A stretch of 64,000 nucleotides of DNA from Flavipsychrobacter sp. (GTDB lineage Bacteria; Bacteroidota; Bacteroidia; Chitinophagales; Chitinophagaceae). Both the position numbers and the translations under genes were made by a program. Location of the stretch: contig JAEUVY010000018.1 in NCBI GenBank assembly GCA_016786565.1, positions 1 through 64,000 on the forward strand. The letters are read 5' to 3'. The notes under the pieces were generated by a model that was given only the letters and a program-made list of their open reading frames with translations, ran no database searches and was not told the DNA's origin. This document shows positions 1 through 64,000 of the stretch, piece after piece; position 1 is the stretch's first letter; each line of letters begins with the position of its first letter.

Positions 1-102
1 AGCATTGACATGAAACTTCGGATCAAATGACCCGAGCAACACGATCATCAGCCCCACCACCACTACCAATACCGCAATCACCACCGGAAATCTCTTACTC
101 AT
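1..102 (-). CDS. Truncated membrane protein gene, N-terminus only
   Basis: Only the first 34 codons lie in the window and the gene runs off the left edge. The visible part begins MSKRFPVVIAVLVVVVG and continues as one hydrophobic segment of about 20 residues, so the product is probably an inner membrane protein. Its ATG overlaps the TGA of the AtpZ-like gene in an ATGA arrangement, which suggests translational coupling in one leftward operon. In Bacteroidota a small membrane protein often sits between AtpZ and ATP synthase subunit a, and that position fits here. This identity is inference from context only. Confidence 0.6.
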   Translation of the reverse strand, partial: MSKRFPVVIAVLVVVVGLMIVLLGSFDPKFHVNA

Positions 103-281
103 TTTTTAGGCTTATTTAACTCCCTCATCAATTGCCATAAAGAAAGGGACAATGAAATTAAGGGGAATAAAATTAATAACAAAGGCATTCTCAAATTGAG
201 CATAGCATCAAGTTTCAGCCCGGCCCACACGGCTATCAGCAACATTACCATCCATTGTGTGGCCAAACCCGCGTACTTCAT
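99..281 (-). CDS. AtpZ/AtpI-like ATP synthase-associated small membrane protein
   Basis: A 60-residue protein with two hydrophobic segments (about residues 8-24 and 31-49) separated by a short polar loop containing GLKLD, ending in a basic tail. This size, the two-helix layout and the opening MKYAGLATQW resemble Bacteroidota AtpZ/AtpI-family proteins. Those proteins sit at the head of F-type ATP synthase operons and are thought to help assemble the c-ring or supply Mg2+. The stop codon overlaps the start of the next gene by ATGA, as expected in a coupled operon. No ATP synthase subunit is inside the window, so the assignment rests on sequence character and gene order. Confidence 0.7.
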   Translation of the reverse strand: MKYAGLATQWMVMLLIAVWAGLKLDAMLNLRMPLLLILFPLISLSLSLWQLMRELNKPKK

Positions 282-528
282 ATAAAATATTTACAACTAT
301 CTTGAGCGCCCTTGAAAATGTCCTTACAGACCCGAAAATAGCAGTTTACCACAATCTGCACACGAACAATTTGTTAATTTTTAATTACATAAAAATCTAT
401 CATTCCGCCCGCGGCGATCGCCTCCCTTTTGGTATTTTGTCTATTTTTGAAAATCGACCGCATATGTGGCACAAATAGGCATGCCTATATAATATGTCCA
501 CCTTTTTTGCGTTATCGATTCATAAGAG

Positions 529-3500
529 GTGAAAACCCGAAACAGATTGAATATTCGCATAATATTTATATTTATATTATCAATTATTCTTTTTACTAGT
601 TACGGCAACGTATACGCTCAATCAGTAAAAAAGAACAGCGCAGACAGCGCAAAGGCTGCACGTGCCCATATAGATAGCATTAATAACGCCAGGAAAAAAG
701 CCACAGAGGACAAGATAAAAAGCCGCAAGGCCGCTCTCGACAGCATAAAAGCTGCTCGCGAACACGCGATGGATAGTGCCACGGCTGCCCGCGAGCACAA
801 GGCGGACAGCATAAAGGCCAGCCGCGAAAAAAAGACCGATAGCATAGCCAAAGCACGCAAAAGGGTAACCGATAGTGTAGCCAGGATAAAAAAATATAAG
901 GAAAGCAAAAAATACCGCGACAGCGTCACAAGGGCCAAAAATGCCAAAACCAAAGCAGTGACCGACAAACGTCAGGCCCGCATCGACTCTATTCAGGAAA
1001 TGCGCAAACATGTGTCTGATAGCGTGACAAAGGTGCGCACAGCCCGAACGGACAGCATAAGAAAACGCCAGAAAAACAGAACAGACAGCCTTGAAAAAGT
1101 AAAGAAATATAAAGCCAGTAAACGATATACCGACAGTGTGACCCTTGTGCGCCGCCATCGGTCAGACAGTATCAAAGCCTTACAAAAGAACTTCAGAGAC
1201 AGTGTCGCCGCTGTGCGGAAGAAGTCGCTGGACAGCACAAAAAAAGTTCGCACCCGCATCCTTGACAGCACCAAAACTGCCCGGCTGAAGATAATGGACA
1301 GCATCAAGGCTGTGCGCAAAGCAAAGACCGACAGCCTTGCAAAAAAGAAGGAAAACAAGGAAAAACTGGCAAAAGCAAACGAGAAAAAGAAACTCGATGC
1401 CCTGAAACTGAAAATAGACCTTAAACAGAAAAAAGAACGGGAGGCATGGTCAAATAAGACCATGTTGAAAAAGAACTGGGGACCCAAGCGGCGTCTTACA
1501 CAGAACTCCTTCACCCATTACAACTATTACTTTAATGCCAACCGAAAGATGGAGGAGGCCGAGCTGAACATGCGACGGGTGAGCAAGGACAATCTCGACT
1601 CGCTTATCGGGCTGTTCCCCTACGACCCCAATAAGGACTCGTCTCTTTTTGCCTCAGACATGGATAGTATTATCCGGAAAGTGTCCGTTGGTATACAGAT
1701 CCACGACCCACGCATCAAATGGGCCAACGACATGTACCTGCTGCTGGGTCAGGCGTACTACTACAAAGGGAATTATGAAAACGCGGCCACCTCTTTTCGG
1801 TACATCATAGCCAGCGATCAGAAATCAAAAAACAAAAAAGGAAATGGAAAAAGCAGCTACTCTTCCTACAAGTCGAAAACATCTTCATCTATTGTAGAAA
1901 AGAAAAAAAGATCGAAACTCGCATTTTTACAACACAAATCAGTCCACAACGATGCCATTCTATGGTTGGCGCGTACATATAATACAGCCGGTCAGATAGA
2001 GAACGGCGAGTCAGTCCTTTCTTTGTTGGAATATGAAGAAGACCTTCCGGAAAACCTTGTTGGCAGGTTACATATTGAAAAAGCATTTGCCTACCTCAAA
2101 CTAAGAAATTACACCGAAGCCTCTAAGAGATTGTCTCTTGCGATAGATGATGACTACCTGCCCAACTGGCTGAAACTTCGTGTCGCCATCCTCAATGGTC
2201 AGATCCTCATGAACACAGGTGAATACCTGGCCGCTTCTGAAAGTTTCGAAAAGGCAATTGACCTGTACCCAAAAATAGACATGGACTTTTATGCCAGAAA
2301 GCAGATAGCAGCCTGCAAACTACTGGCCGGGCAAAGTATGGCCGAAGCCGTACCACCTCTGAAAAAACTGCTCAAGGATGCCAAATACTCAAGCCAGTTC
2401 GATCAGGTGTATTACGTATTGGGATCACTTTCTGCAAAGTCAGGAAATAAAGAAGAGGCGATAGATTATTTTACGAAGAGCACAAAAGCACCTAAAGCAA
2501 GCAAAAAACAAAAGGCGCTTTCCTTTGCCGCTTTGGGAGATGTATACTACTCATCGGGTAAATATGCCAATGCAAAATCTTCTTACGATAGTGCGTCGAA
2601 GTACTCATCGGGCAGCAAAGACAAAGCAATTGCCGCTGCAGTTCAGCGCAGCTCGGGGCTCAAAGAAGTATCAGGACCGTTGGCCACCATTCGCGAACAG
2701 GATAGTCTGTTGCAGCTCGCTTCGCTAAGCAAAAAAGACCAGCAGGCCGCAGCTCGCAAATACCTGCGCGACATGGAAAAACGCAGGCAGGATAGCATTT
2801 TTAATGCCGAGAACGCTTCTACTGTAAGTGCCGGCGAAACAGAATCTGACAAACCATCCGAAGGGCCGGCATGGTACTTCAGCAACCCTACCCTGCTGTC
2901 TCAAGGCAGTGCCGACTTTAAAAGGAAATGGGGCAACCGCCCACTTACCGATAACTGGCGCCGCGCATCGGGCCAGCCACTTGCCGGCGGTGCTAAGTCT
3001 GAAAATGGTGCTGAAGACGATGGCGAGGAAGATGGCGTTGAGAAAGGCGACAATGGCTTACCCACCGAAGAGAGCCTGCTGGCGCGCATACCCAACACCC
3101 CTGAGAAGAAAGAACTGGCTCAGAAAATACAACAAAAGGCATACATCATGCTGGCAAAGGCATATACCGACCAGCTTGAAGACTACAACGAAGCGATCAA
3201 CACGCTGGACACCCTCAACAAACGCTTCCCTGCACACACCCAAAAAGAAGAGGAACTGTACCTGCGCTATCGCATTGCATTGAAACAGAACAAACTGGAC
3301 AAGGCAAAACAGTACAGCGACGAACTGCTTAAAAAATATCCGAAGTCGCAATACGTAAATGCGCTGAAACCTAAAGTAAGTGAGAGCAAAGCAACAGACG
3401 AAAATACTACCGAGGTCGCTAAGTACTTCGATCAGACCTACGATCTGCTCATGAAACATCAATACACCGAAGTATTGATGCGCACCGAGGCCGCGAAAAC

Positions 3501-4185
3501 TAAATTCTCTAATCCGGTCTATGCAAAGCGTTTCCAGCTTACAGAGGCTATGGCTTATGCCGGTTCGGGCAATTTCGATGTGGCTGACTCTCTTACCGCT
3601 GGCTTCATTAAAAATAACCCTTCAGACTCTCTCACCGACTGGGCCAAAATTGTGAAGGCATATATTAAAGATATGAAGACGGGCGGCAAGCCATCCTGGT
3701 ACAAAGAAGGAGCTGCCCCGCCACCATCGGCCACAGCAGCAAAGAAGGAAACAGCGGCACCTGCTGCGCCCGCTACTCCCGATGTTGAACCACCACCTGC
3801 CATACCCGAAGCACCCAAAGTATATACCTATCAGTCCGACAGTGAACACTACTTCATTGCCGTACTGGGTGGTCTCGATTCCCGCACCCTTGGTTTCAAA
3901 CGTGCTATCCGTTCATTCGATTCACTAAAGTTTGCCGATGCCAGTCTCGATGTGCTGATAGATATGTACAGCATGTCTCAGGTGGTGGTGCAGGTGAGGA
4001 AATTCTCAAATGCCGCCAACGCTAAAACCTACCTGAACGAGTTCATAAACTCTGGGCCGCTCAGCAGGTATCAACCGGGCGAGATAAGCACGTACATCAT
4101 TTCTGCCAACAACTACAAAAAAATGTTCGCAGACAAGTCGGTCGACGCTTACAAAGCCTTCTATTCGGGCTATTACAACAAGTAA
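529..4185 (+). CDS. sprE: SprE/PorW-like TPR protein of type IX secretion and gliding
   Basis: A 1218-residue exported protein. SprE/PorW proteins are periplasmic or lipid-anchored TPR components needed for type IX secretion and gliding in Bacteroidota. A GTG start precedes a hydrophobic signal segment (about residues 9-30) ending at YAQS. Residues about 40-320 are a highly charged coiled-coil built of 11-residue units such as DSIKAAREHAM. A typical SprE core follows at about 335, with an HYNYYFNANRKMEEAE stretch and several TPRs (AYYYKGNYENAATSF). A Pro/Ala-rich linker lies near 1060-1105, and the C-terminus (about 1110-1218, YFIAVL to AFYSGYYNK) matches the SprE end domain. The long repetitive N-terminus is unusual and makes the protein longer than classical SprE. 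Two T9SS sorting-domain proteins elsewhere in the window agree with the role. hutI follows 32 bases downstream on the same strand. Confidence 0.82.
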   Translation: MKTRNRLNIRIIFIFILSIILFTSYGNVYAQSVKKNSADSAKAARAHIDSINNARKKATEDKIKSRKAALDSIKAAREHAMDSATAAREHKADSIKASREKKTDSIAKARKRVTDSVARIKKYKESKKYRDSVTRAKNAKTKAVTDKRQARIDSIQEMRKHVSDSVTKVRTARTDSIRKRQKNRTDSLEKVKKYKASKRYTDSVTLVRRHRSDSIKALQKNFRDSVAAVRKKSLDSTKKVRTRILDSTKTARLKIMDSIKAVRKAKTDSLAKKKENKEKLAKANEKKKLDALKLKIDLKQKKEREAWSNKTMLKKNWGPKRRLTQNSFTHYNYYFNANRKMEEAELNMRRVSKDNLDSLIGLFPYDPNKDSSLFASDMDSIIRKVSVGIQIHDPRIKWANDMYLLLGQAYYYKGNYENAATSFRYIIASDQKSKNKKGNGKSSYSSYKSKTSSSIVEKKKRSKLAFLQHKSVHNDAILWLARTYNTAGQIENGESVLSLLEYEEDLPENLVGRLHIEKAFAYLKLRNYTEASKRLSLAIDDDYLPNWLKLRVAILNGQILMNTGEYLAASESFEKAIDLYPKIDMDFYARKQIAACKLLAGQSMAEAVPPLKKLLKDAKYSSQFDQVYYVLGSLSAKSGNKEEAIDYFTKSTKAPKASKKQKALSFAALGDVYYSSGKYANAKSSYDSASKYSSGSKDKAIAAAVQRSSGLKEVSGPLATIREQDSLLQLASLSKKDQQAAARKYLRDMEKRRQDSIFNAENASTVSAGETESDKPSEGPAWYFSNPTLLSQGSADFKRKWGNRPLTDNWRRASGQPLAGGAKSENGAEDDGEEDGVEKGDNGLPTEESLLARIPNTPEKKELAQKIQQKAYIMLAKAYTDQLEDYNEAINTLDTLNKRFPAHTQKEEELYLRYRIALKQNKLDKAKQYSDELLKKYPKSQYVNALKPKVSESKATDENTTEVAKYFDQTYDLLMKHQYTEVLMRTEAAKTKFSNPVYAKRFQLTEAMAYAGSGNFDVADSLTAGFIKNNPSDSLTDWAKIVKAYIKDMKTGGKPSWYKEGAAPPPSATAAKKETAAPAAPATPDVEPPPAIPEAPKVYTYQSDSEHYFIAVLGGLDSRTLGFKRAIRSFDSLKFADASLDVLIDMYSMSQVVVQVRKFSNAANAKTYLNEFINSGPLSRYQPGEISTYIISANNYKKMFADKSVDAYKAFYSGYYNK
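649..1480 (+). repeat. 33-bp (11-codon) degenerate tandem repeats inside sprE
   Basis: This stretch encodes a run of 11-residue units beginning with Asp-Ser (DSIKAAREHAM, DSIKASREKKT, DSIAKARKRVT, DSVAAVRKKSL, DSTKTARLKIM). At two places a 16-residue unit with KKYKxSKxY interrupts the register, so a larger block appears to have been duplicated. The period-11 pattern gives a 33-bp DNA periodicity and explains the long spurious open frames on the opposite strand. Confidence 0.85.
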
Positions 4186-4217
4186 GGCTTGCCGGCTTTC
4201 TGCAAAAATCTGCTGTT

Positions 4218-5444
4218 ATGCGTACAATTATTACTAATATCAGGCAACTGCTGCAAACCTATGACAACAATGCCCCTGCAAGGGTCTCGGGCGCAGCCAT
4301 GGACAATGTTCCGCACATTGAAAATGCCTGGTTGATCATAGAGAACGGTATAATCCACAGCTACGGCAGCATGAATGCTTTGCCTTCCGCTGCCAATGCC
4401 GATGAACACATCAACGCCACCGGATCTCTGGTACTGCCTGCCTGGTGCGACAGCCATACCCACCTCGTTTTTGCCGCACCCCGCGATGGCGAATTCGTGG
4501 ACCGTATAAAAGGCGTGAGTTACGAAGAGATCGCGCGACGTGGCGGGGGCATCCTCAACTCGGCCCGCAAGCTCAACGAAATGGACGAGAACCTGCTGTA
4601 TGAGCAAAGCCTGGAACGCCTGATGAATGTGATGGCCCAGGGAACCGGAGCCATAGAGATCAAAAGCGGCTACGGCCTCTGCCTCGAAGGCGAGTTGAAA
4701 ATGCTTCGGGTCATCCGTCGGCTTAAGGAAAGTGTTCCCATTCCGGTGAAGGCATCCTTCTTGGCCGCCCATGCCTACCCGCTCGAATACAAACATAACA
4801 AGTCAGCGTACGTAGACCTCATTATAAATACTATGCTTCCCCGCGTGGCCGAAGAAGGACTGGCCGACTACATGGACGCGTTCTGTGAAGAAGGCTTTTT
4901 TGGCGTTGAGGAAACAGAACGACTGCTGGAAGCCGGCTGGAAATATGGACTGAAACCAAAGATCCACGCCAATCAGCTACACTATTCCGGTGGTGTACAA
5001 GTAGGCGTGAAACACAACGCGCTCAGCGTAGACCACCTTGAATGTGTGGGCGATGCCGAGATCGCCGCACTGACCGGCAGCAATACCATGCCGGTACTGC
5101 TCCCCGCGGCCGCTTTCTTCCTGGGCATCCAGTACCAACCGGCCCGCAAGATCATTGATGCCGGCCTGCCCGTCTGTCTCGCCACCGACTACAATCCCGG
5201 GTCTTGCCCGTCGGGCAATGTGCCCCTGCTCACCTCCATTGCCTGCACCCAACTCCGCATGACGCCCAACGAGGCACTGAACGCGGTGACCATAAACGGT
5301 GCTGCCGCAATGGAGCTGGAACACACCATGGGCACAATAACCCCCGGCAAGAAAGCCAACCTCATCATCACCAAACCCATGACCGGCTTCTCTCAGGTAC
5401 CGTACGATTTCGGCAACAACCCGGTGAAAAGACTCATTGCATAA
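4218..5444 (+). CDS. hutI: Imidazolonepropionase
   Basis: A 408-residue cytoplasmic amidohydrolase that opens 4-imidazolone-5-propionate to N-formimino-L-glutamate, the third step of histidine breakdown. Diagnostic features are the metal-binding DSHTH (His80, His82), the family stretch RGGGILNSARKLNE, the substrate loop IKSGYGL, a second metal region KIHANQLHYSG and the late motif ATDYNPGSCPSGN. The length matches HutI. The other hut genes are not in this window, so the pathway must be completed elsewhere. An amino acid permease follows 131 bases downstream, which could supply substrate, but no sequence feature proves that link. The gap contains weak inverted repeats without a clear T-run. 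Confidence 0.95.
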   Translation: MRTIITNIRQLLQTYDNNAPARVSGAAMDNVPHIENAWLIIENGIIHSYGSMNALPSAANADEHINATGSLVLPAWCDSHTHLVFAAPRDGEFVDRIKGVSYEEIARRGGGILNSARKLNEMDENLLYEQSLERLMNVMAQGTGAIEIKSGYGLCLEGELKMLRVIRRLKESVPIPVKASFLAAHAYPLEYKHNKSAYVDLIINTMLPRVAEEGLADYMDAFCEEGFFGVEETERLLEAGWKYGLKPKIHANQLHYSGGVQVGVKHNALSVDHLECVGDAEIAALTGSNTMPVLLPAAAFFLGIQYQPARKIIDAGLPVCLATDYNPGSCPSGNVPLLTSIACTQLRMTPNEALNAVTINGAAAMELEHTMGTITPGKKANLIITKPMTGFSQVPYDFGNNPVKRLIA

Positions 5445-5575
5445 ACTTTTACACACATTTAAAAGTAGACACAATTGACCGGACGACCATTAATTGTCCA
5501 CTACCTATCGCCAAACATAATGGAAGAGTAAACAACTTATTAACTATCTTAGCCCTTTAGCTACAACAGGAACAT

Positions 5576-7057
5576 ATGGGTATATTTACCAAAAAGCCGA
5601 TAGGACAACTCATTAATGACTCATCGGACGGCGAAAAGAACCTCAAGAGAACCCTCACTGCCGGCAACCTCGTTGCCCTGGGTATTGGTGCCATCATAGG
5701 TGCCGGTTTGTTTGTACGTACGGCGGCTGCCGCTGCCAACAACGCAGGTCCCTCAGTTACCATTGGCTTCGTAGTCGCAGCCATAGGTTGCGCGCTCGCG
5801 GGCCTCTGTTATGCCGAATTCGCTTCCATGATACCTATTGCAGGTAGTGCATATACCTACTCCTACGCAACCATGGGCGAACTCGTTGCCTGGATCATCG
5901 GTTGGGACCTCGTGCTCGAATACGCTGTGGGTGCCGCCACTGTAGGCATTGCCTGGAGCGAGTACCTCAACAAACTATTAGAGATCTTCGGTATGCATAT
6001 ACCCTATCGATGGTCGCACTCCCCCTTTGAGGTCTGCGATGGCACAGGTTCCTTCGTAGCGGAGGCCGGTGCCCACGGCATCATGAATATCCCGGCCCTC
6101 TTCATAATCCTTATGCTTACCATGCTGCTGATCCGCGGTACTAAAGAATCTGCTTTTGTGAACGGCATCATCGTTATCTCAAAGGTGGCCATAGTAGTGA
6201 TGTTCATTGTACTGGGCTGGAGCTACATGAACCCTGCCAACCACGCCGAGTACATTCCTGCTCCAAGCAAATATGTTGACAGTCAGGGTGTTTCGCACAA
6301 CTATGGTGGCATATGGGGCATCCTTGGTGCTGCCGGTGTGGTGTTCTTTGCCTTCATTGGTTTCGACGCGGTATCAACTGCCGCACAGGAAGCCAAGAAT
6401 CCCAAGAAAGACATGCCTATCGGTATCCTCGGGTCACTGGTGGTATGTACCATTCTCTACATCCTTTTCGCGCACGTGCTCACCGGTGTAGCACCGGTCA
6501 ACGATTTCCGTACTCAGGGCAAAGAAGCGTCAGTTGCATACGCGATCAAATCGTACATGAGCGGTTATGGCTGGCTGGCAAACCTGGTTACCGTAGCTAT
6601 CCTTTTCGGCTTCTCATCGGTGATCCTCGTGATGCTGATGGGCCAATCCCGTGTATTCTACTCAATGAGCCGCGACGGACTGGTACCAAAAATATTCTCC
6701 GATCTCCATCCTAAATACCACACTCCACACAAATCAAACTGGATCTTCTTTGTGCTGGTGGGTGGCTTCGCGGCATTTGTACCCGGCGACATTGTTGGCG
6801 ACATGACCAGTATCGGTACCCTGTTCGCGTTCATTCTGGTGTGTGCCGGCGTGTGGATCCTGCGCAGAACCGACCCCGATATTCAACGCCAGTTCAAGGT
6901 GCCTATGGTTCCGGTCGTTTCCACATTGGGCATTGTTGTGTGCGGCGCCATGATAGCGGGCCTCGGCTGGACCAACTGGGCACGCCTTCTGGGATGGCTG
7001 GCATTGGGTCTCATTATTTACTTTGCATACAGCAAAAAGAACAGTAAACTGAAATAG
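5576..7057 (+). CDS. APC-superfamily amino acid permease (cationic amino acid transporter type)
   Basis: A 493-residue polytopic inner membrane protein with about 12-14 predicted helices. The first helix carries the APC-family substrate motif GIGAIIGAGLFVRTA, followed by YAEFASMIPIAGSAYTYSYA and the helix 6 region FFAFIGFDAVSTAAQEAKNP. These are characteristic of the CAT subgroup (YfnA-like). Family members import amino acids with protons. The substrate cannot be read from sequence; histidine is only suggested by the upstream hutI. The sequence TATCTTAG upstream of the start resembles a weak Bacteroidota -7 box. Confidence 0.88.
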   Translation: MGIFTKKPIGQLINDSSDGEKNLKRTLTAGNLVALGIGAIIGAGLFVRTAAAAANNAGPSVTIGFVVAAIGCALAGLCYAEFASMIPIAGSAYTYSYATMGELVAWIIGWDLVLEYAVGAATVGIAWSEYLNKLLEIFGMHIPYRWSHSPFEVCDGTGSFVAEAGAHGIMNIPALFIILMLTMLLIRGTKESAFVNGIIVISKVAIVVMFIVLGWSYMNPANHAEYIPAPSKYVDSQGVSHNYGGIWGILGAAGVVFFAFIGFDAVSTAAQEAKNPKKDMPIGILGSLVVCTILYILFAHVLTGVAPVNDFRTQGKEASVAYAIKSYMSGYGWLANLVTVAILFGFSSVILVMLMGQSRVFYSMSRDGLVPKIFSDLHPKYHTPHKSNWIFFVLVGGFAAFVPGDIVGDMTSIGTLFAFILVCAGVWILRRTDPDIQRQFKVPMVPVVSTLGIVVCGAMIAGLGWTNWARLLGWLALGLIIYFAYSKKNSKLK

Positions 7058-7139
7058 TTTTCCTATCTTTACTATAAATAATACGTTTACAACATGTGAA
7101 TGATGTAAGCGTAAACTGACCACCCTAAAATTTTATACT

Positions 7140-7538
7140 TTGCTGACAGGATTAAGGATATTACTTGCTGAAGACAACTCACTCAACCAGAAAATAGCCA
7201 ACTTCATGTTGGGCAAAAATGGTGTTGAGGTGGTAACAGTAGGTAATGGAATTGAGGCAATAAACGAACTGGAGCGAAACGAATATGACCTTGTACTGAT
7301 GGATGTACAGATGCCCGAAATGGACGGCCTCGAAGCTACAGAACACATCAGAAAGGTAATGAAAAGTAACATCCCTATCGTGGCCCTTTCTGCCAGCAAT
7401 TTTGAAGATGAACTGAAAAAGTGCATCGACTATGGCATGAACGCCTACATTGTTAAACCAATAGACATCGTAAAACTCTCAGACATCATAGACACACTTT
7501 CAAAAGAAAACAAGATCATTTCAAGAAGCACTTTATAA
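7140..7538 (+). CDS. Stand-alone response regulator receiver domain
   Basis: A 132-residue CheY-like protein consisting of one receiver domain with no output domain. The acidic pocket is Glu11-Asp12, the phosphoacceptor is Asp55 in DLVLMDVQMPEMDG, the switch Ser is at 84, and Lys106 is in VKP. The family stretch LLAEDNSLNQKIA resembles receivers detached from hybrid histidine kinases. TTG is the only credible start, because the frame upstream reaches a stop at 7101 without an ATG. The stop overlaps the ATG of the HPt gene (TAATG), so the two are probably translated together as a phosphorelay pair. No cognate kinase is adjacent. Confidence 0.87.
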   Translation: MLTGLRILLAEDNSLNQKIANFMLGKNGVEVVTVGNGIEAINELERNEYDLVLMDVQMPEMDGLEATEHIRKVMKSNIPIVALSASNFEDELKKCIDYGMNAYIVKPIDIVKLSDIIDTLSKENKIISRSTL

Positions 7539-7903
7539 TGAATACACCCCTCTTAGACCTGAGTTACCTTTTTGAAATTTCTTTCGGTGATCCCAAGTAC
7601 GTGTTCGATGTTCTCTCCATCTTCATAGAGACATTCCCGCCCGGCCTTGCCAACCTGGAGAAACTCATCCGTGAGACCGATGACTATGACGCCATTCACA
7701 AGCAGGCGCATACGCTCAAATCCAGCGCCAGCATCGTGCGTATACGCGAGATGTATGACGACCTCTCCCGTATAGACATGCTCGCCCGATCAGAGACCGG
7801 CAAGCCCGAAATAATTGCGAGGATGGACAATGTGCTGTTCAACTTCCGCAAAGCGCTGCCGCTCATTCAGGCAGAACGCGGAAGGAACAAACCGGCCAAC
7901 TAA
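7538..7903 (+). CDS. Histidine phosphotransfer (HPt) domain protein
   Basis: A 121-residue all-helical protein with the HPt signature QAHTLKSSAS. His58 is the expected phosphorylated residue. HPt proteins relay phosphoryl groups between receiver domains in multistep phosphorelays. Its start overlaps the stop of the upstream receiver gene by one base. The gene converges on the polyprenyl synthase gene with only 12 bases between their stop codons. Confidence 0.88.
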   Translation: MNTPLLDLSYLFEISFGDPKYVFDVLSIFIETFPPGLANLEKLIRETDDYDAIHKQAHTLKSSASIVRIREMYDDLSRIDMLARSETGKPEIIARMDNVLFNFRKALPLIQAERGRNKPAN

Positions 7904-7915
7904 CTGTAACGTTTA

Positions 7916-8881
7916 CTATTTATCTCGCTCCAGCAGCATGGCAGCCAACTGCCTCAACGGCTCTTTTCGCGCCGTTGGTATAGCCACATCTTCAAGACCT
8001 GCAAATGCCAGATCGCTGTAGTGCGCTACCGCCGCACGACAAGCCTTGTCGGCACCCGTGGCGCTGAACAATTCCAGCATGCGCTGCACCTTATCGGGCG
8101 CGTCACCTGCCAGCAACTCATTTATTGCCGCACGTTGGTCGGCATTCGCCTGAGCCAGAGCGGTTATCAGAAGAAAGGTCTTTTTATTGGCAAGGATATC
8201 TCCCCCGTTCTGCTTACCCAGCTTGTCGCTGTCGCCAAACGCGTCCAGGTAATCGTCCTGTAGCTGGAAGGCGATGCCCATGTTCTTGCCGAACTCATAT
8301 AGCTTATTAGCGTTATCGCCCATTGCCCCGCCGGTCAGCGCACCCATCTTCAGACTGCATGCCAGCAACACCGATGTCTTCAGTGTTATCATGTGTATGT
8401 ACTCTTCAATGGTCACATTGTCGCGGCTCTCAAAGTCCATATCCAGTTGCTGGCCCTCGCACACCTCTATGGCCGTGCGGTTAAAGACCTGCATCATGGG
8501 TTGCAGGGCACGTGTAGCCTTTGCCAATGCATCATAGGCGAAAATGCACATCACATCGCCGCTCAGTATGCCCGCCGTCAAGCCGTATTTCTGGTGCACG
8601 GTGGCCTGGCCGCGCCGCAGCGGCGCCTTGTCCATAATGTCGTCATGTATCAGCGTAAAATTGTGGAACAGCTCCACCGCCTCCGCGGCATGCCATGCAT
8701 CCTCATTAATATCGCCAAACAGCTCTGCCGCCATCAGGCATACTACAGGCCTCACTCTTTTGCCGCCTATGGCCAGCAGATACCGGCACGGATCGTATAA
8801 ATTGGCCGGTGCTGCCGGAAACGGCAATGTGGCCGAGAATCTTTCTTCAAAAGCTGTTACAAGCGCGGCAAATGACTGCAT
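7916..8881 (-). CDS. Trans-polyprenyl diphosphate synthase
   Basis: A 321-residue class I isoprenyl synthase that condenses isopentenyl diphosphate with allylic diphosphates. It has the substrate stretch GGKRVRP (39-45), the first Asp-rich motif DDIMD at 80-84 followed by RRG, a GQQLDMDFE helix, and the second Asp-rich motif DDYLD followed by FGDSDKLGKQNGGD. Phe75, five residues before the first motif, suggests a short product such as farnesyl or geranylgeranyl diphosphate, but this is inference. The ATG overlaps the rnr stop by one base (TAATG), so both genes share one transcript. Confidence 0.9.
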   Translation of the reverse strand: MQSFAALVTAFEERFSATLPFPAAPANLYDPCRYLLAIGGKRVRPVVCLMAAELFGDINEDAWHAAEAVELFHNFTLIHDDIMDKAPLRRGQATVHQKYGLTAGILSGDVMCIFAYDALAKATRALQPMMQVFNRTAIEVCEGQQLDMDFESRDNVTIEEYIHMITLKTSVLLACSLKMGALTGGAMGDNANKLYEFGKNMGIAFQLQDDYLDAFGDSDKLGKQNGGDILANKKTFLLITALAQANADQRAAINELLAGDAPDKVQRMLELFSATGADKACRAAVAHYSDLAFAGLEDVAIPTARKEPLRQLAAMLLERDK

Positions 8882-10947
8882 TACTTCTTCTTACGTTTTG
8901 TTTGTTTGTTTTTGTTCTTGTCTTTACTCTTATTCCTTTTGTCGTCCTTTCTGCGGCCGGGTGCGGGCGGCATGTGTCGTTTTCTGCCCGTCATCACCGG
9001 TGCCTCAGCCAGCGAGTAGTCTATCTGTCGTTTTATGAGGTTGGCTGCGGCTACCCGCACCTTTACCTTGTCGCCCATGGCAAAACGAAGACCCGTACTG
9101 CGCCCCACCAGGGCGTATTCATGCTCCACAAATTCGAAGTAATCGAAGTCCGTAAGATCATGCACCGATACCAATCCCTCGCACTTGTGCTCTACCGTCT
9201 CGGCCCAGAACCCGAAGGTAGCTACTCCGCTGATAATTGCGTCAAAAACATCGCCCACATAGTCCTGCATGTATTCCACCTGCTTGTACTTGTTGGCGGC
9301 GCGCTCGGTCTCCATGGCCCTGCGCTCCTGATCGGAGCAATGCCTGCACTGGGCTTCCAGTTGTTTGATCGGTTCTATGTCATTGTCCAGGCACTGCTGC
9401 AGTATCCTGTGCACCAGCACGTCGGGGTAGCGGCGTATGGGCGACGTAAAGTGGCAGTAGTGCGCAAAACCCAGTCCGTAGTGGCCTATATTCTCGGTAG
9501 TGTATACCGCCTTGGCCATGGTGCGTATGCCCAACTGTTCCAGCACATGTTGCTCAGGCTTGCCCTGCACGGTCTCCAGCATCTTGTTGAACGAGCGCGC
9601 TATAGCCTCGCCCGATGACAGATCGAATGCAACCCCATAGTTCGATGCGAATGAAGTGAACAGGCGCAGCTTATCTTCATCAGGCACATCGTGCACACGG
9701 TATGGAAACGGCACCGCCTTGTCTTTGTAGCGTATGCCGCCCACATATTCGGCCACCGTTCTGTTGGCCAGCAGCATAAACTCTTCAATGAGCTGATGCG
9801 CCTCCTTGCTTTCTTTTATTACAATGCCTATCGGCTTGCCGGTCTCATCCAGCTTGAAGCGCACCTCCTGCGACGAGAAGTTGATAGCTCCTTTTTTAAA
9901 ACGCTCAGCCCTTATACTCTGGGCCATGGTGTTCAGTATCAGCAGCTCCTTGGCTTGGTCGCCGTCGGCACCTTCTATTATCTCCTGCACCTCTTCATAC
10001 GCAAACCTCCTGTCCGACAGTATCACCGTGCGTGCTATGCGGTGTTCCTTTACCTTGCCCTGCTTGTTCAGCACAAATATCACCGAGAAGGTGTACTTCT
10101 CTTCGTTGGGCCGCAGCGAGCACAACTCGTTCGACAGACGCTCGGGCAGCATCGGCAGCACCCTGTCGGGCAGGTACACACTGGTGGCCCTGCGGTAAGC
10201 CTCCTTATCCAGCGCGCTGCCGGGCTCTATATAATGGCTCACATCGGCAATGTGCACACCCACCTCATAGTACCCTCCCTTCAGCGCCCTGAACGACAAT
10301 GCGTCGTCAAAGTCCTTGGCATCTACGGGGTCTATTGTCATGGTCAGCACATCGCGCATATCCAGCCGCTTCTTAATCTCGTCCTTCGCCACTCCCTCGG
10401 GATAGCGTGCGGCGTCTTCCAGCACATCATCCGGAAAGCGCAGCGGAAACCCGTTCTCCATCAGCAGTCCCTGCATGGCCTGTTCGTTCACCGACTCATT
10501 CGTCAGCACACTTATCACCTCCCCCACCGGGTTCTTGGTCTTGCCGGTCCACTCCACCACACGCGCCACAGCTGCATCACCATCGTGCGCGCCGTTCAGC
10601 AGGTGCAGGGGTATGTATATATCCACGGGCATCTTCTCGCTGTCGGGCACCAGGAACGCGAAGTGCGGATGCACCTCTATGCGCCCGCTGAACTCGGTCT
10701 GCTTCCTGCGCACCACCTCCACAACGTAGCCCTCTTTACGTTTACTTGTGTCGCGGCCACTGCGCACCTCTACTTTCACCTCATCACCATCCAGCGCGTT
10801 CATCATATTGTCGCGCTTCACCATTATATCCTGTTCCAGCCCCTCCACTATCACAAAACCCATTCCGCTGCGGGTCACCGAAAGTCTGCCCCTGAACACG
10901 TTCTTACCTGCGTCGTTCGTCTTACTTTTCTTTGTATTCTTTGGCAT
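8881..10947 (-). CDS. rnr: Ribonuclease R
   Basis: A 688-residue processive 3'-5' exoribonuclease that degrades structured RNA. The order is an N-terminal cold-shock-like domain (about 18-80), a second OB fold, the RNB catalytic domain with Asp206, Asp212, Asp214 and Asp215 in TIDPVDAKDFDDAL, and a C-terminal S1 domain. A very basic Lys/Arg tail follows from about residue 655 and is typical of RNase R. The sequence VHIADVSHYIEPGSALDKEA is a strong family stretch. It is the upstream member of an overlapping pair with the polyprenyl synthase. Confidence 0.95.
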   Translation of the reverse strand: MPKNTKKSKTNDAGKNVFRGRLSVTRSGMGFVIVEGLEQDIMVKRDNMMNALDGDEVKVEVRSGRDTSKRKEGYVVEVVRRKQTEFSGRIEVHPHFAFLVPDSEKMPVDIYIPLHLLNGAHDGDAAVARVVEWTGKTKNPVGEVISVLTNESVNEQAMQGLLMENGFPLRFPDDVLEDAARYPEGVAKDEIKKRLDMRDVLTMTIDPVDAKDFDDALSFRALKGGYYEVGVHIADVSHYIEPGSALDKEAYRRATSVYLPDRVLPMLPERLSNELCSLRPNEEKYTFSVIFVLNKQGKVKEHRIARTVILSDRRFAYEEVQEIIEGADGDQAKELLILNTMAQSIRAERFKKGAINFSSQEVRFKLDETGKPIGIVIKESKEAHQLIEEFMLLANRTVAEYVGGIRYKDKAVPFPYRVHDVPDEDKLRLFTSFASNYGVAFDLSSGEAIARSFNKMLETVQGKPEQHVLEQLGIRTMAKAVYTTENIGHYGLGFAHYCHFTSPIRRYPDVLVHRILQQCLDNDIEPIKQLEAQCRHCSDQERRAMETERAANKYKQVEYMQDYVGDVFDAIISGVATFGFWAETVEHKCEGLVSVHDLTDFDYFEFVEHEYALVGRSTGLRFAMGDKVKVRVAAANLIKRQIDYSLAEAPVMTGRKRHMPPAPGRRKDDKRNKSKDKNKNKQTKRKKK

Positions 10948-11007
10948 AATTATATGTTATTCCTCTAAAGGTACGACGATTTGATCATGCATACCTGCTG
11001 TGGCGTG

Positions 11008-11949
11008 TTACCATTTCTTTTCTATGCTCTCCAGGATGGATGCATAATTCACGTAGCGCTCCTCCGATATGCGCCCGTCGGCCACGGCCTGCTTCACGGC
11101 ACAGCCCGGCTCGTTTATGTGCTGACAATTATTGAAACGGCAGTGCTGCAACTCCTCCCGCATCTCGGGAAAGTAGTGCGACAACAACTCCCGCTCTATG
11201 TCTATCAGCCCGAACTCCTTTACACCCGGTGTGTCTATGATGCGGCCACCATAGGCGCCGTCCTCACCCGGCAGATCGAACATCTCGGCAAATGTGGTAG
11301 TGTGCTGCCCCTTGCCGCTCCAGCCCGATACCGCATTGGTGCGTATCTCCAGCCCCGGTATCAACTGATTGATGAGTGTACTCTTGCCCACACCCGAGTG
11401 CCCGCTGAACAGGGTCACCTTTCCCTTCAGCAGCGCCTTCAGTTCGTTCAGGCTTTCGGCATGGGTGGCTACAACGGGTAGCACTTTGTAGCCGGCACTG
11501 TCGTATATATCAGCCCACTCTTCCAGAATGGCCATGTGCTTGGGCTTCAGGATATCCACCTTATTCACTGCAAGAATGGCAGGAATGTGGTAGGCTTCCG
11601 CCGTGACCAGGAAACGATCTATAAAACCTGTAGAAGTGCGCGGATCGGTGATGGAGGCCACCAGCAGCGCCATGTCTATGTTGGCGGCAATGATGTGTTT
11701 CTGAGACGGATTGTGCGGCGACACACGCACCATGTAGTTGTTGCGGGCGGCCACTCCGCTGATGATGCCCGTTTTCACGGCCTCATCTTCGGCCTCAAAA
11801 ACAACGGTATCGCCCACCGCCACCGGATTGGTAGAGGATATCTCCTCATCTATTTTCAGCTTGCCCTTTATCCGGGCATTCCATTGTGTGCCATCTGCTG
11901 TGCGCACAACATACCAGCTGCCGGTCGATTTATATACAATACCCTCCAT
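11008..11949 (-). CDS. rsgA: Ribosome small-subunit-dependent GTPase RsgA
   Basis: A 313-residue circularly permuted GTPase that assists late 30S subunit maturation. An N-terminal OB fold is followed by the permuted G motifs NKVD, SGHSGVGKSTLIN (P-loop) and DTPGVKEFG. The C-terminal zinc-binding stretch is CRFNNCQHINEPGC. An upstream in-frame ATG at 11988 exists, but a TAnnTTTG -7 box at 11964-11971 lies inside that extension, so the ATG at 11949 (MEGIVYKSTG) is preferred. RNase R lies 60 bases downstream in the same orientation. Confidence 0.93.
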   Translation of the reverse strand: MEGIVYKSTGSWYVVRTADGTQWNARIKGKLKIDEEISSTNPVAVGDTVVFEAEDEAVKTGIISGVAARNNYMVRVSPHNPSQKHIIAANIDMALLVASITDPRTSTGFIDRFLVTAEAYHIPAILAVNKVDILKPKHMAILEEWADIYDSAGYKVLPVVATHAESLNELKALLKGKVTLFSGHSGVGKSTLINQLIPGLEIRTNAVSGWSGKGQHTTTFAEMFDLPGEDGAYGGRIIDTPGVKEFGLIDIERELLSHYFPEMREELQHCRFNNCQHINEPGCAVKQAVADGRISEERYVNYASILESIEKKW

Positions 11950-11963
11950 ATTCGTTCTCACAC

Positions 11964-11971
11964 CAAAAGTA
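11964..11971 (-). promoter_or_regulatory. TACTTTTG -7 box before rsgA
   Basis: On the leftward strand this reads TACTTTTG, matching the Bacteroidota sigma-ABfr -7 consensus TAnnTTTG, 15 bases before the preferred rsgA start. No TTG is found at the usual -33 distance. The box helps reject the longer rsgA start. Confidence 0.5.
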
Positions 11972-12011
11972 AAGGGAAATTCACACACTTAGAAAACACA
12001 TACAACATATA

Positions 12012-12059
12012 CCTATTACCCCTTTAACCTATTACCCTTTTAACCTATTACCCTTTTAA
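12012..12059. repeat. Three tandem 16-bp repeats
   Basis: Three head-to-tail copies of CCTATTACCCTTTTAA, the first with one substitution (C for T), lie between rsgA and a small membrane protein gene. Purpose unknown; such short repeats can change copy number by slippage. Confidence 0.9.
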
Positions 12060-12067
12060 CTTCCCCA

Positions 12068-12187
12068 TTAGCATCCTGCATTGAACAACAAAGGAATACC
12101 TACCACTATTTTTACCATCAGCACCGCCAGACTCACCTTTCGCGTGATCTGCGTCTTTATCTGTTCCTTTTCTTCCTTTTCGTTCAT
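12068..12187 (-). CDS. Small membrane protein, 39 residues, function unknown
   Basis: A short leftward reading frame starts MNEKEEKEQIKTQITRKV and continues with one hydrophobic helix (about residues 18-35, SLAVLMVKIVVGIPLLF), ending NAGC. A charged amphipathic head plus one membrane helix is typical of real small membrane proteins. A perfect -7 box (TATCTTTG) lies 12 bases upstream, which makes a chance frame less likely. It precedes rsgA in the same direction, separated by three tandem repeats. I do not recognise a family. Confidence 0.55.
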   Translation of the reverse strand: MNEKEEKEQIKTQITRKVSLAVLMVKIVVGIPLLFNAGC

Positions 12188-12198
12188 GTTTTTGCATA

Positions 12199-12206
12199 CA
12201 AAGATA
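12199..12206 (-). promoter_or_regulatory. TATCTTTG -7 box for the 39-residue protein gene
   Basis: A perfect TAnnTTTG box on the leftward strand ends 12 bases before the ATG. No TTG is present at the expected -33 distance, so only half of the promoter is supported. Confidence 0.5.
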
Positions 12207-12506
12207 GGTGTGCATAAATTGTCATAGTGAGCCCCGTCGAACTACCCGTTGAACCACCCGACCTACACAAGCTGCAGTCCGACACCTCGAATGAGCGCTT
12301 TTCCTAAAAAAAGTGAACTTGGAAAATGAGGGAAAGCTCCCCTCCTGCCAAGCCTGCCTGACCGGTAGGCAGGGATGGGGATGCCGGAGAAAGCGAAGCC
12401 TTTCGCACGGCTGGGGTGGTGACACTCGCAATTTGGCTTAAGCTCTGACTACGCATCGCAGTCGTCAATCCCAATCCTGTCCTAAGCTACGAAATCACCA
12501 TCACCG
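12207..12506. repeat. Intergenic repeat relics with palindromes, no gene seen
   Basis: No credible gene here. The segment is made of pieces resembling dispersed intergenic repeats of Bacteroidota: GTCATAGTGAGCCCCGTCGA at 12221, a CTCCCCTCCT...AGGGATGGGG pair around 12338-12380, a hairpin CCTGCC/GGCAGG (12353-12358 with 12368-12373), and a GCGAA/TTTCGC pair near 12394. Identification as repeat families is from memory of similar sequences and needs a genome-wide comparison. Confidence 0.5.
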
Positions 12507-12534
12507 AAAAAAAGGCGAGCACAAATTGCTCACC
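12507..12534 (-). terminator. Rho-independent terminator of the 162-residue protein gene
   Basis: Read leftward, GGTGAGCA and TGCTCGCC form an 8-bp stem (one G-U pair) around a 5-base loop, followed by seven T. It lies 40 bases after the stop of the unknown gene at 12574. Confidence 0.85.
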
Positions 12535-12573
12535 TTTTGTCACAAATATTGATACGTGAATTTTTGCTAAAAG

Positions 12574-13062
12574 TTACACCATAGCTTCGTTTTTACAGAT
12601 TGCTAGATATTCCTGAACCTCTTGCTCCAACTGCTCTCTTCTACTTTGCAATGAAGACAACAGCAAAGGAACGTAATGCTTTAAAAAACGATCCGCAAAA
12701 AAGGTAACAAAGCCTTCATTCGGATCAATGAACACAAAGCTATTCTCCCTCTTCTTGTAGAAAGTGAGGAAGTTTAGCGGCACAAGCTGCTCTTCGAGCG
12801 AGCCCTCATTTTGCAGTTCAAAAACCCGAAATAGAATTTTGACCTTTTCAAAATTATGGACAGTAGCTTGCATGATGTATGTCTTACTATACACCGTAAT
12901 CCTGAAATCCATTCCGGTGGATCTTGGCTCATAATTCCCATCTCTGATAAAATAGGAGATAACGCTAAGTGGGTTGTCCCGCCCTGAAGTGCTGTCAGAT
13001 TTTTCGCACTCCGCTTTGATGCCATTAAACACTTCTTGGATTTCATCATTGAATCCTGTCAT
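12574..13062 (-). CDS. Unknown cytoplasmic protein, 162 residues
   Basis: I do not recognise this protein. The preferred start is the ATG at 13062 (MTGFNDEIQEVFNG); an in-frame ATG at 13164 would add 34 residues that look unlike a protein start. The product is soluble, mixed alpha/beta with many aromatic residues (FVFIDPNEGFVTFFADRFLKHYV), and ends in an amphipathic helix (LLSSLQSRREQLEQEVQEYL) that could form a coiled coil. It stands alone with its own terminator between stretches of dispersed repeats, which would fit an accessory gene. Confidence 0.7.
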   Translation of the reverse strand: MTGFNDEIQEVFNGIKAECEKSDSTSGRDNPLSVISYFIRDGNYEPRSTGMDFRITVYSKTYIMQATVHNFEKVKILFRVFELQNEGSLEEQLVPLNFLTFYKKRENSFVFIDPNEGFVTFFADRFLKHYVPLLLSSLQSRREQLEQEVQEYLAICKNEAMV

Positions 13063-13390
13063 GATGTGAGTTTCACCTGTTTTGTCAGGTGTTGATATCA
13101 AAATTAGGCACATCCGTAATACAAAAAACACCCACGCACTCCTCTGTTCAAACTGTGTGCACATCTACTTATCCACAAATTTTCATTCGGCGCTCGTGCC
13201 AATCCGCAGAAATCCCATATTTTTCGCATGTTTCAGGCGGAATAGGTAAGAAAAAATAGCACCACATTTACAGCGCAGCATGGCGTTTACACCTTCAAAA
13301 AGAGGGCTTTTACACACATATTGTGTATAGCTTTTTCGCGTGGCGGAGAGATAAAATAAAACACAAGCATAGAGTATCCGTTCCCCGCTT

Positions 13391-13438
13391 GGCATAGTCT
13401 CCTGACTATGCCATACCGGCACCCGATCTCCAGATCGG
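13391..13438. repeat. REP-like double palindrome
   Basis: Two perfect palindromes stand side by side: GGCATAGTC / GACTATGCC (9-bp stem, 4-base loop, 13391-13412) and CCGATCT / AGATCGG (7-bp stem, 13423-13438). The arrangement of two short GC-rich hairpins in a non-coding gap resembles REP/REPIN elements mobilised by TnpA-REP transposases. No transposase gene is in the window. Confidence 0.65.
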
Positions 13439-13527
13439 CGAATCGACTACGAAGCATGCCTTTAAATTGCTGTGCTCGCTACAACTATTTTCTATCATAC
13501 TACACAAACGCACAATTAAATAAAAGA

Positions 13528-13689
13528 CGTCATTGCGAGAAGCCCGGCGGGACAGTGCGCTGGCCGGCGACGAAGCAATCTCGCGACCACAAGTACTGGA
13601 ATCACCGAATACCCTCATACAAAAGGATCATTGCGAGATTGCTTCGTCACAACCCACCCGCGGGCCTCGCTTTGTTTCTCGCAATGACG
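13528..13689. mobile_element. 162-bp MITE-like palindromic element (CGTCATTGCGAG ends)
   Basis: The element has perfect 13-bp inverted ends: CGTCATTGCGAGA at 13528-13540 and its reverse complement at 13677-13689. Inside, GACGAAGCAATCTCGC (13569-13584) is repeated perfectly inverted at 13632-13647. Elements with CGTCATTGCGAG ends and GAAGCAATCTC cores are known as dispersed intergenic palindromes in genomes of several phyla. It encodes no protein, so if mobile it depends on a transposase elsewhere. Confidence 0.8.
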
Positions 13690-14135
13690 GCTTACTTTGA
13701 TAATTTTTACTCAAAAACAACTTTCTATCACACTACAGAAAACGCACTATCATAAAACTTTCTTTTGCCTGTTTTCAGGCACGGGTGTAACTTGAATAGA
13801 AGTTAAAGAAAACGAGGCAAAGCGGCATGTATTACATTTATTACATCAGGGAAAGTGAGAAGCAAATGGGAAGCAAGTGAGAAGAAGTGCGCAGGTTTTG
13901 AGAAGCAGTGGGAAGCTGTGCGAAGCAAAACTTCCCACCTCACCATTGATAATCAATGAAAAAGTGAGAAACTGCGCACAAACAAAAAAAACGCTAACCC
14001 GCCGTAACCCCAACTCCCGACTCCTAACCTGCAGGCAGGTTCCCAATTCTTTCAGCCGCCGAAGCTTTTTCAGCGAAGGAGGCCCAACTCCCCATAAATT
14101 AATACTTTTACCAAAAGAACAGAACAACCGTTAAC
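13690..14135. other. Non-coding gap with degenerate GAAGC-rich repeats and a palindrome
   Basis: No credible gene. From about 13850 to 13925 the sequence repeats loose variants of GTGAGAAGCA / TGGGAAGC. At 14026-14041 AACCTGC and GCAGGTT form a 7-bp hairpin with a 2-base loop, sharing the CCTGC/GCAGG core of the hairpin near 12360. The end of the gap, with TACTTTTA near 14103, may hold the promoter of the following gene. Confidence 0.6.
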
Positions 14136-15011
14136 ATGCGCATATTTATATCAGGAGCATCCGGCCTCGTAGGCGGCAATTGCTTGAAACATTTTAAAGA
14201 AATGGGCTGCGAAGTAGTTGGCTCTTATTTTTCTTATAAGACCGATGATACCGTTTTCTATGATACTCTGAATCCGGCTCACCCCGAGAACTTTGATGTG
14301 GCCGCGTTCCGTCCCGATGTAATAGTACATTGCGGTGCCCTCACCCATGTAGATTATTGCGAGACACATATAGAAGAGAGCTACGAAAAAACAGTACAGA
14401 GCACCATCAATCTGGTGGCGGTGGCCAAGGCCTGCAACGCCCGCATGGTTTATATATCAACCGATTATGTGTTTGACGGAGTGGATGGCCCCTACCGAGA
14501 AGACGCGCCGGTGCACCCCATCAGCGTATATGCGGAACACAAACTGGAAGCCGAACAACTGGTGCTGCGCGAAATGAAGGACGCGTTGGTGCTGCGCGTC
14601 ACCAACGTGTATGGCGACGAGGTGCGCGGAAAAAACTTTGTGGCCCGTATTGTGGAGCAATGCGTAGCCAAACAGAAACTGACATTGAAACTGCCCTACG
14701 ATCAGTACGCGTCGCCGGCCAATGCATGGGATATAGCCCGTGCCATGTACCTGCTGCTGCGCGATAGCAAGTCGGGCATCTACCACATAGGCAGCACCGA
14801 CTATCTGAACCGTGTGGAGCTGGCCCTGAGGGTACTCAGCTACTTCCCCGATGCCGAATACGACCTCATCCCCATCAGCACGGCCGATATGAAGCAGCCT
14901 GCACCAAGGCCACTGCTGGGCGGTTTTGTAAAAATGAAATTCAGTAACGAATACCCCGAATTCCTCTTTGGCAACATAGACAGCTATCTGAGAAGCAAAT
15001 TCGGCAAATAA
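14136..15011 (+). CDS. RmlD-like NAD(P)-dependent sugar-nucleotide reductase (extended SDR)
   Basis: A 291-residue Rossmann-fold protein of the RmlD/dTDP-4-dehydrorhamnose reductase group. The cofactor loop is GASGLVGG at 7-14, the substrate stretch is HCGALTHVDYCE, and the catalytic region is YISTDYVFDG followed by YAEHK with the Tyr-x3-Lys pair. RmlD enzymes reduce dTDP-4-keto-L-rhamnose, but no other rhamnose genes are nearby, so the real substrate is uncertain. The asparaginase gene follows after 28 bases and may be co-transcribed. Confidence 0.8.
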   Translation: MRIFISGASGLVGGNCLKHFKEMGCEVVGSYFSYKTDDTVFYDTLNPAHPENFDVAAFRPDVIVHCGALTHVDYCETHIEESYEKTVQSTINLVAVAKACNARMVYISTDYVFDGVDGPYREDAPVHPISVYAEHKLEAEQLVLREMKDALVLRVTNVYGDEVRGKNFVARIVEQCVAKQKLTLKLPYDQYASPANAWDIARAMYLLLRDSKSGIYHIGSTDYLNRVELALRVLSYFPDAEYDLIPISTADMKQPAPRPLLGGFVKMKFSNEYPEFLFGNIDSYLRSKFGK

Positions 15012-15039
15012 TACATAAACCCTTAGCACACCGCACCTT

Positions 15040-16056
15040 ATGTCAGACCGTCGCGATTTCGTCAAAAAGTCCCTGCTATCCTCAGCCGCATTGCTGACGG
15101 CACGGTCTGCCTTTGCCCATAGTGCCGAGGTAAGCGATAAACACTATGCCACCACCACCGGTGCCCCCATTGTCATCTCCACCTGGGACTTTGGCAAGGA
15201 AGCTAACGACGAGGCATGGAAAATGCTGCGCAAGAACGCCCGCGCCGTAGATGCGGTAGAATCGGGCGTGCGGGTGCCGGAGGCCGATGCCTCTAACCAG
15301 ACAGTGGGCCGCGGTGGCCGCCCCGACCGCGACGGACGGGTGACACTTGATGCCAGCATTATGGACGATAAAGGCAATTGCGGATCGGTGGCATGTCTGG
15401 AGCATGTGGTACATGCCATATCGGTGGCGCGCATGGTCATGGAGCGCACCCCGCACGTGATGCTGGCCGGCGAAGGGGCATTGCGTTTCGCGCTGGACAA
15501 TGGTTTTAAGAAAGAGAACCTGCTCACCGAACAGAGCGAGCAGGAATGGAAAGAATGGCTGAAAGAGAACAAATACACACCTCAGGCCAATATAGAGAAT
15601 AAGATGCCCGCGGGTCCCGGCAATCATGATACCATAGGTATGCTGGCCATGGACACTTTTGGCAATATGGGTGGTGCCTGCACCACCAGTGGCATGGCCT
15701 ATAAGATGCGCGGCCGCGTGGGCGATTCGCCCATCATAGGCGCCGGCCTGTTTGTAGATAACGAAGTGGGCGCGGCCACCAGCTCGGGCCTGGGCGAGGA
15801 GGTGATACGCACCGTCGGATCTCACCTGGTGGTAGAGAGCATGAGGCTGGGTCTGTCGCCCGAGGCTGCCTGCCGCCGTGCCATAGAACGCATAGCAGCC
15901 CACCACCCCGACAAGCCAAAGGAGATCCAGGTTGGCTTCATAGCACTGAACAAACACGGCGAGTTCGGCGCCTTCGCCCTGCAGGAGGGCTTCACCTATG
16001 CCGTGCGCAGCAACAAGGAAGAGAAGATATACAGTGCCCCCTTCCTGTGGAAGTAG
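15040..16056 (+). CDS. Tat-exported N4-(beta-N-acetylglucosaminyl)-L-asparaginase
   Basis: A 338-residue Ntn-hydrolase of the glycosylasparaginase family, which cleaves the GlcNAc-Asn bond of glycoprotein remnants. The N-terminus RRDFVKKSLLSSAALLTA is a twin-arginine signal, so the protein is exported folded. The self-cleavage site is the Asp197-Thr198 bond in GNHDTIGMLA; Thr198 becomes the nucleophile. The downstream stretches GACTTSGMAYKMRGRVGDSP and GAGLFVDNEVGAATSSGLGE bind substrate in the family. A strong terminator lies directly downstream. Confidence 0.92.
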   Translation: MSDRRDFVKKSLLSSAALLTARSAFAHSAEVSDKHYATTTGAPIVISTWDFGKEANDEAWKMLRKNARAVDAVESGVRVPEADASNQTVGRGGRPDRDGRVTLDASIMDDKGNCGSVACLEHVVHAISVARMVMERTPHVMLAGEGALRFALDNGFKKENLLTEQSEQEWKEWLKENKYTPQANIENKMPAGPGNHDTIGMLAMDTFGNMGGACTTSGMAYKMRGRVGDSPIIGAGLFVDNEVGAATSSGLGEEVIRTVGSHLVVESMRLGLSPEAACRRAIERIAAHHPDKPKEIQVGFIALNKHGEFGAFALQEGFTYAVRSNKEEKIYSAPFLWK

Positions 16057-16071
16057 GTACCAAACAAAAGC

Positions 16072-16122
16072 CCGGCGCTGTTGTGCAACAACCTCGCCGG
16101 ACCTTGTTTCTTTTTTTGTTTT
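16072..16122 (+). terminator. Rho-independent terminator after the asparaginase gene
   Basis: CCGGCG (16072-16077) pairs with CGCCGG (16095-16100), with an inner GTTG/CAAC pairing, followed by a T-rich run (TTTCTTTTTTTGTTTTC). Confidence 0.8.
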
Positions 16123-16165
16123 CAATGGCTAAGGGACCGCTAACGCACTATCCGCGGCACCTTCT

Positions 16166-18547
16166 TTAGAATGTGTACCGTATAGTAGGTACCGGGAAGA
16201 AACTTTGCTGATATACCGTTACCACCTTCTTGTTGGGCGCGTCATAGTACTTCAGGAATATATTCTGGTGATTGGTGATGTTCTGGAAGTCGATGGCCAT
16301 TTCAAGGGTACTTTTCCTGTATTCTTTGCGGTAAGACACCCTGAGGTCCGACCGGAAATAACCCGGCAGCTTTTCAGTGAAGGCCTCGTTGTCTTTGAGC
16401 ACGGTGCGCATTTCTGCTACCGAGCGCGTCATGTCCAGCGGTGTGGACCAGCGGCCACCCACACTCGACACCTTGGCGTTCACGGCCAGCACACTGCCCT
16501 TGTGCCCCACCCTGAACTCCTTGCCGGCCAGCACATTGAGCACATGCCCGGTATTGAAAGCGGTATTTCTTTCTATACCATCGCTGCCCGTATAGCGGGA
16601 ATTGAACAATGAGCCGGTCATCAGAAAATAGTACCCTTTGTTGAAAAAACGCTCCAGGGTCAGCTCGGTGCCGTAGTTGTAGCCCTTGCCTTTGTTCAGC
16701 AGGCTGTCCACATCATCGGGTCCAAAGAAGGAACCTGAGTTGACAGCCGAGAACGATGTGGCCCTTGTCTCCACAGGCACATTGCCCAGCAACTGGTAGT
16801 AGGCCTCTGCCTTCAGGCGCATATGCTCGGTGATGTTCCAGTCGTAGGTGACCACCGAGTGGTGACTGCGGGTGAAACCAAGGTCTTTGTTAGTGAGCGC
16901 GGGACCATTGGCTGTGGGTGTGTTCACGTAGTAGGTATAGATGCTCTGCGCCTGGTGGTGCAGGCCATAGCCCACACTCAGCGCCTGGCGCTTGCTGAGG
17001 GCATACCTGAGGCTGGCACGTGGTTCGGCAACATACTGCTGATTGAGGGTGAGGTACTGACCATGCACACCCGCCACGCCCGAGAGTTTGTCGTTGAAGC
17101 GGTGTTTCCACTGCGCATAGGCTTGCAGCAGGCCATAGTTGCCTTTCTTGTCTATGTACACCACCTCGGTGCCATCGGGCATGTACTCTTTGTTCATGAA
17201 GTTGAAGCCCGTCTGGTCAAAGGTGATGCCGGCCTGCATATTGTTGCGGGCGTTCATCTTGTGGGTCAGCGACCACACACCCGAGATCTTGTCTGAAGCC
17301 AGTCGGCCGCGACTTTCGGGTATAGGCTGGTAGGTAGTGCGGCTCAGCGAGTCTTCCTGATACTTCTGGAACGATCCGCCATAGGCCGCCGTGAACTTGG
17401 TTGAAGTCTTTTCGGACAACTGATGCTCGTAACTAACGCCTGTGACCGATGTGCCGTACCATGCGTACTCATTGGCAAACGGGTCGCCGCCATACAGCTC
17501 GGTAGTGGTAGTATCAACGTCCTTGCCCAGGAACTCGATATTGCTTTTGCCGCTTATACCGAACAGGCTCACTTTAGAGCGTTTGCCCACCTGTGACGTG
17601 AGTTTGAAGTTGAGGTCCTGGTAGTAAGGCACGGCCGCCCCGGTGCCAAAGCTGATACCCATCTTCTGGAACACGCCCAGTGTAGAGTAGCGGTAGTTGA
17701 TAAGGTAGGACGTGCGTTTGTTGCGGCCCAGTGGCCCTTCGGCACCCAGCTCAAAGCCGTTGAAGCCCACCTGCGCCATGAACTCGTTCTTGTTGCGGTT
17801 ACCGTCGCGCAGCTTTATGTCGAACACACCGGCGGTAGCGTTGCCATACTGGGCAGGGAACGCGCTGGTCATGAAGTCGGACTTGTCAATGTTGTTGTTG
17901 TTGACCATACTGATGGGGCCACCGGTGCTGATGGGCGATCCATAGTGGTTGGGGTTGGGAATGTTGATGCCTTCCAGTTGCCACAGCATACCCTGCGGAG
18001 AGTTGCCACGCACCACTATGTCGTTGCGGCTGTCATTGCCAGATACCACTCCGGCAAAGTTGGCCGCCATACGAGACGGATCTCCCAACGAGCCGGCATA
18101 CTTGCGGGTCTCCTCCACGTTGAAGGAGCGGGCACTCACCTGCGCCATGTCGTTGTTGGTGCGGGTCTTGTCGCGGGCGCGGCTGTAGCTTACAGTCACC
18201 GCGTCCAGTTTGTGAATGGCCTCCTGCATGGCTATGTTGAGGTTCACCTCCTTGCCTGCGGTCACTATCACGTCGTTCACAATGCGGTCTTCGTAGCCTG
18301 TGTAGGAGACCCTGAAGGAGTGGCGGCCTATGGGCACACCGGTCACAGCAAAGGTGCCGTCGGCTTCTGATATGGCGCCGAGCGAACGGGCAGTATCTAT
18401 GAGTGCTATGACCGCGCCGGTGAGGGGTGCTTTTGATGCTTCGTCTATCACGCGGCCACGCACATTCTGTACTGCCTGGGCGTGTGCCTGCGACATACCG
18501 GTGATAAGGAGCAGCAGGGCGATAATGAGGTTCGTTATCTTGTTCAT
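16166..18547 (-). CDS. TonB-dependent receptor with carboxypeptidase-like regulatory domain
   Basis: A 793-residue outer membrane protein that probably takes up a ligand with energy from TonB. The start at 18547 gives a clean signal peptide MNKITNLIIALLLLITGMSQ ending AHAQ; an upstream in-frame ATG gives a poor one. A CarboxypepD_reg-like beta domain (about 28-115, VRGRVIDEASKAPLTGAVIA) is followed by the plug (DIVVRGNSPQGMLWQLEGIN) and a beta-barrel ending in a terminal aromatic strand (PVPTIRYTF). The ligand cannot be predicted. No SusD partner is adjacent, so it is not a classic Sus pair. The head-GIN lipoprotein gene lies 101 bases upstream, with a strong hairpin between. Confidence 0.9.
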   Translation of the reverse strand: MNKITNLIIALLLLITGMSQAHAQAVQNVRGRVIDEASKAPLTGAVIALIDTARSLGAISEADGTFAVTGVPIGRHSFRVSYTGYEDRIVNDVIVTAGKEVNLNIAMQEAIHKLDAVTVSYSRARDKTRTNNDMAQVSARSFNVEETRKYAGSLGDPSRMAANFAGVVSGNDSRNDIVVRGNSPQGMLWQLEGINIPNPNHYGSPISTGGPISMVNNNNIDKSDFMTSAFPAQYGNATAGVFDIKLRDGNRNKNEFMAQVGFNGFELGAEGPLGRNKRTSYLINYRYSTLGVFQKMGISFGTGAAVPYYQDLNFKLTSQVGKRSKVSLFGISGKSNIEFLGKDVDTTTTELYGGDPFANEYAWYGTSVTGVSYEHQLSEKTSTKFTAAYGGSFQKYQEDSLSRTTYQPIPESRGRLASDKISGVWSLTHKMNARNNMQAGITFDQTGFNFMNKEYMPDGTEVVYIDKKGNYGLLQAYAQWKHRFNDKLSGVAGVHGQYLTLNQQYVAEPRASLRYALSKRQALSVGYGLHHQAQSIYTYYVNTPTANGPALTNKDLGFTRSHHSVVTYDWNITEHMRLKAEAYYQLLGNVPVETRATSFSAVNSGSFFGPDDVDSLLNKGKGYNYGTELTLERFFNKGYYFLMTGSLFNSRYTGSDGIERNTAFNTGHVLNVLAGKEFRVGHKGSVLAVNAKVSSVGGRWSTPLDMTRSVAEMRTVLKDNEAFTEKLPGYFRSDLRVSYRKEYRKSTLEMAIDFQNITNHQNIFLKYYDAPNKKVVTVYQQSFFPVPTIRYTF

Positions 18548-18567
18548 GTCTGGTTTGATTTTAGAAA

Positions 18568-18623
18568 AAGGCTCCCCATGCACTGCCACCCGGGTGGATG
18601 ACAGTGCTGAAAAAGGAAGCCTT
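18568..18623. other. Nested inverted repeat in the leader of the TonB receptor gene
   Basis: Three pairings are nested: AAGGCTCC with GGAAGCCTT (one bulged base), CACTG with CAGTG, and the perfect 12-base palindrome CCACCCGGGTGG in the centre. It lies just upstream of the receptor start. It could act as a partial terminator, a processing site or an RNA control element; the sequence does not tell which. Confidence 0.55.
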
Positions 18624-18648
18624 AAAGTAGGTGGTTAAAGAAGTGAGA

Positions 18649-19359
18649 TTACTGATGTGTCACTTTGCCCGAGCCGGAGATGGTGGTAGTGACAGCAGGA
18701 TTGCCCCTGTAGTAGACGTTGCCGGAGCCGCTGATGTTGATGTCGAGCCTGTTGCCGACATATACTGATACGTTGCCCGATCCGCTGGTGCGCACAGTTG
18801 CGTTCTGGGCGAAGAGGTTCAACAGGTCTATGTCGCCGCTGCCGCTGATGCGCACGTCTTCGTTTACTACGTCGCCGCTGTTCACGGTTATGCGGCCCGA
18901 TCCCGCGATGTTGGTAGAGAGGTCTGTACCCTTCAGAGAGGTCATGGTGATGTTGCCCGATCCGTTCACCTTCAGTGCCATGTTTGTAGTGGTAACAGGC
19001 GAGTTAGTGAACAGGTGGCCTGAACCATTGACACCAAGGCCATTGATGCGTGGCATAGACACCCGCACCACTATCCTGTCGTGGCGGCCTATGTGGGCAT
19101 ACTTGCGGAACTGGAAACGCAACTCTCCGTTCTCGATAGGTGTTTCTATGTTGTCTATGATATTAGACTGACCGTAGATCTCCACCTTGTAGGTACTGTC
19201 CTGGGTCACATATATTTCTCCGTCAACACCGGCATTGATAGCTGTAAAGTTGGATAGGCTGTAGGTTTTGGTGATAGATGGTCCCTGCCCTATTTCTTTG
19301 CGGCAAGACTGGAATGCTACTAATGCGATTGCTGATAATGCTACTAAACTCTTTTTCAT
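18649..19359 (-). CDS. Head-GIN domain (DUF2807) lipoprotein
   Basis: A 236-residue predicted lipoprotein with a short signal and lipobox-like FQSC (Cys19). The rest is a right-handed beta-helix type domain with many regularly spaced GSG turns (NGSGH, NGSGNI, AGSGRI, SGSGDI, SGSGNV, SGSGKV), typical of DUF2807 head-GIN proteins. These are common in Bacteroidota, are thought to be cell-surface or periplasmic, and have no assigned activity. It lies between an AGFVN-repeat protein gene and a TonB receptor gene, all leftward. Confidence 0.85.
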   Translation of the reverse strand: MKKSLVALSAIALVAFQSCRKEIGQGPSITKTYSLSNFTAINAGVDGEIYVTQDSTYKVEIYGQSNIIDNIETPIENGELRFQFRKYAHIGRHDRIVVRVSMPRINGLGVNGSGHLFTNSPVTTTNMALKVNGSGNITMTSLKGTDLSTNIAGSGRITVNSGDVVNEDVRISGSGDIDLLNLFAQNATVRTSGSGNVSVYVGNRLDINISGSGNVYYRGNPAVTTTISGSGKVTHQ

Positions 19360-19452
19360 TGGTTTGTGTTTTATATGATTATTGGTTTGATTTATATTCT
19401 ATTGCTTGGATATAGTAATGACAACCGAAGATGCCTTTACCCCTATCCGTTT

Positions 19453-20613
19453 TTAAAATTTCTTTCCGTCAATGATGTCCCTGACAATCTTGCGGCTGTT
19501 AAAATGGTACTGGATACCCGCATCGAGGCCTATAGAGAAGTCATGATGGAAGTTGTAGGAATCGTATTTATAGATACTGTATCCAACCCTGCCCACGCCC
19601 TGTATGTCTGACGAACCCGTATAGTTGAATGACGGACCTGCGAAGACCTCTATATTACCCGCACGGAAGGATGGCATGAAGCGGACAGACGAGCGAAAGT
19701 CGGTATTGTACCAGCGGTCGGTGAGGGAAGATGCGGTCATCTCGCCATTGAACCTGAACGAACGGGTCACAGGGAAATGGGCACCTATACCTGCCTCCAG
19801 ACCGGTGGCGCGGTAGCCGTTCATCACATTGACACCCACACCAAGGATGCCGTAGAGTTTTTTGCCACCCGAGCGCAGGGACACCATGGTAGTGCCTATC
19901 TCGTTTATGGTGACACCCACAGCCTGCTCTCCATTACCTATGATGTTGATGAGGCCTATGGGGCGATCGCTGCTGTCGGCGATGTTTATAAAGCCGGCGA
20001 TCTGGGTACCTTTCACCCTCCTGGCCACATTGATAAAACCGGCGATCTGTGCGCCATTCACGGTATCGGCCACGTTCACGAATCCGGCGATCTGAGTGTT
20101 GGTATTGCGGGCCACATTCACAAATCCGGCCACCTGCACTGTGGCGGTGTCGGCTGAGTTGAGGAAGCCTGCCACCTGCGCGCCGTCAACGGCATGCATG
20201 GCCACGTTGGCAAAACCACCCAACTGCGCACCGTTGGCGCTGCCGGTGATATTCACAAAACCGGCCGATTGCACGCCCTTCACATTGCCGGCAGTCACAT
20301 TTATAAACCCGGCACCCTGAAACCCTGAAACGGAACCACCTACTACTGTGGCTACCCCACCCGCCAGAAAACCGCGTGCGCTGTCCTTCACTACGCTGGC
20401 AATGCCTGATGCGCAGAATGCCTCTTCGGCCCGCGAAACGCCTGCCAGACAGTGAGCCGAAAATACGTTTGAGTATTCGGCTGCATGTATGCCGTTGGTA
20501 CTGAGGGGATAGGTAAAACCGAGATGCGCGTTGCTGCGAAGGCCTGTCTGACCGTGTGCTGTTGCTGCCATAAGCGCCAATCCTGCGCCCGAGACTATTG
20601 TTCTGATTGTCAT
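19453..20613 (-). CDS. Exported AGFVNVA-repeat protein (LA_2272-like)
   Basis: A 386-residue protein with a signal peptide ending near AHGQ. Residues about 60-235 contain at least eight imperfect 15-18-residue repeats of the form G-A-Q-I-A-G-F-V-N-V-A (for example AQIAGFINVARRVKGTQ). This pattern resembles the LA_2272 family of surface repeat proteins and should form a beta-solenoid. The last 150 residues (YGILGVGVNVMNG to the end) look like outer membrane beta-strands, so the protein may be an outer membrane anchor displaying a solenoid. The family name is from memory of the repeat style. Confidence 0.7.
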   Translation of the reverse strand: MTIRTIVSGAGLALMAATAHGQTGLRSNAHLGFTYPLSTNGIHAAEYSNVFSAHCLAGVSRAEEAFCASGIASVVKDSARGFLAGGVATVVGGSVSGFQGAGFINVTAGNVKGVQSAGFVNITGSANGAQLGGFANVAMHAVDGAQVAGFLNSADTATVQVAGFVNVARNTNTQIAGFVNVADTVNGAQIAGFINVARRVKGTQIAGFINIADSSDRPIGLINIIGNGEQAVGVTINEIGTTMVSLRSGGKKLYGILGVGVNVMNGYRATGLEAGIGAHFPVTRSFRFNGEMTASSLTDRWYNTDFRSSVRFMPSFRAGNIEVFAGPSFNYTGSSDIQGVGRVGYSIYKYDSYNFHHDFSIGLDAGIQYHFNSRKIVRDIIDGKKF

Positions 20614-20672
20614 AATTCGTGTATTTGAGAAGATGACAACTCAGCAATAACTTACCCCCATGCAGGGGCAAA

Positions 20673-21635
20673 TTATTTTCCGGTCCAACCCAGCATATAA
20701 GACGGGTCGAGCTGGTAATAGGCGTACTTGCTCTTGTATTCTATGCGACCGTTATTCACCCAATAGATGGAAGGAACAGCGGGGCCGGCAAGTTTTGTAA
20801 AGGCGTCAATATCAGACATGAGGAAGTAAGGAACGGTCTCGGCATGGGTCTCTTTAAAGAAATCAGCCTTCAGGTCAGGATGGCCGGAGAGCACCATAAA
20901 TACCGGCAGTTCGGGGTGCTTGCGGTGAATGATCTGAAGGAGATAAGCCGCCTTCTTGCAATGGGGGCAGGTAAGGCTCATGAAAGCAATGATGTGTTTA
21001 CCCTTCCTCAGATCGACAGATGGCATTGGCTCGGCTTTGTAAAGCAGGTCCAGGTCTATGGCCGCTTCATACTTACTGGGGCCGGTGCCCAGATTCACCG
21101 GGTTCATGACAAAGGGAGTGGAGAATGCCACAAGGCACAAAGCCATTACCGCATACTCCTGAAACTTGTATGGCTTGACGTTATAAATGAACATGAGCAC
21201 CACCGTAGCGGCGATCATAGCAATGTTCTTCCATATTGCCTGCATGGGAGTCATGGCCAGCTTATCACCAAAGCAACCGCAATCGCCCGTGTTACCCTGC
21301 TTCATGATAACCAGCAACAGGTACACGATGAACACCAGCAAAACCGCAATGATAGCCTTGTAGGTAAACAGCTTCAGGTAGATATGCGCCAGTAAAAACA
21401 GACCGAGCATTAACTCGAAACCTATCATCAGACGGGCTATCACCCCGGCCAACACCACACTGTTGATGCCCAGATCGAGGAAGGTCCACTGGAAGTTATC
21501 GAAGGCATTGTCGCTATATATCTTGCTCCAGGCCGAAAAAAAGAATGTGCCGGCAAGGGCAAGTAATAATGTAACCCCTATAGACCTTTTTACGTAAAAG
21601 GCAGCATTGCGTTCTGATCGTATCTCTGTGTTCAT
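20673..21635 (-). CDS. MauE/DoxX-like membrane domain fused to a thioredoxin-like domain
   Basis: A 320-residue inner membrane redox protein. The start at 21635 (MNTEIRSERN) is preferred over an in-frame ATG 49 codons upstream that would overlap the next gene. Residues about 18-175 hold several helices and the motif GDCGCFGD (117-124), typical of MauE/DoxX-type disulfide carriers. Residues about 205-320 form a thioredoxin-like domain with CPHC (223-226) and a cis-Pro region GPAVPSIYWV. The fusion suggests thiol electrons pass through the membrane domain to a periplasmic thioredoxin. Its targets are unknown. Confidence 0.82.
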   Translation of the reverse strand: MNTEIRSERNAAFYVKRSIGVTLLLALAGTFFFSAWSKIYSDNAFDNFQWTFLDLGINSVVLAGVIARLMIGFELMLGLFLLAHIYLKLFTYKAIIAVLLVFIVYLLLVIMKQGNTGDCGCFGDKLAMTPMQAIWKNIAMIAATVVLMFIYNVKPYKFQEYAVMALCLVAFSTPFVMNPVNLGTGPSKYEAAIDLDLLYKAEPMPSVDLRKGKHIIAFMSLTCPHCKKAAYLLQIIHRKHPELPVFMVLSGHPDLKADFFKETHAETVPYFLMSDIDAFTKLAGPAVPSIYWVNNGRIEYKSKYAYYQLDPSYMLGWTGK

Positions 21636-21699
21636 CCCTATCGGAAAAATGATGGCAATAATAGATGACTTTGTCCTAAGAATATCCCAAACCTGATAA

Positions 21700-22578
21700 T
21701 CACTTGGCAAATACGGTACCAGCCGATAGCCATGCAGCGTTGAACGCGTCCATATCCAGCGGCAACGAAACGGAATGCTCACGGCACCAGTCCAGAATAT
21801 TCTCTGTGGCCATATTGCCTACCAGTTCATCCTCGGCCATGGGGCAGCCGCCAATACCCTTCAGCGCACTGTCGAAGCTGCGACAACCGGCGGCATAGGC
21901 AGCATCCATCTTTTCGCGCCAGTTATCGGGCGCCGAATGAAAGTGCGCGCCTATACGCATTTCGGGGAAGCGTGGAATAAGGTTTGAGAAGATGTAAGTG
22001 ATATTCGCGGGGTCAGCCACGCCTATGGTGTCAGACATTGCAACGGTCTTTATGCCCATTGCAGCCAGTTTGCCTACCTGTTCTATTGCTATCTCAGCGT
22101 TGTACGGGTCTCCGTAAGGATTGCCGAAACCCATAGAGATATATACCACCAACTCTTTTCCGTTCTTCACGCACAGGTCCTGGATCTCTGCCACCTGCTC
22201 CATAGACTGTGCAACAGTCTTGTTAGTATTGCGCATCTGAAAGGTTTCTGAAATGGAAAGCGGGAATCCGAGGAAGCTGATCTGAGGATACTTCACCGCG
22301 TCTTCAGCACCACGGGTATTGGCGATGATTGCCAGCAATTTAGTTTGGGTGGTTGAAAGATCGAGCTTGCCAAGCACCTCGGCCGTGTCGGCAAGTTGGG
22401 GTATGGCTTTAGCCGAAACAAAGGAGCCGAAATCGAGGATATCGAACCCTACTTTCAGCAATAAATTGAGGTATTGCGCCTTTTCGTCGGCAGGTATGTG
22501 GCGTGCCCAACCCTGCATTGCATCGCGGGGACATTCAGTGAGTATGAGTGCGTCTTTAACGGAAGAATTGTTCTGCAT
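21700..22578 (-). CDS. Hydroxymethylglutaryl-CoA lyase
   Basis: A 292-residue TIM-barrel enzyme that cleaves HMG-CoA to acetyl-CoA and acetoacetate, the last step of leucine breakdown. Key stretches are ECPRDAMQGW, with the catalytic Arg and Asp where most homologues have VGPRDGLQNE, then FGSFVSAKAIPQLAD, SDTIGVADP, GAHFHSAPDN (metal-binding His pair) and the signature GIGGCPMAEDELVGN. A -7 box at 22625 lies inside a longer possible frame, so the ATG at 22578 is preferred. It follows the signalling operon by 71 bases but probably has its own promoter. Confidence 0.9.
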   Translation of the reverse strand: MQNNSSVKDALILTECPRDAMQGWARHIPADEKAQYLNLLLKVGFDILDFGSFVSAKAIPQLADTAEVLGKLDLSTTQTKLLAIIANTRGAEDAVKYPQISFLGFPLSISETFQMRNTNKTVAQSMEQVAEIQDLCVKNGKELVVYISMGFGNPYGDPYNAEIAIEQVGKLAAMGIKTVAMSDTIGVADPANITYIFSNLIPRFPEMRIGAHFHSAPDNWREKMDAAYAAGCRSFDSALKGIGGCPMAEDELVGNMATENILDWCREHSVSLPLDMDAFNAAWLSAGTVFAK

Positions 22579-22624
22579 AGTCCAAACCCTTCCGCGTAAA
22601 AGATAAGGCGCGGCCGGGGTGGCG

Positions 22625-22632
22625 CAAAGATA
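22625..22632 (-). promoter_or_regulatory. TATCTTTG -7 box before HMG-CoA lyase gene
   Basis: Read leftward this is TATCTTTG, matching TAnnTTTG, 46 bases before the start. No clear -33 TTG is seen. Confidence 0.4.
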
Positions 22633-22649
22633 CGGGATATTAACAACCA

Positions 22650-23045
22650 CTATCCGAGCAGAACCGACAGGTTGTTGCTGGTGAGTGGTTTATTGAGGAA
22701 TTGCTTTACCGACCGGTAATTATGCACTTTGTTCAGATCGGCCTCATTGATAGAGGAAGAAATAATATATACCGTGTAGTTCCTGGTTATCTCCTGAGGG
22801 AGCTGCTCGAAAGCCTCTACAAACTCGAACCCATTCATGATGGGCATTTGTATGTCTACGAGCAGAATAGTGTGCGACTGTTCGTCTACCGGATTGGCAG
22901 CGATGTGGTCCAGCGCGTCGCGCGCCTGCAGGAACGAGCGGATAGATTCGCACTTGCCGGTGTTTCTGATGATCTTCTCGGCAATGAAGCAATCGAGTTT
23001 GCTATCATCGATCACCATGAAGTTGAGTTTCTTATTTGGTACCAT
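22650..23045 (-). CDS. Stand-alone receiver-domain response regulator
   Basis: A 131-residue receiver domain. The acidic pocket is Asp13-Asp14, the phosphoacceptor is Asp64 in LLVDIQMPIMNG, the switch Ser lies in YIISSS, and Lys119 is in LNKP. There is no output domain, so it probably acts as a phosphate sink or relay member, or by protein contact. The gene start overlaps the end of the receiver-kinase gene by 14 bases. It is the last gene of the five-gene leftward operon. Confidence 0.87.
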   Translation of the reverse strand: MVPNKKLNFMVIDDSKLDCFIAEKIIRNTGKCESIRSFLQARDALDHIAANPVDEQSHTILLVDIQMPIMNGFEFVEAFEQLPQEITRNYTVYIISSSINEADLNKVHNYRSVKQFLNKPLTSNNLSVLLG

Positions 23046-24138
23046 GTAAGTTGCCCGGTATAGTGACTTTAAATATTGTTCCCTCGTTCAATTTTGACTC
23101 CACTTCTATTTTACCGCCCAGTTTATTCAATGCATCTTTAACATTATACAATCCCAGTCCCGAACCGGTGTCCTCCGAAGTGGCACGGTAGAACATTGTA
23201 AAGATATTATTAACGTAGTCTTCATGTATGCCGATACCATTATCATTTACGAGAATCTCAGCTAAATTATCTTTCACTGATATTTTTACATCCACCATCT
23301 TATTGCTCTCCGCCTTCTTCTGAAAATTGAAAGCATTGGAAAGCAGATTATTCAGGATCATCTTTATCGATATCTCATCTGAATAAAACAGACCATTCTG
23401 CTCAACATCCCATGAAAAATTAATATCATCATTCACAGCCACTATCCTGAAGATGGCACCTATATCCCCCATCAACTGTTTGAAATCTATGGCTGTAAAT
23501 TGCAGTACACCTCGTTTCAGTTTATAATACTCATGCGTATTCTTAATATACTCATCTATCTTGCGCACTGCCTCGGCCATCATCCCCAGTAGCTCCCGCA
23601 ACTCGTTGATGTTGTCCATTTCTTTGGCCAACTCCAACGCGCCGATCACACTCACCAGTGGTCCACGCACATCGTGCGTGATGCTGTATGCGAATTTGCC
23701 CAGCTCATCATATGCCGATTGAAGTTCCTTGTTCTTTTCGACCAACATGGAATTGGTAAGGTAGAACTTATTGGCTTCTTCAATTGCCGACCGAACATCA
23801 TGATCGGTCCATGGCTTTTTGATGTAGCGGAAAATGTGGCCGCGATTCACCGAATCGATAACTGATTCAATGTCGGTGTATCCGGTGATGAGCATACGAA
23901 CCGGATCGGGATACAATTTCCTCATCTCTTCAAAAAACTGCACACCGGTCTTGTCAGGCATCCTCTGATCGCACAATACAACACTTATGTCGCTGTGATC
24001 CCGAAGAAACTCGTATGCCAGTGTGGTATTAGAGGCGATATACACCGTATAATCGAATCGAAAAGTTGCCTTGAACCCATTCAGGTTGTTTTGCTCATCA
24101 TCGATGTACAGTATCTTTATTTTTTCGCCTGTCTTCAC
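23032..24138 (-). CDS. Receiver-histidine kinase (REC-HisKA-HATPase)
   Basis: A 368-residue soluble signalling protein with inverted hybrid order. An N-terminal receiver (1-120; Asp57 in CDQRMPDKTG, Lys in KKPW) is joined through a short helix to HisKA (His155 in YSITHDVRGPL) and an HATPase domain (NLLSNAFNF, DNGIGI, GSGLGL). Such proteins usually receive a phosphoryl group that controls their own kinase. The GTG start follows the stop of the 7TM kinase gene with no gap. The receiver is close in sequence to the divergent gene at 29384 (both have DQRMP...TGV.F, YPDP.R.L.TGY and KPW). Confidence 0.88.
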   Translation of the reverse strand: MKTGEKIKILYIDDEQNNLNGFKATFRFDYTVYIASNTTLAYEFLRDHSDISVVLCDQRMPDKTGVQFFEEMRKLYPDPVRMLITGYTDIESVIDSVNRGHIFRYIKKPWTDHDVRSAIEEANKFYLTNSMLVEKNKELQSAYDELGKFAYSITHDVRGPLVSVIGALELAKEMDNINELRELLGMMAEAVRKIDEYIKNTHEYYKLKRGVLQFTAIDFKQLMGDIGAIFRIVAVNDDINFSWDVEQNGLFYSDEISIKMILNNLLSNAFNFQKKAESNKMVDVKISVKDNLAEILVNDNGIGIHEDYVNNIFTMFYRATSEDTGSGLGLYNVKDALNKLGGKIEVESKLNEGTIFKVTIPGNLHGTK

Positions 24139-26283
24139 TTACGCGTTTTTTTGAAGTAGTGGTAATTTAATAATAAACTCTGTTCCTTTCCCCAACTCGG
24201 TATTCACTGTTACTTGCCCGTTGTGCTTGTTGATGGTATTGTATGCTATGGACATTCCCAACCCGGTGCCTTCACCAACATCTTTTGTGGTAAAAAACGG
24301 TTCAAACAACTTCTTCTTCGTGTTTTCATCCATCCCTGTTCCGTTATCCACCATCGAAATATACACAAAATGTTCGTCGGATGTAGTAGTGACCGTAAAT
24401 TTTCCGCCCTCTTTGGAATTAAATTTCTTCTTTATAGCGTACGCGGCATTGGAAATGATGTTCAGAAATACCTGATTCAGCTTGCCCGGATAACATTCGA
24501 CCAGTGGCAAATTTCCGAAGTTCTTTTCAACAATTATCTCGTGCCCCAATAAATTATTGCAAATTACCAGCGTTGAATCAATTCCTTCGTTGATGTTTGC
24601 CTTTTTGAGGTCATCCTCATCCAATCTGGAGAATACCCTCAATCCTTTCACTATTTCCTGTGTTCTGTTTGCGCCTTCGCCTATGCCATTGAGCAACATC
24701 CCGATCTCTTCTTTCAGGTATTCGAAGTCTATCTCTTCCTTGTATTCGGTTATCTTTTTCTTTTTGGCTTCAGCATTGTCATCAGCAAGGCCTATCTGCT
24801 CTATCTCGTTCATTGCCTCCAGCAAAATAGCAACATCCCGATTCAGCGGACGAATGTTGGATGTGACAAAATTGATGGGGTTATTGATCTCGTGCGCAAT
24901 ACCGGCTGTAAGCTGACCAAGAGACGCCATTTTCTCAGACTCTACAAGCTGGGTCTCGGCTTCTTTCAGATCGGTGAGCGCTTTGTGCAACTCCTGATTT
25001 GAGAGGTTGAGTTCCTGGGTGCGCTCATTCACCTTACGCTCCAAGACCACATTTTGTTCTCTCACAAGCTTTTCATTTTCCACCAAAAGGGCCAGTTCGT
25101 TGGCGCGCGCCTGGTCTTTCTCCTTCCTGTAAGTATTGATCTTGTCAGCAAGTGCGAATGACAGTAATGCAACCTCGAAAGCGGAACCTATAAGAATGGC
25201 GTTGCTGGTAAATCCGTTATAGGGCAATACCCCGGAATCTTTCAGGATGTATATGATCACCCCTGTGAGGAAGAATGACCATGCAATAGTGAGATACAAT
25301 GCCGGCTTATATCCTTTCCTGTAAATACTGATACCAGCGAACATAATTGTGAATGACACCAGACTGGCCGTGCCCTGAATGAGCTGCTGTGCAGCGACAA
25401 ACTGCCCCGAAAGATTGATAGCTATACCGACAAAATACAAAACAAGGATACCCTGAAAAACCCGGTATAATTTGGGCCTGTTTTCCCTGATGCCCAAAAA
25501 GCGAAACAGGAAAAATATTGCGGTAATGCCCGATAGCGCCAAAGCAATATTGGTCATCTGAATAGTGAGCCAGGTGTTCTCGCGCCAAAGGAATTTCGAG
25601 GCATACCCCTTGAGACAGGCCTGAACCAAGCCTACTGTAACGATGTACAATACATAGTAGAGGTAACTGCTATCGCGAACCGTAATGAAAATAAAGATGT
25701 TGTAAAAGAACATCACGCAAATAATGCCGATGTATATTCCAAAGAACAACTGATCCTTATTTACCGATTCCCAAACAGAATATTCGCGTGCCACTGACAC
25801 CGGCACCTCCATCACGTTATTGCTGGATACCCTTAACCATACAGTCAATGCTGAGTCGTACGGGATAATGAGCCTAAAAACGGGGAACTGTGTATTGTAC
25901 TCCTTCAGGGAAAACGGAACGGCCTCGCCTGCTTTTCTGCGCGTAAACCCTTTTGCTCCGGCAACGGGCACGTACAGATCAACATCCTTCAAAATCCCGC
26001 TATGTATCTTCAGAAACAGGTCGTCCCAGTGTCGGTCGTTTTTTGCCTCTATTCTGAACCAATAAACCGAACCTGTAAGACCATAATTGGGAACAATATT
26101 CTTTTCGGCGTTGAATGACATGTTTACCACGCTATCAATCGTCAACGTTCCGGCTTTATCTTCCAGGACCGACACTGAGGTAACAAGGCCACGATCAACG
26201 AAGCCTGATTGTGCGGTAGCCGTCCGGACACCAAACATCACAATCACTGACAAACAACAGAATAATCTCGATAATGCCGTCAT
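24139..26283 (-). CDS. 7TMR-DISM histidine kinase
   Basis: A 714-residue sensor kinase. A signal peptide (1-24) is followed by a periplasmic 7TMR-DISMED2-type beta domain (about 30-170, with the typical GSVYWFRIEAKN), seven membrane helices (about 175-385) and a coiled coil (about 390-460). HisKA has His464 in LTAGIAHEINNPINFV, and the HATPase domain has NIISNAAYAI, DNGTGM and GTGLGMSI. DISMED2 domains are proposed to bind carbohydrates or other small ligands. The gene is third in the operon, 8 bases after the acyltransferase gene, so the kinase may sense the product or state of that pathway. Confidence 0.9.
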   Translation of the reverse strand: MTALSRLFCCLSVIVMFGVRTATAQSGFVDRGLVTSVSVLEDKAGTLTIDSVVNMSFNAEKNIVPNYGLTGSVYWFRIEAKNDRHWDDLFLKIHSGILKDVDLYVPVAGAKGFTRRKAGEAVPFSLKEYNTQFPVFRLIIPYDSALTVWLRVSSNNVMEVPVSVAREYSVWESVNKDQLFFGIYIGIICVMFFYNIFIFITVRDSSYLYYVLYIVTVGLVQACLKGYASKFLWRENTWLTIQMTNIALALSGITAIFFLFRFLGIRENRPKLYRVFQGILVLYFVGIAINLSGQFVAAQQLIQGTASLVSFTIMFAGISIYRKGYKPALYLTIAWSFFLTGVIIYILKDSGVLPYNGFTSNAILIGSAFEVALLSFALADKINTYRKEKDQARANELALLVENEKLVREQNVVLERKVNERTQELNLSNQELHKALTDLKEAETQLVESEKMASLGQLTAGIAHEINNPINFVTSNIRPLNRDVAILLEAMNEIEQIGLADDNAEAKKKKITEYKEEIDFEYLKEEIGMLLNGIGEGANRTQEIVKGLRVFSRLDEDDLKKANINEGIDSTLVICNNLLGHEIIVEKNFGNLPLVECYPGKLNQVFLNIISNAAYAIKKKFNSKEGGKFTVTTTSDEHFVYISMVDNGTGMDENTKKKLFEPFFTTKDVGEGTGLGMSIAYNTINKHNGQVTVNTELGKGTEFIIKLPLLQKNA

Positions 26284-26291
26284 TCAACTCC

Positions 26292-26978
26292 TCATTTAAT
26301 AGAAAGCCTGTAATCAATCGTCACGTCTCCCTTTGGTCCGGTTACGACCGCCACATGGTCGGGATTTTTCATGATCTCAAAAATATGCGCCCTGTCCACT
26401 TCAGTGGAGTTACTCATGACCCCGAGATCGTTTATGACCATTGCAGTTGCCACGAGGTCGAGTTTGGGATAGTTAAAAAACCCATTATTTCCCAGATAGG
26501 TCTCAATACTAAACCCCGCGTTCAGGCACATATTCACTGTAACCGGTGCGGCGAGTGCAAATAATGAGTCAACCTTCAGGTGATAAGCAAGCGCTATTGC
26601 CGACCTGAGAATAAAGAAACTATAACCGTATCCCGCAATTTCCTTTGCATTCCACAAACCGCATGCTTCCGCAATGCGTTTGCCCCGGTGCATGTTGATC
26701 ACTTCGTGTATTTTCTCATCAACCTGCCCCACAGCCTTTACTATTGGAAGCGGCAGTTCCTCGTCTGCTATCTGTACCCGCACGCCGCCCAATGCTCGCC
26801 CATCGTCCGACGCTTCGGCCAGAATGACATAGGTATTTTTGTGCTGTGTCCATTGTGCCGTAGCCGACGTGATCATGCCTATGCCGTACATCTCAAGAAC
26901 CATCCTGTGCCCGACGATGAATTTCTGGCATGACTCTTCATCATCTATGGCACGAAACGCTCTGAAAATTACAGACAT
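26292..26978 (-). CDS. GNAT/autoinducer-synthase-like acyltransferase (putative)
   Basis: A 228-residue soluble protein. Its layout resembles GNAT-fold acyltransferases of the LuxI/FeeM N-acyl amino acid synthase type: an N-terminal helical part (CQKFIVGHRMVLEMYG), a beta hairpin with a basic turn (YVILAEASDDGRALGGVRVQ, 50-69), a second strand RIAEACGLWN (101-110), a helix, and the late pattern LFALAAPVTVNMCLNAGFS typical of the last GNAT strands. The family call is moderate and the acyl donor and acceptor are unknown. It starts 12 bases after the E1-nitroreductase gene, so the two are surely co-transcribed. Confidence 0.55.
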   Translation of the reverse strand: MSVIFRAFRAIDDEESCQKFIVGHRMVLEMYGIGMITSATAQWTQHKNTYVILAEASDDGRALGGVRVQIADEELPLPIVKAVGQVDEKIHEVINMHRGKRIAEACGLWNAKEIAGYGYSFFILRSAIALAYHLKVDSLFALAAPVTVNMCLNAGFSIETYLGNNGFFNYPKLDLVATAMVINDLGVMSNSTEVDRAHIFEIMKNPDHVAVVTGPKGDVTIDYRLSIK

Positions 26979-26990
26979 TAGATTTTATTG

Positions 26991-29291
26991 TCAATTTGAA
27001 TAATAAACGTCGTCAACATCTAATCTGATCGATTTCACAGCGGGTTCTTCGGACCTGAAGATCCTGAACATGAACAGGGGCTCTTCTGCCGTTAAAGATA
27101 AGTTAAACAATTCAATAAAAGAATGGTGCATCTCAGCGAATTTTGCGACTATCTGATCGCTCATACCGCCACCGTTTCCATGTACCATTCGTGCGAAGTG
27201 GAATATGGGCGCCATAACGGGCTGCACTGCCAAACCATGTTTTTCTGTTACCAGCCAGGCTCGTTGCATAGCGCGACCGGCATTGATGCAACTTTCGGGA
27301 GAGAAATCGCGCCCTGAGATAAGGCATACGGCCGAGGCTGTTGCCATGAGGTCTTTGGTCATATTTTCAAGAACGGCACCGGCTTCCCAGTCGCTCAGCA
27401 ACTGCATGGCCCTGCCATCTCTTATGACCCTGAAACCGACTTGGTCTTTAGGTTTGAGATCAAGTGTCTTTATATCGAGGCCGTCTTTGATCTTTGCCGG
27501 GTCGTTGCCCCAGCGCATTTCTTTTCTGAAAAGGTCCATGTGCCCTTCAGGAATAAACATCCTCAACTTATCAGATCTGCCTGCTATCTCTGCTATTCGG
27601 GAGATGTCATCCTTTTCCGTCAGGAATTTCACGGAGGACACACCGGCCTTCATTGCCTCTGTCCTCACTTCATCCAATATTGCAGTATCTATCGCTGTAC
27701 CATCGCCCGGCTTTCGGTTGGTATGCCTGCTTTTCAAATATGCGAACAGCGGATCGGCCACCCTTCCGGCATCAGCCTTGACCGCAACTGCGGCCACCGG
27801 ATTGAGGTTTCCTGAGGCTTTCAGAGGGAAAAGCACCACATCAAGGGCCATACCGGCAGCGGATGCCGCTATATCCACATTTTCGATAGCACTACCCATT
27901 GAAAGGTGCGTGATCATATTATCGTAATTGGCGAAGGCAAACGAACGAGCAGGATCATCGAACAGGAGCAGGCGCTTGCCATCGTTATACCACTTCCACG
28001 GCTGGTTGTTGCCGGCAGATGGTGCCAAAACCGCCGCATCCATGAGCTTTCTTGTAATAGCCGCATCGATGGCGGTGCTAACGGGAACTGTTGCAGGCAG
28101 TTTTGCTGACAAAGCCTTGATATCGGTCAACGTAATTGGATCGGGTTCCGCGGGAAACTCAATTTCCTTCGTATTACCATCGGTGATCAGCTCGTCGATA
28201 TCAATAAAGTACCTTCCGGAAACGCTCAACTGACGAAGTAAAACCTTCCTGCATATATCAGCCATTATACCGCCCCCCATAGTAACTGCACTTGCCAACT
28301 GTGGCCAGGTATTGATGGTCTGACCGATCTCGACCGCTGACGCTTTGAGCCGTGGCGACATCGTATCTATACCAACTATAGGCAATATATATGGCAGCTT
28401 TTCTTCCATCGTTTTCAGGTCCCGCATCTGTCCCAGATCCAGATGATCGACATAACCATGCAGTATCGGGCGATCGGGCTCAAGATCAAAACGCTCAATG
28501 TCCACCGTACACCTATCGCTTGCCTCCATTAGTACCGGAATTCCGAATTTTCTGGCCGCTACCCTGCTTTTTATCTTTACATCTACACTGTCGCACTCGT
28601 CAATCAAAACGTCCAGTTTCCCGCCTTTGGTGAGGAAGTCGTCTATATTATTATCATTTATCCCTTCATGATAGCAGGTTACTTTAAGAAAAGGATCGAT
28701 CTCCGCTATCTCTCTGGCCACCAATACTGTTTTTAGCAGCCCCATATTAAATACGCCACTGCGCAAACGGTTGAGGTTGGTTATTTCCAATGTATCATAG
28801 TCGGCAATACGCAACTCGCCAAATGTCCTTTCCATGGCCATGGTGAGGGATACCGACTGCCCTACTGAAAGCCCTATTACCCCCACCCTTCTGGTTGCCA
28901 GCAGCGCCTCCTCCTGATCGGTTATCTTGTACTTATTGCGATTGGTTCGCACATATATGAACTCCTGTTCATCAAGTAAATGTACCAGCTTCTCACTCCA
29001 CGGATAGTACACCCATACACCATAATCAGCGGAACTGCGCCCGGCGAGACGTTCCTCGATCTTTTCGTCTATTTCCCCGTCCGTCATTGTCTTTGACGGA
29101 TGGTCTGTCTTTACTACCTCCCGCAATTGCGACAAGATAGTATCATAGACCTGAATATACGGTTTGCTCTCCAGGAGCCTATGTAGGGCCATTGCCTGTT
29201 CGGGGTCGGTTGTCCTGAAAAACGTGGGCGTAAATGTGCCGTTTGCGGTCTCCGTCGCTGCTATTCTCTCGGAAATGATTTTTGCTGTCAC
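26991..29291 (-). CDS. ThiF/E1-nitroreductase fusion (Rv1355c/MoeY family)
   Basis: A 766-residue cytoplasmic protein with two enzymes in one chain. Residues about 130-360 are a ThiF/MoeB/E1-type adenylating domain: strand plus loop VGVIGLSVGQS (136-146), Asp164-Tyr-Asp166 with Glu169, the Arg-bearing NLNR (172-175), and the conserved DECD (231-234). The usual Gly-rich loop is altered and no CxxC zinc pairs are present. Residues about 405-740 are an FMN nitroreductase domain (APSAGNNQPWKW at 423-434, SCINAGRAMQRAWLVTE at 667-683). This order matches mycobacterial Rv1355c (MoeY), whose reaction is not established. A GTG start is used, because an ATG three codons upstream runs into a stop. It leads the five-gene operon. 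Confidence 0.82.
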   Translation of the reverse strand: MTAKIISERIAATETANGTFTPTFFRTTDPEQAMALHRLLESKPYIQVYDTILSQLREVVKTDHPSKTMTDGEIDEKIEERLAGRSSADYGVWVYYPWSEKLVHLLDEQEFIYVRTNRNKYKITDQEEALLATRRVGVIGLSVGQSVSLTMAMERTFGELRIADYDTLEITNLNRLRSGVFNMGLLKTVLVAREIAEIDPFLKVTCYHEGINDNNIDDFLTKGGKLDVLIDECDSVDVKIKSRVAARKFGIPVLMEASDRCTVDIERFDLEPDRPILHGYVDHLDLGQMRDLKTMEEKLPYILPIVGIDTMSPRLKASAVEIGQTINTWPQLASAVTMGGGIMADICRKVLLRQLSVSGRYFIDIDELITDGNTKEIEFPAEPDPITLTDIKALSAKLPATVPVSTAIDAAITRKLMDAAVLAPSAGNNQPWKWYNDGKRLLLFDDPARSFAFANYDNMITHLSMGSAIENVDIAASAAGMALDVVLFPLKASGNLNPVAAVAVKADAGRVADPLFAYLKSRHTNRKPGDGTAIDTAILDEVRTEAMKAGVSSVKFLTEKDDISRIAEIAGRSDKLRMFIPEGHMDLFRKEMRWGNDPAKIKDGLDIKTLDLKPKDQVGFRVIRDGRAMQLLSDWEAGAVLENMTKDLMATASAVCLISGRDFSPESCINAGRAMQRAWLVTEKHGLAVQPVMAPIFHFARMVHGNGGGMSDQIVAKFAEMHHSFIELFNLSLTAEEPLFMFRIFRSEEPAVKSIRLDVDDVYYSN

Positions 29292-29383
29292 TGTTTACAT
29301 TTTAGTGGTTAATTAGAAACAATCTTATTATCTTTACTGGACTTCAAAAAAAGGGGATAAATAGCTTCGTAAATATACAAAGT

Positions 29384-29848
29384 ATGGGTAACAACAAAAT
29401 AACAATTTTGTATGTTGATGATGAGATGAATAACCTGATCTCCTTTAAAGCCGTATTCAGGATAAAGTATAACGTACTTACTGCAATTAGTGGGGAAGAA
29501 GCAATAAAATTATTAAAAAACAATACAGTAGATATTATAATAACCGACCAGAGAATGCCCAATATGACGGGTGTTGAATTTCTGGAATCTATCCTTGATG
29601 AGTATCCTGATCCAATAAGGATCCTGCTAACCGGTTATGCTGACATGAATGCGGTTATAGACGCCGTAAACAAAGGAAAGATCTTCCATTACCTCACAAA
29701 ACCATGGAACGAAGAGGAGCTGGACATGACCATTACCCGGGCATATGATGTGTACCGATCGAGAATGGAAGAAAAGGAAATGACACAAAAACTCAGTCTT
29801 TCCAACGAACAGCTCGAGTTCCTGCTGAGGCAAAAATTACTCTCCTGA
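29384..29848 (+). CDS. Receiver-domain response regulator, divergent from the E1-nitroreductase operon
   Basis: A 154-residue protein with a receiver domain (1-120: Asp12-Asp13, phosphoacceptor Asp55 in ITDQRMPNMTG, Lys in LTKPW) and a short coiled-coil tail (DVYRSRMEEKEMTQKLSLSN) but no output domain. The receiver is closely related to that of the kinase at 23032. The tail looks like the beginning of the linker helix of such kinases, so the gene may be a truncated paralogue. It is transcribed away from the operon across a 92-base gap, and its last 12 bases overlap the convergent NlpC/P60 gene. Confidence 0.85.
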   Translation: MGNNKITILYVDDEMNNLISFKAVFRIKYNVLTAISGEEAIKLLKNNTVDIIITDQRMPNMTGVEFLESILDEYPDPIRILLTGYADMNAVIDAVNKGKIFHYLTKPWNEEELDMTITRAYDVYRSRMEEKEMTQKLSLSNEQLEFLLRQKLLS

Positions 29849-30679
29849 CGAGTCTGACATCTGATCGTCTTTAGACACCTTACCCATCCCCACGTAGTGC
29901 GCACGCCAGTAATCTTCCTTCAAACTGCTGATGACGACCCCTTGGGATGTAGATGAATGCACAAAATAATCGTTGCCCAGATAGACCCCAACATGGGTAA
30001 TTCGCTTGCCACGTTGCTTAAAGAAGACCAGATCACCCTCTTCCGCATTGTCTCTTTTTTTCTGGCGGCTACTGTTTTTATACTGTTCCTGTGCTGTTCT
30101 GGTCAGGTCAATTCCATATACATCGCTGTATAATTTGCGGGCGAAACCTGAGCAATCTATACCCTCTTCGGTTTCGCCACCAAGCCGGTAGTTGGTGCCA
30201 TACCACTTATCAATGAACCTGTATAGATCGGGCGATTGGATGTCCTTTTTCTCTAAACCGATCATATCAGCATATTTGGCGCCTACCAACTTATCGGATG
30301 TGAGATCAAAGCTCTTATCGGGAGTGACAGGTTCTTTTTTAGCAGCAACAACAACCTCATATTGAGTGGGAACGAACCTGAAAATGCCAGGACGGTATAA
30401 ATGAACGAACTTCTTATTTGTAGGCTGATCGGGCGATACCGGGCGTTCTTCAATTTCCTCAACTACTACCGGGCGGGGAGTGTACGCGGGGTACTTGCCG
30501 GGCTCTATCGCATTAGCGGTATAGCCCGACCTGGTATGTGCATTGAGATATAATCCTTTTATGAACCTCGGAGATCTTGCCCCGCGCCCCGACCTGGCGG
30601 ACCGCTGTGCACGGGCATCAGCCGAAAGAAGAACCATCAAAATAACACCAACGACATATTTCCCTGTTTGCCTCACCAT
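29837..30679 (-). CDS. NlpC/P60 (C40) cell-wall peptidase
   Basis: A 280-residue exported peptidase expected to cut peptidoglycan stem peptides. The start at 30679 (MVRQTGKYVVGVILMVLLS) gives a good signal peptide, and a promoter whose -7 box covers the alternative upstream start supports it. The C-terminal NlpC/P60 domain has Cys in EGIDCSGFARK, His in ITHVGVYLGN and a third polar residue His in YFVHSSTS. A variable linker rich in Pro and Arg precedes it. Its 3' end overlaps the receiver gene at 29384 by 12 bases. Confidence 0.9.
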   Translation of the reverse strand: MVRQTGKYVVGVILMVLLSADARAQRSARSGRGARSPRFIKGLYLNAHTRSGYTANAIEPGKYPAYTPRPVVVEEIEERPVSPDQPTNKKFVHLYRPGIFRFVPTQYEVVVAAKKEPVTPDKSFDLTSDKLVGAKYADMIGLEKKDIQSPDLYRFIDKWYGTNYRLGGETEEGIDCSGFARKLYSDVYGIDLTRTAQEQYKNSSRQKKRDNAEEGDLVFFKQRGKRITHVGVYLGNDYFVHSSTSQGVVISSLKEDYWRAHYVGMGKVSKDDQMSDSSGE

Positions 30680-30700
30680 CGACGTCGGTAATTGAGGCCG

Positions 30701-30731
30701 CAAATTTACGATTTAACCGCAAGGGGGACAA
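30701..30731 (-). promoter_or_regulatory. Promoter of the NlpC/P60 gene (TTG-N20-TAAATTTG)
   Basis: Read leftward, TTG at 30729-30731 is followed after 20 bases by TAAATTTG at 30701-30708. Both elements and the spacing fit the Bacteroidota -33/-7 consensus. The start codon at 30679 is 22 bases downstream. Confidence 0.7.
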
Positions 30732-30781
30732 ATGAAAACAATGTGACTACAAGAGCCAACCCAAACACATACAAATAAACC

Positions 30782-31192
30782 CTACTTCACCCCACCCATT
30801 GCGAGTACTTTTTTATACTCGGCATCGGTCACTGCGCTAACCGACAAACGGCTAAGGCGCACCAATTGCATGTCGGCCAGTGCAGGTTCGGCCTTGATGG
30901 CAGCCAATGTCACGGGAACGGGCATAGATCTTACCGGTTTGAGGTCCACTACCACCCAGGCAGTTTCGTCGGTGGTGGGGTCCTGATACGCTTCCTTTAC
31001 CACCTCGGCAATACCCACAATGGCCAACCCCTCGTTGCTGTGATAGAACAGGACCTGATCGCCTTTTTTCATGGCGCGGAGGTTGTTTCGGGCTCCGTAA
31101 TTGCGAACCCCGTCCCAAAACGTCTTTTTATCCTTCAAAAACTGCTCCCAGCTATACTTGAAAGGTTCTGATTTTACCAGCCAATAGTTCAT
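30782..31192 (-). CDS. EVE domain-containing protein
   Basis: A 136-residue single-domain EVE (PUA-like) protein. The family opening NYWLVKSEP is followed by FWDGVRNYGARNNLRAMKKGDQVLFYHS and later GIAEVVKEAYQDPT. EVE domains recognise modified bases in nucleic acids; the ligand and cellular role of stand-alone bacterial members are largely unknown. It starts 12 bases after the metF stop and is probably co-transcribed. Confidence 0.93.
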   Translation of the reverse strand: MNYWLVKSEPFKYSWEQFLKDKKTFWDGVRNYGARNNLRAMKKGDQVLFYHSNEGLAIVGIAEVVKEAYQDPTTDETAWVVVDLKPVRSMPVPVTLAAIKAEPALADMQLVRLSRLSVSAVTDAEYKKVLAMGGVK

Positions 31193-31204
31193 TGTAAATA
31201 GATA

Positions 31205-32158
31205 TTAAAACAACTGTTTCAACACATTATGAATTACCTGAGGTTTTCCGAGGGTATAGAAATGCAGCACCTGCACCTTGTTTTTCAGCAGATCTTTGCA
31301 CTGGTGCAGCAACCATTCGGTGCCCACCTGCTCGCATGCGACATCGGTTTTGGCCTTCATCATTTCGTTATATAATTCTACCGGCACCTCTACATTGAAC
31401 ACGCGCGGTATGGTAGTAAGCTGCTTTTTGTTGGTAAGTGGCTTCAGACCGGCAATGATGGGCACGTCTATTCCGTTTTCCCTGCAGCGATTGATGTAGT
31501 CGTAATAGTGCTGATTCTTGAAAAACAACTGGGTTACAATATAGTTGGCACCCAACTCTATTTTACGCTTCATATAGTACAGTTCGGTATCCATATTCGG
31601 CGATTCGAAGTGCTTTTCAGGATAGCCGGCAATACCAATGCAGAAATCGGTCTTGGCGCCTTCAATTATATCATCCTCCATGTATTTGCCAGAGTTGAGC
31701 GAAGCGATCTGCCTCACCAGGTCTTCGGCATAACGGTGACCATTGGGGTGCGGAGTAAAGAATTTCTCATTAGCAGCAGCATCGCCCCTCAGCGCCAGCA
31801 CGTTCTTGACACCAAGAAAATCGAGGTCAATAAGGGCGTTCTCGGTCTCCTCTTTGCTGAAACCACCACAGATAAGGTGAGGAATAGCCTCTACCTTATA
31901 CTTATTCATGAGCGCGGCGCAAATACCAACCGTTCCCGGACGTTTGCGGATCTCTACCCTTTCAAAGTTTCCATCCTGGCGTTTTTTGAACACCTGCTCG
32001 GCCCTGTGGTAGGTAACATTGATGAATGCCGGATTGAACTCCATCAACGGATCGAGGTGTGTATAAATAGATTGGATGCTTTTCCCCTTTGTGGGTGGCA
32101 GGATCTCAAAAGAAATAATTGTCTCTTTGGCGGACGCTAAATGCTCTGTTACTTTCAT
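31205..32158 (-). CDS. metF: Methylenetetrahydrofolate reductase
   Basis: A 317-residue FAD-dependent TIM-barrel enzyme that reduces 5,10-methylene-THF to 5-methyl-THF, the methyl donor for MetH. Family stretches are SFEILPPTKGKS, FINVTYHRAEQ, PHLICGGFSKEE, the flavin-binding NVLALRGDAA, FCIGIAGYPEKH and ANYIVTQLFFKN. A possible -7 box TATTTTTG lies at 32176-32183 (leftward). The methionine synthase core lies 21 kb to the right. Confidence 0.95.
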   Translation of the reverse strand: MKVTEHLASAKETIISFEILPPTKGKSIQSIYTHLDPLMEFNPAFINVTYHRAEQVFKKRQDGNFERVEIRKRPGTVGICAALMNKYKVEAIPHLICGGFSKEETENALIDLDFLGVKNVLALRGDAAANEKFFTPHPNGHRYAEDLVRQIASLNSGKYMEDDIIEGAKTDFCIGIAGYPEKHFESPNMDTELYYMKRKIELGANYIVTQLFFKNQHYYDYINRCRENGIDVPIIAGLKPLTNKKQLTTIPRVFNVEVPVELYNEMMKAKTDVACEQVGTEWLLHQCKDLLKNKVQVLHFYTLGKPQVIHNVLKQLF

Positions 32159-32209
32159 ACGTTTCTAAGGAGTGACAAAAATATAATTATTAAACGAAAC
32201 CGTGGGCAC

Positions 32210-32244
32210 AAAAAGAGGGCGCCGTTTTTGCACGGCGCCCTCTT
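32210..32244 (-). terminator. Strong hairpin terminator after the giant adhesin gene
   Basis: GAGGGCGCCG (32215-32224) and CGGCGCCCTC (32233-32242) form a perfect 10-bp stem, extended by A-T pairs, with an 8-base loop. Read leftward it is followed by five T. T-rich sequence also flanks the other side. Confidence 0.88.
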
Positions 32245-32262
32245 GTTTTTCAATTATTACGG

Positions 32263-35200
32263 TTATGGCTTGAACACCAGTCGCACCAACTGCGTACTGC
32301 CGTCATCGCCCTTGAATCGCATCATATAGACTCCGGCAGCCATATCGGAAGGCAGAACGATATTCGCGTGATTTGCACTGATATCGTATTTACCTACTTC
32401 TTTGCCATCGATAGTATAGATAGTGGCTACACCATGTATACCTGACTCAACAGAAAGTGAACCTTGAGTTGGGTTAGGGAATACTGAGAAACTGAATGCA
32501 CCGTTTGACACCACAGGTGTACCTGGCTTAGACACGCCGCTAAATACAGTTACATTATGTACCTCATAGTCAACGCCACAGTCTCCGTAGTAGAATAACG
32601 TTATGATCGCATTTCCTGCAGACACACCGGTTACTACTCCTGAAGAAGAAACCGAAGCAACTTCGTAATTAGAAGAAGTCCATGAACCTCCCGTTACTCC
32701 CGCAGTCAAAACAATGGTATCACCAACTATTACACTCTCCGGTCCTGATATCTCACCACCAACCGCAGCGCAAGCGCCGAATGAAGGCATACCGCACACC
32801 CAGTTTGATGTACAGCCTTCAAGAGCGAAATTGTTGAGGGATGCATGGTTTTCAGATACAGCTGCAAACGCGGTTGAATTGCCCGGATTGCTACCCTGAA
32901 CGATACCCTGATCGAACTTGTGATAAACCATCAGACCGGTTTCAGTACCAGACAGCGGAGTATGCATGTTTGCAACGATCTCCTCAGCAGTACGAGCCAC
33001 ATTCCACAGACGAACCTCATCGATACGGCCTTTGAAATAGTTATCGGCAACGAACTGTGATTTACCTATCCAGTTATTGATAGTTGCACCCAACATAGAT
33101 GGGTTGTACCCAAATGAAGGCGAAGTTGCTACTACCTCTCCGTTCACATAGATCTTGGCAGTATCTCCATTGATGGTCACTGCTATGTGTGTCCATGCAT
33201 ATGTTGGGATGGTTGCAGATGGCGCATCAAGAACGTGCTCGCCAGCGCCTATGTTCATCGCAAACCTGAGGTACCCAGAACAGAATGCTGATGACGACAG
33301 GAATATAGTTTGTGAAGGACCGTTGCCGAAATCGAAGATTCGCTCCCAGCACTGGTGTTCTTTAACATATATCCATGACTCATAAGTAAACTGAGTTGCA
33401 GAAGACACATCCTGAGCAAAAGAGATGTAGTCGTTAGAACCATCGAACTCGAGACCCGCAGGTGAACCAATAGACACAACGTGCGTTGTATAACCAGGGC
33501 AAGAACCTGACATATAGTAAGTGATCACTGAAGTTCCGACACCTGCGCCTGTAACCAGGCCGGTAGTATCAATCGTGGCAACCGAAGTGTTAGAACTGCT
33601 CCAGATACCACCTGATACCGTGCTGCTGAGTCCGAATACATCGCCAACGAGTGCTGAGTGGAGACCGGAAATAGTTCCGGCAGTCGCAGGGCCGTTTACT
33701 GTTACAGTTTTTACTACGAAGCAACCCGAAGTACGTGCATATGTGATAGAAGCAACACCCGCATTAACACCACTTACAAGACCTGTAGATGTTACAGATG
33801 CAACACTTGGGTTAGAGCTGCTCCATGTACCACCGGCAAGGCTGTTGGTCATAGAGATGTTGCTACCAACACATACCGAAGAAGCACCGCTGATGGCAGG
33901 AAGTGTCGGATAGTAGGTCACAGTTACCGGTGTTGGCGTACTGTTACAACCGTTCACTGTAGCTATCACTGAATAAGTACGTGTCAGCGGAGTAGTACCG
34001 GTTGTTGTGAAGTAGGAGTAAACCGAGTCATTGTCAGTACCTGTTGTGTATGCACTTGACATAGCTGCATCATTGAACAGACCTGTTACAGGAGTCCATG
34101 TTGTGGTTCCCGGCATGGTGTAGTTTATTATAATTCCCCATGAAGTGAACGCACCATAATCAGCACCGGCAAGGTCTGCACCACTCAGCGTCCATGACCC
34201 GTTTGGCGTGCTGTAGAGCGAAGTCAGATTCGATACATTTGACGTAAAGCCTGAAGGCCCGACACCAACTACACCATCTGGAATGAATGTACCTGTGAAC
34301 GGCGCCCCACCTGCAGATATAGGTGTTGTTGCATCTGAACTGAACACCGTATTTACAAAGTCGTTACCACTACCACCTCGGAAGTATGAAAGATTAATTG
34401 TATTTCCGTTTGGTGCAGAAAGATTTACTACCATATCTCCATCATACGTGTGTGTCATATTGAAGGACACAGAAACACCGGTCACTACCGCGCCTGCCGG
34501 AACACCTGAAACAGACAAACTTGTGCTGTTTCCGGCTGAACTAGCATCAGGGAACGGAACGTAGATCGAACCTGAAGACGCTGTAGCAGTGCCACCGGAT
34601 GCTGACCCGGCAGAAAGTAGTGCGTTACTGCCTGAGCAGATAACAGCCGACGAAGGTGTAACAGCAGGAGCTGCAGGCAGGCTATAAACCGTAAACGTAC
34701 GAGTAGTTGCGCATCCGGTTGTTGTAACACGGTAAGTAATAGTAGTGGTTCCAAGGCTGAGACCACCAGCAACACCAGACGTAGAACCAACTGTTCCTAC
34801 TGAAGGGTTGCTGCTGCTCCATGTACCACCTGTTCCACTTGTAAGCGTTGTTGTTGTACCCAGACAAAGAGAAGAAGCACCAGCAATTGCAGCAGGTAGC
34901 GCCTTAACAGTGAATGCTGTAGTCCTGTAACATCCGGAATTAACAAGATATGTAATATTTACAGCACCTGCACTTACACCTGTAACAACACCGGACCCTG
35001 CATCTACAGTTGCCCTTGCAGTATTACTGCTTGTCCATGTTCCACCGCCTACTTCGTGTGCAAGCGTTGTGGTTTCGCCCACACATACATTGGTTGTACC
35101 CGTAATAGACACAGGAACGGGGTTAACCGAAACGGTAGTGATACTGAGACAACCTGTACCGATGCGGTACGAAATATTGGCGGTTCCTGTTGCAACACCG

Positions 35201-38200
35201 GTTACAACACCGGTAGATGAATTAACATTAGCTTTTGAGGTTGCGCTACTGCTCCAGGTTCCACCTGACATACTATTGGTGAGCGCCAATGTCTGACCTA
35301 CACACACAATGTCACCACCCGTATTCGCAGGAAGCGAACCGTTGACGGTTATATTGAAAGTGCGGCTGCAACCGAAGGCATTGGTATAACTGATGGTAGT
35401 TGACCCAACGGCAACGCCATAAACTGAACCCGTTGTTGAAGATGCAGAACCCACAACAGCAATTGATGTGTTAGCACTGCTCCATGTCTGACCCGCGGTA
35501 GCAGAAGTAAGTGTACCGCTATTACCAACACATATGAATGAAGGACCTGAAATTGTTGCAGGCAACACGTTCACCGTGTAGCTCAGCGTGCGGCGACAGC
35601 CGGTGGTTGGCAATGTATAACTGATCGTAGAGTTACCTGCACTCAATGCATTCACCACGCCGGTGAAGGTATCAATTACAGCAGCAGAAGTGTTACTGCT
35701 GGTCCAGCGACCGCCGGTTGTAGTACTGCTAAGCGTATCTATGCTACCAACACAGGTAGTGGCGCCACCCATTATTACATCCGGCGCAGGATTAACAGTT
35801 ATAGTCCGCGATACGAAGCAACCGGTTGAAGCAGTATAAGTGATATTGGTAGAACCACCGCCTGTACCGGTAACAACACCGGTTGTAGGCGCAACTGTGG
35901 CAACAGCCGAATCGCCTATAGACCATGTGCCGCTACCACCTGTTACACTTGTAAGTGTAGTAACACCAAACTGGCACAATACGGCTGTACCAGTGATAGC
36001 CGGCGGCAGATTATTTACATTAACAGTAATTGTTTTATAACAACCTGAACTTAGCGTGTAAGTGATAACCACTGTTCCGTTAGTGATACCTGTTACCACA
36101 CCCGAACTGGCATCAACTGTGGCACGGGCGGTATTGCCGCTGCTCCATGATCCGCCTGACACAGGGTGACTCAATGTTGTTGTGTATCCCACACATGCAC
36201 TTGTTGAACCGGTGATAGCTGGCAATGAAGCATTGACAGTTACCTGTTTTACCGTATAGCAAGTAGGAGATGTCCGGTATGAGATCCTTGCGGTACCCGC
36301 TGCAACAGCATTCGCGATACCAGTACCGGAACCAATAGATGCAATAGTCGCCGCACTTGATGACCAGGTACCACCTGTTGATGTGGTGGTCATAGCTGTG
36401 GAGCTACCCACACAAAGCGCAGTATCGCCGATAATTGCAGATGGCGCGGCACTCACATTAACCGTAGCCATACGTGAACATCCGAGCGCAGTGTAACTAA
36501 CTACCGCAGTACCAACGCTAACACCGGTCACAATAGTAGAGTTGGCTGTTGCTGCTGTGCCTGTAACCGCCACACCAGCGTCCGAACTGCTCCAGGTACC
36601 ACCTGTAGTAGATGAACTTAAAGTAGTCACGCTTCCAACACACACGTTAGTGGTTCCGGTTATAACTGCAGGGGTTGTTCCGACAGTAAATACCGTTGTA
36701 CGACGACAGCCTGTTGACAAAGTATAAGAAATAGTTGTGGTACCCGCTGAAACGCCTGTAACCACACCCGACATCGAACCAATAGTAGCCCTTGTAGGCA
36801 GACTGCTTGTCCAAGAGCCGCCTGAAGGATAACCGACAAGGGTAACACCGCTGGCAACACATGTAGCGGTAGAACCGGTAACAGAATCCGGACGAGGGTT
36901 CACGGTTACCGTGCGGGTTCCGTAACAACCCGAAGTAAGGTAACTGATTAAAGTTGTACCTGCATCAACACCGGTCACAACACCTGATGTGGCATTGATA
37001 GTCGCCTTGGTCAGATCACTGCTACTCCAAACGCCACCTGCAGGACTGCTGGTAAGGTTGGTTGTGCTGGCAGCACAAACTGTTGCAGTACCATTGATTA
37101 CCGGAAGACTGCGAACGGTGAAAGTGGCGGTTTTGAAACAGCCGCCTGAAACTGAATACGTGATTGTAATTGTTCCACCGGTAATGCCGGTAACAACACC
37201 TGTGAAGGTATCAACGGTAGCCACAGCAGTATTACTGCTCGACCATGTTCCGCCAGACACCGGGTGGCCCAATGTACGGGTACTACCCACACAGACGTTG
37301 AGTGAGCCTGTAATGGATGCAAGTGCGCTGCTCACAGTTACACCTGTAACGGCCTGGCAACCCACGCCCGGCAACTTATAAGTGATATTGGCAGTACCTG
37401 TTGCAACCGGAGTCACGATACCGGTAGTTGCACCCACGGTTGCTTTTGCTGTGTTACTGCTGCTCCATGTTCCTCCTGCGGTCGCATTAGAGAGCAACGA
37501 TGTGCTTCCCATACAAATAGTGGTAGCACCTGTGTTAGCACCCGGCACATTGTTTACCGTAACAACTCCGGATGCCGCACATCCGCTGCCATTTACATAG
37601 CTAACTGTTGATGTACCCGCAGAAATCGCAGTGAACGCCCCGGTTGAAGCCGAAATGGTACCCACTGATGGATCGGACGAACTCCATGTGCCGCCACCCG
37701 GAGACGACGTGAGCGCTGTTGTCCCTCCTACACATGCTGTAAGAGTTCCGGTGATGGTAGCCGGTGCAGAATTGATAGTAACCGACTTGATAGAACGGCA
37801 ACCCGATGGAAGAATGTAGGTAATATTTGTTGCACCTGCACTCACCGCAGTCAAAATACCGGTCGAAGAATTTATCGTGGCTGCGCTCGTATTACTACTG
37901 CTCCACGTTCCGCCCGATGGCGAACAAGAGAATGACGAATCTATCACACCAGGGCAAATGAATGAATTACCCGAAATAGCACTCGGTGCTTCATTTACAG
38001 AAATAACCTTGGTTGTGAAACATGAACCAGTGCTTGTATATGTAATAGTAGCTGTGCCTATTGTGTTCCCCGACACAACACCTGTGTTTGTGTCAACAGA
38101 GGCGACGGACGGATCGCTGCTTGTCCACGTACCGCTTCCTCCCACAACACCTGTGTAAGTTGTAAATGAGCCTACACATACTGTATTGCTACCAGTGATA

Positions 38201-41200
38201 GGCGACGGAGCAACGACTACATTCATCGTAATTGTCCTGAAACATCCGCTGCTAACAGTGTAAGTAACAACACATCCGCCAAGAGTAATACCAGTAACAA
38301 CGCCTGTTCCTGCATCAACCGTTGCTTTTGTAGTGTCTTCACTTGACCATACCCCCCCAGACACAGGATGACCGAGGTCTGAAGTATTTCCCTGACAAAC
38401 AGTAGAACTTCCGGTAATAGGTGCAGGCACCGTATTAACCGTGAGGTGTGTTGTCGCATAACAATGAGAAGACATTACATAATATATGTTTGCTGTACCC
38501 GGAGCAATCGCATAAACATGACCGGTTGCAGAACCAACGATCGCAACATGCAGATTGTTGCTCGACCAATATCCACCGGAAGTTGGATTTGTGAGATCAG
38601 ACCATCCTCCATCGCATATCAGATCATCTCCGACGTTCGGAGTAACAGCAGCATTTACCGTCACTTGTTCCGCCCTGACACAACCACTTACACCGTGTGT
38701 ATAACTTATTAGTACAACACCGGTACCCACCCCCGTAACTACACCACCTGCAGAAACGGTCGCAATAGATGCATTGGCACTGGACCATGTACCACCCGTT
38801 GTTGTTGTCTCCAGCTCAGACGAGTTACCTACACAAAGTGTATGATCTCCTGTGAAGGGTGGCGAGGTATTACCAACCGAAACTGTAATAGTACTGTAAC
38901 AACCGGCTGCTGTAGTATAAGAAATGATAGCTGTACCACCGATAACTGCCGTAACGAGACCCGTTGAAGCATCAACTGTTGCAACCGATGAGTTAGAAGT
39001 GCTCCAGGTTCCGCCGGAAGGCGTAGCTGAGAAAGTCATAGTATCGTAGGCGCACATAGCTGTTGCGCCAGTGATAGCCGAAGGCGTTTCGTTTACCGTC
39101 TGAACGCGGTGCACAAAACATCCGTAATATGCAAAAGTGATCGTTGTAGTTCCCGGAGCAACACCAGTAACGGCACCCGAACCGGAATTGATAGTTGCAA
39201 TTGTAGTGTCGCTACTTGTCCACGATGCACTTGAAGCGATCATGCTGGACAGAGATCCCGTCTGCCCTACACATATCGGATTGGGGCCTGATATTGCCGG
39301 TGGCATCAGGTTAGACTGTACCAAATAGGTTGTAAAGCAACCCGGAACCAAAGTATAAGTAATATGAGTATTACCAACAGACACAGCTGTAACCACCCCA
39401 GTTGAAGTCACAGTAGCTATGGTTGGATCAGCACTGCTCCAAGTACCCCCGCCCATAGGATGGGTAAACTGGCGAGATCCGCCACCGATACATAGATAAA
39501 TGTAGCCACTGATCGCCGGTACCGTTGTGTTTACTGTTACAGTCGCGACCTTGGTACAGCCTGATGAAACAGTATAAGTGATGTTTGCAGTTCCACCGGC
39601 AACGCCCGTCACAACACCTGTAGTAGAGTGAACGGTAGCAATTGATGTGTTGCTGCTTGACCATGTTCCGCCCCCAACTGCATGACTGAGTGGAGAAGAT
39701 GTACCAACGCAAAGATTCAACTGCCCGATAACGGTATCCATTGCAGGGTTAACCGTAACCTGTGTCACCGCTATACATCCGTGAGCGATAACCGAATATG
39801 TGATATTTGCCGTACCAACAGTGATGCCGGAAACAACCCCTGTGCTCGTATTCACTGTGGCATTGGAATTGCTGCTGCTCCAGGTTCCTCCCGGCTCAGC
39901 ATTACTCAAGGTCACCGTTTCGCCTATGCACACAAGCGGATCGCCCGTGTTCGGACCGGTGCTTACTGTCACAACGGTAGTTGCAGCGCAACCATTAGAA
40001 TGCGTGTAGCTGATAGTTGCTGTTCCTGTATTTACACCATAAACAACACCGGTACTTGCATTCACAGTTGCAACTGCGGTATTGGCGCTTGACCACGTGT
40101 GACCACTTGGAGTTGAAGAAAGTGTACGTGTCTGGTTGTAACAAATTATCTGATTTCCTGTAATAGCTGTTGGCATCACTCCTACTGTTACTGTAGCAGA
40201 CCTGAAACAGCCACCCTGTGTATAAGTAATATTGGCAGTACCTAATATATGGCCTGACACAACCCCCAAAGATGAGACAGACGCAGTTGCAGGCGTACTG
40301 CTGGTCCACACACCACCTGAGGGACTTGACGAAAGTGTGGAAGTGCTACCCTGACAAACCAGCAGAGATCCGCTGAAGACTGCCGGACGTGGATTTACCG
40401 TGAATTCACGGGTCACCTGACATCCGGTTGCTGTGATCCTGTAGGTAACAAGTGTGGTTCCTGCAGACAGACCGGTTATAGCACCGGTTGAAGAGTTAAT
40501 GGTGCCAACAGATGTATTACTGCTGCTCCATGTGCCACCTCCTGTAGAGTTAGTTAAAGTTGTAGAAGAAGCCTCACATACTGATGCAGCACCACCGATG
40601 GTATTCGGAAGCGGATTCACAGTAACAACTGTGGTCTTAAAACATCCTGAAGTTATTAAGTAGGTCACAACCGAAGTGCCGGCAGTAACACCGGTGATCA
40701 CACCAGTAGATCCTACCACGGAAACGTTACCATTGCTGCTCGACCATGTTCCGCCTGAAACTGCGTTTGACAGTGTAGTCGTTAATCCCACACACACTGA
40801 TGCTGTTCCGGTGTTATTGGCCAGTGCGGCATTTATAGTCACTTGCGTAATGCTGCGACATGACGCAGGAGAAGTAGTAGTATATGTAATATTTGCATTT
40901 CCCACAGATACTGGTGTCACTACACCGGTTCCGCTATTCACATTTGCAATTCCGGTAGCACCAGATGTCCATGCCCCACCACTTGTAGCATTGGCAAGAG
41001 TTGTCGTTTGCCCCATACACACTAGTGCAGCACCTGTATTGGGTGTCATTGCACCGGTTACGGTTACCGTCACCACCCTTGAGCAGCCTGAAGCGTTGGT
41101 ATAACTAATAGCGGCTGTTCCGGCAGAGACACCGGTAACAGTACCATTGTTGACATCTGCAGTCACAACTGTGGCAACAGAAGGATTTGAACTTGACCAG

Positions 41201-42012
41201 GTCTGACCAGCTGTTGCCGAATTTAAAGTTGTTGTGCTTCCCTGACAAACAGTGGTAGTACCTGTAACGTTGGCCGGAGTGTTCACCACACTTACCGCAG
41301 TAAGAATGCGACATCCGTTTGTGGCAGTGTAACTAACATTCGTTGTACCTCCCGTTGCACCGGTAAAGACACCCGAAGAACTACCTATCGTACCCACTGC
41401 GATATTGCTGCTGGCCCATGTACCGCCAGAAGGTGCACCGATGTATGTCTGAGAGGCTCCCGCACATGTTGTTGTCGGTATCACCGTCACCGTTGGGATA
41501 GCATTGATTGTCTGAACCGATTCAACATAACAATCTAACGTACCATTACGGTAAGAGACGATTGTTGTGCCGGCCGTCAGACCTGCAAGGTTGCCACCGG
41601 TGTTGATAGTACCCACCGCCATATTACTGCTTGACCAGTTGTTTCCGCTGGTCGGAACTGCAGTATAAGTGGTAAAACTTCCCACACAGGTTGGAGCGGT
41701 ACCCACAGAAACACCCATATTTAACGCCGTGCCAACCACCGTAACAGTTGTGGTGAATACGGTGCTGGGAGGAATATTATAACTGATAGCCGCAGTACCC
41801 GCAGCTACGCCGGTCACCACACCAGTCGTCGGGTCAATCGTTGCCTTCGAAACATCACCACTGCTCCAGGTTCCCCCGGTAGTGTTGATCGTCAGCGTGG
41901 TTCGGGAACCTCCCAAACAGACTCTGAGGTGTCCGCTGATCGTTTGGGCCGTTGCTGAACCAGCGGAGCCAAGTAGCATGAGCGCGGCAAATAAGTACTG
42001 CAGTTTTCTCAT
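32263..42012 (-). CDS. Giant T9SS-exported adhesin-like protein with 36 Ig-like repeats
   Basis: A 3249-residue surface protein. A signal peptide (1-22) is followed by 33 BIG2-like Ig domains of about 74 residues (about 24-2450). Each has a VCVG-type Cys near its start, a GGTWSSSNTSVATV-type strand pair, a TGVVTGVSAGT turn and a GC near its end, so a disulfide per domain is likely. A proprotein-convertase P-domain-like module follows (about 2480-2635, TYDGDMVVNLSAPNG), then two more Ig repeats, a LamG/concanavalin-like domain (about 2850-3025, LEFDGSNDYISF to GRIDEVRLWN), one last Ig repeat, and a type A T9SS sorting domain (about 3170-3249, FSVFPNPTQGSL). It is probably secreted by type IX and attached at the surface for adhesion; the ligand is unknown. 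Confidence 0.9.
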   Translation of the reverse strand: MRKLQYLFAALMLLGSAGSATAQTISGHLRVCLGGSRTTLTINTTGGTWSSGDVSKATIDPTTGVVTGVAAGTAAISYNIPPSTVFTTTVTVVGTALNMGVSVGTAPTCVGSFTTYTAVPTSGNNWSSSNMAVGTINTGGNLAGLTAGTTIVSYRNGTLDCYVESVQTINAIPTVTVIPTTTCAGASQTYIGAPSGGTWASSNIAVGTIGSSSGVFTGATGGTTNVSYTATNGCRILTAVSVVNTPANVTGTTTVCQGSTTTLNSATAGQTWSSSNPSVATVVTADVNNGTVTGVSAGTAAISYTNASGCSRVVTVTVTGAMTPNTGAALVCMGQTTTLANATSGGAWTSGATGIANVNSGTGVVTPVSVGNANITYTTTSPASCRSITQVTINAALANNTGTASVCVGLTTTLSNAVSGGTWSSSNGNVSVVGSTGVITGVTAGTSVVTYLITSGCFKTTVVTVNPLPNTIGGAASVCEASSTTLTNSTGGGTWSSSNTSVGTINSSTGAITGLSAGTTLVTYRITATGCQVTREFTVNPRPAVFSGSLLVCQGSTSTLSSSPSGGVWTSSTPATASVSSLGVVSGHILGTANITYTQGGCFRSATVTVGVMPTAITGNQIICYNQTRTLSSTPSGHTWSSANTAVATVNASTGVVYGVNTGTATISYTHSNGCAATTVVTVSTGPNTGDPLVCIGETVTLSNAEPGGTWSSSNSNATVNTSTGVVSGITVGTANITYSVIAHGCIAVTQVTVNPAMDTVIGQLNLCVGTSSPLSHAVGGGTWSSSNTSIATVHSTTGVVTGVAGGTANITYTVSSGCTKVATVTVNTTVPAISGYIYLCIGGGSRQFTHPMGGGTWSSADPTIATVTSTGVVTAVSVGNTHITYTLVPGCFTTYLVQSNLMPPAISGPNPICVGQTGSLSSMIASSASWTSSDTTIATINSGSGAVTGVAPGTTTITFAYYGCFVHRVQTVNETPSAITGATAMCAYDTMTFSATPSGGTWSTSNSSVATVDASTGLVTAVIGGTAIISYTTAAGCYSTITVSVGNTSPPFTGDHTLCVGNSSELETTTTGGTWSSANASIATVSAGGVVTGVGTGVVLISYTHGVSGCVRAEQVTVNAAVTPNVGDDLICDGGWSDLTNPTSGGYWSSNNLHVAIVGSATGHVYAIAPGTANIYYVMSSHCYATTHLTVNTVPAPITGSSTVCQGNTSDLGHPVSGGVWSSEDTTKATVDAGTGVVTGITLGGCVVTYTVSSGCFRTITMNVVVAPSPITGSNTVCVGSFTTYTGVVGGSGTWTSSDPSVASVDTNTGVVSGNTIGTATITYTSTGSCFTTKVISVNEAPSAISGNSFICPGVIDSSFSCSPSGGTWSSSNTSAATINSSTGILTAVSAGATNITYILPSGCRSIKSVTINSAPATITGTLTACVGGTTALTSSPGGGTWSSSDPSVGTISASTGAFTAISAGTSTVSYVNGSGCAASGVVTVNNVPGANTGATTICMGSTSLLSNATAGGTWSSSNTAKATVGATTGIVTPVATGTANITYKLPGVGCQAVTGVTVSSALASITGSLNVCVGSTRTLGHPVSGGTWSSSNTAVATVDTFTGVVTGITGGTITITYSVSGGCFKTATFTVRSLPVINGTATVCAASTTNLTSSPAGGVWSSSDLTKATINATSGVVTGVDAGTTLISYLTSGCYGTRTVTVNPRPDSVTGSTATCVASGVTLVGYPSGGSWTSSLPTRATIGSMSGVVTGVSAGTTTISYTLSTGCRRTTVFTVGTTPAVITGTTNVCVGSVTTLSSSTTGGTWSSSDAGVAVTGTAATANSTIVTGVSVGTAVVSYTALGCSRMATVNVSAAPSAIIGDTALCVGSSTAMTTTSTGGTWSSSAATIASIGSGTGIANAVAAGTARISYRTSPTCYTVKQVTVNASLPAITGSTSACVGYTTTLSHPVSGGSWSSGNTARATVDASSGVVTGITNGTVVITYTLSSGCYKTITVNVNNLPPAITGTAVLCQFGVTTLTSVTGGSGTWSIGDSAVATVAPTTGVVTGTGGGSTNITYTASTGCFVSRTITVNPAPDVIMGGATTCVGSIDTLSSTTTGGRWTSSNTSAAVIDTFTGVVNALSAGNSTISYTLPTTGCRRTLSYTVNVLPATISGPSFICVGNSGTLTSATAGQTWSSANTSIAVVGSASSTTGSVYGVAVGSTTISYTNAFGCSRTFNITVNGSLPANTGGDIVCVGQTLALTNSMSGGTWSSSATSKANVNSSTGVVTGVATGTANISYRIGTGCLSITTVSVNPVPVSITGTTNVCVGETTTLAHEVGGGTWTSSNTARATVDAGSGVVTGVSAGAVNITYLVNSGCYRTTAFTVKALPAAIAGASSLCLGTTTTLTSGTGGTWSSSNPSVGTVGSTSGVAGGLSLGTTTITYRVTTTGCATTRTFTVYSLPAAPAVTPSSAVICSGSNALLSAGSASGGTATASSGSIYVPFPDASSAGNSTSLSVSGVPAGAVVTGVSVSFNMTHTYDGDMVVNLSAPNGNTINLSYFRGGSGNDFVNTVFSSDATTPISAGGAPFTGTFIPDGVVGVGPSGFTSNVSNLTSLYSTPNGSWTLSGADLAGADYGAFTSWGIIINYTMPGTTTWTPVTGLFNDAAMSSAYTTGTDNDSVYSYFTTTGTTPLTRTYSVIATVNGCNSTPTPVTVTYYPTLPAISGASSVCVGSNISMTNSLAGGTWSSSNPSVASVTSTGLVSGVNAGVASITYARTSGCFVVKTVTVNGPATAGTISGLHSALVGDVFGLSSTVSGGIWSSSNTSVATIDTTGLVTGAGVGTSVITYYMSGSCPGYTTHVVSIGSPAGLEFDGSNDYISFAQDVSSATQFTYESWIYVKEHQCWERIFDFGNGPSQTIFLSSSAFCSGYLRFAMNIGAGEHVLDAPSATIPTYAWTHIAVTINGDTAKIYVNGEVVATSPSFGYNPSMLGATINNWIGKSQFVADNYFKGRIDEVRLWNVARTAEEIVANMHTPLSGTETGLMVYHKFDQGIVQGSNPGNSTAFAAVSENHASLNNFALEGCTSNWVCGMPSFGACAAVGGEISGPESVIVGDTIVLTAGVTGGSWTSSNYEVASVSSSGVVTGVSAGNAIITLFYYGDCGVDYEVHNVTVFSGVSKPGTPVVSNGAFSFSVFPNPTQGSLSVESGIHGVATIYTIDGKEVGKYDISANHANIVLPSDMAAGVYMMRFKGDDGSTQLVRLVFKP
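32660..41900 (-). repeat. Array of about 36 tandem 220-bp Ig-domain coding repeats
   Basis: The repeat unit is about 74 codons. I count 36 copies of the GGTWSS-like core, 33 contiguous from the N-terminus, two after the P-domain-like module and one after the LamG-like module. DNA identity between units is modest, which points to old duplications followed by divergence rather than a recent expansion. Confidence 0.8.
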
Positions 42013-42760
42013 TTCTTTGATTTTACTTTAGTGATATTGAAACAATTGTATACAAATTAATATTATCCGCAATGTGCGGATTTTGATAGGTTTGATAGAA
42101 TATTGGTAGTAAGTAGGAGAGTTGTGAGCTACCTGCAAAAAGAGATTTTCACATTCTTTTTGCAAATAGAAATGGACTTCAAAACTAATGCGTTAACTCA
42201 ATCAATCATAGGAAAAAATCACTAAACGAATGTTAATGAATAAAGACATTCCTATAAAACGTACTATATTTTTAGATTTTTATTATAGTTAATTATCACA
42301 ACTTATTCATTTTCTTTAACTTAAAATAATTTTATGAAAATTTATACTATAAAAATACTTAAACAAATATGATCCAATTTACCATTAGACCATATGACAA
42401 CAAAACGACTATTCAACAACTTTTTTTCTTATTCTATACAACCCAATCAAATGTTAAAATTTCGCACTTATTTTATCGCAATTTATGTTAAATTATTTTC
42501 CATATCAAAAACTAAAACTAAACGAGGCTAATAATTTTCCTCTTTTTATTGATAATCAATACTATACAAAACAACAAAAAACAATGTATTAGGCATAGTG
42601 GCAAAATCAAAAAAAGTAAGATTATTCACTATATAACCATTACATACAGCCATAATAGCAACGCTATTATCAACTATCATGTTAACAATCGGGGGAAAGT
42701 CGCCAGGCGAAACACCGGAAGTACAGACGCGATCAACAAACAAATGCCATAGGCAAGACT
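42013..42760. other. AT-rich gap upstream of the giant adhesin gene, no gene seen
   Basis: About 750 bases with very high A+T content between the adhesin start and the tRNA terminator. Short frames exist on both strands but none has convincing protein character. The right end (about 42680-42745) is noticeably richer in G+C. The adhesin promoter should lie near 42030-42060, where a TTAATTTG-like sequence (leftward) is a weak -7 match. Confidence 0.6.
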
Positions 42761-42802
42761 AAAAAGGATAAGGGCAAATACAGCAGTGCCATATTTGCCC
42801 TT
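42761..42802 (-). terminator. Terminator of tRNA-Gln
   Basis: An 11-bp perfect stem (AAGGGCAAATA at 42770-42780 with TATTTGCCCTT at 42792-42802) stands directly after the tRNA. Read leftward it is followed by ATCC and five T. Confidence 0.75.
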
Positions 42803-42807
42803 TTCAA

Positions 42808-42880
42808 GTAGTTCCATCTGGATTCGAACCAGAACAAACAGAACCAAAATCTGTTGTGCTACCGTTACACCATGGAACTA
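42808..42880 (-). tRNA. tRNA-Gln (anticodon TTG)
   Basis: Read leftward, TAGTTCC pairs with GGAACTA as a 7-bp acceptor stem with the U1-A72 pair common in tRNA-Gln. The D-arm contains GGTGTAACGGTAGCAC. The anticodon arm is ACAGA-TTTTGGT-TCTGT with anticodon TTG, and the T-arm is CTGG-TTCGAAT-CCAG. CCA is not encoded. The discriminator base read from this fold is C, which is unusual, so the 3' end may be off by one. Confidence 0.92.
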
Positions 42881-42901
42881 AATGGTATCCGGTTGGGGTT
42901 G

Positions 42902-42932
42902 CAAATGTAGAATTGCTTTCTAAAAAAAACAA
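42902..42932 (-). promoter_or_regulatory. Promoter of tRNA-Gln (TTG-N20-TACATTTG)
   Basis: Read leftward, TTG at 42930-42932 and TACATTTG at 42902-42909 are separated by 20 bases. The tRNA 5' end lies 22 bases downstream. This is one of the clearest Bacteroidota-type promoters in the window. Confidence 0.75.
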
Positions 42933-43002
42933 GATTTTTTTAGGAGCGAACGAATATTTTTTTGAATGTTGATCGACTTATGCTCTGTGTTGGTTCTGAG
43001 GG

Positions 43003-43992
43003 CTATTCTACCTCCGCCAGTGACTTCTTCAGGAAGTCTATTACCTTCACTTCTGTTGCATCCATCCCCCTTAATTCAGCCAGGTAAACAGACACCCAGT
43101 CGGTAAGGTGAATGAGGAAGAATATCTTCTCCCAGTAAGTCTTTCCTTCAGAGAAAATGTCGATCTGAGTAGGACCATACTTTTTGAATATCTTCTTGCC
43201 TATCTCAATACGGGCCTGCACTCGCTTGTAGTCGTCCTCATTGCGCAAAACGATCACAGCCTTGTCTGACGCGTCATCGCGCCAACCCACCAGTTCGTTG
43301 TGGTTCATTTCGGGCACTGCCCCACTCCACGACAGCACCTTGCTGTTCTCGTTCAGCTGCTGGCGGAAGCGGATAGCAACCCCTTCGATCATTGATGATG
43401 AATAAACTATAGGGAGTTTGCCATGTACTTTCTTGGCAATGACCATTGCTTTCTTCTGAATATCAGCACCGGCGGCTTTCAATTGCTTGATTGATCCCTT
43501 TATCTCGCGTTCATAACTATTACCTATAAGGTTGAAATGATTGAGTACACGCAGTATCTGGACAAGCGAATAGCCCAAGCACGCCCTCGGAGGCATGCCG
43601 GCCGGCACCAGGATACAGTCGAGCTTCTTCGCACCCGCAAATTCAGCTATCTTTCCACCCGATGTGATACACAGAATAGTGGCCCGGCGTCTTTTGGCCT
43701 CCTGTAGCGCCATAACGGTTTCTTCGGTATTGCCCGAATAAGAGCAAACCAGCACCAGCGTCTTTTTGCCCACAAAAGCCGGCAAAAAGTAATCTTTATT
43801 CACCACGAATGGTATCTTCAGCTTGTCAAATACATAGTTCTGCACAATAGAGGCGCCTATACCGCTGCCACCAAGACCCGTAACTACCACATTATCAAAG
43901 TTCGCCACGGGGGTAATGAACTTGTGATTCTTCCCTATTATGAGTGCTTCCTGTAATTGAAGCGGAAAATCCATTACTAACTGTTTCATCAT
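43003..43992 (-). CDS. Bifunctional phosphoglucose/phosphomannose isomerase-type SIS protein
   Basis: A 329-residue protein with two SIS sugar-isomerase domains. The stretches VVVTGLGGSGIGASIVQNYV, CSYSGNTEETVMAL, PRACLGYSL, EMNHNELVGW (catalytic Glu/His region) and a late helix IHLTDWVSVYLAELRGMD match the bifunctional PGI/PMI family first described in archaea and common in Bacteroidota. It interconverts fructose-6-phosphate with glucose-6-phosphate and mannose-6-phosphate. It stands alone on its strand, divergent from yraN. Confidence 0.9.
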   Translation of the reverse strand: MMKQLVMDFPLQLQEALIIGKNHKFITPVANFDNVVVTGLGGSGIGASIVQNYVFDKLKIPFVVNKDYFLPAFVGKKTLVLVCSYSGNTEETVMALQEAKRRRATILCITSGGKIAEFAGAKKLDCILVPAGMPPRACLGYSLVQILRVLNHFNLIGNSYEREIKGSIKQLKAAGADIQKKAMVIAKKVHGKLPIVYSSSMIEGVAIRFRQQLNENSKVLSWSGAVPEMNHNELVGWRDDASDKAVIVLRNEDDYKRVQARIEIGKKIFKKYGPTQIDIFSEGKTYWEKIFFLIHLTDWVSVYLAELRGMDATEVKVIDFLKKSLAEVE

Positions 43993-44090
43993 AATCGTTG
44001 CTTTTTCTTCTTCCGGTCTTCAAAAAAACGATCGGAAAATGGCCAAAAATAAGCCGGTTTTATACGGTTAATTGGTATATTTAAATTTCA

Positions 44091-44444
44091 ATGGCCAAAC
44101 ATAGTGAAATTGGGATAAAAGGCGAACAAATCGCTGCAGACTTTTTGCAAAATAAAGGTTATAAAATCATCCATTGTAATTGGCGCTCAGGAAAAAAGGA
44201 GGTGGATATCGTAGCAGCCACCGCCAACCTTGTTGTGTTTGTGGAAGTGAAAACCAGGTCTTCAGCAACGCTGCTGTTTCCCGAAGAAACAGTAAACCGA
44301 AAAAAACAGACCAACCTCAGGGAGGCAGCCGAAGCGTTTTTAGCACAAAACGAGGATTACAAAAATGTGAGATTTGATATTGTGTCAGTGCTGATGAACG
44401 GCGAACACGTAAAAGAAATTATCCACTTCGAAGAGGCATTCTGA
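44091..44444 (+). CDS. YraN/UPF0102 family endonuclease-like protein
   Basis: A 117-residue PD-(D/E)xK nuclease-fold protein. The family opening GIKGEQIAADFLQNKGY precedes the catalytic pattern Glu12, Asp39 in KKEVDIVA and Glu52-x-Lys54 in FVEVKTR. YraN-like proteins resemble Holliday junction resolvases, but their biological role is not settled. TATATTTA just upstream is a partial -7 box. Confidence 0.92.
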   Translation: MAKHSEIGIKGEQIAADFLQNKGYKIIHCNWRSGKKEVDIVAATANLVVFVEVKTRSSATLLFPEETVNRKKQTNLREAAEAFLAQNEDYKNVRFDIVSVLMNGEHVKEIIHFEEAF

Positions 44445-44494
44445 ACCGAAGGAGCTAGATATCCCGGGAACCGACAAGCACCTAAAGTAAAAAT

Positions 44495-45436
44495 TTAAAC
44501 AGAAGCGATAGTACTAAGAAAATCAATACTCTTATTTTTATCGGAGTCAATTTCCTTCACTAATTCATATAAACTATTGAATTTCATTTCATTGCGAATT
44601 TTATTCTCAATATAAACTTCAATAGTTTCATCATAAATATCTGCCTCAAAATCGAAGATATTCACTTCTATTTTCAGCTCCTCAGTATCCGAGACTGTCG
44701 GGTTTTTACCCACGCTCATCATCCCGCCAAACAACTGCCCGTTCCACCTTACACGCACGGTGTAAACCCCATTCCCCGGAACTACCTGATCTGCATCGGC
44801 CATAACAAGATTGGCCGTTGGGTATCCTAATTGCCTGCCAAGCTGCCTGCCATGCACCACCCTACCTGCAAACGAGTAAGGCCGCCCCAACATCGAGGTA
44901 GCCTCCAATGCATTGCCCGACATAACCGCATTCCTGATCTTGGTAGAACTGACCGCCGCCTGGTCTATCAGCTGCGCCGGGATCTCGAGGACTTTATACC
45001 CGAATTGTGGCGCTAACTCCTGCAACAACGCAATATTCCCGGTGCGGTCGTGACCGAACCTATGATCATAACCAATAATGATAGTATGAGGAGAAAAATG
45101 ACGGACCAGAAAATCTTCTATGTACCCGCGGGCCGACAACGAAGCAAATTCATGAGTAAATGGAACAACCACAACATGCTGAATACCAATAGACTGTACC
45201 AATTCCAACTTCTGAGCCAGCGGTGTGATGATACCCAGCGACTCATTGGGAAACAACAACTTGCGCGGATGAGGATCGAAGGTGATCAGGACGCTTTCAC
45301 CACCTGCAGCAGCGGCCCTTTCAGCAACATTCTGCAAAATGGCACGATGCCCTTTGTGCACACCATCGAACGTGCCTATTGTAACTACTGCGCTATTAAA
45401 TGAAGGCAATGCTCCCGTACCGTGATAAACAGCCAT
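44495..45436 (-). CDS. ribF: Bifunctional riboflavin kinase/FAD synthetase
   Basis: A 313-residue enzyme making FMN and then FAD. The N-terminal nucleotidyltransferase domain has TIGTFDGVHKGHRAIL, FDPHPRKLL, IIGYDHRFGHDRTGN and SSTKIRNAV. The C-terminal flavokinase domain has GRQLGRQLGYPTANL, PGNGVYTVRV and FDFEADIYDE. A -7 box at 45447-45454 lies inside the longer possible frame, so the ATG at 45436 (MAVYHGTGAL) is preferred. Confidence 0.95.
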   Translation of the reverse strand: MAVYHGTGALPSFNSAVVTIGTFDGVHKGHRAILQNVAERAAAAGGESVLITFDPHPRKLLFPNESLGIITPLAQKLELVQSIGIQHVVVVPFTHEFASLSARGYIEDFLVRHFSPHTIIIGYDHRFGHDRTGNIALLQELAPQFGYKVLEIPAQLIDQAAVSSTKIRNAVMSGNALEATSMLGRPYSFAGRVVHGRQLGRQLGYPTANLVMADADQVVPGNGVYTVRVRWNGQLFGGMMSVGKNPTVSDTEELKIEVNIFDFEADIYDETIEVYIENKIRNEMKFNSLYELVKEIDSDKNKSIDFLSTIASV

Positions 45437-45446
45437 AACTCCTGAG

Positions 45447-45454
45447 CAAATGTA
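45447..45454 (-). promoter_or_regulatory. TACATTTG -7 box before ribF
   Basis: Read leftward this is a perfect TAnnTTTG box ending 11 bases before the ribF ATG. No -33 TTG is found at normal spacing. Confidence 0.5.
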
Positions 45455-45564
45455 CACCTTAACGGGACATTCTGGTAGCCGGTTTCAGCCAATAGCCGTA
45501 TAAACCATTGTAATTTAATTGATGTTTTCTCTGTAATTTTATCAAAAACCAAACCCACCTTACA

Positions 45565-47952
45565 ATGAGGGCATCCATTTTCCTTGCGCTGCTGCTGCTT
45601 TTCAACATTGCCTTTTGCCAAAAAACCGAGCGATTCTCACGGGCAAAGATCCTGTTTGACAAAGAACACACCATTGCCGGACTGGCACAACTGGGCCTGG
45701 CCATGGACCATGGAGAACACAAAAAGAACACTTTCTTCATATCAGACTTTTCCGAGTCTGAACTGGCTGCCGCACGCAATGCAGGGTTCAAAGTTGAGAT
45801 CGTTATCGACGATGTGCAAAAGCACTATAGGGAACAGAATAAAAAAAAAGCCGCCGAAAAAAGCACAGCGGTAAGTTGCGGAAATGATATTAATATAATT
45901 ACTCCAACTCATTTTCATTTAGGTAGTTATGCAGGTTACTTCACCTATTCTGAAGCACTGGACATACTCGATTCCATGCGCCTGCTCTACCCTTCCCTCA
46001 TCAGCGCCAAACAACCTATCGGCTCCTACCTTTCCATCGAAGGTCGCCCCATTTATTGGGTACGTATTTCCAATAACCCCGATACGGCACAACCTCTGAA
46101 ACCGCAGATGCTCACAACATCCATACACCATGCGCGCGAGCCAGGCAGCCTTTCATCCAACATATATTACCTGTGGTACCTGCTGGAAAACTATGCCACC
46201 AACCCGCAGATCAAAAAGATCATAGACAACACGGAACTCTACTTCGTGCCGGTGGTGAACCCCGATGGCTACCTGCGGAACATTACCACCGACCCCGCCG
46301 GAGGCGGACTGTGGAGAAAAAACCTCAGAAATAACCTCGACGGCACCTATGGGGTGGACTTGAACCGCAATTATGGCCTCACTTTTGCCTACGACAACAT
46401 CGGCTCCAGCCCGGTGACCAGCTCTCAGACCTACAGGGGGCCTTCTGCATTCTCGGAACCCGAGACACAGGCTATCCGCTATCTGGCTCAGAATCACAAC
46501 TTTACGTTCAACCTCAATTTCCATACTTACAATAATGCGCTTATCTACCCATGGGGACATATTCCGTCATCACTTACGCCTGACTCATCAAAATTCATTG
46601 CGTTTGGATCTTATATGACCGAATACAACCACTACCGCTACGGCACCTGCGACCAAACACTCAGTTATGTGTCCAACGGAGGCTCTGACGACTGGATGTA
46701 TGGCGAAACAACAACCAAGAACAAGGTTTTCGCCTTCACCCCCGAGGTTGGCGATGACGAATACGGGTTCTACGGCCCGGCAACCAACATTGAGCACGAC
46801 TGCAAGAACAACCTGGCTATGAACGTAAAAACCGCTGCCTTGCTGCTGCCGTATGCCGAAGTAACCGGACAGGACGACAAGATCCTGGTGGCTCCTTCAG
46901 GCTATCTACACTACAACATTCGCCGGTTGGGCATACCTGATGGTGCTACGTTTACCGTGACCATTACACCGCTGGACACTTGGCTGTCTGTACCATCTAC
47001 ACCCAAAATTTACACAGGACTCACCCTGCTACAGGAAGTTTCAGATTCGTTCAGCTACACCCTTTCAGCTTCAACGCCCAACGGTCAGCAGATAGGATAT
47101 GTGCTCAAAACCAACAACGGGCTCTACGACATATACGATACAATTCGCTTCTACTATGGTATGAAGTACAATATCACAACTCCATCTACATCAACACTTT
47201 CCGAATATTTGACTTCCGACTGGAGCGTATGCACCGGCCAGTACCATTCAGCACCTTCTTCTCTGAAAAGCAGCGCCACATGTGGCAACTACACCGATGG
47301 CACAACGGCCGTACTGCAGCTTACCACGCCTGTTGATCTGACCTATTCCACCGAAGCATGGTTGCGCTTCTGGGGCCGTTGGGGCATCGAATCAAAGTAT
47401 GATTATTTCTCTGTGCAGGCTACCATAGACGGCACCTTCGATTGGCAACCTCTTTGCGGTTCGCGTACACGCCGGGGCACCATGTACCAACTATATGACA
47501 AGCCGGTATATGATGCGCAACAGCCCGAGTGGGTCAAGGAGCACCTCAGCCTCAACGACTACCTTGGGCAGAAACTATTATTGAAATTCGAATTGGTAAG
47601 CGATGCCGCCAACAACTACGATGGCGTATCGCTGGACGACATCGAGGTAAGATCGATACAGGACACACCAAGTTATGTGGACCGCATCACATCAGGTTCG
47701 GCCCGTGTGTTCGTCTACCCCAACCCGGCCGGCAACACACTTACTGTTAGCCTGCCCGCCACAATGAAGAACGCTATGGCCACGGCAAACATAACCGACT
47801 GCTTGGGAAGGGAGCTACTCACCTTCAACCTGACCAGCGATACCCCCAACCGACTGGACATTTCAAAACTACCGGAAGGAATATATATGTTGAAAATCAC
47901 AACAAATACCGGCTCCGCGCCGGATGTGCAGAAGTTCGTTATACGCCGGTAA
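45565..47952 (+). CDS. Secreted zinc carboxypeptidase (M14) with T9SS sorting domain
   Basis: A 795-residue exported metallopeptidase. After a signal peptide (1-18) comes a propeptide-like region, then the M14 domain from about 110. Zinc ligands are His189 and Glu192 in HHAREPGS and His320 in LNFHTYN; Glu394 in TPEVGDD is the catalytic base, and DLNRNYG binds substrate. A beta-rich region follows (about 430-700) with a carbohydrate- or MAM-like sandwich (WLRFWGRWGIESKYDYFSVQ). The last 80 residues (VFVYPNPAGNTL to FVIRR) are a type A T9SS sorting domain. It probably digests extracellular proteins. Confidence 0.92.
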   Translation: MRASIFLALLLLFNIAFCQKTERFSRAKILFDKEHTIAGLAQLGLAMDHGEHKKNTFFISDFSESELAAARNAGFKVEIVIDDVQKHYREQNKKKAAEKSTAVSCGNDINIITPTHFHLGSYAGYFTYSEALDILDSMRLLYPSLISAKQPIGSYLSIEGRPIYWVRISNNPDTAQPLKPQMLTTSIHHAREPGSLSSNIYYLWYLLENYATNPQIKKIIDNTELYFVPVVNPDGYLRNITTDPAGGGLWRKNLRNNLDGTYGVDLNRNYGLTFAYDNIGSSPVTSSQTYRGPSAFSEPETQAIRYLAQNHNFTFNLNFHTYNNALIYPWGHIPSSLTPDSSKFIAFGSYMTEYNHYRYGTCDQTLSYVSNGGSDDWMYGETTTKNKVFAFTPEVGDDEYGFYGPATNIEHDCKNNLAMNVKTAALLLPYAEVTGQDDKILVAPSGYLHYNIRRLGIPDGATFTVTITPLDTWLSVPSTPKIYTGLTLLQEVSDSFSYTLSASTPNGQQIGYVLKTNNGLYDIYDTIRFYYGMKYNITTPSTSTLSEYLTSDWSVCTGQYHSAPSSLKSSATCGNYTDGTTAVLQLTTPVDLTYSTEAWLRFWGRWGIESKYDYFSVQATIDGTFDWQPLCGSRTRRGTMYQLYDKPVYDAQQPEWVKEHLSLNDYLGQKLLLKFELVSDAANNYDGVSLDDIEVRSIQDTPSYVDRITSGSARVFVYPNPAGNTLTVSLPATMKNAMATANITDCLGRELLTFNLTSDTPNRLDISKLPEGIYMLKITTNTGSAPDVQKFVIRR

Positions 47953-48026
47953 CATCACTGACCTGGAACAGTGCCAACGGATGATTTTATGTGTATATTT
48001 ACTTTAGCTACATAATGTCGTCTGTC

Positions 48027-49529
48027 ATGAAAATATTCTCTGCCGCCCAGATCAAAGCCTGCGATGCATACACTATCAAAGCCTCCGGCATACGTTCCAT
48101 TGACCTGATGGAACGCGCTTCACAGACGTGTGTGAACTGGCTCACCGAGAACCTCCCTAAGGAGTCGCTGTTTGTAGTATTGTGCGGAGGCGGCAACAAC
48201 GGAGGTGATGGATTGGCTATTGCCCGCCTGCTGCACCGGCGCGGACTGGGAGTGAAAGCTTTCCTGCTGGAACTGGGATCGGACCGCACACCCGACTGTG
48301 AAAGCAACCTGCAGGCACTGCAACAATTGAATAAAGACCTGGTAGGCTTTGTTGCCACCAACACCTTCATAACCGACATTCCGTCCAACATAGTAATTGT
48401 CGATGCCATATTAGGCACCGGAACCAACCGTCCGCTCTCCGGCTGGCTCGCATCCTTCATTAAACAGGTCAACAGCCTGCCCAACCGGAAAATAGCCATC
48501 GACATGCCAACGGGCCTCTCTGCCGACAATGCTCCGTCGCCCGGCGAAGTGGTATTTGAGGCCGACGACACATTAAGTTTTCAGTTCAGGAAACGGGTAT
48601 TCATGCATCCCGAGTCCGAACCGTTCACCGGCAATGTCCATGTCCTTGACATCGGTTTGGACGCTACGTTCATTGCCGCCACACACACACAATACACTAC
48701 CACCGGTCACGATGAGGCAACCAAGCTATTCAGGCCGCGCGCCGACTTTGCAAACAAAGGTACTATGGGTCACGCCTGTCTGGTAGGTGGTAGTTATGGC
48801 AAAATGGGAGCAATGGTTCTTGCCGCATCTGCCGCCTTGCGCACTGGTGCCGGGTTAGTTACCACCTGCGTACCATCGTGTGGTTACAACATCATGCAAA
48901 CCTCCGTGCCTGAAGCCATGTGCAATACCAGCGGCACGGATACCATTGTGGGCATACACCCACCTGCAAATGCAGCGGCTGTGGGTATAGGCCCCGGCAT
49001 GAGCACCGATGCCGATGCTGCCAATGCACTCAGCACCTTTCTCGAGACATGGTCGCGGCCGGTTGTTTTAGATGCCGACGCGCTGAATATAATAGCCGCC
49101 CACCCCGACCTGCTCTCCCGCATTCCGGCCGGATCCGTCATTACCCCCCACCCAAAAGAGTTTGCACGCATCTTCGGCGACAACACCAACAGCATGGTGC
49201 AGGTAGACAATGCCCGCATCCAGGCCATGAGGTATAACATAAACATCGTACTCAAAGGACACTTTACTGCTGTCATCGATGCCGATGGCAACTGTCGTTA
49301 CAATACCTCGGGCAATTCGGGCATGGCAACAGGCGGCTGCGGCGATGTGCTCACAGGTATCATTACCGCCCTCATAGCCAACGGCTATGCACCCGATAAC
49401 GCAGCCGTTCTTGGCGTGTACCTGCACGGCCTTGCAGCCGATCTCGCCGCAGCCGACCTCTCCAAAGAAGCGCTTATCGCTTCAGACATAGTGAACTATC
49501 TGGGAAGGGCTTTTTTGTCTTTCCGTTAG
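48027..49529 (+). CDS. nnr: Bifunctional NAD(P)H-hydrate epimerase/dehydratase
   Basis: A 500-residue metabolite-repair enzyme that restores hydrated NAD(P)H. The N-terminal YjeF domain (about 1-210) has LMERASQT, CGGGNNGGDGLAIARLL and DAILGTGTNRPLSG and epimerises R- and S-NAD(P)HX. The C-terminal ribokinase-like domain has LVGGSYGKMGAMVLAASAAL, VLDADALN, TPHPKEFARI and the signature NSGMATGGCGDVLTGII, and dehydrates S-NAD(P)HX with ATP or ADP. Start: ATG at 48027 (MKIFSAAQIK) fits the family; an in-frame ATG at 48015 is an alternative. Confidence 0.93.
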   Translation: MKIFSAAQIKACDAYTIKASGIRSIDLMERASQTCVNWLTENLPKESLFVVLCGGGNNGGDGLAIARLLHRRGLGVKAFLLELGSDRTPDCESNLQALQQLNKDLVGFVATNTFITDIPSNIVIVDAILGTGTNRPLSGWLASFIKQVNSLPNRKIAIDMPTGLSADNAPSPGEVVFEADDTLSFQFRKRVFMHPESEPFTGNVHVLDIGLDATFIAATHTQYTTTGHDEATKLFRPRADFANKGTMGHACLVGGSYGKMGAMVLAASAALRTGAGLVTTCVPSCGYNIMQTSVPEAMCNTSGTDTIVGIHPPANAAAVGIGPGMSTDADAANALSTFLETWSRPVVLDADALNIIAAHPDLLSRIPAGSVITPHPKEFARIFGDNTNSMVQVDNARIQAMRYNINIVLKGHFTAVIDADGNCRYNTSGNSGMATGGCGDVLTGIITALIANGYAPDNAAVLGVYLHGLAADLAAADLSKEALIASDIVNYLGRAFLSFR

Positions 49530-49554
49530 ATCAGACCATCACCGCCTTACGATG

Positions 49555-49581
49555 AAAACACTTAAAAAAACAGGTGTTTTT
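49555..49581 (+). terminator. Possible weak terminator after nnr
   Basis: AAAACAC (49555-49561) and GTGTTTT (49574-49580) can pair around an A-rich loop, ending in T-rich sequence. The stem is AT-rich and short, so function is uncertain. Confidence 0.3.
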
Positions 49582-49655
49582 ACTCTGTTTATTTGGCAAA
49601 CGCCAATATAGATTTGCATGAAAGGTTTTTTAAATAACTCTCAATCTCAGGTATC

Positions 49656-50720
49656 ATGAATCATTTTTCCCGCGCTCTATTGGTACTCCTGTTTTATGGA
49701 TCAGCCGGCAATGCCATTGCGCAGAACGACTCGGTAATGCGGGCGCACTTCATCAATGTAGGCCAGGGTGCTGCGGCGCTGCTTGAATTTCCGTGCGGTG
49801 TTATCATGATAGACGCCGGTGCGCAGGACGATGAATATCAGGCAAAACTGATGGACTACCTCTCCCGCTTTTTCAAACGAAGAAAAGACCTGAACAACAC
49901 GATAGACCTGGTGATGGTAACGCACCCGCATGTGGACCACAACGAGGCCCTGATGCAGTTGGCGCAAACCTACCGCGTGGACAGGTACATAGATAACGGC
50001 ATGCGCACAGGTTCGGGTAAGACAAATCAGAAGTGGCTGCAGGATAATGCCGCAGGTGCAGACATACTATACGAGAATATTACGTTTGAAAAAGTGACAA
50101 AGAACGGTAGCAAAAGAGGCCTCACCGATTCCATCATAGACCCCATAAACTGCCCTACCGGCAACCCGGCCATCGTCATGTATTCCGGTCAGTTTGTGAA
50201 CCAACCGGCCGACTGGAGCAAGACGGCTTTCGGCAACGCCAACAATCATAGCCTTGTTGTAAAAGTCACTTTCGGCAGGTCGTCACTGCTTTTCACAGGC
50301 GACCTTGAGACCGAGGGTATTGAAACACTGCTGGAATACTATTCTGGCACAAAAGCACTGGACGCCGATGTATTGTTGGTAGGCCACCACGGCGCAAAGA
50401 ACGCAACAACTGAAGAGTATCTGCAAACAGTGACCCCGAATATTGCCGTCATTTCATGCGGCCCATGGAACTACGGACAGAACACAAGCTCGGGCTTCAA
50501 TACCTACTCATACGGCCATCCGCGCATATCAACTCTAAACATGCTCGACTATTACATTCCGGGCCGCCGGTCTGAGGCTATCACCGTACAAGCTGCCGAG
50601 GGTGCCCGTGATTTCAGACCGTACACCGTTGATAAGAAGATATATGCCACTCCCTGGGACGACCATATCGTCGTTCGGGCCGACCTCAAGGGCAAGTACA
50701 TCGTTACTACTACCGACTGA
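49656..50720 (+). CDS. Exported metallo-beta-lactamase-fold hydrolase (ComEC C-terminal type)
   Basis: A 354-residue protein with a signal peptide (MNHFSRALLVLLFYGSAGN, cut near IAQ). The metallo-beta-lactamase fold shows FINVGQGAAALLEFP, MIDAGAQ, the metal motif THPHVDHNE, FTGDLE and VGHHGAKNAT. These resemble the detached C-terminal domain of ComEC/Rec2 proteins, which act on nucleic acids or other phosphoesters. The substrate is unknown. A -7-like TAGATTTG lies at 49609-49616. A membrane protein gene follows 44 bases downstream, probably in the same transcript. Confidence 0.85.
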   Translation: MNHFSRALLVLLFYGSAGNAIAQNDSVMRAHFINVGQGAAALLEFPCGVIMIDAGAQDDEYQAKLMDYLSRFFKRRKDLNNTIDLVMVTHPHVDHNEALMQLAQTYRVDRYIDNGMRTGSGKTNQKWLQDNAAGADILYENITFEKVTKNGSKRGLTDSIIDPINCPTGNPAIVMYSGQFVNQPADWSKTAFGNANNHSLVVKVTFGRSSLLFTGDLETEGIETLLEYYSGTKALDADVLLVGHHGAKNATTEEYLQTVTPNIAVISCGPWNYGQNTSSGFNTYSYGHPRISTLNMLDYYIPGRRSEAITVQAAEGARDFRPYTVDKKIYATPWDDHIVVRADLKGKYIVTTTD

Positions 50721-50764
50721 TCTATTCTATCTCACCATTTATAACAACATAAACAAACACTACC

Positions 50765-51394
50765 ATGACCAGCGCAATTTATTACCTGTTTCTGGCGGCA
50801 TTCGCCGTCATTGTCGTACTGCTTGCAAAAAAGACCAACATGCTCCGCGACACCAATTCTGCCGACAATAACGTAACAGACGACCCGGATCAGAATGACC
50901 CGCCGGATGCTTCACCAGCAGCAACACCTCCGGCCAAAACCAAGACACAAGACCCTGCCCCGTTCAGCCTTGCGCGTGCTCAGTTCGCATTCTGGACCAT
51001 TATCATATTCAGCTCTTTCCTCTACATACTGTTCAAGCACGATTATCAGATCCCGGCCATAAATACAGTGAACCTGATACTGCTCGGAATTGTCGTGTCA
51101 ACCAGCGCATCTGCGAAACTCATAGACGAAAGCCAGAAGAAGAACGGCAATCTCAATTCCGACTTTCCTTCAGAGGGGTTTATCCTGGATATACTTTCCG
51201 ACAAAAAAGGGGTGTCAATCCACCGCCTGCAAAATGTATTGTGGACATTGGCGGTTGGACTTATTTACATCCATTATGTAGCCAATGAGAGCGCGCTGCC
51301 CGATGAGACAGTAATATCAGATAATCTTTTGTTGTTGATGGGTATCAGCACTGGTGCCTACCTGGGGGTAAAGACCACAGAAAACAACAAATAG
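50765..51394 (+). CDS. Unknown membrane protein with internal duplication
   Basis: A 209-residue protein. A first helix (about 5-21) is followed by an acidic and Pro-rich stretch (28-66) and then two similar halves. Half one has S68-L-A-R-A-Q-F-A-F-W-T and a later LILLGIVVSTSASAK; half two has S151-I-H-R-L-Q-N-V-L-W-T and LLLMGISTGAYLGVK. The shared pattern SxxRxQxxxWT, then a helix, then LLxGI..ST.A...K shows an internal duplication. I recognise SLARxQFAFW as a recurring motif in uncharacterised bacterial membrane proteins but know no function. It probably shares an operon with the secreted metallo-beta-lactamase-fold protein. Confidence 0.8.
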   Translation: MTSAIYYLFLAAFAVIVVLLAKKTNMLRDTNSADNNVTDDPDQNDPPDASPAATPPAKTKTQDPAPFSLARAQFAFWTIIIFSSFLYILFKHDYQIPAINTVNLILLGIVVSTSASAKLIDESQKKNGNLNSDFPSEGFILDILSDKKGVSIHRLQNVLWTLAVGLIYIHYVANESALPDETVISDNLLLLMGISTGAYLGVKTTENNK

Positions 51395-51408
51395 AAAAAA
51401 GAACGGTG

Positions 51409-52770
51409 CTACTGCACAACCCACGCCCGCATACCATTGCATTCGCGGAACTCAGGTGCCAGCCACAGATAAAAGGTTGGCACCTTTTCTGTAACCCAGC
51501 CCTGTACTTTGTTCTGCTTTTTCTGTTCCAATGCCACCTGCTGTATCTTGCCGTAATCCTCTTTCAGATTTGCCTTGTGCGGCGATGTACGGCTGCGCAG
51601 AAATACGATCCTGCATGACTTTTCGCGTTGGTCGTTCACAAAAACGTGCGGAGCAGAGAAACCACCCGGCTTCAAAGTATCGAGCAACAACACCATTACA
51701 GGGTCCAGCTTCGTGATGTCGAGGTCCGAACCACCGGTCTGGGGGTCATTGACCATGCCACCTGTGCGCTTCGCGGCCTCATCGGTCGAGAATTTGCCCA
51801 CCGCTTCCTGAAAAGACATTTTACCGCTGGTCACCAACTTGTGCACACTGTCCAGTTTTGCCAGTGCCTTGTTCACGTCAGATGTAGTGATGGTAGGTTT
51901 TATGAGAATGTGACGCAGATCGCACTCATCGCCACGGCGACTGATCATCTGAATGATATGGTAACCGAATTTAGTCTTCACGATCGGCGATATCTCGCCG
52001 TTCTGCAGCTTGAATGCCGCACTCAAAAACTCAGGCACCCAGGGGCCGTTGCGAGTAACCCCGTCATAACGACCACCGTTATCGCGGCTGCCCGGGTCCT
52101 CACTGTAAGATCCGGCAGCGGCCTCAAAACTCATGCGACCTTCAATGATCTTCTTGCGTATATCTTCAATATTGTCGTGGGCGTAGTCCTCCATTTCCTG
52201 ACTCACCTTCGGATCGATCACTATTTGTCCCACCTCTACTGTTGCAGGGAAGAACGGCAGGCTGTCCACCGGTATCTTTTTATAAAAGGCTTCCACCTCG
52301 GCCGGGGTGATCTTCACATTCTCAAATATCTTCTCGGTGATCTTCTGAGCCAGCATCTGCTCACGTATCACATCTCTGTATTCTTCCTTCAGTTGAAACA
52401 CGGTTTTACCCGATATCTGCTCCAGCTTTTCCTTCGAGCCGTACATCTGGGTGAAATAGCGCAAACGGTTATCCAGTTGACCCTCCACATCATCATCGCT
52501 CACGGTCACACTATCCCTGTCGGCCTGCTCCATCATCATCTTCTGCGATACCATCTGCTGCAACACAAAGCAACGGGCGTTTGCCGTGTCAAAGCCCGGC
52601 TCCTGCATAGCAGCCTGTGCTATCTGCGACTCCAGTTCCGACTGCAGAATGATACGGTTTCGTCCTATTATGGCAATTACTTTATCAAGGCTCTTTTGCG
52701 CCATACACACAGGCGCAACGGCGATCATGGCCACAGCCGCAAGAAACCTTCCCTTATTTGAAAAACTCAT
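51409..52770 (-). CDS. surA: Periplasmic peptidyl-prolyl isomerase/chaperone SurA
   Basis: A 453-residue exported chaperone for outer membrane proteins. A signal peptide (1-24) is followed by a SurA N-domain (DKVIAIIGRNRIILQSELE) and two parvulin domains (about 175-285 with AAAGSYSEDPGSRDNGGRYDG and IVKTKFGYHIIQM; about 285-400 with RHILIKP and KFSTDEAAKRTGG). It ends in a short C-terminal segment. A clear promoter lies just upstream. It converges on the duplicated membrane protein gene with 14 bases between stops. Confidence 0.92.
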   Translation of the reverse strand: MSFSNKGRFLAAVAMIAVAPVCMAQKSLDKVIAIIGRNRIILQSELESQIAQAAMQEPGFDTANARCFVLQQMVSQKMMMEQADRDSVTVSDDDVEGQLDNRLRYFTQMYGSKEKLEQISGKTVFQLKEEYRDVIREQMLAQKITEKIFENVKITPAEVEAFYKKIPVDSLPFFPATVEVGQIVIDPKVSQEMEDYAHDNIEDIRKKIIEGRMSFEAAAGSYSEDPGSRDNGGRYDGVTRNGPWVPEFLSAAFKLQNGEISPIVKTKFGYHIIQMISRRGDECDLRHILIKPTITTSDVNKALAKLDSVHKLVTSGKMSFQEAVGKFSTDEAAKRTGGMVNDPQTGGSDLDITKLDPVMVLLLDTLKPGGFSAPHVFVNDQREKSCRIVFLRSRTSPHKANLKEDYGKIQQVALEQKKQNKVQGWVTEKVPTFYLWLAPEFRECNGMRAWVVQ

Positions 52771-52799
52771 GGAAACTAAAATGAATAGATGCTGACTGG

Positions 52800-52831
52800 C
52801 AAATTTAACCTTTTTGTGCCCCTCTTACCAA
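52800..52831 (-). promoter_or_regulatory. Promoter of surA (TTG-N21-TAAATTTG)
   Basis: Read leftward, TTG at 52829-52831 and TAAATTTG at 52800-52807 are separated by 21 bases and lie 30 bases before the surA start. Confidence 0.7.
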
Positions 52832-52862
52832 CACAGGGTATATTTTAACTTTTATATAGTCT

Positions 52863-53231
52863 TTACCACTTTTTGAAGATCACGTACACAGCAAGCACTA
52901 TGAGCCCGAACCCTACCAGATGATTCCACTCAAACTTTTGCTTGAAAACAATGGCCGAGAAAGCCATAAACACTACCAGAGTTATCGCCTCCTGAATAGT
53001 TTTCAGCTCTACCAGGCTGAAAGGTCCTCCCTGCCCCTTGAACCCGATGCGGTTGGCCGGAACCTGAAACACGTATTCAAAAAACGCCATCCCCCAGCTC
53101 AGCAGGATAACGGTGAACAGCCCGGGGTTCCGCAGCCATTCTATCTCCTTGAATTTCAAGTGACCATACCATGCAAAAGTCATGAATGTATTGGATATCA
53201 ACAGCAAAAATATCGTTGTCAGTGCCTTCAT
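52863..53231 (-). CDS. DMT-family small membrane protein (DUF486)
   Basis: A 122-residue protein with four predicted helices. The stretches TFAWYGHLK, SWGMAFFEYVFQVPANRIG and LKTIQEAITLVVF are typical of DUF486 proteins, related to the EamA/DMT transporters. Substrate unknown. The preferred start is the ATG at 53231 (MKALTTIF): a TTG three codons upstream overlaps the -7 box. The start lies only 7 bases after that box, so the mRNA may be nearly leaderless. Confidence 0.88.
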   Translation of the reverse strand: MKALTTIFLLLISNTFMTFAWYGHLKFKEIEWLRNPGLFTVILLSWGMAFFEYVFQVPANRIGFKGQGGPFSLVELKTIQEAITLVVFMAFSAIVFKQKFEWNHLVGFGLIVLAVYVIFKKW

Positions 53232-53237
53232 ATAATG

Positions 53238-53266
53238 CAAAGGTACCTGCTCCCGTTTTCTATCAA
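53238..53266 (-). promoter_or_regulatory. Promoter of the DUF486 gene (TTG-N18-TACCTTTG)
   Basis: Read leftward, TTG at 53264-53266 and TACCTTTG at 53238-53245 are separated by 18 bases. The start codon follows 7 bases after the box. Confidence 0.65.
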
Positions 53267-53307
53267 AATATATAAGGCACCCTAAGAAACATTTATTGAG
53301 CTCAGTT

Positions 53308-53341
53308 TTGGGCTACTTATGACCTCAATCGTTTACCTTTG
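53308..53341 (+). promoter_or_regulatory. Promoter of the methionine synthase gene (TTG-N23-TACCTTTG)
   Basis: TTG at 53308-53310 and TACCTTTG at 53334-53341 are separated by 23 bases. The ATG lies 23 bases after the box. No cobalamin riboswitch is visible in the short leader. Confidence 0.65.
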
Positions 53342-53364
53342 CACGATTTTTAGCAATAATATTA

Positions 53365-56079
53365 ATGTCTGAAATTAGACCATATTTACGGCTTAGCGGA
53401 CTGGAGCCACTCGTAGTGCGGCCCGAGACGAACTTCGTCAACGTAGGCGAACGTACTAACGTTACCGGTTCCAAAAAGTTTGCGCGGCTTATACGTGAAA
53501 ACCAATACGAAGAAGCCCTTTCCGTGGCTCGCCAGCAGGTGGAAAACGGTGCGCAGATCCTCGACATAAACATGGACGACGCCCTGTTGGACGGAGTGCA
53601 GGCAATGACCACTTTCGTGAACTTGCTGCAGGCCGAACCCGACATCGCGCGTATTCCTATCATGCTCGACTCCTCAAAGTTTGCCATTATCGAGGCAGGA
53701 CTTAAGTGCATTCAGGGCAAATGTATCGTCAACTCCATCTCTATGAAAGAAGGAGAAGGCAAGTTTATAGAGCAGGCCATCACCTGCCTCAGCTACGGCG
53801 CATCGGTCATCGTAATGGCATTCGATGAGCAGGGCCAGGCCGACACCCTGCAACGCAGGGTGGATATATGCGAGCGCGCCTACAACATTCTCACTAAAAA
53901 AGTAGGTTTTCATCCGCAGGACATCATATTCGACCCCAACATATTCGCTATTGCCACAGGCATAGAAGAACACAATAACTATGGTGTTGACTTCATTGAG
54001 GCAACACGCATCATAAAACAAAAAATGCCGCTCACCCGCGTCAGCGGTGGTGTCAGCAACATTTCATTCTCCTTCCGCGGCAACGATGTGGTACGCGAGG
54101 CTATGCACAGCGTATTCCTGTACCACGCCATCAAAGCGGGCATGGATATGGGCATTGTAAATGCCGGTGCGCTGGTAGTGTATGACGAAATAGAACCAAA
54201 ACTGCGCGAACTGTGCGAGGATGTGGTCCTGAACCGCAACCCCGATGCCACCGAAAAACTGGTGACTTTTGCCGAAACGGTAAAAGCGAAAGGAAAAGAA
54301 GAGAAAAAAGACGATGCCTGGAGGGCCGCTGCTGTAGAAGACCGACTGAAACACGCACTGGTGAACGGTATTACCGACTTCATAGACGCCGATACTGAAG
54401 AAGCACGACAGAAATATCCTAAACCGCTCGATGTCATAGAAGGTCCGCTGATGGACGGAATGAACGTGGTGGGCGACCTCTTCGGCAGCGGAAAGATGTT
54501 CCTGCCGCAGGTAGTAAAAAGCGCCCGTGTCATGAAAAAGAGCGTAGCCTATCTTTTCCCGTTCATTGAAGCAGAAAAAGAAGAACGACGCAAAGCACAC
54601 CTGGCTGCCGGAACAACCAATGAAGAAGCTGCAGGCGCTGCCAAGATCCTCATGGCTACCGTGAAGGGCGATGTACACGACATTGGCAAGAACATTGTGG
54701 GTGTAGTGCTTGGCTGCAACGGGTATGAGGTCATAGATCTGGGTGTGATGGTGCCTGCCGACAAGATCCTCGACACGGCCCAGAGAGAGAATGTGGACAT
54801 CATTGGCCTTAGCGGGCTCATTACGCCATCGCTCGACGAGATGGTTCACGTGGCAAAAGAAATGAAACGCAGGGGCATGAAACAGCCACTGCTCATAGGC
54901 GGCGCCACTACCAGCCGCATGCACACTGCGGTAAAAATAGCTCCGCAATATGATAATGGTGTGGTGTATGTGCTGGACGCCAGCCGTAGCGTAACCGTTG
55001 CCGGCAACCTGCTGAACAAAGACCAGAAGCAGACCTTCCTCAGTGGCATCAATACCGAATACAACAAGCTGCGCGACGACTTTGAGAATAAAAAGACAGT
55101 GAAGCAGTATATTTCATTTGCCGAGGCGCAGGCAAACCCTGTTGCTATAAAATGGGACGGCTACACACCACCCCGCCCCAATGAGATGGGCGTAAAGGTG
55201 TTTGCCGATTACGACCTGTCCGAGATACGCAACTATATCGACTGGGGTCCTTTTTTCATTTCTTGGGAAATGAAAGGCAAATTCCCGGAAATATTGAATG
55301 ATGCTACCATAGGCGCGGAAGCCACAAAGTTGTACAACGACGCGAACGCGATGCTCGACAAGATCATTGCTGAAAAATGGCTCACTGCCAAAGGAGTAGT
55401 AGGCTTCTGGGAAGCAGACAAGATCGCACCCGACACCATTGTGGTGAAAAATGAACAGGGTGGCGAACTGACCACGCTTGAAATGTTGCGTCAGCAGATC
55501 AAAAAAGCCGATGGACAACCAAGTTTCTCTCTGGCCGACTTCGTAAGACCATACGACCCGCATTCAGGCATAAAAGACTACATGGGCGCGTTTGCAGTGA
55601 GCATTCACGGCATAGAGCCGCACATTCAGCGTTTTATGACCGACCACGACGACTACAGCAAGATCATGCTGCAGGCCATAGCCGACAGGTTGGCCGAAGC
55701 ATTCGCTGAAGTGCTGCACAAAAGAACCCGCACCTCCTTCTGGGGCTACATCCCCGACGAAAGCATTGCCATAGAAGAACTGGTAAAAGAGAAGTACCAG
55801 GGCATCCGCCCCGCCCCGGGCTACCCGGCCTGCCCCGACCACACTGAAAAGATCAAACTGTTCAACCTGCTGAACGCCAATGAGAATGCCGGTATCACCC
55901 TTACCGAATCGTTGGCAATGTACCCCGCATCCTCGGTTTGCGGCTGGTATTTCAGCCACCCGGAAAGCACATATTTTGGAATAAATAAGATAAATGACGA
56001 CCAATTGCATGACTATGCACACCGCAAAGGCATGAGTGTGGACGAGATCAGCAAGTGGTTATCTCCTATATTGGAGTGA
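53365..56079 (+). CDS. metH: Cobalamin-dependent methionine synthase lacking the homocysteine domain
   Basis: A 904-residue enzyme that moves the methyl group of 5-methyl-THF via cobalamin to homocysteine. It begins directly with the pterin-binding domain ([18 protein letters not shown]). A helical cap and cobalamin domain follow (DVHDIGKN with His438, then GLSGLITPS and IGGATTS), and a C-terminal AdoMet-binding reactivation domain ([12 protein letters not shown]). The N-terminal homocysteine S-methyltransferase domain of full-length MetH (about 1200 residues) is missing. In many Bacteroidota it is a separate protein; no such gene is in this window. MetF at 31205 makes its methyl donor. Confidence 0.95.
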
Positions 56080-56116
56080 CAAGTGGTCCGGAAACGGGCA
56101 AAAATTAATTAGTAAA

Positions 56117-56797
56117 GTGAACGGATCATCCGATAATACAAGCAGTGCCGATACAGCGATAGTTAAGTCTCCTGTTGTGACCGGCTTTGCAAATTTCATT
56201 TCAGTCATCTGCCACCCGGTATTCATGCCGCTGGCTATGTCCGTAGCGCTGTGGAAACTGGCACCTGCCGGGTTCACCGGCATGAGCGGTAAACAATTGA
56301 TGTTGCTTTTTGTCAGCATAGGGGTGTCTACCGCTTTTTTCCCAATGTTCGCAATCCTGCTCATGAAACCGTTGGGCTTCATCAGCAGCTACAAAATGCC
56401 ATCGGCCCGCGAGCGCACCATCCCACTAATGGCCACCATGATCTTCTATTTCTGGATCAGCCACGTCCTCAACAACATGGCCGGTGCCGTGCCGCAGATC
56501 CTCAAGATCCTGATGCTGGGCAACTTCTGGGGCATCATCCTTATATTTATCGCCAACATATTTACTCGCGTCAGCATGCATACAGCTGCCGCCGGCGGAA
56601 TAATAGGCATTATCATTGTCCTTATGATCAGTAGCTCGGTCAACATGATCTTGCCCCTGTTCGGTGCCATACTGCTGGCCGGTATTATCGGGTCGGCACG
56701 GCTGTATCTCGGAGCCCACCAGCGCGGCGATGTATGGCTCGGCTATGTAATAGGCATTATTGTTCAGTTAGGTGCATATATTTACATAAACATCTGA
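56117..56797 (+). CDS. PAP2-like integral membrane protein
   Basis: A 227-residue polytopic protein with about six helices. Motifs are reminiscent of the lipid phosphatase family PAP2: KMPSARERTIPL, SMHTAAAGG in place of PSGH, and ARLYLGAHQRGD in place of SRxxxxxHxxxD, where Arg, His and Asp are kept. The altered second motif leaves activity uncertain. The preferred start is GTG at 56117; a longer frame from 56036 would overlap metH by 44 bases and begin with unlikely residues. It may read through from metH. Confidence 0.72.
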   Translation: MNGSSDNTSSADTAIVKSPVVTGFANFISVICHPVFMPLAMSVALWKLAPAGFTGMSGKQLMLLFVSIGVSTAFFPMFAILLMKPLGFISSYKMPSARERTIPLMATMIFYFWISHVLNNMAGAVPQILKILMLGNFWGIILIFIANIFTRVSMHTAAAGGIIGIIIVLMISSSVNMILPLFGAILLAGIIGSARLYLGAHQRGDVWLGYVIGIIVQLGAYIYINI

Positions 56798-56837
56798 TAA
56801 CTAAACTCTATTCCCAAATAGTTATTCACCCCCACTA

Positions 56838-56870
56838 TTGTTTTAATTTTCTCATTGTTACTTAAATTTG
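56838..56870 (+). promoter_or_regulatory. Promoter of the desaturase gene (TTG-N22-TAAATTTG)
   Basis: TTG at 56838-56840 and TAAATTTG at 56863-56870 are separated by 22 bases. The ATG at 56874 begins four bases after the box, so transcription would start at or next to the start codon. Confidence 0.6.
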
Positions 56871-56873
56871 TGC

Positions 56874-57857
56874 ATGCTTACAGGTAAAGAACTTATTCTG
56901 GCAACAAAACCGTTTGCGAAAGAGATCCGCTGGAAAAGTTGGTATTACACCATTACTTCATTCCTTCTTCTCATTGGCACCACTGCCGGTGCAGGCTATT
57001 TCGACAACATCTGGCTTCGTCTACTCTGCAGTATCGGAGCGGCCTTGCTGCTGGCAAGGGTATTCATCATCTTTCACGATTACCAGCACCACACAATTCT
57101 GCGTGGATCGGCGATCGCTGATTTCATGTTCACTGTGTTCGGGGTGTACATGATCACACCACCCAACATCTGGAAACGGTCGCACGACCACCACCACGCG
57201 CACAACGCCAAGTTGTTCAGCGCCAGCATCGGGTCCTATCCGATCATGACCCGACAGAAATTTATGGAAGCATCCCGCGCCGAAAGGTTCGGATACCTGG
57301 CCGTGAGGCATCCCATCAATATGTTCTTCGCCTACTTCACCACATTCTCTTACGGTATGTGTGTACAGTCGTTCCTCAGTAGCCCACGCCGCCACTGGGA
57401 TTCGCTGGCTACCCTCCTGCTGCATTACACTATAGCGGTTTTCCTCATCATCAAGTTCGGCTGGCTTACGTGGTTCCTCACATTCTTCCTGCCATTCTTC
57501 ATCTCGCACATGCTGGGAGCTTATCTGTTCTATGCGCAACACAATTTCCCCGGAGCCATCTTCAGGAAAAATGCAGAATGGACCTACACACACGCGGCGC
57601 TTGAATCATCAAGCTTCATGGATCTTAATCCGTTCATGCAGTGGGTTACCGCAAACATAGGTTTCCACCACATCCATCACCTCAACGCCAAGATCCCGTT
57701 CTACCGCCTGCCTGAAGCTATGGCCGCTATACCTGAATTACAAACGGCTAAAGTGACCACGCTGAAGCCTTCAGACATCGCTGCTTGTCTGCGCCTCAAG
57801 GTTTGGGACGCCGACCAGAACAAGATGATCGGTTGGGACGAAATGAAAACCGCATAA
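56874..57857 (+). CDS. Membrane fatty acid desaturase
   Basis: A 327-residue integral membrane di-iron enzyme that introduces a double bond into acyl chains. Its three His boxes are HDYQHH, HDHHHAHN and the late HHIHH in NIGFHHIHHLNAKIPFY, with membrane helices between them. The ATG at 56874 (MLTGKELILATK) is preferred; a TTG two codons upstream is part of the -7 box. Lipid acceptor and double-bond position cannot be read from sequence. Confidence 0.9.
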   Translation: MLTGKELILATKPFAKEIRWKSWYYTITSFLLLIGTTAGAGYFDNIWLRLLCSIGAALLLARVFIIFHDYQHHTILRGSAIADFMFTVFGVYMITPPNIWKRSHDHHHAHNAKLFSASIGSYPIMTRQKFMEASRAERFGYLAVRHPINMFFAYFTTFSYGMCVQSFLSSPRRHWDSLATLLLHYTIAVFLIIKFGWLTWFLTFFLPFFISHMLGAYLFYAQHNFPGAIFRKNAEWTYTHAALESSSFMDLNPFMQWVTANIGFHHIHHLNAKIPFYRLPEAMAAIPELQTAKVTTLKPSDIAACLRLKVWDADQNKMIGWDEMKTA

Positions 57858-57910
57858 TAAAATCAATAATAGCCCTGACCGCTATCACCCGGCGTTGCGG
57901 AACTAATATG

Positions 57911-57918
57911 TACATTTG
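57911..57918 (+). promoter_or_regulatory. TACATTTG -7 box of the metal-efflux operon
   Basis: A perfect TAnnTTTG box 22 bases before the TTG start of the first efflux-operon gene. No TTG at the proper -33 distance, so an activator may be needed. Confidence 0.5.
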
Positions 57919-57940
57919 CTATAAATAATTCATATACTAT

Positions 57941-58318
57941 TTGCGAAAACTGGCGTTACATATCATCATTGTCTTCACAGCACTGAATATTGTGACGCTC
58001 AACAATTTCTCGCGTCTCCCTGTCATCTTCATTCACTTTGCCGAACACCTGGAAAAGAACAAAGCAATCACTTTGTTCAGCTTCCTCAGCATGCACTACA
58101 ATGGTTCAGACGCCGTAGACTCCGACAACGAGAAAGACAAGCAGCTTCCATTCAAGAGCCCGACTTCCGGACAGATCACCAACTTTATGCACCCTGGTCA
58201 TGTCGCTATAGAACTGCCGGGGCAGCACATTTCTATACCTGCACTGCGGGCTGTATTTGTGCCTTCGTTCGTTCCAAAAGAAGTTCACGCCTCTCTTTTC
58301 CGACCTCCCATTGCATAG
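57941..58318 (+). CDS. Small exported protein heading the metal-efflux operon
   Basis: A 125-residue protein starting with TTG. A hydrophobic N-terminus (LALHIIIVFTALNIVTL) is likely a signal peptide or anchor. The remainder is His-rich for its size (IHFAEHLEK, SMHYNGSD, NFMHPGHVAIELPGQHIS), so metal binding is possible. The gene lies 86 bases before the pump gene. Similar small proteins often precede CzcA/CusA pump genes in Bacteroidota, but I know no assigned function. Confidence 0.72.
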   Translation: MRKLALHIIIVFTALNIVTLNNFSRLPVIFIHFAEHLEKNKAITLFSFLSMHYNGSDAVDSDNEKDKQLPFKSPTSGQITNFMHPGHVAIELPGQHISIPALRAVFVPSFVPKEVHASLFRPPIA

Positions 58319-58404
58319 TACTCTTTTCCGATAGATACCGGGCCCTGCACACGTTCGCGTTTGCAGCAACGGAGTAATTTTCAATTTCAAACTATCAATG
58401 TACC

Positions 58405-61400
58405 ATGCTGGATAAGATCATTCAATTCTCCATTAAGAATAAACTGATCGTGTTCCTCTTTGTTGCCGGCCTCATAGGCTGGGGAGCATTGGAGGTAACG
58501 CGACTACCCATAGATGCCGTACCCGATATCACCGACAATCAGGTACAGATCATCACCGTATCCCCGTCATTGGGCGCACCGGATATAGAACGCCTCATTA
58601 CCTTTCCGGTTGAACAGGCCTGTAGTTCCATCCCCGGCCTGAAACAGATGCGCAGCTTCTCACGGTTCGGACTGTCGCTGGTTACTGTCGTATTCCACGA
58701 CGATGTGGATATCTACCGCGCCCGCCAGATGGTGAGCGAACAACTTCCGAAGGTGCGTCAGGACCTTCCCAACGGCGTAGGTAACCCCGAACTGGCACCC
58801 GTGACCACCGGCCTGGGCGAGATATACCAATACGTACTGCGCCCTGCAAAAGGCTACGAGAAGAAGTACGATGCCATGGCCCTGCGCACCCTGCAGGACT
58901 GGGTAGTGCGCAGGCAGCTGCTGGGCACACCGGGCGTTGCTGAGGTATCAAGCTTTGGCGGCAAGCTGAAACAGTACGAGATCGCCGTTGATCAGGACAG
59001 GCTCAATTCTCACAAGCTTACCATCAGCGATATCTTCTCTGCACTCGAAAAGAACAACCAGAACACCGGCGGTGCCTACATAGAAAAAGGCCCCACCGTT
59101 CTCTACATCCGCAGCGAGGGTCTCACCAAGTCTCTGGAAGACATAGGCCAGATCGTAGTAAAATCGCTGCCCGATGGTACCCCTGTCCTCATTCGCGATG
59201 TAGCTACCGTGCAATTTGGCAATGCCATCAGGTACGGCGCCATGACCTACAACGATCAGGGCGAGGTGGCCGGTGCCGTGGTGATGATGCTGAAGGGCGA
59301 AAATTCATCAGCCGTCATCAAAAAGGTAAAGGCACGCATCGTGGAGATACAGAAAATGCTGCCTCCCGGAGTGGTTCTGGAACCCTTCCTCGACCGTACC
59401 AAGATGGTGAATAATGCCATCAGCACTGTAGAGACCAACCTGCTGGAAGGAGCACTCATCGTAATATTCGTACTCGTATTCTTCCTTGGCAATCTGCGTG
59501 CCGGTCTCATAGTATCGTCTGTCATTCCGCTTTCCATGCTGTTTGCCATCATCCTCATGAACATGTTCGGGGTGGGTGGCAACCTCATGTCGCTCGGCGC
59601 TATCGACTTCGGCCTCATTGTAGACGGATCGGTTATTGTGGTCGAGGCCATTTTGCACCGGTTTGCGCATGGGCGGCATTTCCGCAACATATCCTCCATA
59701 GACCAGAAACAAATGGACGAAGAGGTGGGCCATTCCACCGGCGGCATGATAACCTCTGCTGTTTTCAGCCAGATCATCATCCTCATCGTGTACCTGCCCA
59801 TCCTTTCGCTACAGGGCATTGAGGGCAAGATGTTCCGCCCTATGGCATACACCATTGCGTTTGCCATATTGGGCGCCTTCCTGCTGTCAATAACGTATGT
59901 ACCCATGATGTCGGCTTTGGTGCTCAGCAAAAAGCTGAACCACAAAGACACAATCACCGACAAGCTCATTACGTGGCTCGATCGTAAGTATCTGCCCATG
60001 CTGCGCAAAGTCCTCACCATACCCAAACTGGCCATCACAGCGGCACTGGCGCTGTTCGCTGCGTCTATCGTGTTGCTCATGGGCCTGGGTGGAGAGTTCA
60101 TCCCTCAGCTTGAGGAAGGCGATTTTGCAGTAGAGACCCGCTTGCTCACCGGCAGCAATCTATCCAACACCATTAAGTCAACTCAACAAGCCTCAGGCAT
60201 ACTGCTGAAGAAGTTCCCCGAGGTCACCAAGGTGGTTACCAAAATAGGTAGCTCAGAGATACCCACCGACCCTATGCCGCTGGAAGCAGCCGACATGATC
60301 CTGGTGCTCAAGGACAAAAAAGAATGGACCTCCGCCAAAACATTTGCCGAGCTGAGCGAAAAAATGACCAAAGAACTGGAAGCCGTTCCCGGCATATCAG
60401 TTGGCTTTCAGTTTCCGGTACAGATGCGCTTCAACGAGTTGATGACAGGGGCCCGTCAGGATGTGGTCTGCAAGATATTCGGCGAGAACCTCGATACACT
60501 GGCGCACTATGCCCACCACCTTGCCAACATTGCCCGCTCTATAGACGGTGCTACAAACGTTTATGAAGAAAAGGTGACCGGCATGCCGCAGGTCATCATT
60601 AACTACAACCGCGGGGCCATGGCAAAATACGGCCTCAACGTGCAGGACGTGAACGACGTTGTGAACGCAGGCTTCGCGGGCCAGGTGGCCGGACAGGTCT
60701 ACGAAGGCGAAAAACGCTTCGATATGGTAGTGAGGCTGGCCGGTGACGCCCGCAAAAAGGTGGCGGACATCCGCAACCTGCGTATCAGCACCCCATCGGG
60801 CCTGCAGATACCATTGCAGCAGGTGGCCGACATCACCGAGGTGGCCGGTGTGAACCAGGTGCAGCGCGAGCAGACACGCCGCCGAATCATTGTAGGCTTC
60901 AACATCAGCGGTCGCGATGTGCAGACCATCGTACACGAGCTGCAGCAGAAAGTGGGCAAAGAACTCAACCTTCCCCGCGAATACTCCATTACCTACGGTG
61001 GCACATTCGAGAACATGACCGCGGCTGCCGAGAGGCTGACCATTGTAGTGCCAATTGCGCTGCTGCTCATCTTCCTGCTGCTCTATTTCGCATTCGGATC
61101 TGTGAAGCAGGGACTGCTCATCTATAGCGCCATTCCCCTCTCGGCCACGGGCGGCATCTTCGCGCTATGGGCCCGTGGCATGCCGTTCAGCATTTCGGCA
61201 GGTGTGGGCTTCATTGCGCTCTTCGGTGTGGCCGTGCTCAACGGCATCTTGCTGGTTTCCGAATTCAACCGCCTGAAGAAAGAAGGCTGGACCGATGTGA
61301 ACCGCATCATTATTCACGCCACCAAATCAAAACTGCGCGCCGTGCTCATGACAGCGCTCGTGCCGTCGCTGGGCTTTATCCCTATGGCCATAAGCACTGG

Positions 61401-62769
61401 TGCCGGTGGCGAGGTGCAGAAACCACTGGCCACCGTGGTCATTGGCGGACTGATCATCTCTACTTTCCTCACCCTCTTCCTGCTGCCCGTTCTGTACAGG
61501 CTCACGGAAAAAGAAAGCAAAAAGAAAAAGCACATGAATAAGTCTATCGCTGCCGTTGTGCTGTTGTGCATGATGGCACTCACTACACAGGCGCAGCAGC
61601 CGGTTCGCCTGGCCGATGCGCTGGATAGTGCAGCCCGCAACAACTACTCGTTGCAGGCTGCCGCTTCAGAGGTGGCTTATTTCAAGACCCTGCGCAAGAC
61701 CGGCTGGGACCTCGATAAGACCACCCTGCTGGGCGAGTACGGCAGCTACAACAGTCTGGCAAAAGACAACCGTTTTGCCATCTCTCAGTCGGTGCAGTTC
61801 CCCACTGTCTACAGCCGCCAGAAACAGGTACTGAACCTCTCTGCTTCCATAAGCGAGACCGGCCTTGCACAGAAGAAGATAGAGGTGCGCACCCGCATCA
61901 AACAGGTATTCTCCCGACTGCTGGTACTCCAGCAAAAGAGAAAACTGCTGCTGGAAACTGACAGTATCTACAGCCAGGTGCTGGACAAATACAAGCAGCG
62001 GTTCCGTCTGGGCGATGTGGATGCTATCGAAATGTCATCGGCCGAGAACCAGCGCTGGCAGATAGCTACACAGCTACAGTCGCTGGAGACCGACTATGAA
62101 GTGCTGCTCACCCACCTGCGTGTACTCATGAATGCCCGCACGGCTGTGGCCCCGGTATCAGACTCTGTTGCCTACCATCCGCTCAGGTTGCCGGCATCCG
62201 CCACTGACGCCGAGAATCCCTACATAAGGGCGTTTCAGCAGCGGCTGGCATTGTCTGAGAAGGAGCGCAAACTCGAAAGCGCGCGCCTGCTGCCATCGCT
62301 GAGTGCAGGCTACAACAACACCTCCATTAAGGGATGGCAGCGTTCCAGTATGGATCCCGAGCAGTATTTCGACTACAACAAGCGGTTCACCTCCGTCAAC
62401 ATGGGTGTGGGTATACCCATCTTCTACGGCGCACAAAAGGCCCGCATCAATGCCGCTGCACGTGCCATAGATCAGCGCCAACTGGAACTCACCGCGGCTA
62501 CACAAGAGCTATCTGCAGCGCTGCAGAACGCGGTAAAGACCTATACGCAACGCAAGGCTGCCGTGGGCACATATCGCACCACCCTGCTACCCAATGCTGC
62601 CACCGTCATCACGTCGGCCAACAGCAAGCTGGCACTGGGCGAGATCAGCTACCTCAACTGGGCCATACTCATCAACCAGGCCGTAACGGTGCGCAACGAG
62701 TACTTTGACATGATCGAACAAATGAATGAAGCGGCTATTGAAATAGAACGCCTTTCTGCCATCAACTAA
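58405..62769 (+). CDS. CzcA-type heavy-metal RND pump fused to a TolC-like outer membrane channel
   Basis: A 1454-residue fusion. Residues 1-1043 are a complete HME-RND pump with 12 membrane helices and two large periplasmic parts. The helix 4 motif DFGLIVDG carries Asp401 and Asp407 with Glu414 after it, matching the proton-relay residues Asp402, Asp408 and Glu415 of CzcA, so divalent ions (Zn, Co, Cd or Ni) are more likely than Cu/Ag. From Met1044 a second signal-like segment (SIAAVVLLCMMALTTQAQ) leads into a TolC-type coiled-coil protein of about 410 residues (LADALDSAARNNYSLQAA, then long helices, then ALGEISYLNWAILINQAV). Pump and channel would thus be made as one chain. The adaptor gene follows after 10 bases. 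Confidence 0.92.
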   Translation: MLDKIIQFSIKNKLIVFLFVAGLIGWGALEVTRLPIDAVPDITDNQVQIITVSPSLGAPDIERLITFPVEQACSSIPGLKQMRSFSRFGLSLVTVVFHDDVDIYRARQMVSEQLPKVRQDLPNGVGNPELAPVTTGLGEIYQYVLRPAKGYEKKYDAMALRTLQDWVVRRQLLGTPGVAEVSSFGGKLKQYEIAVDQDRLNSHKLTISDIFSALEKNNQNTGGAYIEKGPTVLYIRSEGLTKSLEDIGQIVVKSLPDGTPVLIRDVATVQFGNAIRYGAMTYNDQGEVAGAVVMMLKGENSSAVIKKVKARIVEIQKMLPPGVVLEPFLDRTKMVNNAISTVETNLLEGALIVIFVLVFFLGNLRAGLIVSSVIPLSMLFAIILMNMFGVGGNLMSLGAIDFGLIVDGSVIVVEAILHRFAHGRHFRNISSIDQKQMDEEVGHSTGGMITSAVFSQIIILIVYLPILSLQGIEGKMFRPMAYTIAFAILGAFLLSITYVPMMSALVLSKKLNHKDTITDKLITWLDRKYLPMLRKVLTIPKLAITAALALFAASIVLLMGLGGEFIPQLEEGDFAVETRLLTGSNLSNTIKSTQQASGILLKKFPEVTKVVTKIGSSEIPTDPMPLEAADMILVLKDKKEWTSAKTFAELSEKMTKELEAVPGISVGFQFPVQMRFNELMTGARQDVVCKIFGENLDTLAHYAHHLANIARSIDGATNVYEEKVTGMPQVIINYNRGAMAKYGLNVQDVNDVVNAGFAGQVAGQVYEGEKRFDMVVRLAGDARKKVADIRNLRISTPSGLQIPLQQVADITEVAGVNQVQREQTRRRIIVGFNISGRDVQTIVHELQQKVGKELNLPREYSITYGGTFENMTAAAERLTIVVPIALLLIFLLLYFAFGSVKQGLLIYSAIPLSATGGIFALWARGMPFSISAGVGFIALFGVAVLNGILLVSEFNRLKKEGWTDVNRIIIHATKSKLRAVLMTALVPSLGFIPMAISTGAGGEVQKPLATVVIGGLIISTFLTLFLLPVLYRLTEKESKKKKHMNKSIAAVVLLCMMALTTQAQQPVRLADALDSAARNNYSLQAAASEVAYFKTLRKTGWDLDKTTLLGEYGSYNSLAKDNRFAISQSVQFPTVYSRQKQVLNLSASISETGLAQKKIEVRTRIKQVFSRLLVLQQKRKLLLETDSIYSQVLDKYKQRFRLGDVDAIEMSSAENQRWQIATQLQSLETDYEVLLTHLRVLMNARTAVAPVSDSVAYHPLRLPASATDAENPYIRAFQQRLALSEKERKLESARLLPSLSAGYNNTSIKGWQRSSMDPEQYFDYNKRFTSVNMGVGIPIFYGAQKARINAAARAIDQRQLELTAATQELSAALQNAVKTYTQRKAAVGTYRTTLLPNAATVITSANSKLALGEISYLNWAILINQAVTVRNEYFDMIEQMNEAAIEIERLSAIN

Positions 62770-62779
62770 AAAAACAACA

Positions 62780-63925
62780 ATGAACAGATACATCATAATC
62801 ATATTATCTATCGCAGCGGGCCTCGTCTCGTCCTGCGGTACCAAAGAAGAACGAAAGAAGGAAACACCCACCGCAGCTACTGCAGCAGCTGACGCAGGCG
62901 ACATGGTGACACTAACGCCCGAACAGGCCACCAACGCGGGCATAGCCCTGGGGCAGGCCGAAAAGCGCAGCATCCACACCAACCTCAAGGTGAACGGCAC
63001 TATTGACGTTGTACCCGAGAATGTGGTATCTATAAGTATACCACTGGGTGGTTATGTGCGCCGCACCACACTGATGCCCGGCGAACGGGTAGCAAAAGGT
63101 GCCGTGCTCGCTACCATCGAAGATCAGCAGTACATCCAGTTGCAGCAAGACTACCTCACGGCGCAGAGTCGTCTCACCTATCTTGAGGCCGAATACAAGC
63201 GCCAGCAGCAACTGAACAGCACCCGTGCCACCAGCGACAAAGTGTACCAGCAGGCTTTGGCCGACTATGAAGCACAGCGGATACTATTGGCTGCACTGGC
63301 CGAAAAGCTCAGGCTCATCGGCATAGACCCTTCACGCCTTACCGAGAAGTCGCTCACGCGCACCATCAACCTATATGCCCCAATCAGTGGCTACATCACC
63401 AAGGTGAACGTGAACCCCGGCAAGTATGCCAGCCCTACCGATGTGTTGTTCGAACTGGTAAACACCTCTACGCTGCACCTGTCGCTTACCGTCTTCGAGA
63501 ACAACGCAGGCAGCATCAAGGAAGGGCAGATCGTAACCTGCTACTCCAACATCAACCCTGCCAAAAAGTACAAAGCCAAGGTGCACCTCATAACGCCGAG
63601 CATAGACAAAGACCGCGCCACCGGTGTGCATTGCGACTTTATCGATGCCGATAAGGACCTCATACCCGGCCTGTATATGAACGCCGAAATAGAGATGGAG
63701 AATGCCGAGCGCAACTGCCTGCCGGAGGGTGCTGTAGTGACCTGGGAAAACGAGACCTACATCTTCGTAGAGACCGGCAAGGACAGCTACAAAATGGCCA
63801 AGGTGCAGGTAGGCACAGCCGATGAAGGTTTTGTTCCGGTAATATCTGCTCTGCCTGCCGGGCAGATCGTTACCACCAATGCCTACGCACTCCTGTCAAA
63901 ACTGAAGAACAGCACCGAAGAATAA
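62780..63925 (+). CDS. Periplasmic adaptor (membrane fusion) lipoprotein of the efflux system
   Basis: A 381-residue CzcB/CusB-like adaptor linking pump and channel. A lipoprotein signal ends at LVSSC (Cys19). The usual order follows: barrel-sandwich half (VSISIPLGGYVRRTTLMPGE), an alpha-hairpin (about 115-190, YIQLQQDYLTAQSRLTYLEA), the second half (LYAPISGYITKVNVNPGKYA), a beta-barrel and a membrane-proximal domain (LPEGAVVTWENETYIFVE). It lacks an obvious metal-binding His/Met-rich extension. Confidence 0.92.
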   Translation: MNRYIIIILSIAAGLVSSCGTKEERKKETPTAATAAADAGDMVTLTPEQATNAGIALGQAEKRSIHTNLKVNGTIDVVPENVVSISIPLGGYVRRTTLMPGERVAKGAVLATIEDQQYIQLQQDYLTAQSRLTYLEAEYKRQQQLNSTRATSDKVYQQALADYEAQRILLAALAEKLRLIGIDPSRLTEKSLTRTINLYAPISGYITKVNVNPGKYASPTDVLFELVNTSTLHLSLTVFENNAGSIKEGQIVTCYSNINPAKKYKAKVHLITPSIDKDRATGVHCDFIDADKDLIPGLYMNAEIEMENAERNCLPEGAVVTWENETYIFVETGKDSYKMAKVQVGTADEGFVPVISALPAGQIVTTNAYALLSKLKNSTEE

Positions 63926-63932
63926 CGCCTGT

Positions 63933-64000
63933 TTACAAGGCCAGATAACCCACTACTGCCGCATCGCCAAAGGCGTCTTTTATGCGGTGGTAGTGGGTGT
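63933..64000 (-). CDS. C-terminal end of a truncated leftward gene
   Basis: Read leftward from the right edge, one frame encodes about 21 residues ending FGDAAVVGYLAL and a TAA at 63933. The other frames are stopped or less protein-like. It converges on the adaptor gene, whose stop is 7 bases away. Too little is visible to name it, and a strong inverted repeat spans the same bases. Confidence 0.35.
   Translation of the reverse strand, partial: THYHRIKDAFGDAAVVGYLAL

Follow-up and report, generated by a model that had tools for sequence, protein, structure and literature searches.

A candidate synthase–receptor operon of Bacteroidota pairing a predicted oxazolone pathway with a 7TMR-DISM sensor kinase

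Introduction

A stretch of 64,000 nucleotides from Flavipsychrobacter sp. (contig JAEUVY010000018.1, hereafter the window) carries a compact operon in which the genes for a ThiF (E1)-nitroreductase fusion and a small GNAT-like protein run directly into those of a phosphorelay. This organization raises the question of what the two enzymes make and whether the adjoining membrane kinase perceives the product or controls its making. An initial sequence-only reading of the locus had taken the first two proteins to produce a small acylated or oxidized signal, or else to modify a peptide, with the kinases sensing the product or controlling its making, and had presented the whole as a candidate for an undescribed system.

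To our knowledge, there is no established AHL-type system in Bacteroidota. In the literature on N-acyl-tyrosines and oxazolones, subscription papers being outside the scope of the search, only Pseudomonadota, Actinomycetota, and Planctomycetota were found. The authors of the work on mycobacterial synthesis consider the role of oxazolones a major unresolved question, and their paper on TrzAS mentions neither kinases nor Bacteroidota (PMC12856293). The claim of an undescribed system holds on this literature for the kinase linkage but not for the enzymes: the tie to a receptor kinase, combined with finishing enzymes that can be exchanged, appears to be undescribed, whereas the enzymes themselves are of known kinds.

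Organization of the operon

The gene coordinates reproduce exactly the layout first read from the DNA, namely five leftward genes separated by gaps of 12, 8, 0, and −14 bases and a divergent receiver gene (Table 1). The original domain calls also stand, with Pfam and NCBIfam models identifying ThiF, nitroreductase (Acg type), 7TMR-DISM_7TM, DISMED2, HisKA, HATPase, and receiver domains. In relatives the median intergenic gaps are 4, 0, 11, and −11 bases, and the divergent receiver gene lies beside the operon in most of them. Since the window's genome encodes no 7TMR-DISM protein besides this kinase (one to five are encoded in the other carriers examined), the gene order is kept across Bacteroidota, and the gaps remain short in relatives, the arrangement is far beyond chance. 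The divergent region yielded no shared promoter motif, and the tally for a Bacteroidota promoter (6 of 109 each way versus 2.5 expected) was not informative.

Table 1. Features of the operon and its immediate surroundings in the window
Feature	Position	Strand	Basis
HMG-CoA-lyase-like gene, outside the conserved module, co-transcription probable	21700-22650	-	1-base overlap with last receiver
Stand-alone receiver, 131 aa, without output domain	22650-23045	-	PF00072
Receiver-histidine kinase, 368 aa, domain make-up as PhcR	23032-24138	-	PF00072, PF00512, PF02518
7TMR-DISM sensor histidine kinase, 714 aa, proposed receptor	24139-26283	-	PF07696, PF07695, HisKA, HATPase_c
GNAT-fold protein, 228 aa; N-acyl amino acid synthase candidate (TrzA/OxzA/FeeM-like)	26292-26978	-	AlphaFold, FeeM match, hhalign
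ThiF cyclase-flavin oxidase (E1-nitroreductase) fusion, 766 aa	26991-29291	-	NF005901, PF00899, PF00881
Intergenic region, 92 bp, between divergent genes; likely site of both promoters	29292-29383		gene positions
Divergent stand-alone receiver, 154 aa, without DNA-binding domain	29384-29848	+	PF00072

The overlap between the last receiver gene and the HMG-CoA-lyase-like gene had escaped the earlier reading, and the transcript may extend past the receiver into this gene. It occupies the same place in about a dozen close relatives, and only in close ones; a supply of acyl-CoA precursors is possible, as is mere synteny. Elsewhere in the window, a leftward open reading frame of 3249 residues (32263-42012) with repeated Ig-like (BIG2-type) units and a C-terminal sorting-like domain is a candidate giant adhesin.

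The cyclase-oxidase

The 766-residue fusion belongs to the Rv1355c family, matching NF005901 with 760 bits over residues 13–762 (cut-off 476 bits); it also matches the Acg structure 2ymv and is about 31–34% identical to actinobacterial family members. The mycobacterial members of NF005901, designated TrzS, cyclize and desaturate N-acyl-amino acids to give oxazolones, turning N-acyl-Trp into tryptazolones with TrzA as the partner acyltransferase (PMC12856293). Oxazolones do not withstand acid or methanol (PMC12856293). In M. smegmatis TrzS, D217 of the ATP site and Arg540 and Gln651 of the flavin site matter (PMC12856293). Asp234 of the window fusion is invariant and falls in alignments at the position of the ThiF-motif Asp in homologues from actinobacteria, while R578 and Q690 are the likely equivalents of R540 and Q651 by numbering offset only, without a direct alignment to the M. 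smegmatis protein. On the strength of family membership, the window fusion is predicted to catalyze the corresponding ring closure and desaturation, giving an oxazolone from an N-acyl amino acid.

A second, orphan cyclase-oxidase gene (L130:8001-10286) has no acyltransferase or kinase nearby in a genome that also carries the full operon (L120). In another gene product (L091:7290-9371), the part fused C-terminally to the cyclase is a decaying oxidase domain that has ceased to match the nitroreductase model. A further ThiF protein with kinship to the Rv1355c family, encoded on a Streptomyces plasmid (L214:4164-7078), has an unknown 280-residue N-terminal part, and its gene is directly followed by that of a ketoacyl-ACP synthase III, possibly another acyl-modifying pathway.

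The acyltransferase

By sequence, the 228-residue protein has no match in Pfam, NCBIfam, or the PDB. No LuxI family model matches this protein (Pfam gives no Autoind_synth match), and 2 of 54 relatives match Acetyltransf_1 (Pfam) weakly. The earlier assignment to a GNAT/LuxI-type fold is upheld by structure prediction: an AlphaFold model of ACYLTRANSFERASE, built with the 54 relatives (pLDDT 93.5), has FeeM (2g0b) as its best PDB match (Foldseek E 4e-9; VIA Z 17.8, rmsd 2.4, 174 aligned). Also among the top matches are LasI, TofI, RpaI, and BjaI, all of them AHL synthases (Z 15.0–15.6), and some other GNATs score above these, near FeeM (Z 16.6–16.7). The published model of TyzA, a mycobacterial N-acyl-tyrosine synthase, is likewise best matched by FeeM and BjaI (PMC10404671).

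Genes that neighbor TrzS-type fusions in Actinomycetota provide a second line of comparison. In Nocardia, a 249-residue protein is encoded immediately upstream of the Rv1355c-family gene, in the position of TrzA in M. tuberculosis, and on Rhodococcus plasmids a homologue of this protein is divergent from the Rv1355c-family gene, with a GGDEF gene adjoining. Profile alignment by hhalign of the 228-residue family with TrzS-adjacent actinobacterial proteins spans 150 columns with a score of 38.1 (E 8.7e-5), against a maximum of 20.4 for 30 column-shuffled controls and 13.1 for the reversed control. It pairs Glu104 and Trp109, both invariant in the 228-residue family, with an invariant Glu and Trp of the TrzS-adjacent proteins. 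Because the alignment stands above its controls and pairs these invariant residues, the two groups are probably remote homologues, a relationship resting on sequence profiles.

The TrzS-family fusion, the FeeM-like fold, and the remote homology to TrzS-adjacent proteins together assign the first two genes to an oxazolone pathway of the TrzAS/OxzAB type, in which the reactions and the product are inferred and not shown. Homology to TrzS, TyzACB, and OxzAB (PMC12856293, PMC10404671) and the FeeM-like fold thereby lend support to the idea that the pair makes a small acylated or oxidized signal, the product itself being an inference.

A 304-residue neighbor of a mycobacterial Rv1355c gene was rejected as a TrzA candidate, as hhalign returned nothing and a plasmid search only four records. 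The N-terminal fused regions of Streptomyces and Nitratidesulfovibrio ThiF proteins were rejected as GNAT domains for want of a profile match (single sequences). The GGDEF genes next to TrzA-like and Rv1355c-family genes on the Rhodococcus plasmids (L213, L217, L243) parallel the c-di-GMP genes that adjoin trzAS in M. tuberculosis. At two loci (L088 and L182) the acyltransferase genes are tandem-duplicated within the operon, possibly for two signals.

Conservation and co-occurrence

Among 197 evenly drawn genomes of the window's taxonomic family, the acyltransferase is present in 62 and the sensor subfamily in exactly the same 62 (both, 62; one only, 0; neither, 135). The sensor subfamily is defined by at least 135 bits with the sensor part of the kinase alone, a threshold picked after the scores were known. 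The two genes are adjacent in 60 of the 62 pairs and split over contigs in the other 2. An evenly drawn sample of the phylum (395 genomes) yields 13 carriers from several families of Bacteroidota, all 13 with the kinase adjoining the acyltransferase. Within these 395 genomes, cyclase-domain matches of the fusion's family all lie at acyltransferase loci, and 3 further matches are stand-alone oxidases. Bacteroidota of soil and water carry the operon, and genomes with a name extend the list of carriers to Pedobacter, Mucilaginibacter, Parapedobacter, Daejeonella, Taibaiella, Flavipsychrobacter, and Flavobacteriales.

Across 144 Bacteroidota loci, the kinase is encoded at most three genes downstream of the acyltransferase in 141, and the other 3 stop at contig edges. 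The 144-locus and named-genome counts contain close relatives and cyclase-based sampling, so that the 197- and 395-genome figures are the least biased. The pairing noticed at first in a single genome is conserved across Bacteroidota in both samples and in the 144 loci; with this and the GNAT/LuxI-type fold of the 228-residue protein, both refutations named by the sequence-only reading fail. Two typical Bacteroidota operons carry the labels Azovibrio (L181) and Candidatus Saccharibacteria (L157), probably through binning contamination.

Exchange of the finishing enzyme

The slot for the finishing enzyme is occupied by (i) the cyclase-oxidase fusion at 105 loci, (ii) a cyclase alone at 16, (iii) an ICMT-type carboxyl methyltransferase at 7, (iv) a SAM methyltransferase at 3, and (v) an FAD oxidase at 2, with no recognized finishing enzyme at 8. 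The swap count leaves out two loci truncated at contig edges (L115 and L227) and one in which the E1 gene is not adjacent (L135). On the acyltransferase tree, the slot undergoes at least 19 changes of state (5 for whether a cyclase is present), and through all of these the acyltransferase and the kinase stay. As the slot is swapped and these two are kept, the invariant core consists of the acyltransferase, the receptor kinase, and the receivers, which is what a pair of signal synthase and receptor predicts. By inference, an N-acyl amino acid would lose its free carboxylate through cyclization and likewise through methylation. The exchange of finishing enzymes points to a combinatorial signal code as a possibility.

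Sensor kinase and phosphorelay

With a DISMED ectodomain (PF07696, 85 bits) and a 7TM domain (PF07695, 172 bits), the 714-residue kinase qualifies as a 7TMR-DISM receptor. In the model of its sensor part (pLDDT 92), the ectodomain is RetS-like (Z 16.3) and is accompanied by a 7TM bundle, sugar-binding-type folds being weaker matches to the ectodomain than RetS; jelly-roll domains are frequent sugar binders. The mean distance among relatives is 2.31 for the ectodomain versus 0.66 for the kinase core, and this greater variation fits what a receptor for varied ligands might show. Co-divergence of synthase and sensor (mirror-tree) is above permutations but weak (Spearman 0.225), with a partial correlation with the synthase of 0.19 for the sensor versus 0.10 for the kinase core. 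The 7TM part resembles class C GPCRs (Z about 14) and Wntless, which is only a lead because helical bundles often score so.

The His boxes of the kinases (GIAHEINNP and SITHDVRGP) and the receiver Asp residues (CDQRMP, TDQRMP, and VDIQMP), read directly from the translations, are apparently intact, which makes a working phosphorelay plausible. No DNA-binding output domain is found by Pfam in the operon.

Relation to known systems

A close enzymatic counterpart is TrzAS of Mycobacterium and Rhodococcus (Rv1356c-Rv1355c), which makes N-acyl tryptazolones. It shares with the window a ThiF-flavin oxidase fusion of the same NF005901 family and an acyltransferase partner with the FeeM/AHL-synthase fold, although the similarity of the acyltransferases is only remote and the fusions differ at the level of identity given above. 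The actinobacterial loci adjoin c-di-GMP genes, a hint at signaling, but no sensor kinase is mentioned for them (PMC12856293). OxzAB and TyzACB, the tyrazolone/phenazolone systems, likewise direct an N-acyltransferase, a ThiF cyclase, and a flavin oxidase at one N-acyl amino acid; OxzB and TyzB fall in ThiF subclusters different from that of TrzS (PMC12856293), and a kinase linkage is unreported for these systems in the literature examined.

LuxI/AHL systems have the synthase fold in common with the 228-residue protein. The window locus, however, has no LuxR-type receptor gene, and the proposed receptor is a membrane kinase.

A close regulatory counterpart is phcBSRQ of Ralstonia, in which a synthase, a sensor kinase, a receiver-kinase, and a receiver also form one operon (PMC8578825). 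PhcR combines a receiver and a kinase and PhcQ is a receiver, both without a DNA-binding domain (PMC8578825, PMC10653808). PhcB, however, is a methyltransferase that gives a hydroxy-fatty-acid methyl ester, and the system has no GNAT or ThiF enzyme; conversely, Pfam detects no methyltransferase among the genes of the window operon, which therefore lacks a PhcB-type synthase. A plasmid search bearing on homology of the receiver-kinase to PhcR returned generic kinases only. The window module is not a member of the Phc group, as its synthase differs and kinase homology is without evidence.

Proposed mechanism

Computation establishes the domains, the fold, the gene order, the co-occurrence, and the repeated swapping. 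The explanation that is favored, with appreciable doubt remaining, is a quorum-sensing-like synthase–receptor module in which an N-acyl-amino-acid-derived signal acts on a 7TM-DISM receptor; its enzyme reactions, product, ligand binding, and direction of phosphate flow are inferred. The FeeM-like GNAT protein would join an acyl group, donated by CoA or ACP, to an amino acid, after which the ThiF domain would activate the carboxylate of the N-acyl amino acid with ATP and close the oxazolone ring, and the flavin domain would desaturate it. The product may exit the cell or gather in the membrane; the 7TM-DISM kinase would sense it and pass phosphate through the receiver-kinase to the stand-alone receivers, which would relay it to targets outside the operon, in the manner of Phc quorum sensing. 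The finishing-step swaps in relatives would give different signal variants, by prediction an unsaturated oxazolone with the cyclase-oxidase, a saturated azlactone with the cyclase alone, and an N-acyl amino acid methyl ester with the ICMT-type enzyme.

Several observations count against this module. No product has so far been detected in any Bacteroidota, published tryptazolones mostly remain in cells, the ectodomain is RetS-like, the co-divergence is weak, and 8 loci have no recognized finishing enzyme.

For the broader proposition, that Bacteroidota hold a widespread quorum-sensing class with N-acyl-amino-acid-derived signals (oxazolones, saturated azlactones, and methyl esters), diversified by finishing enzymes and read by a dedicated 7TM-DISM receptor kinase, belief and disbelief are evenly poised. 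If true, the oxazolones of other phyla, including mycobacteria, would also be signals, and ligands would be suggested for 7TMR-DISM proteins along with endogenous small-molecule signaling in Bacteroidota. The conserved receptor-like kinase is tied to the synthase in Pedobacter and Mucilaginibacter, environmental genera that can be cultured, which makes the signaling hypothesis directly testable.

Alternative explanations

The main rival reverses the direction of control: the kinase would sense a cue from outside (envelope stress, antibiotics, or a sugar, for example) and adjust how much N-acyl amino acid or oxazolone is made for use as a membrane lipid, surfactant, or antibiotic. This is rated unlikely but is not excluded. 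Sensor kinases are frequent regulators of adjacent biosynthesis genes, and the RetS-like ectodomain with its weaker sugar-binding-type matches suits an outside cue. Oxazolones are, moreover, induced by antibiotics in proteobacteria, and in mycobacteria they are linked with stress (PMC12856293). Control of production is harder to reconcile with an operon that has no DNA-binding output, with a kinase that persists at loci where the finishing enzyme has been exchanged or is missing, and with a 228-residue protein that has the fold of signal synthases and of N-acyl amino acid synthases.

Much less credible is that the E1-nitroreductase protein modifies a peptide or protein, in a RiPP-like or ubiquitin-like manner, and that the GNAT protein acylates the same target, the other option of the sequence-only reading. 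E1 domains do activate protein C-termini as well. The fusion, however, matches over its whole length the Rv1355c/TrzS family, of known small-molecule chemistry (PMC12856293), and the near-zero gaps of the core leave no space between its genes for a conserved peptide gene, the wider flanks not being covered by this argument; peptide modification is accordingly not favored.

That the enzymes and the kinase are functionally unlinked neighbors held together by common synteny, as related genomes can retain it, is strongly disfavored, the least credible of the readings, given the perfect presence–absence match in 197 genomes, the occurrence in several families of the phylum, the variation in gene order and flanks, and the repeated enzyme swaps.
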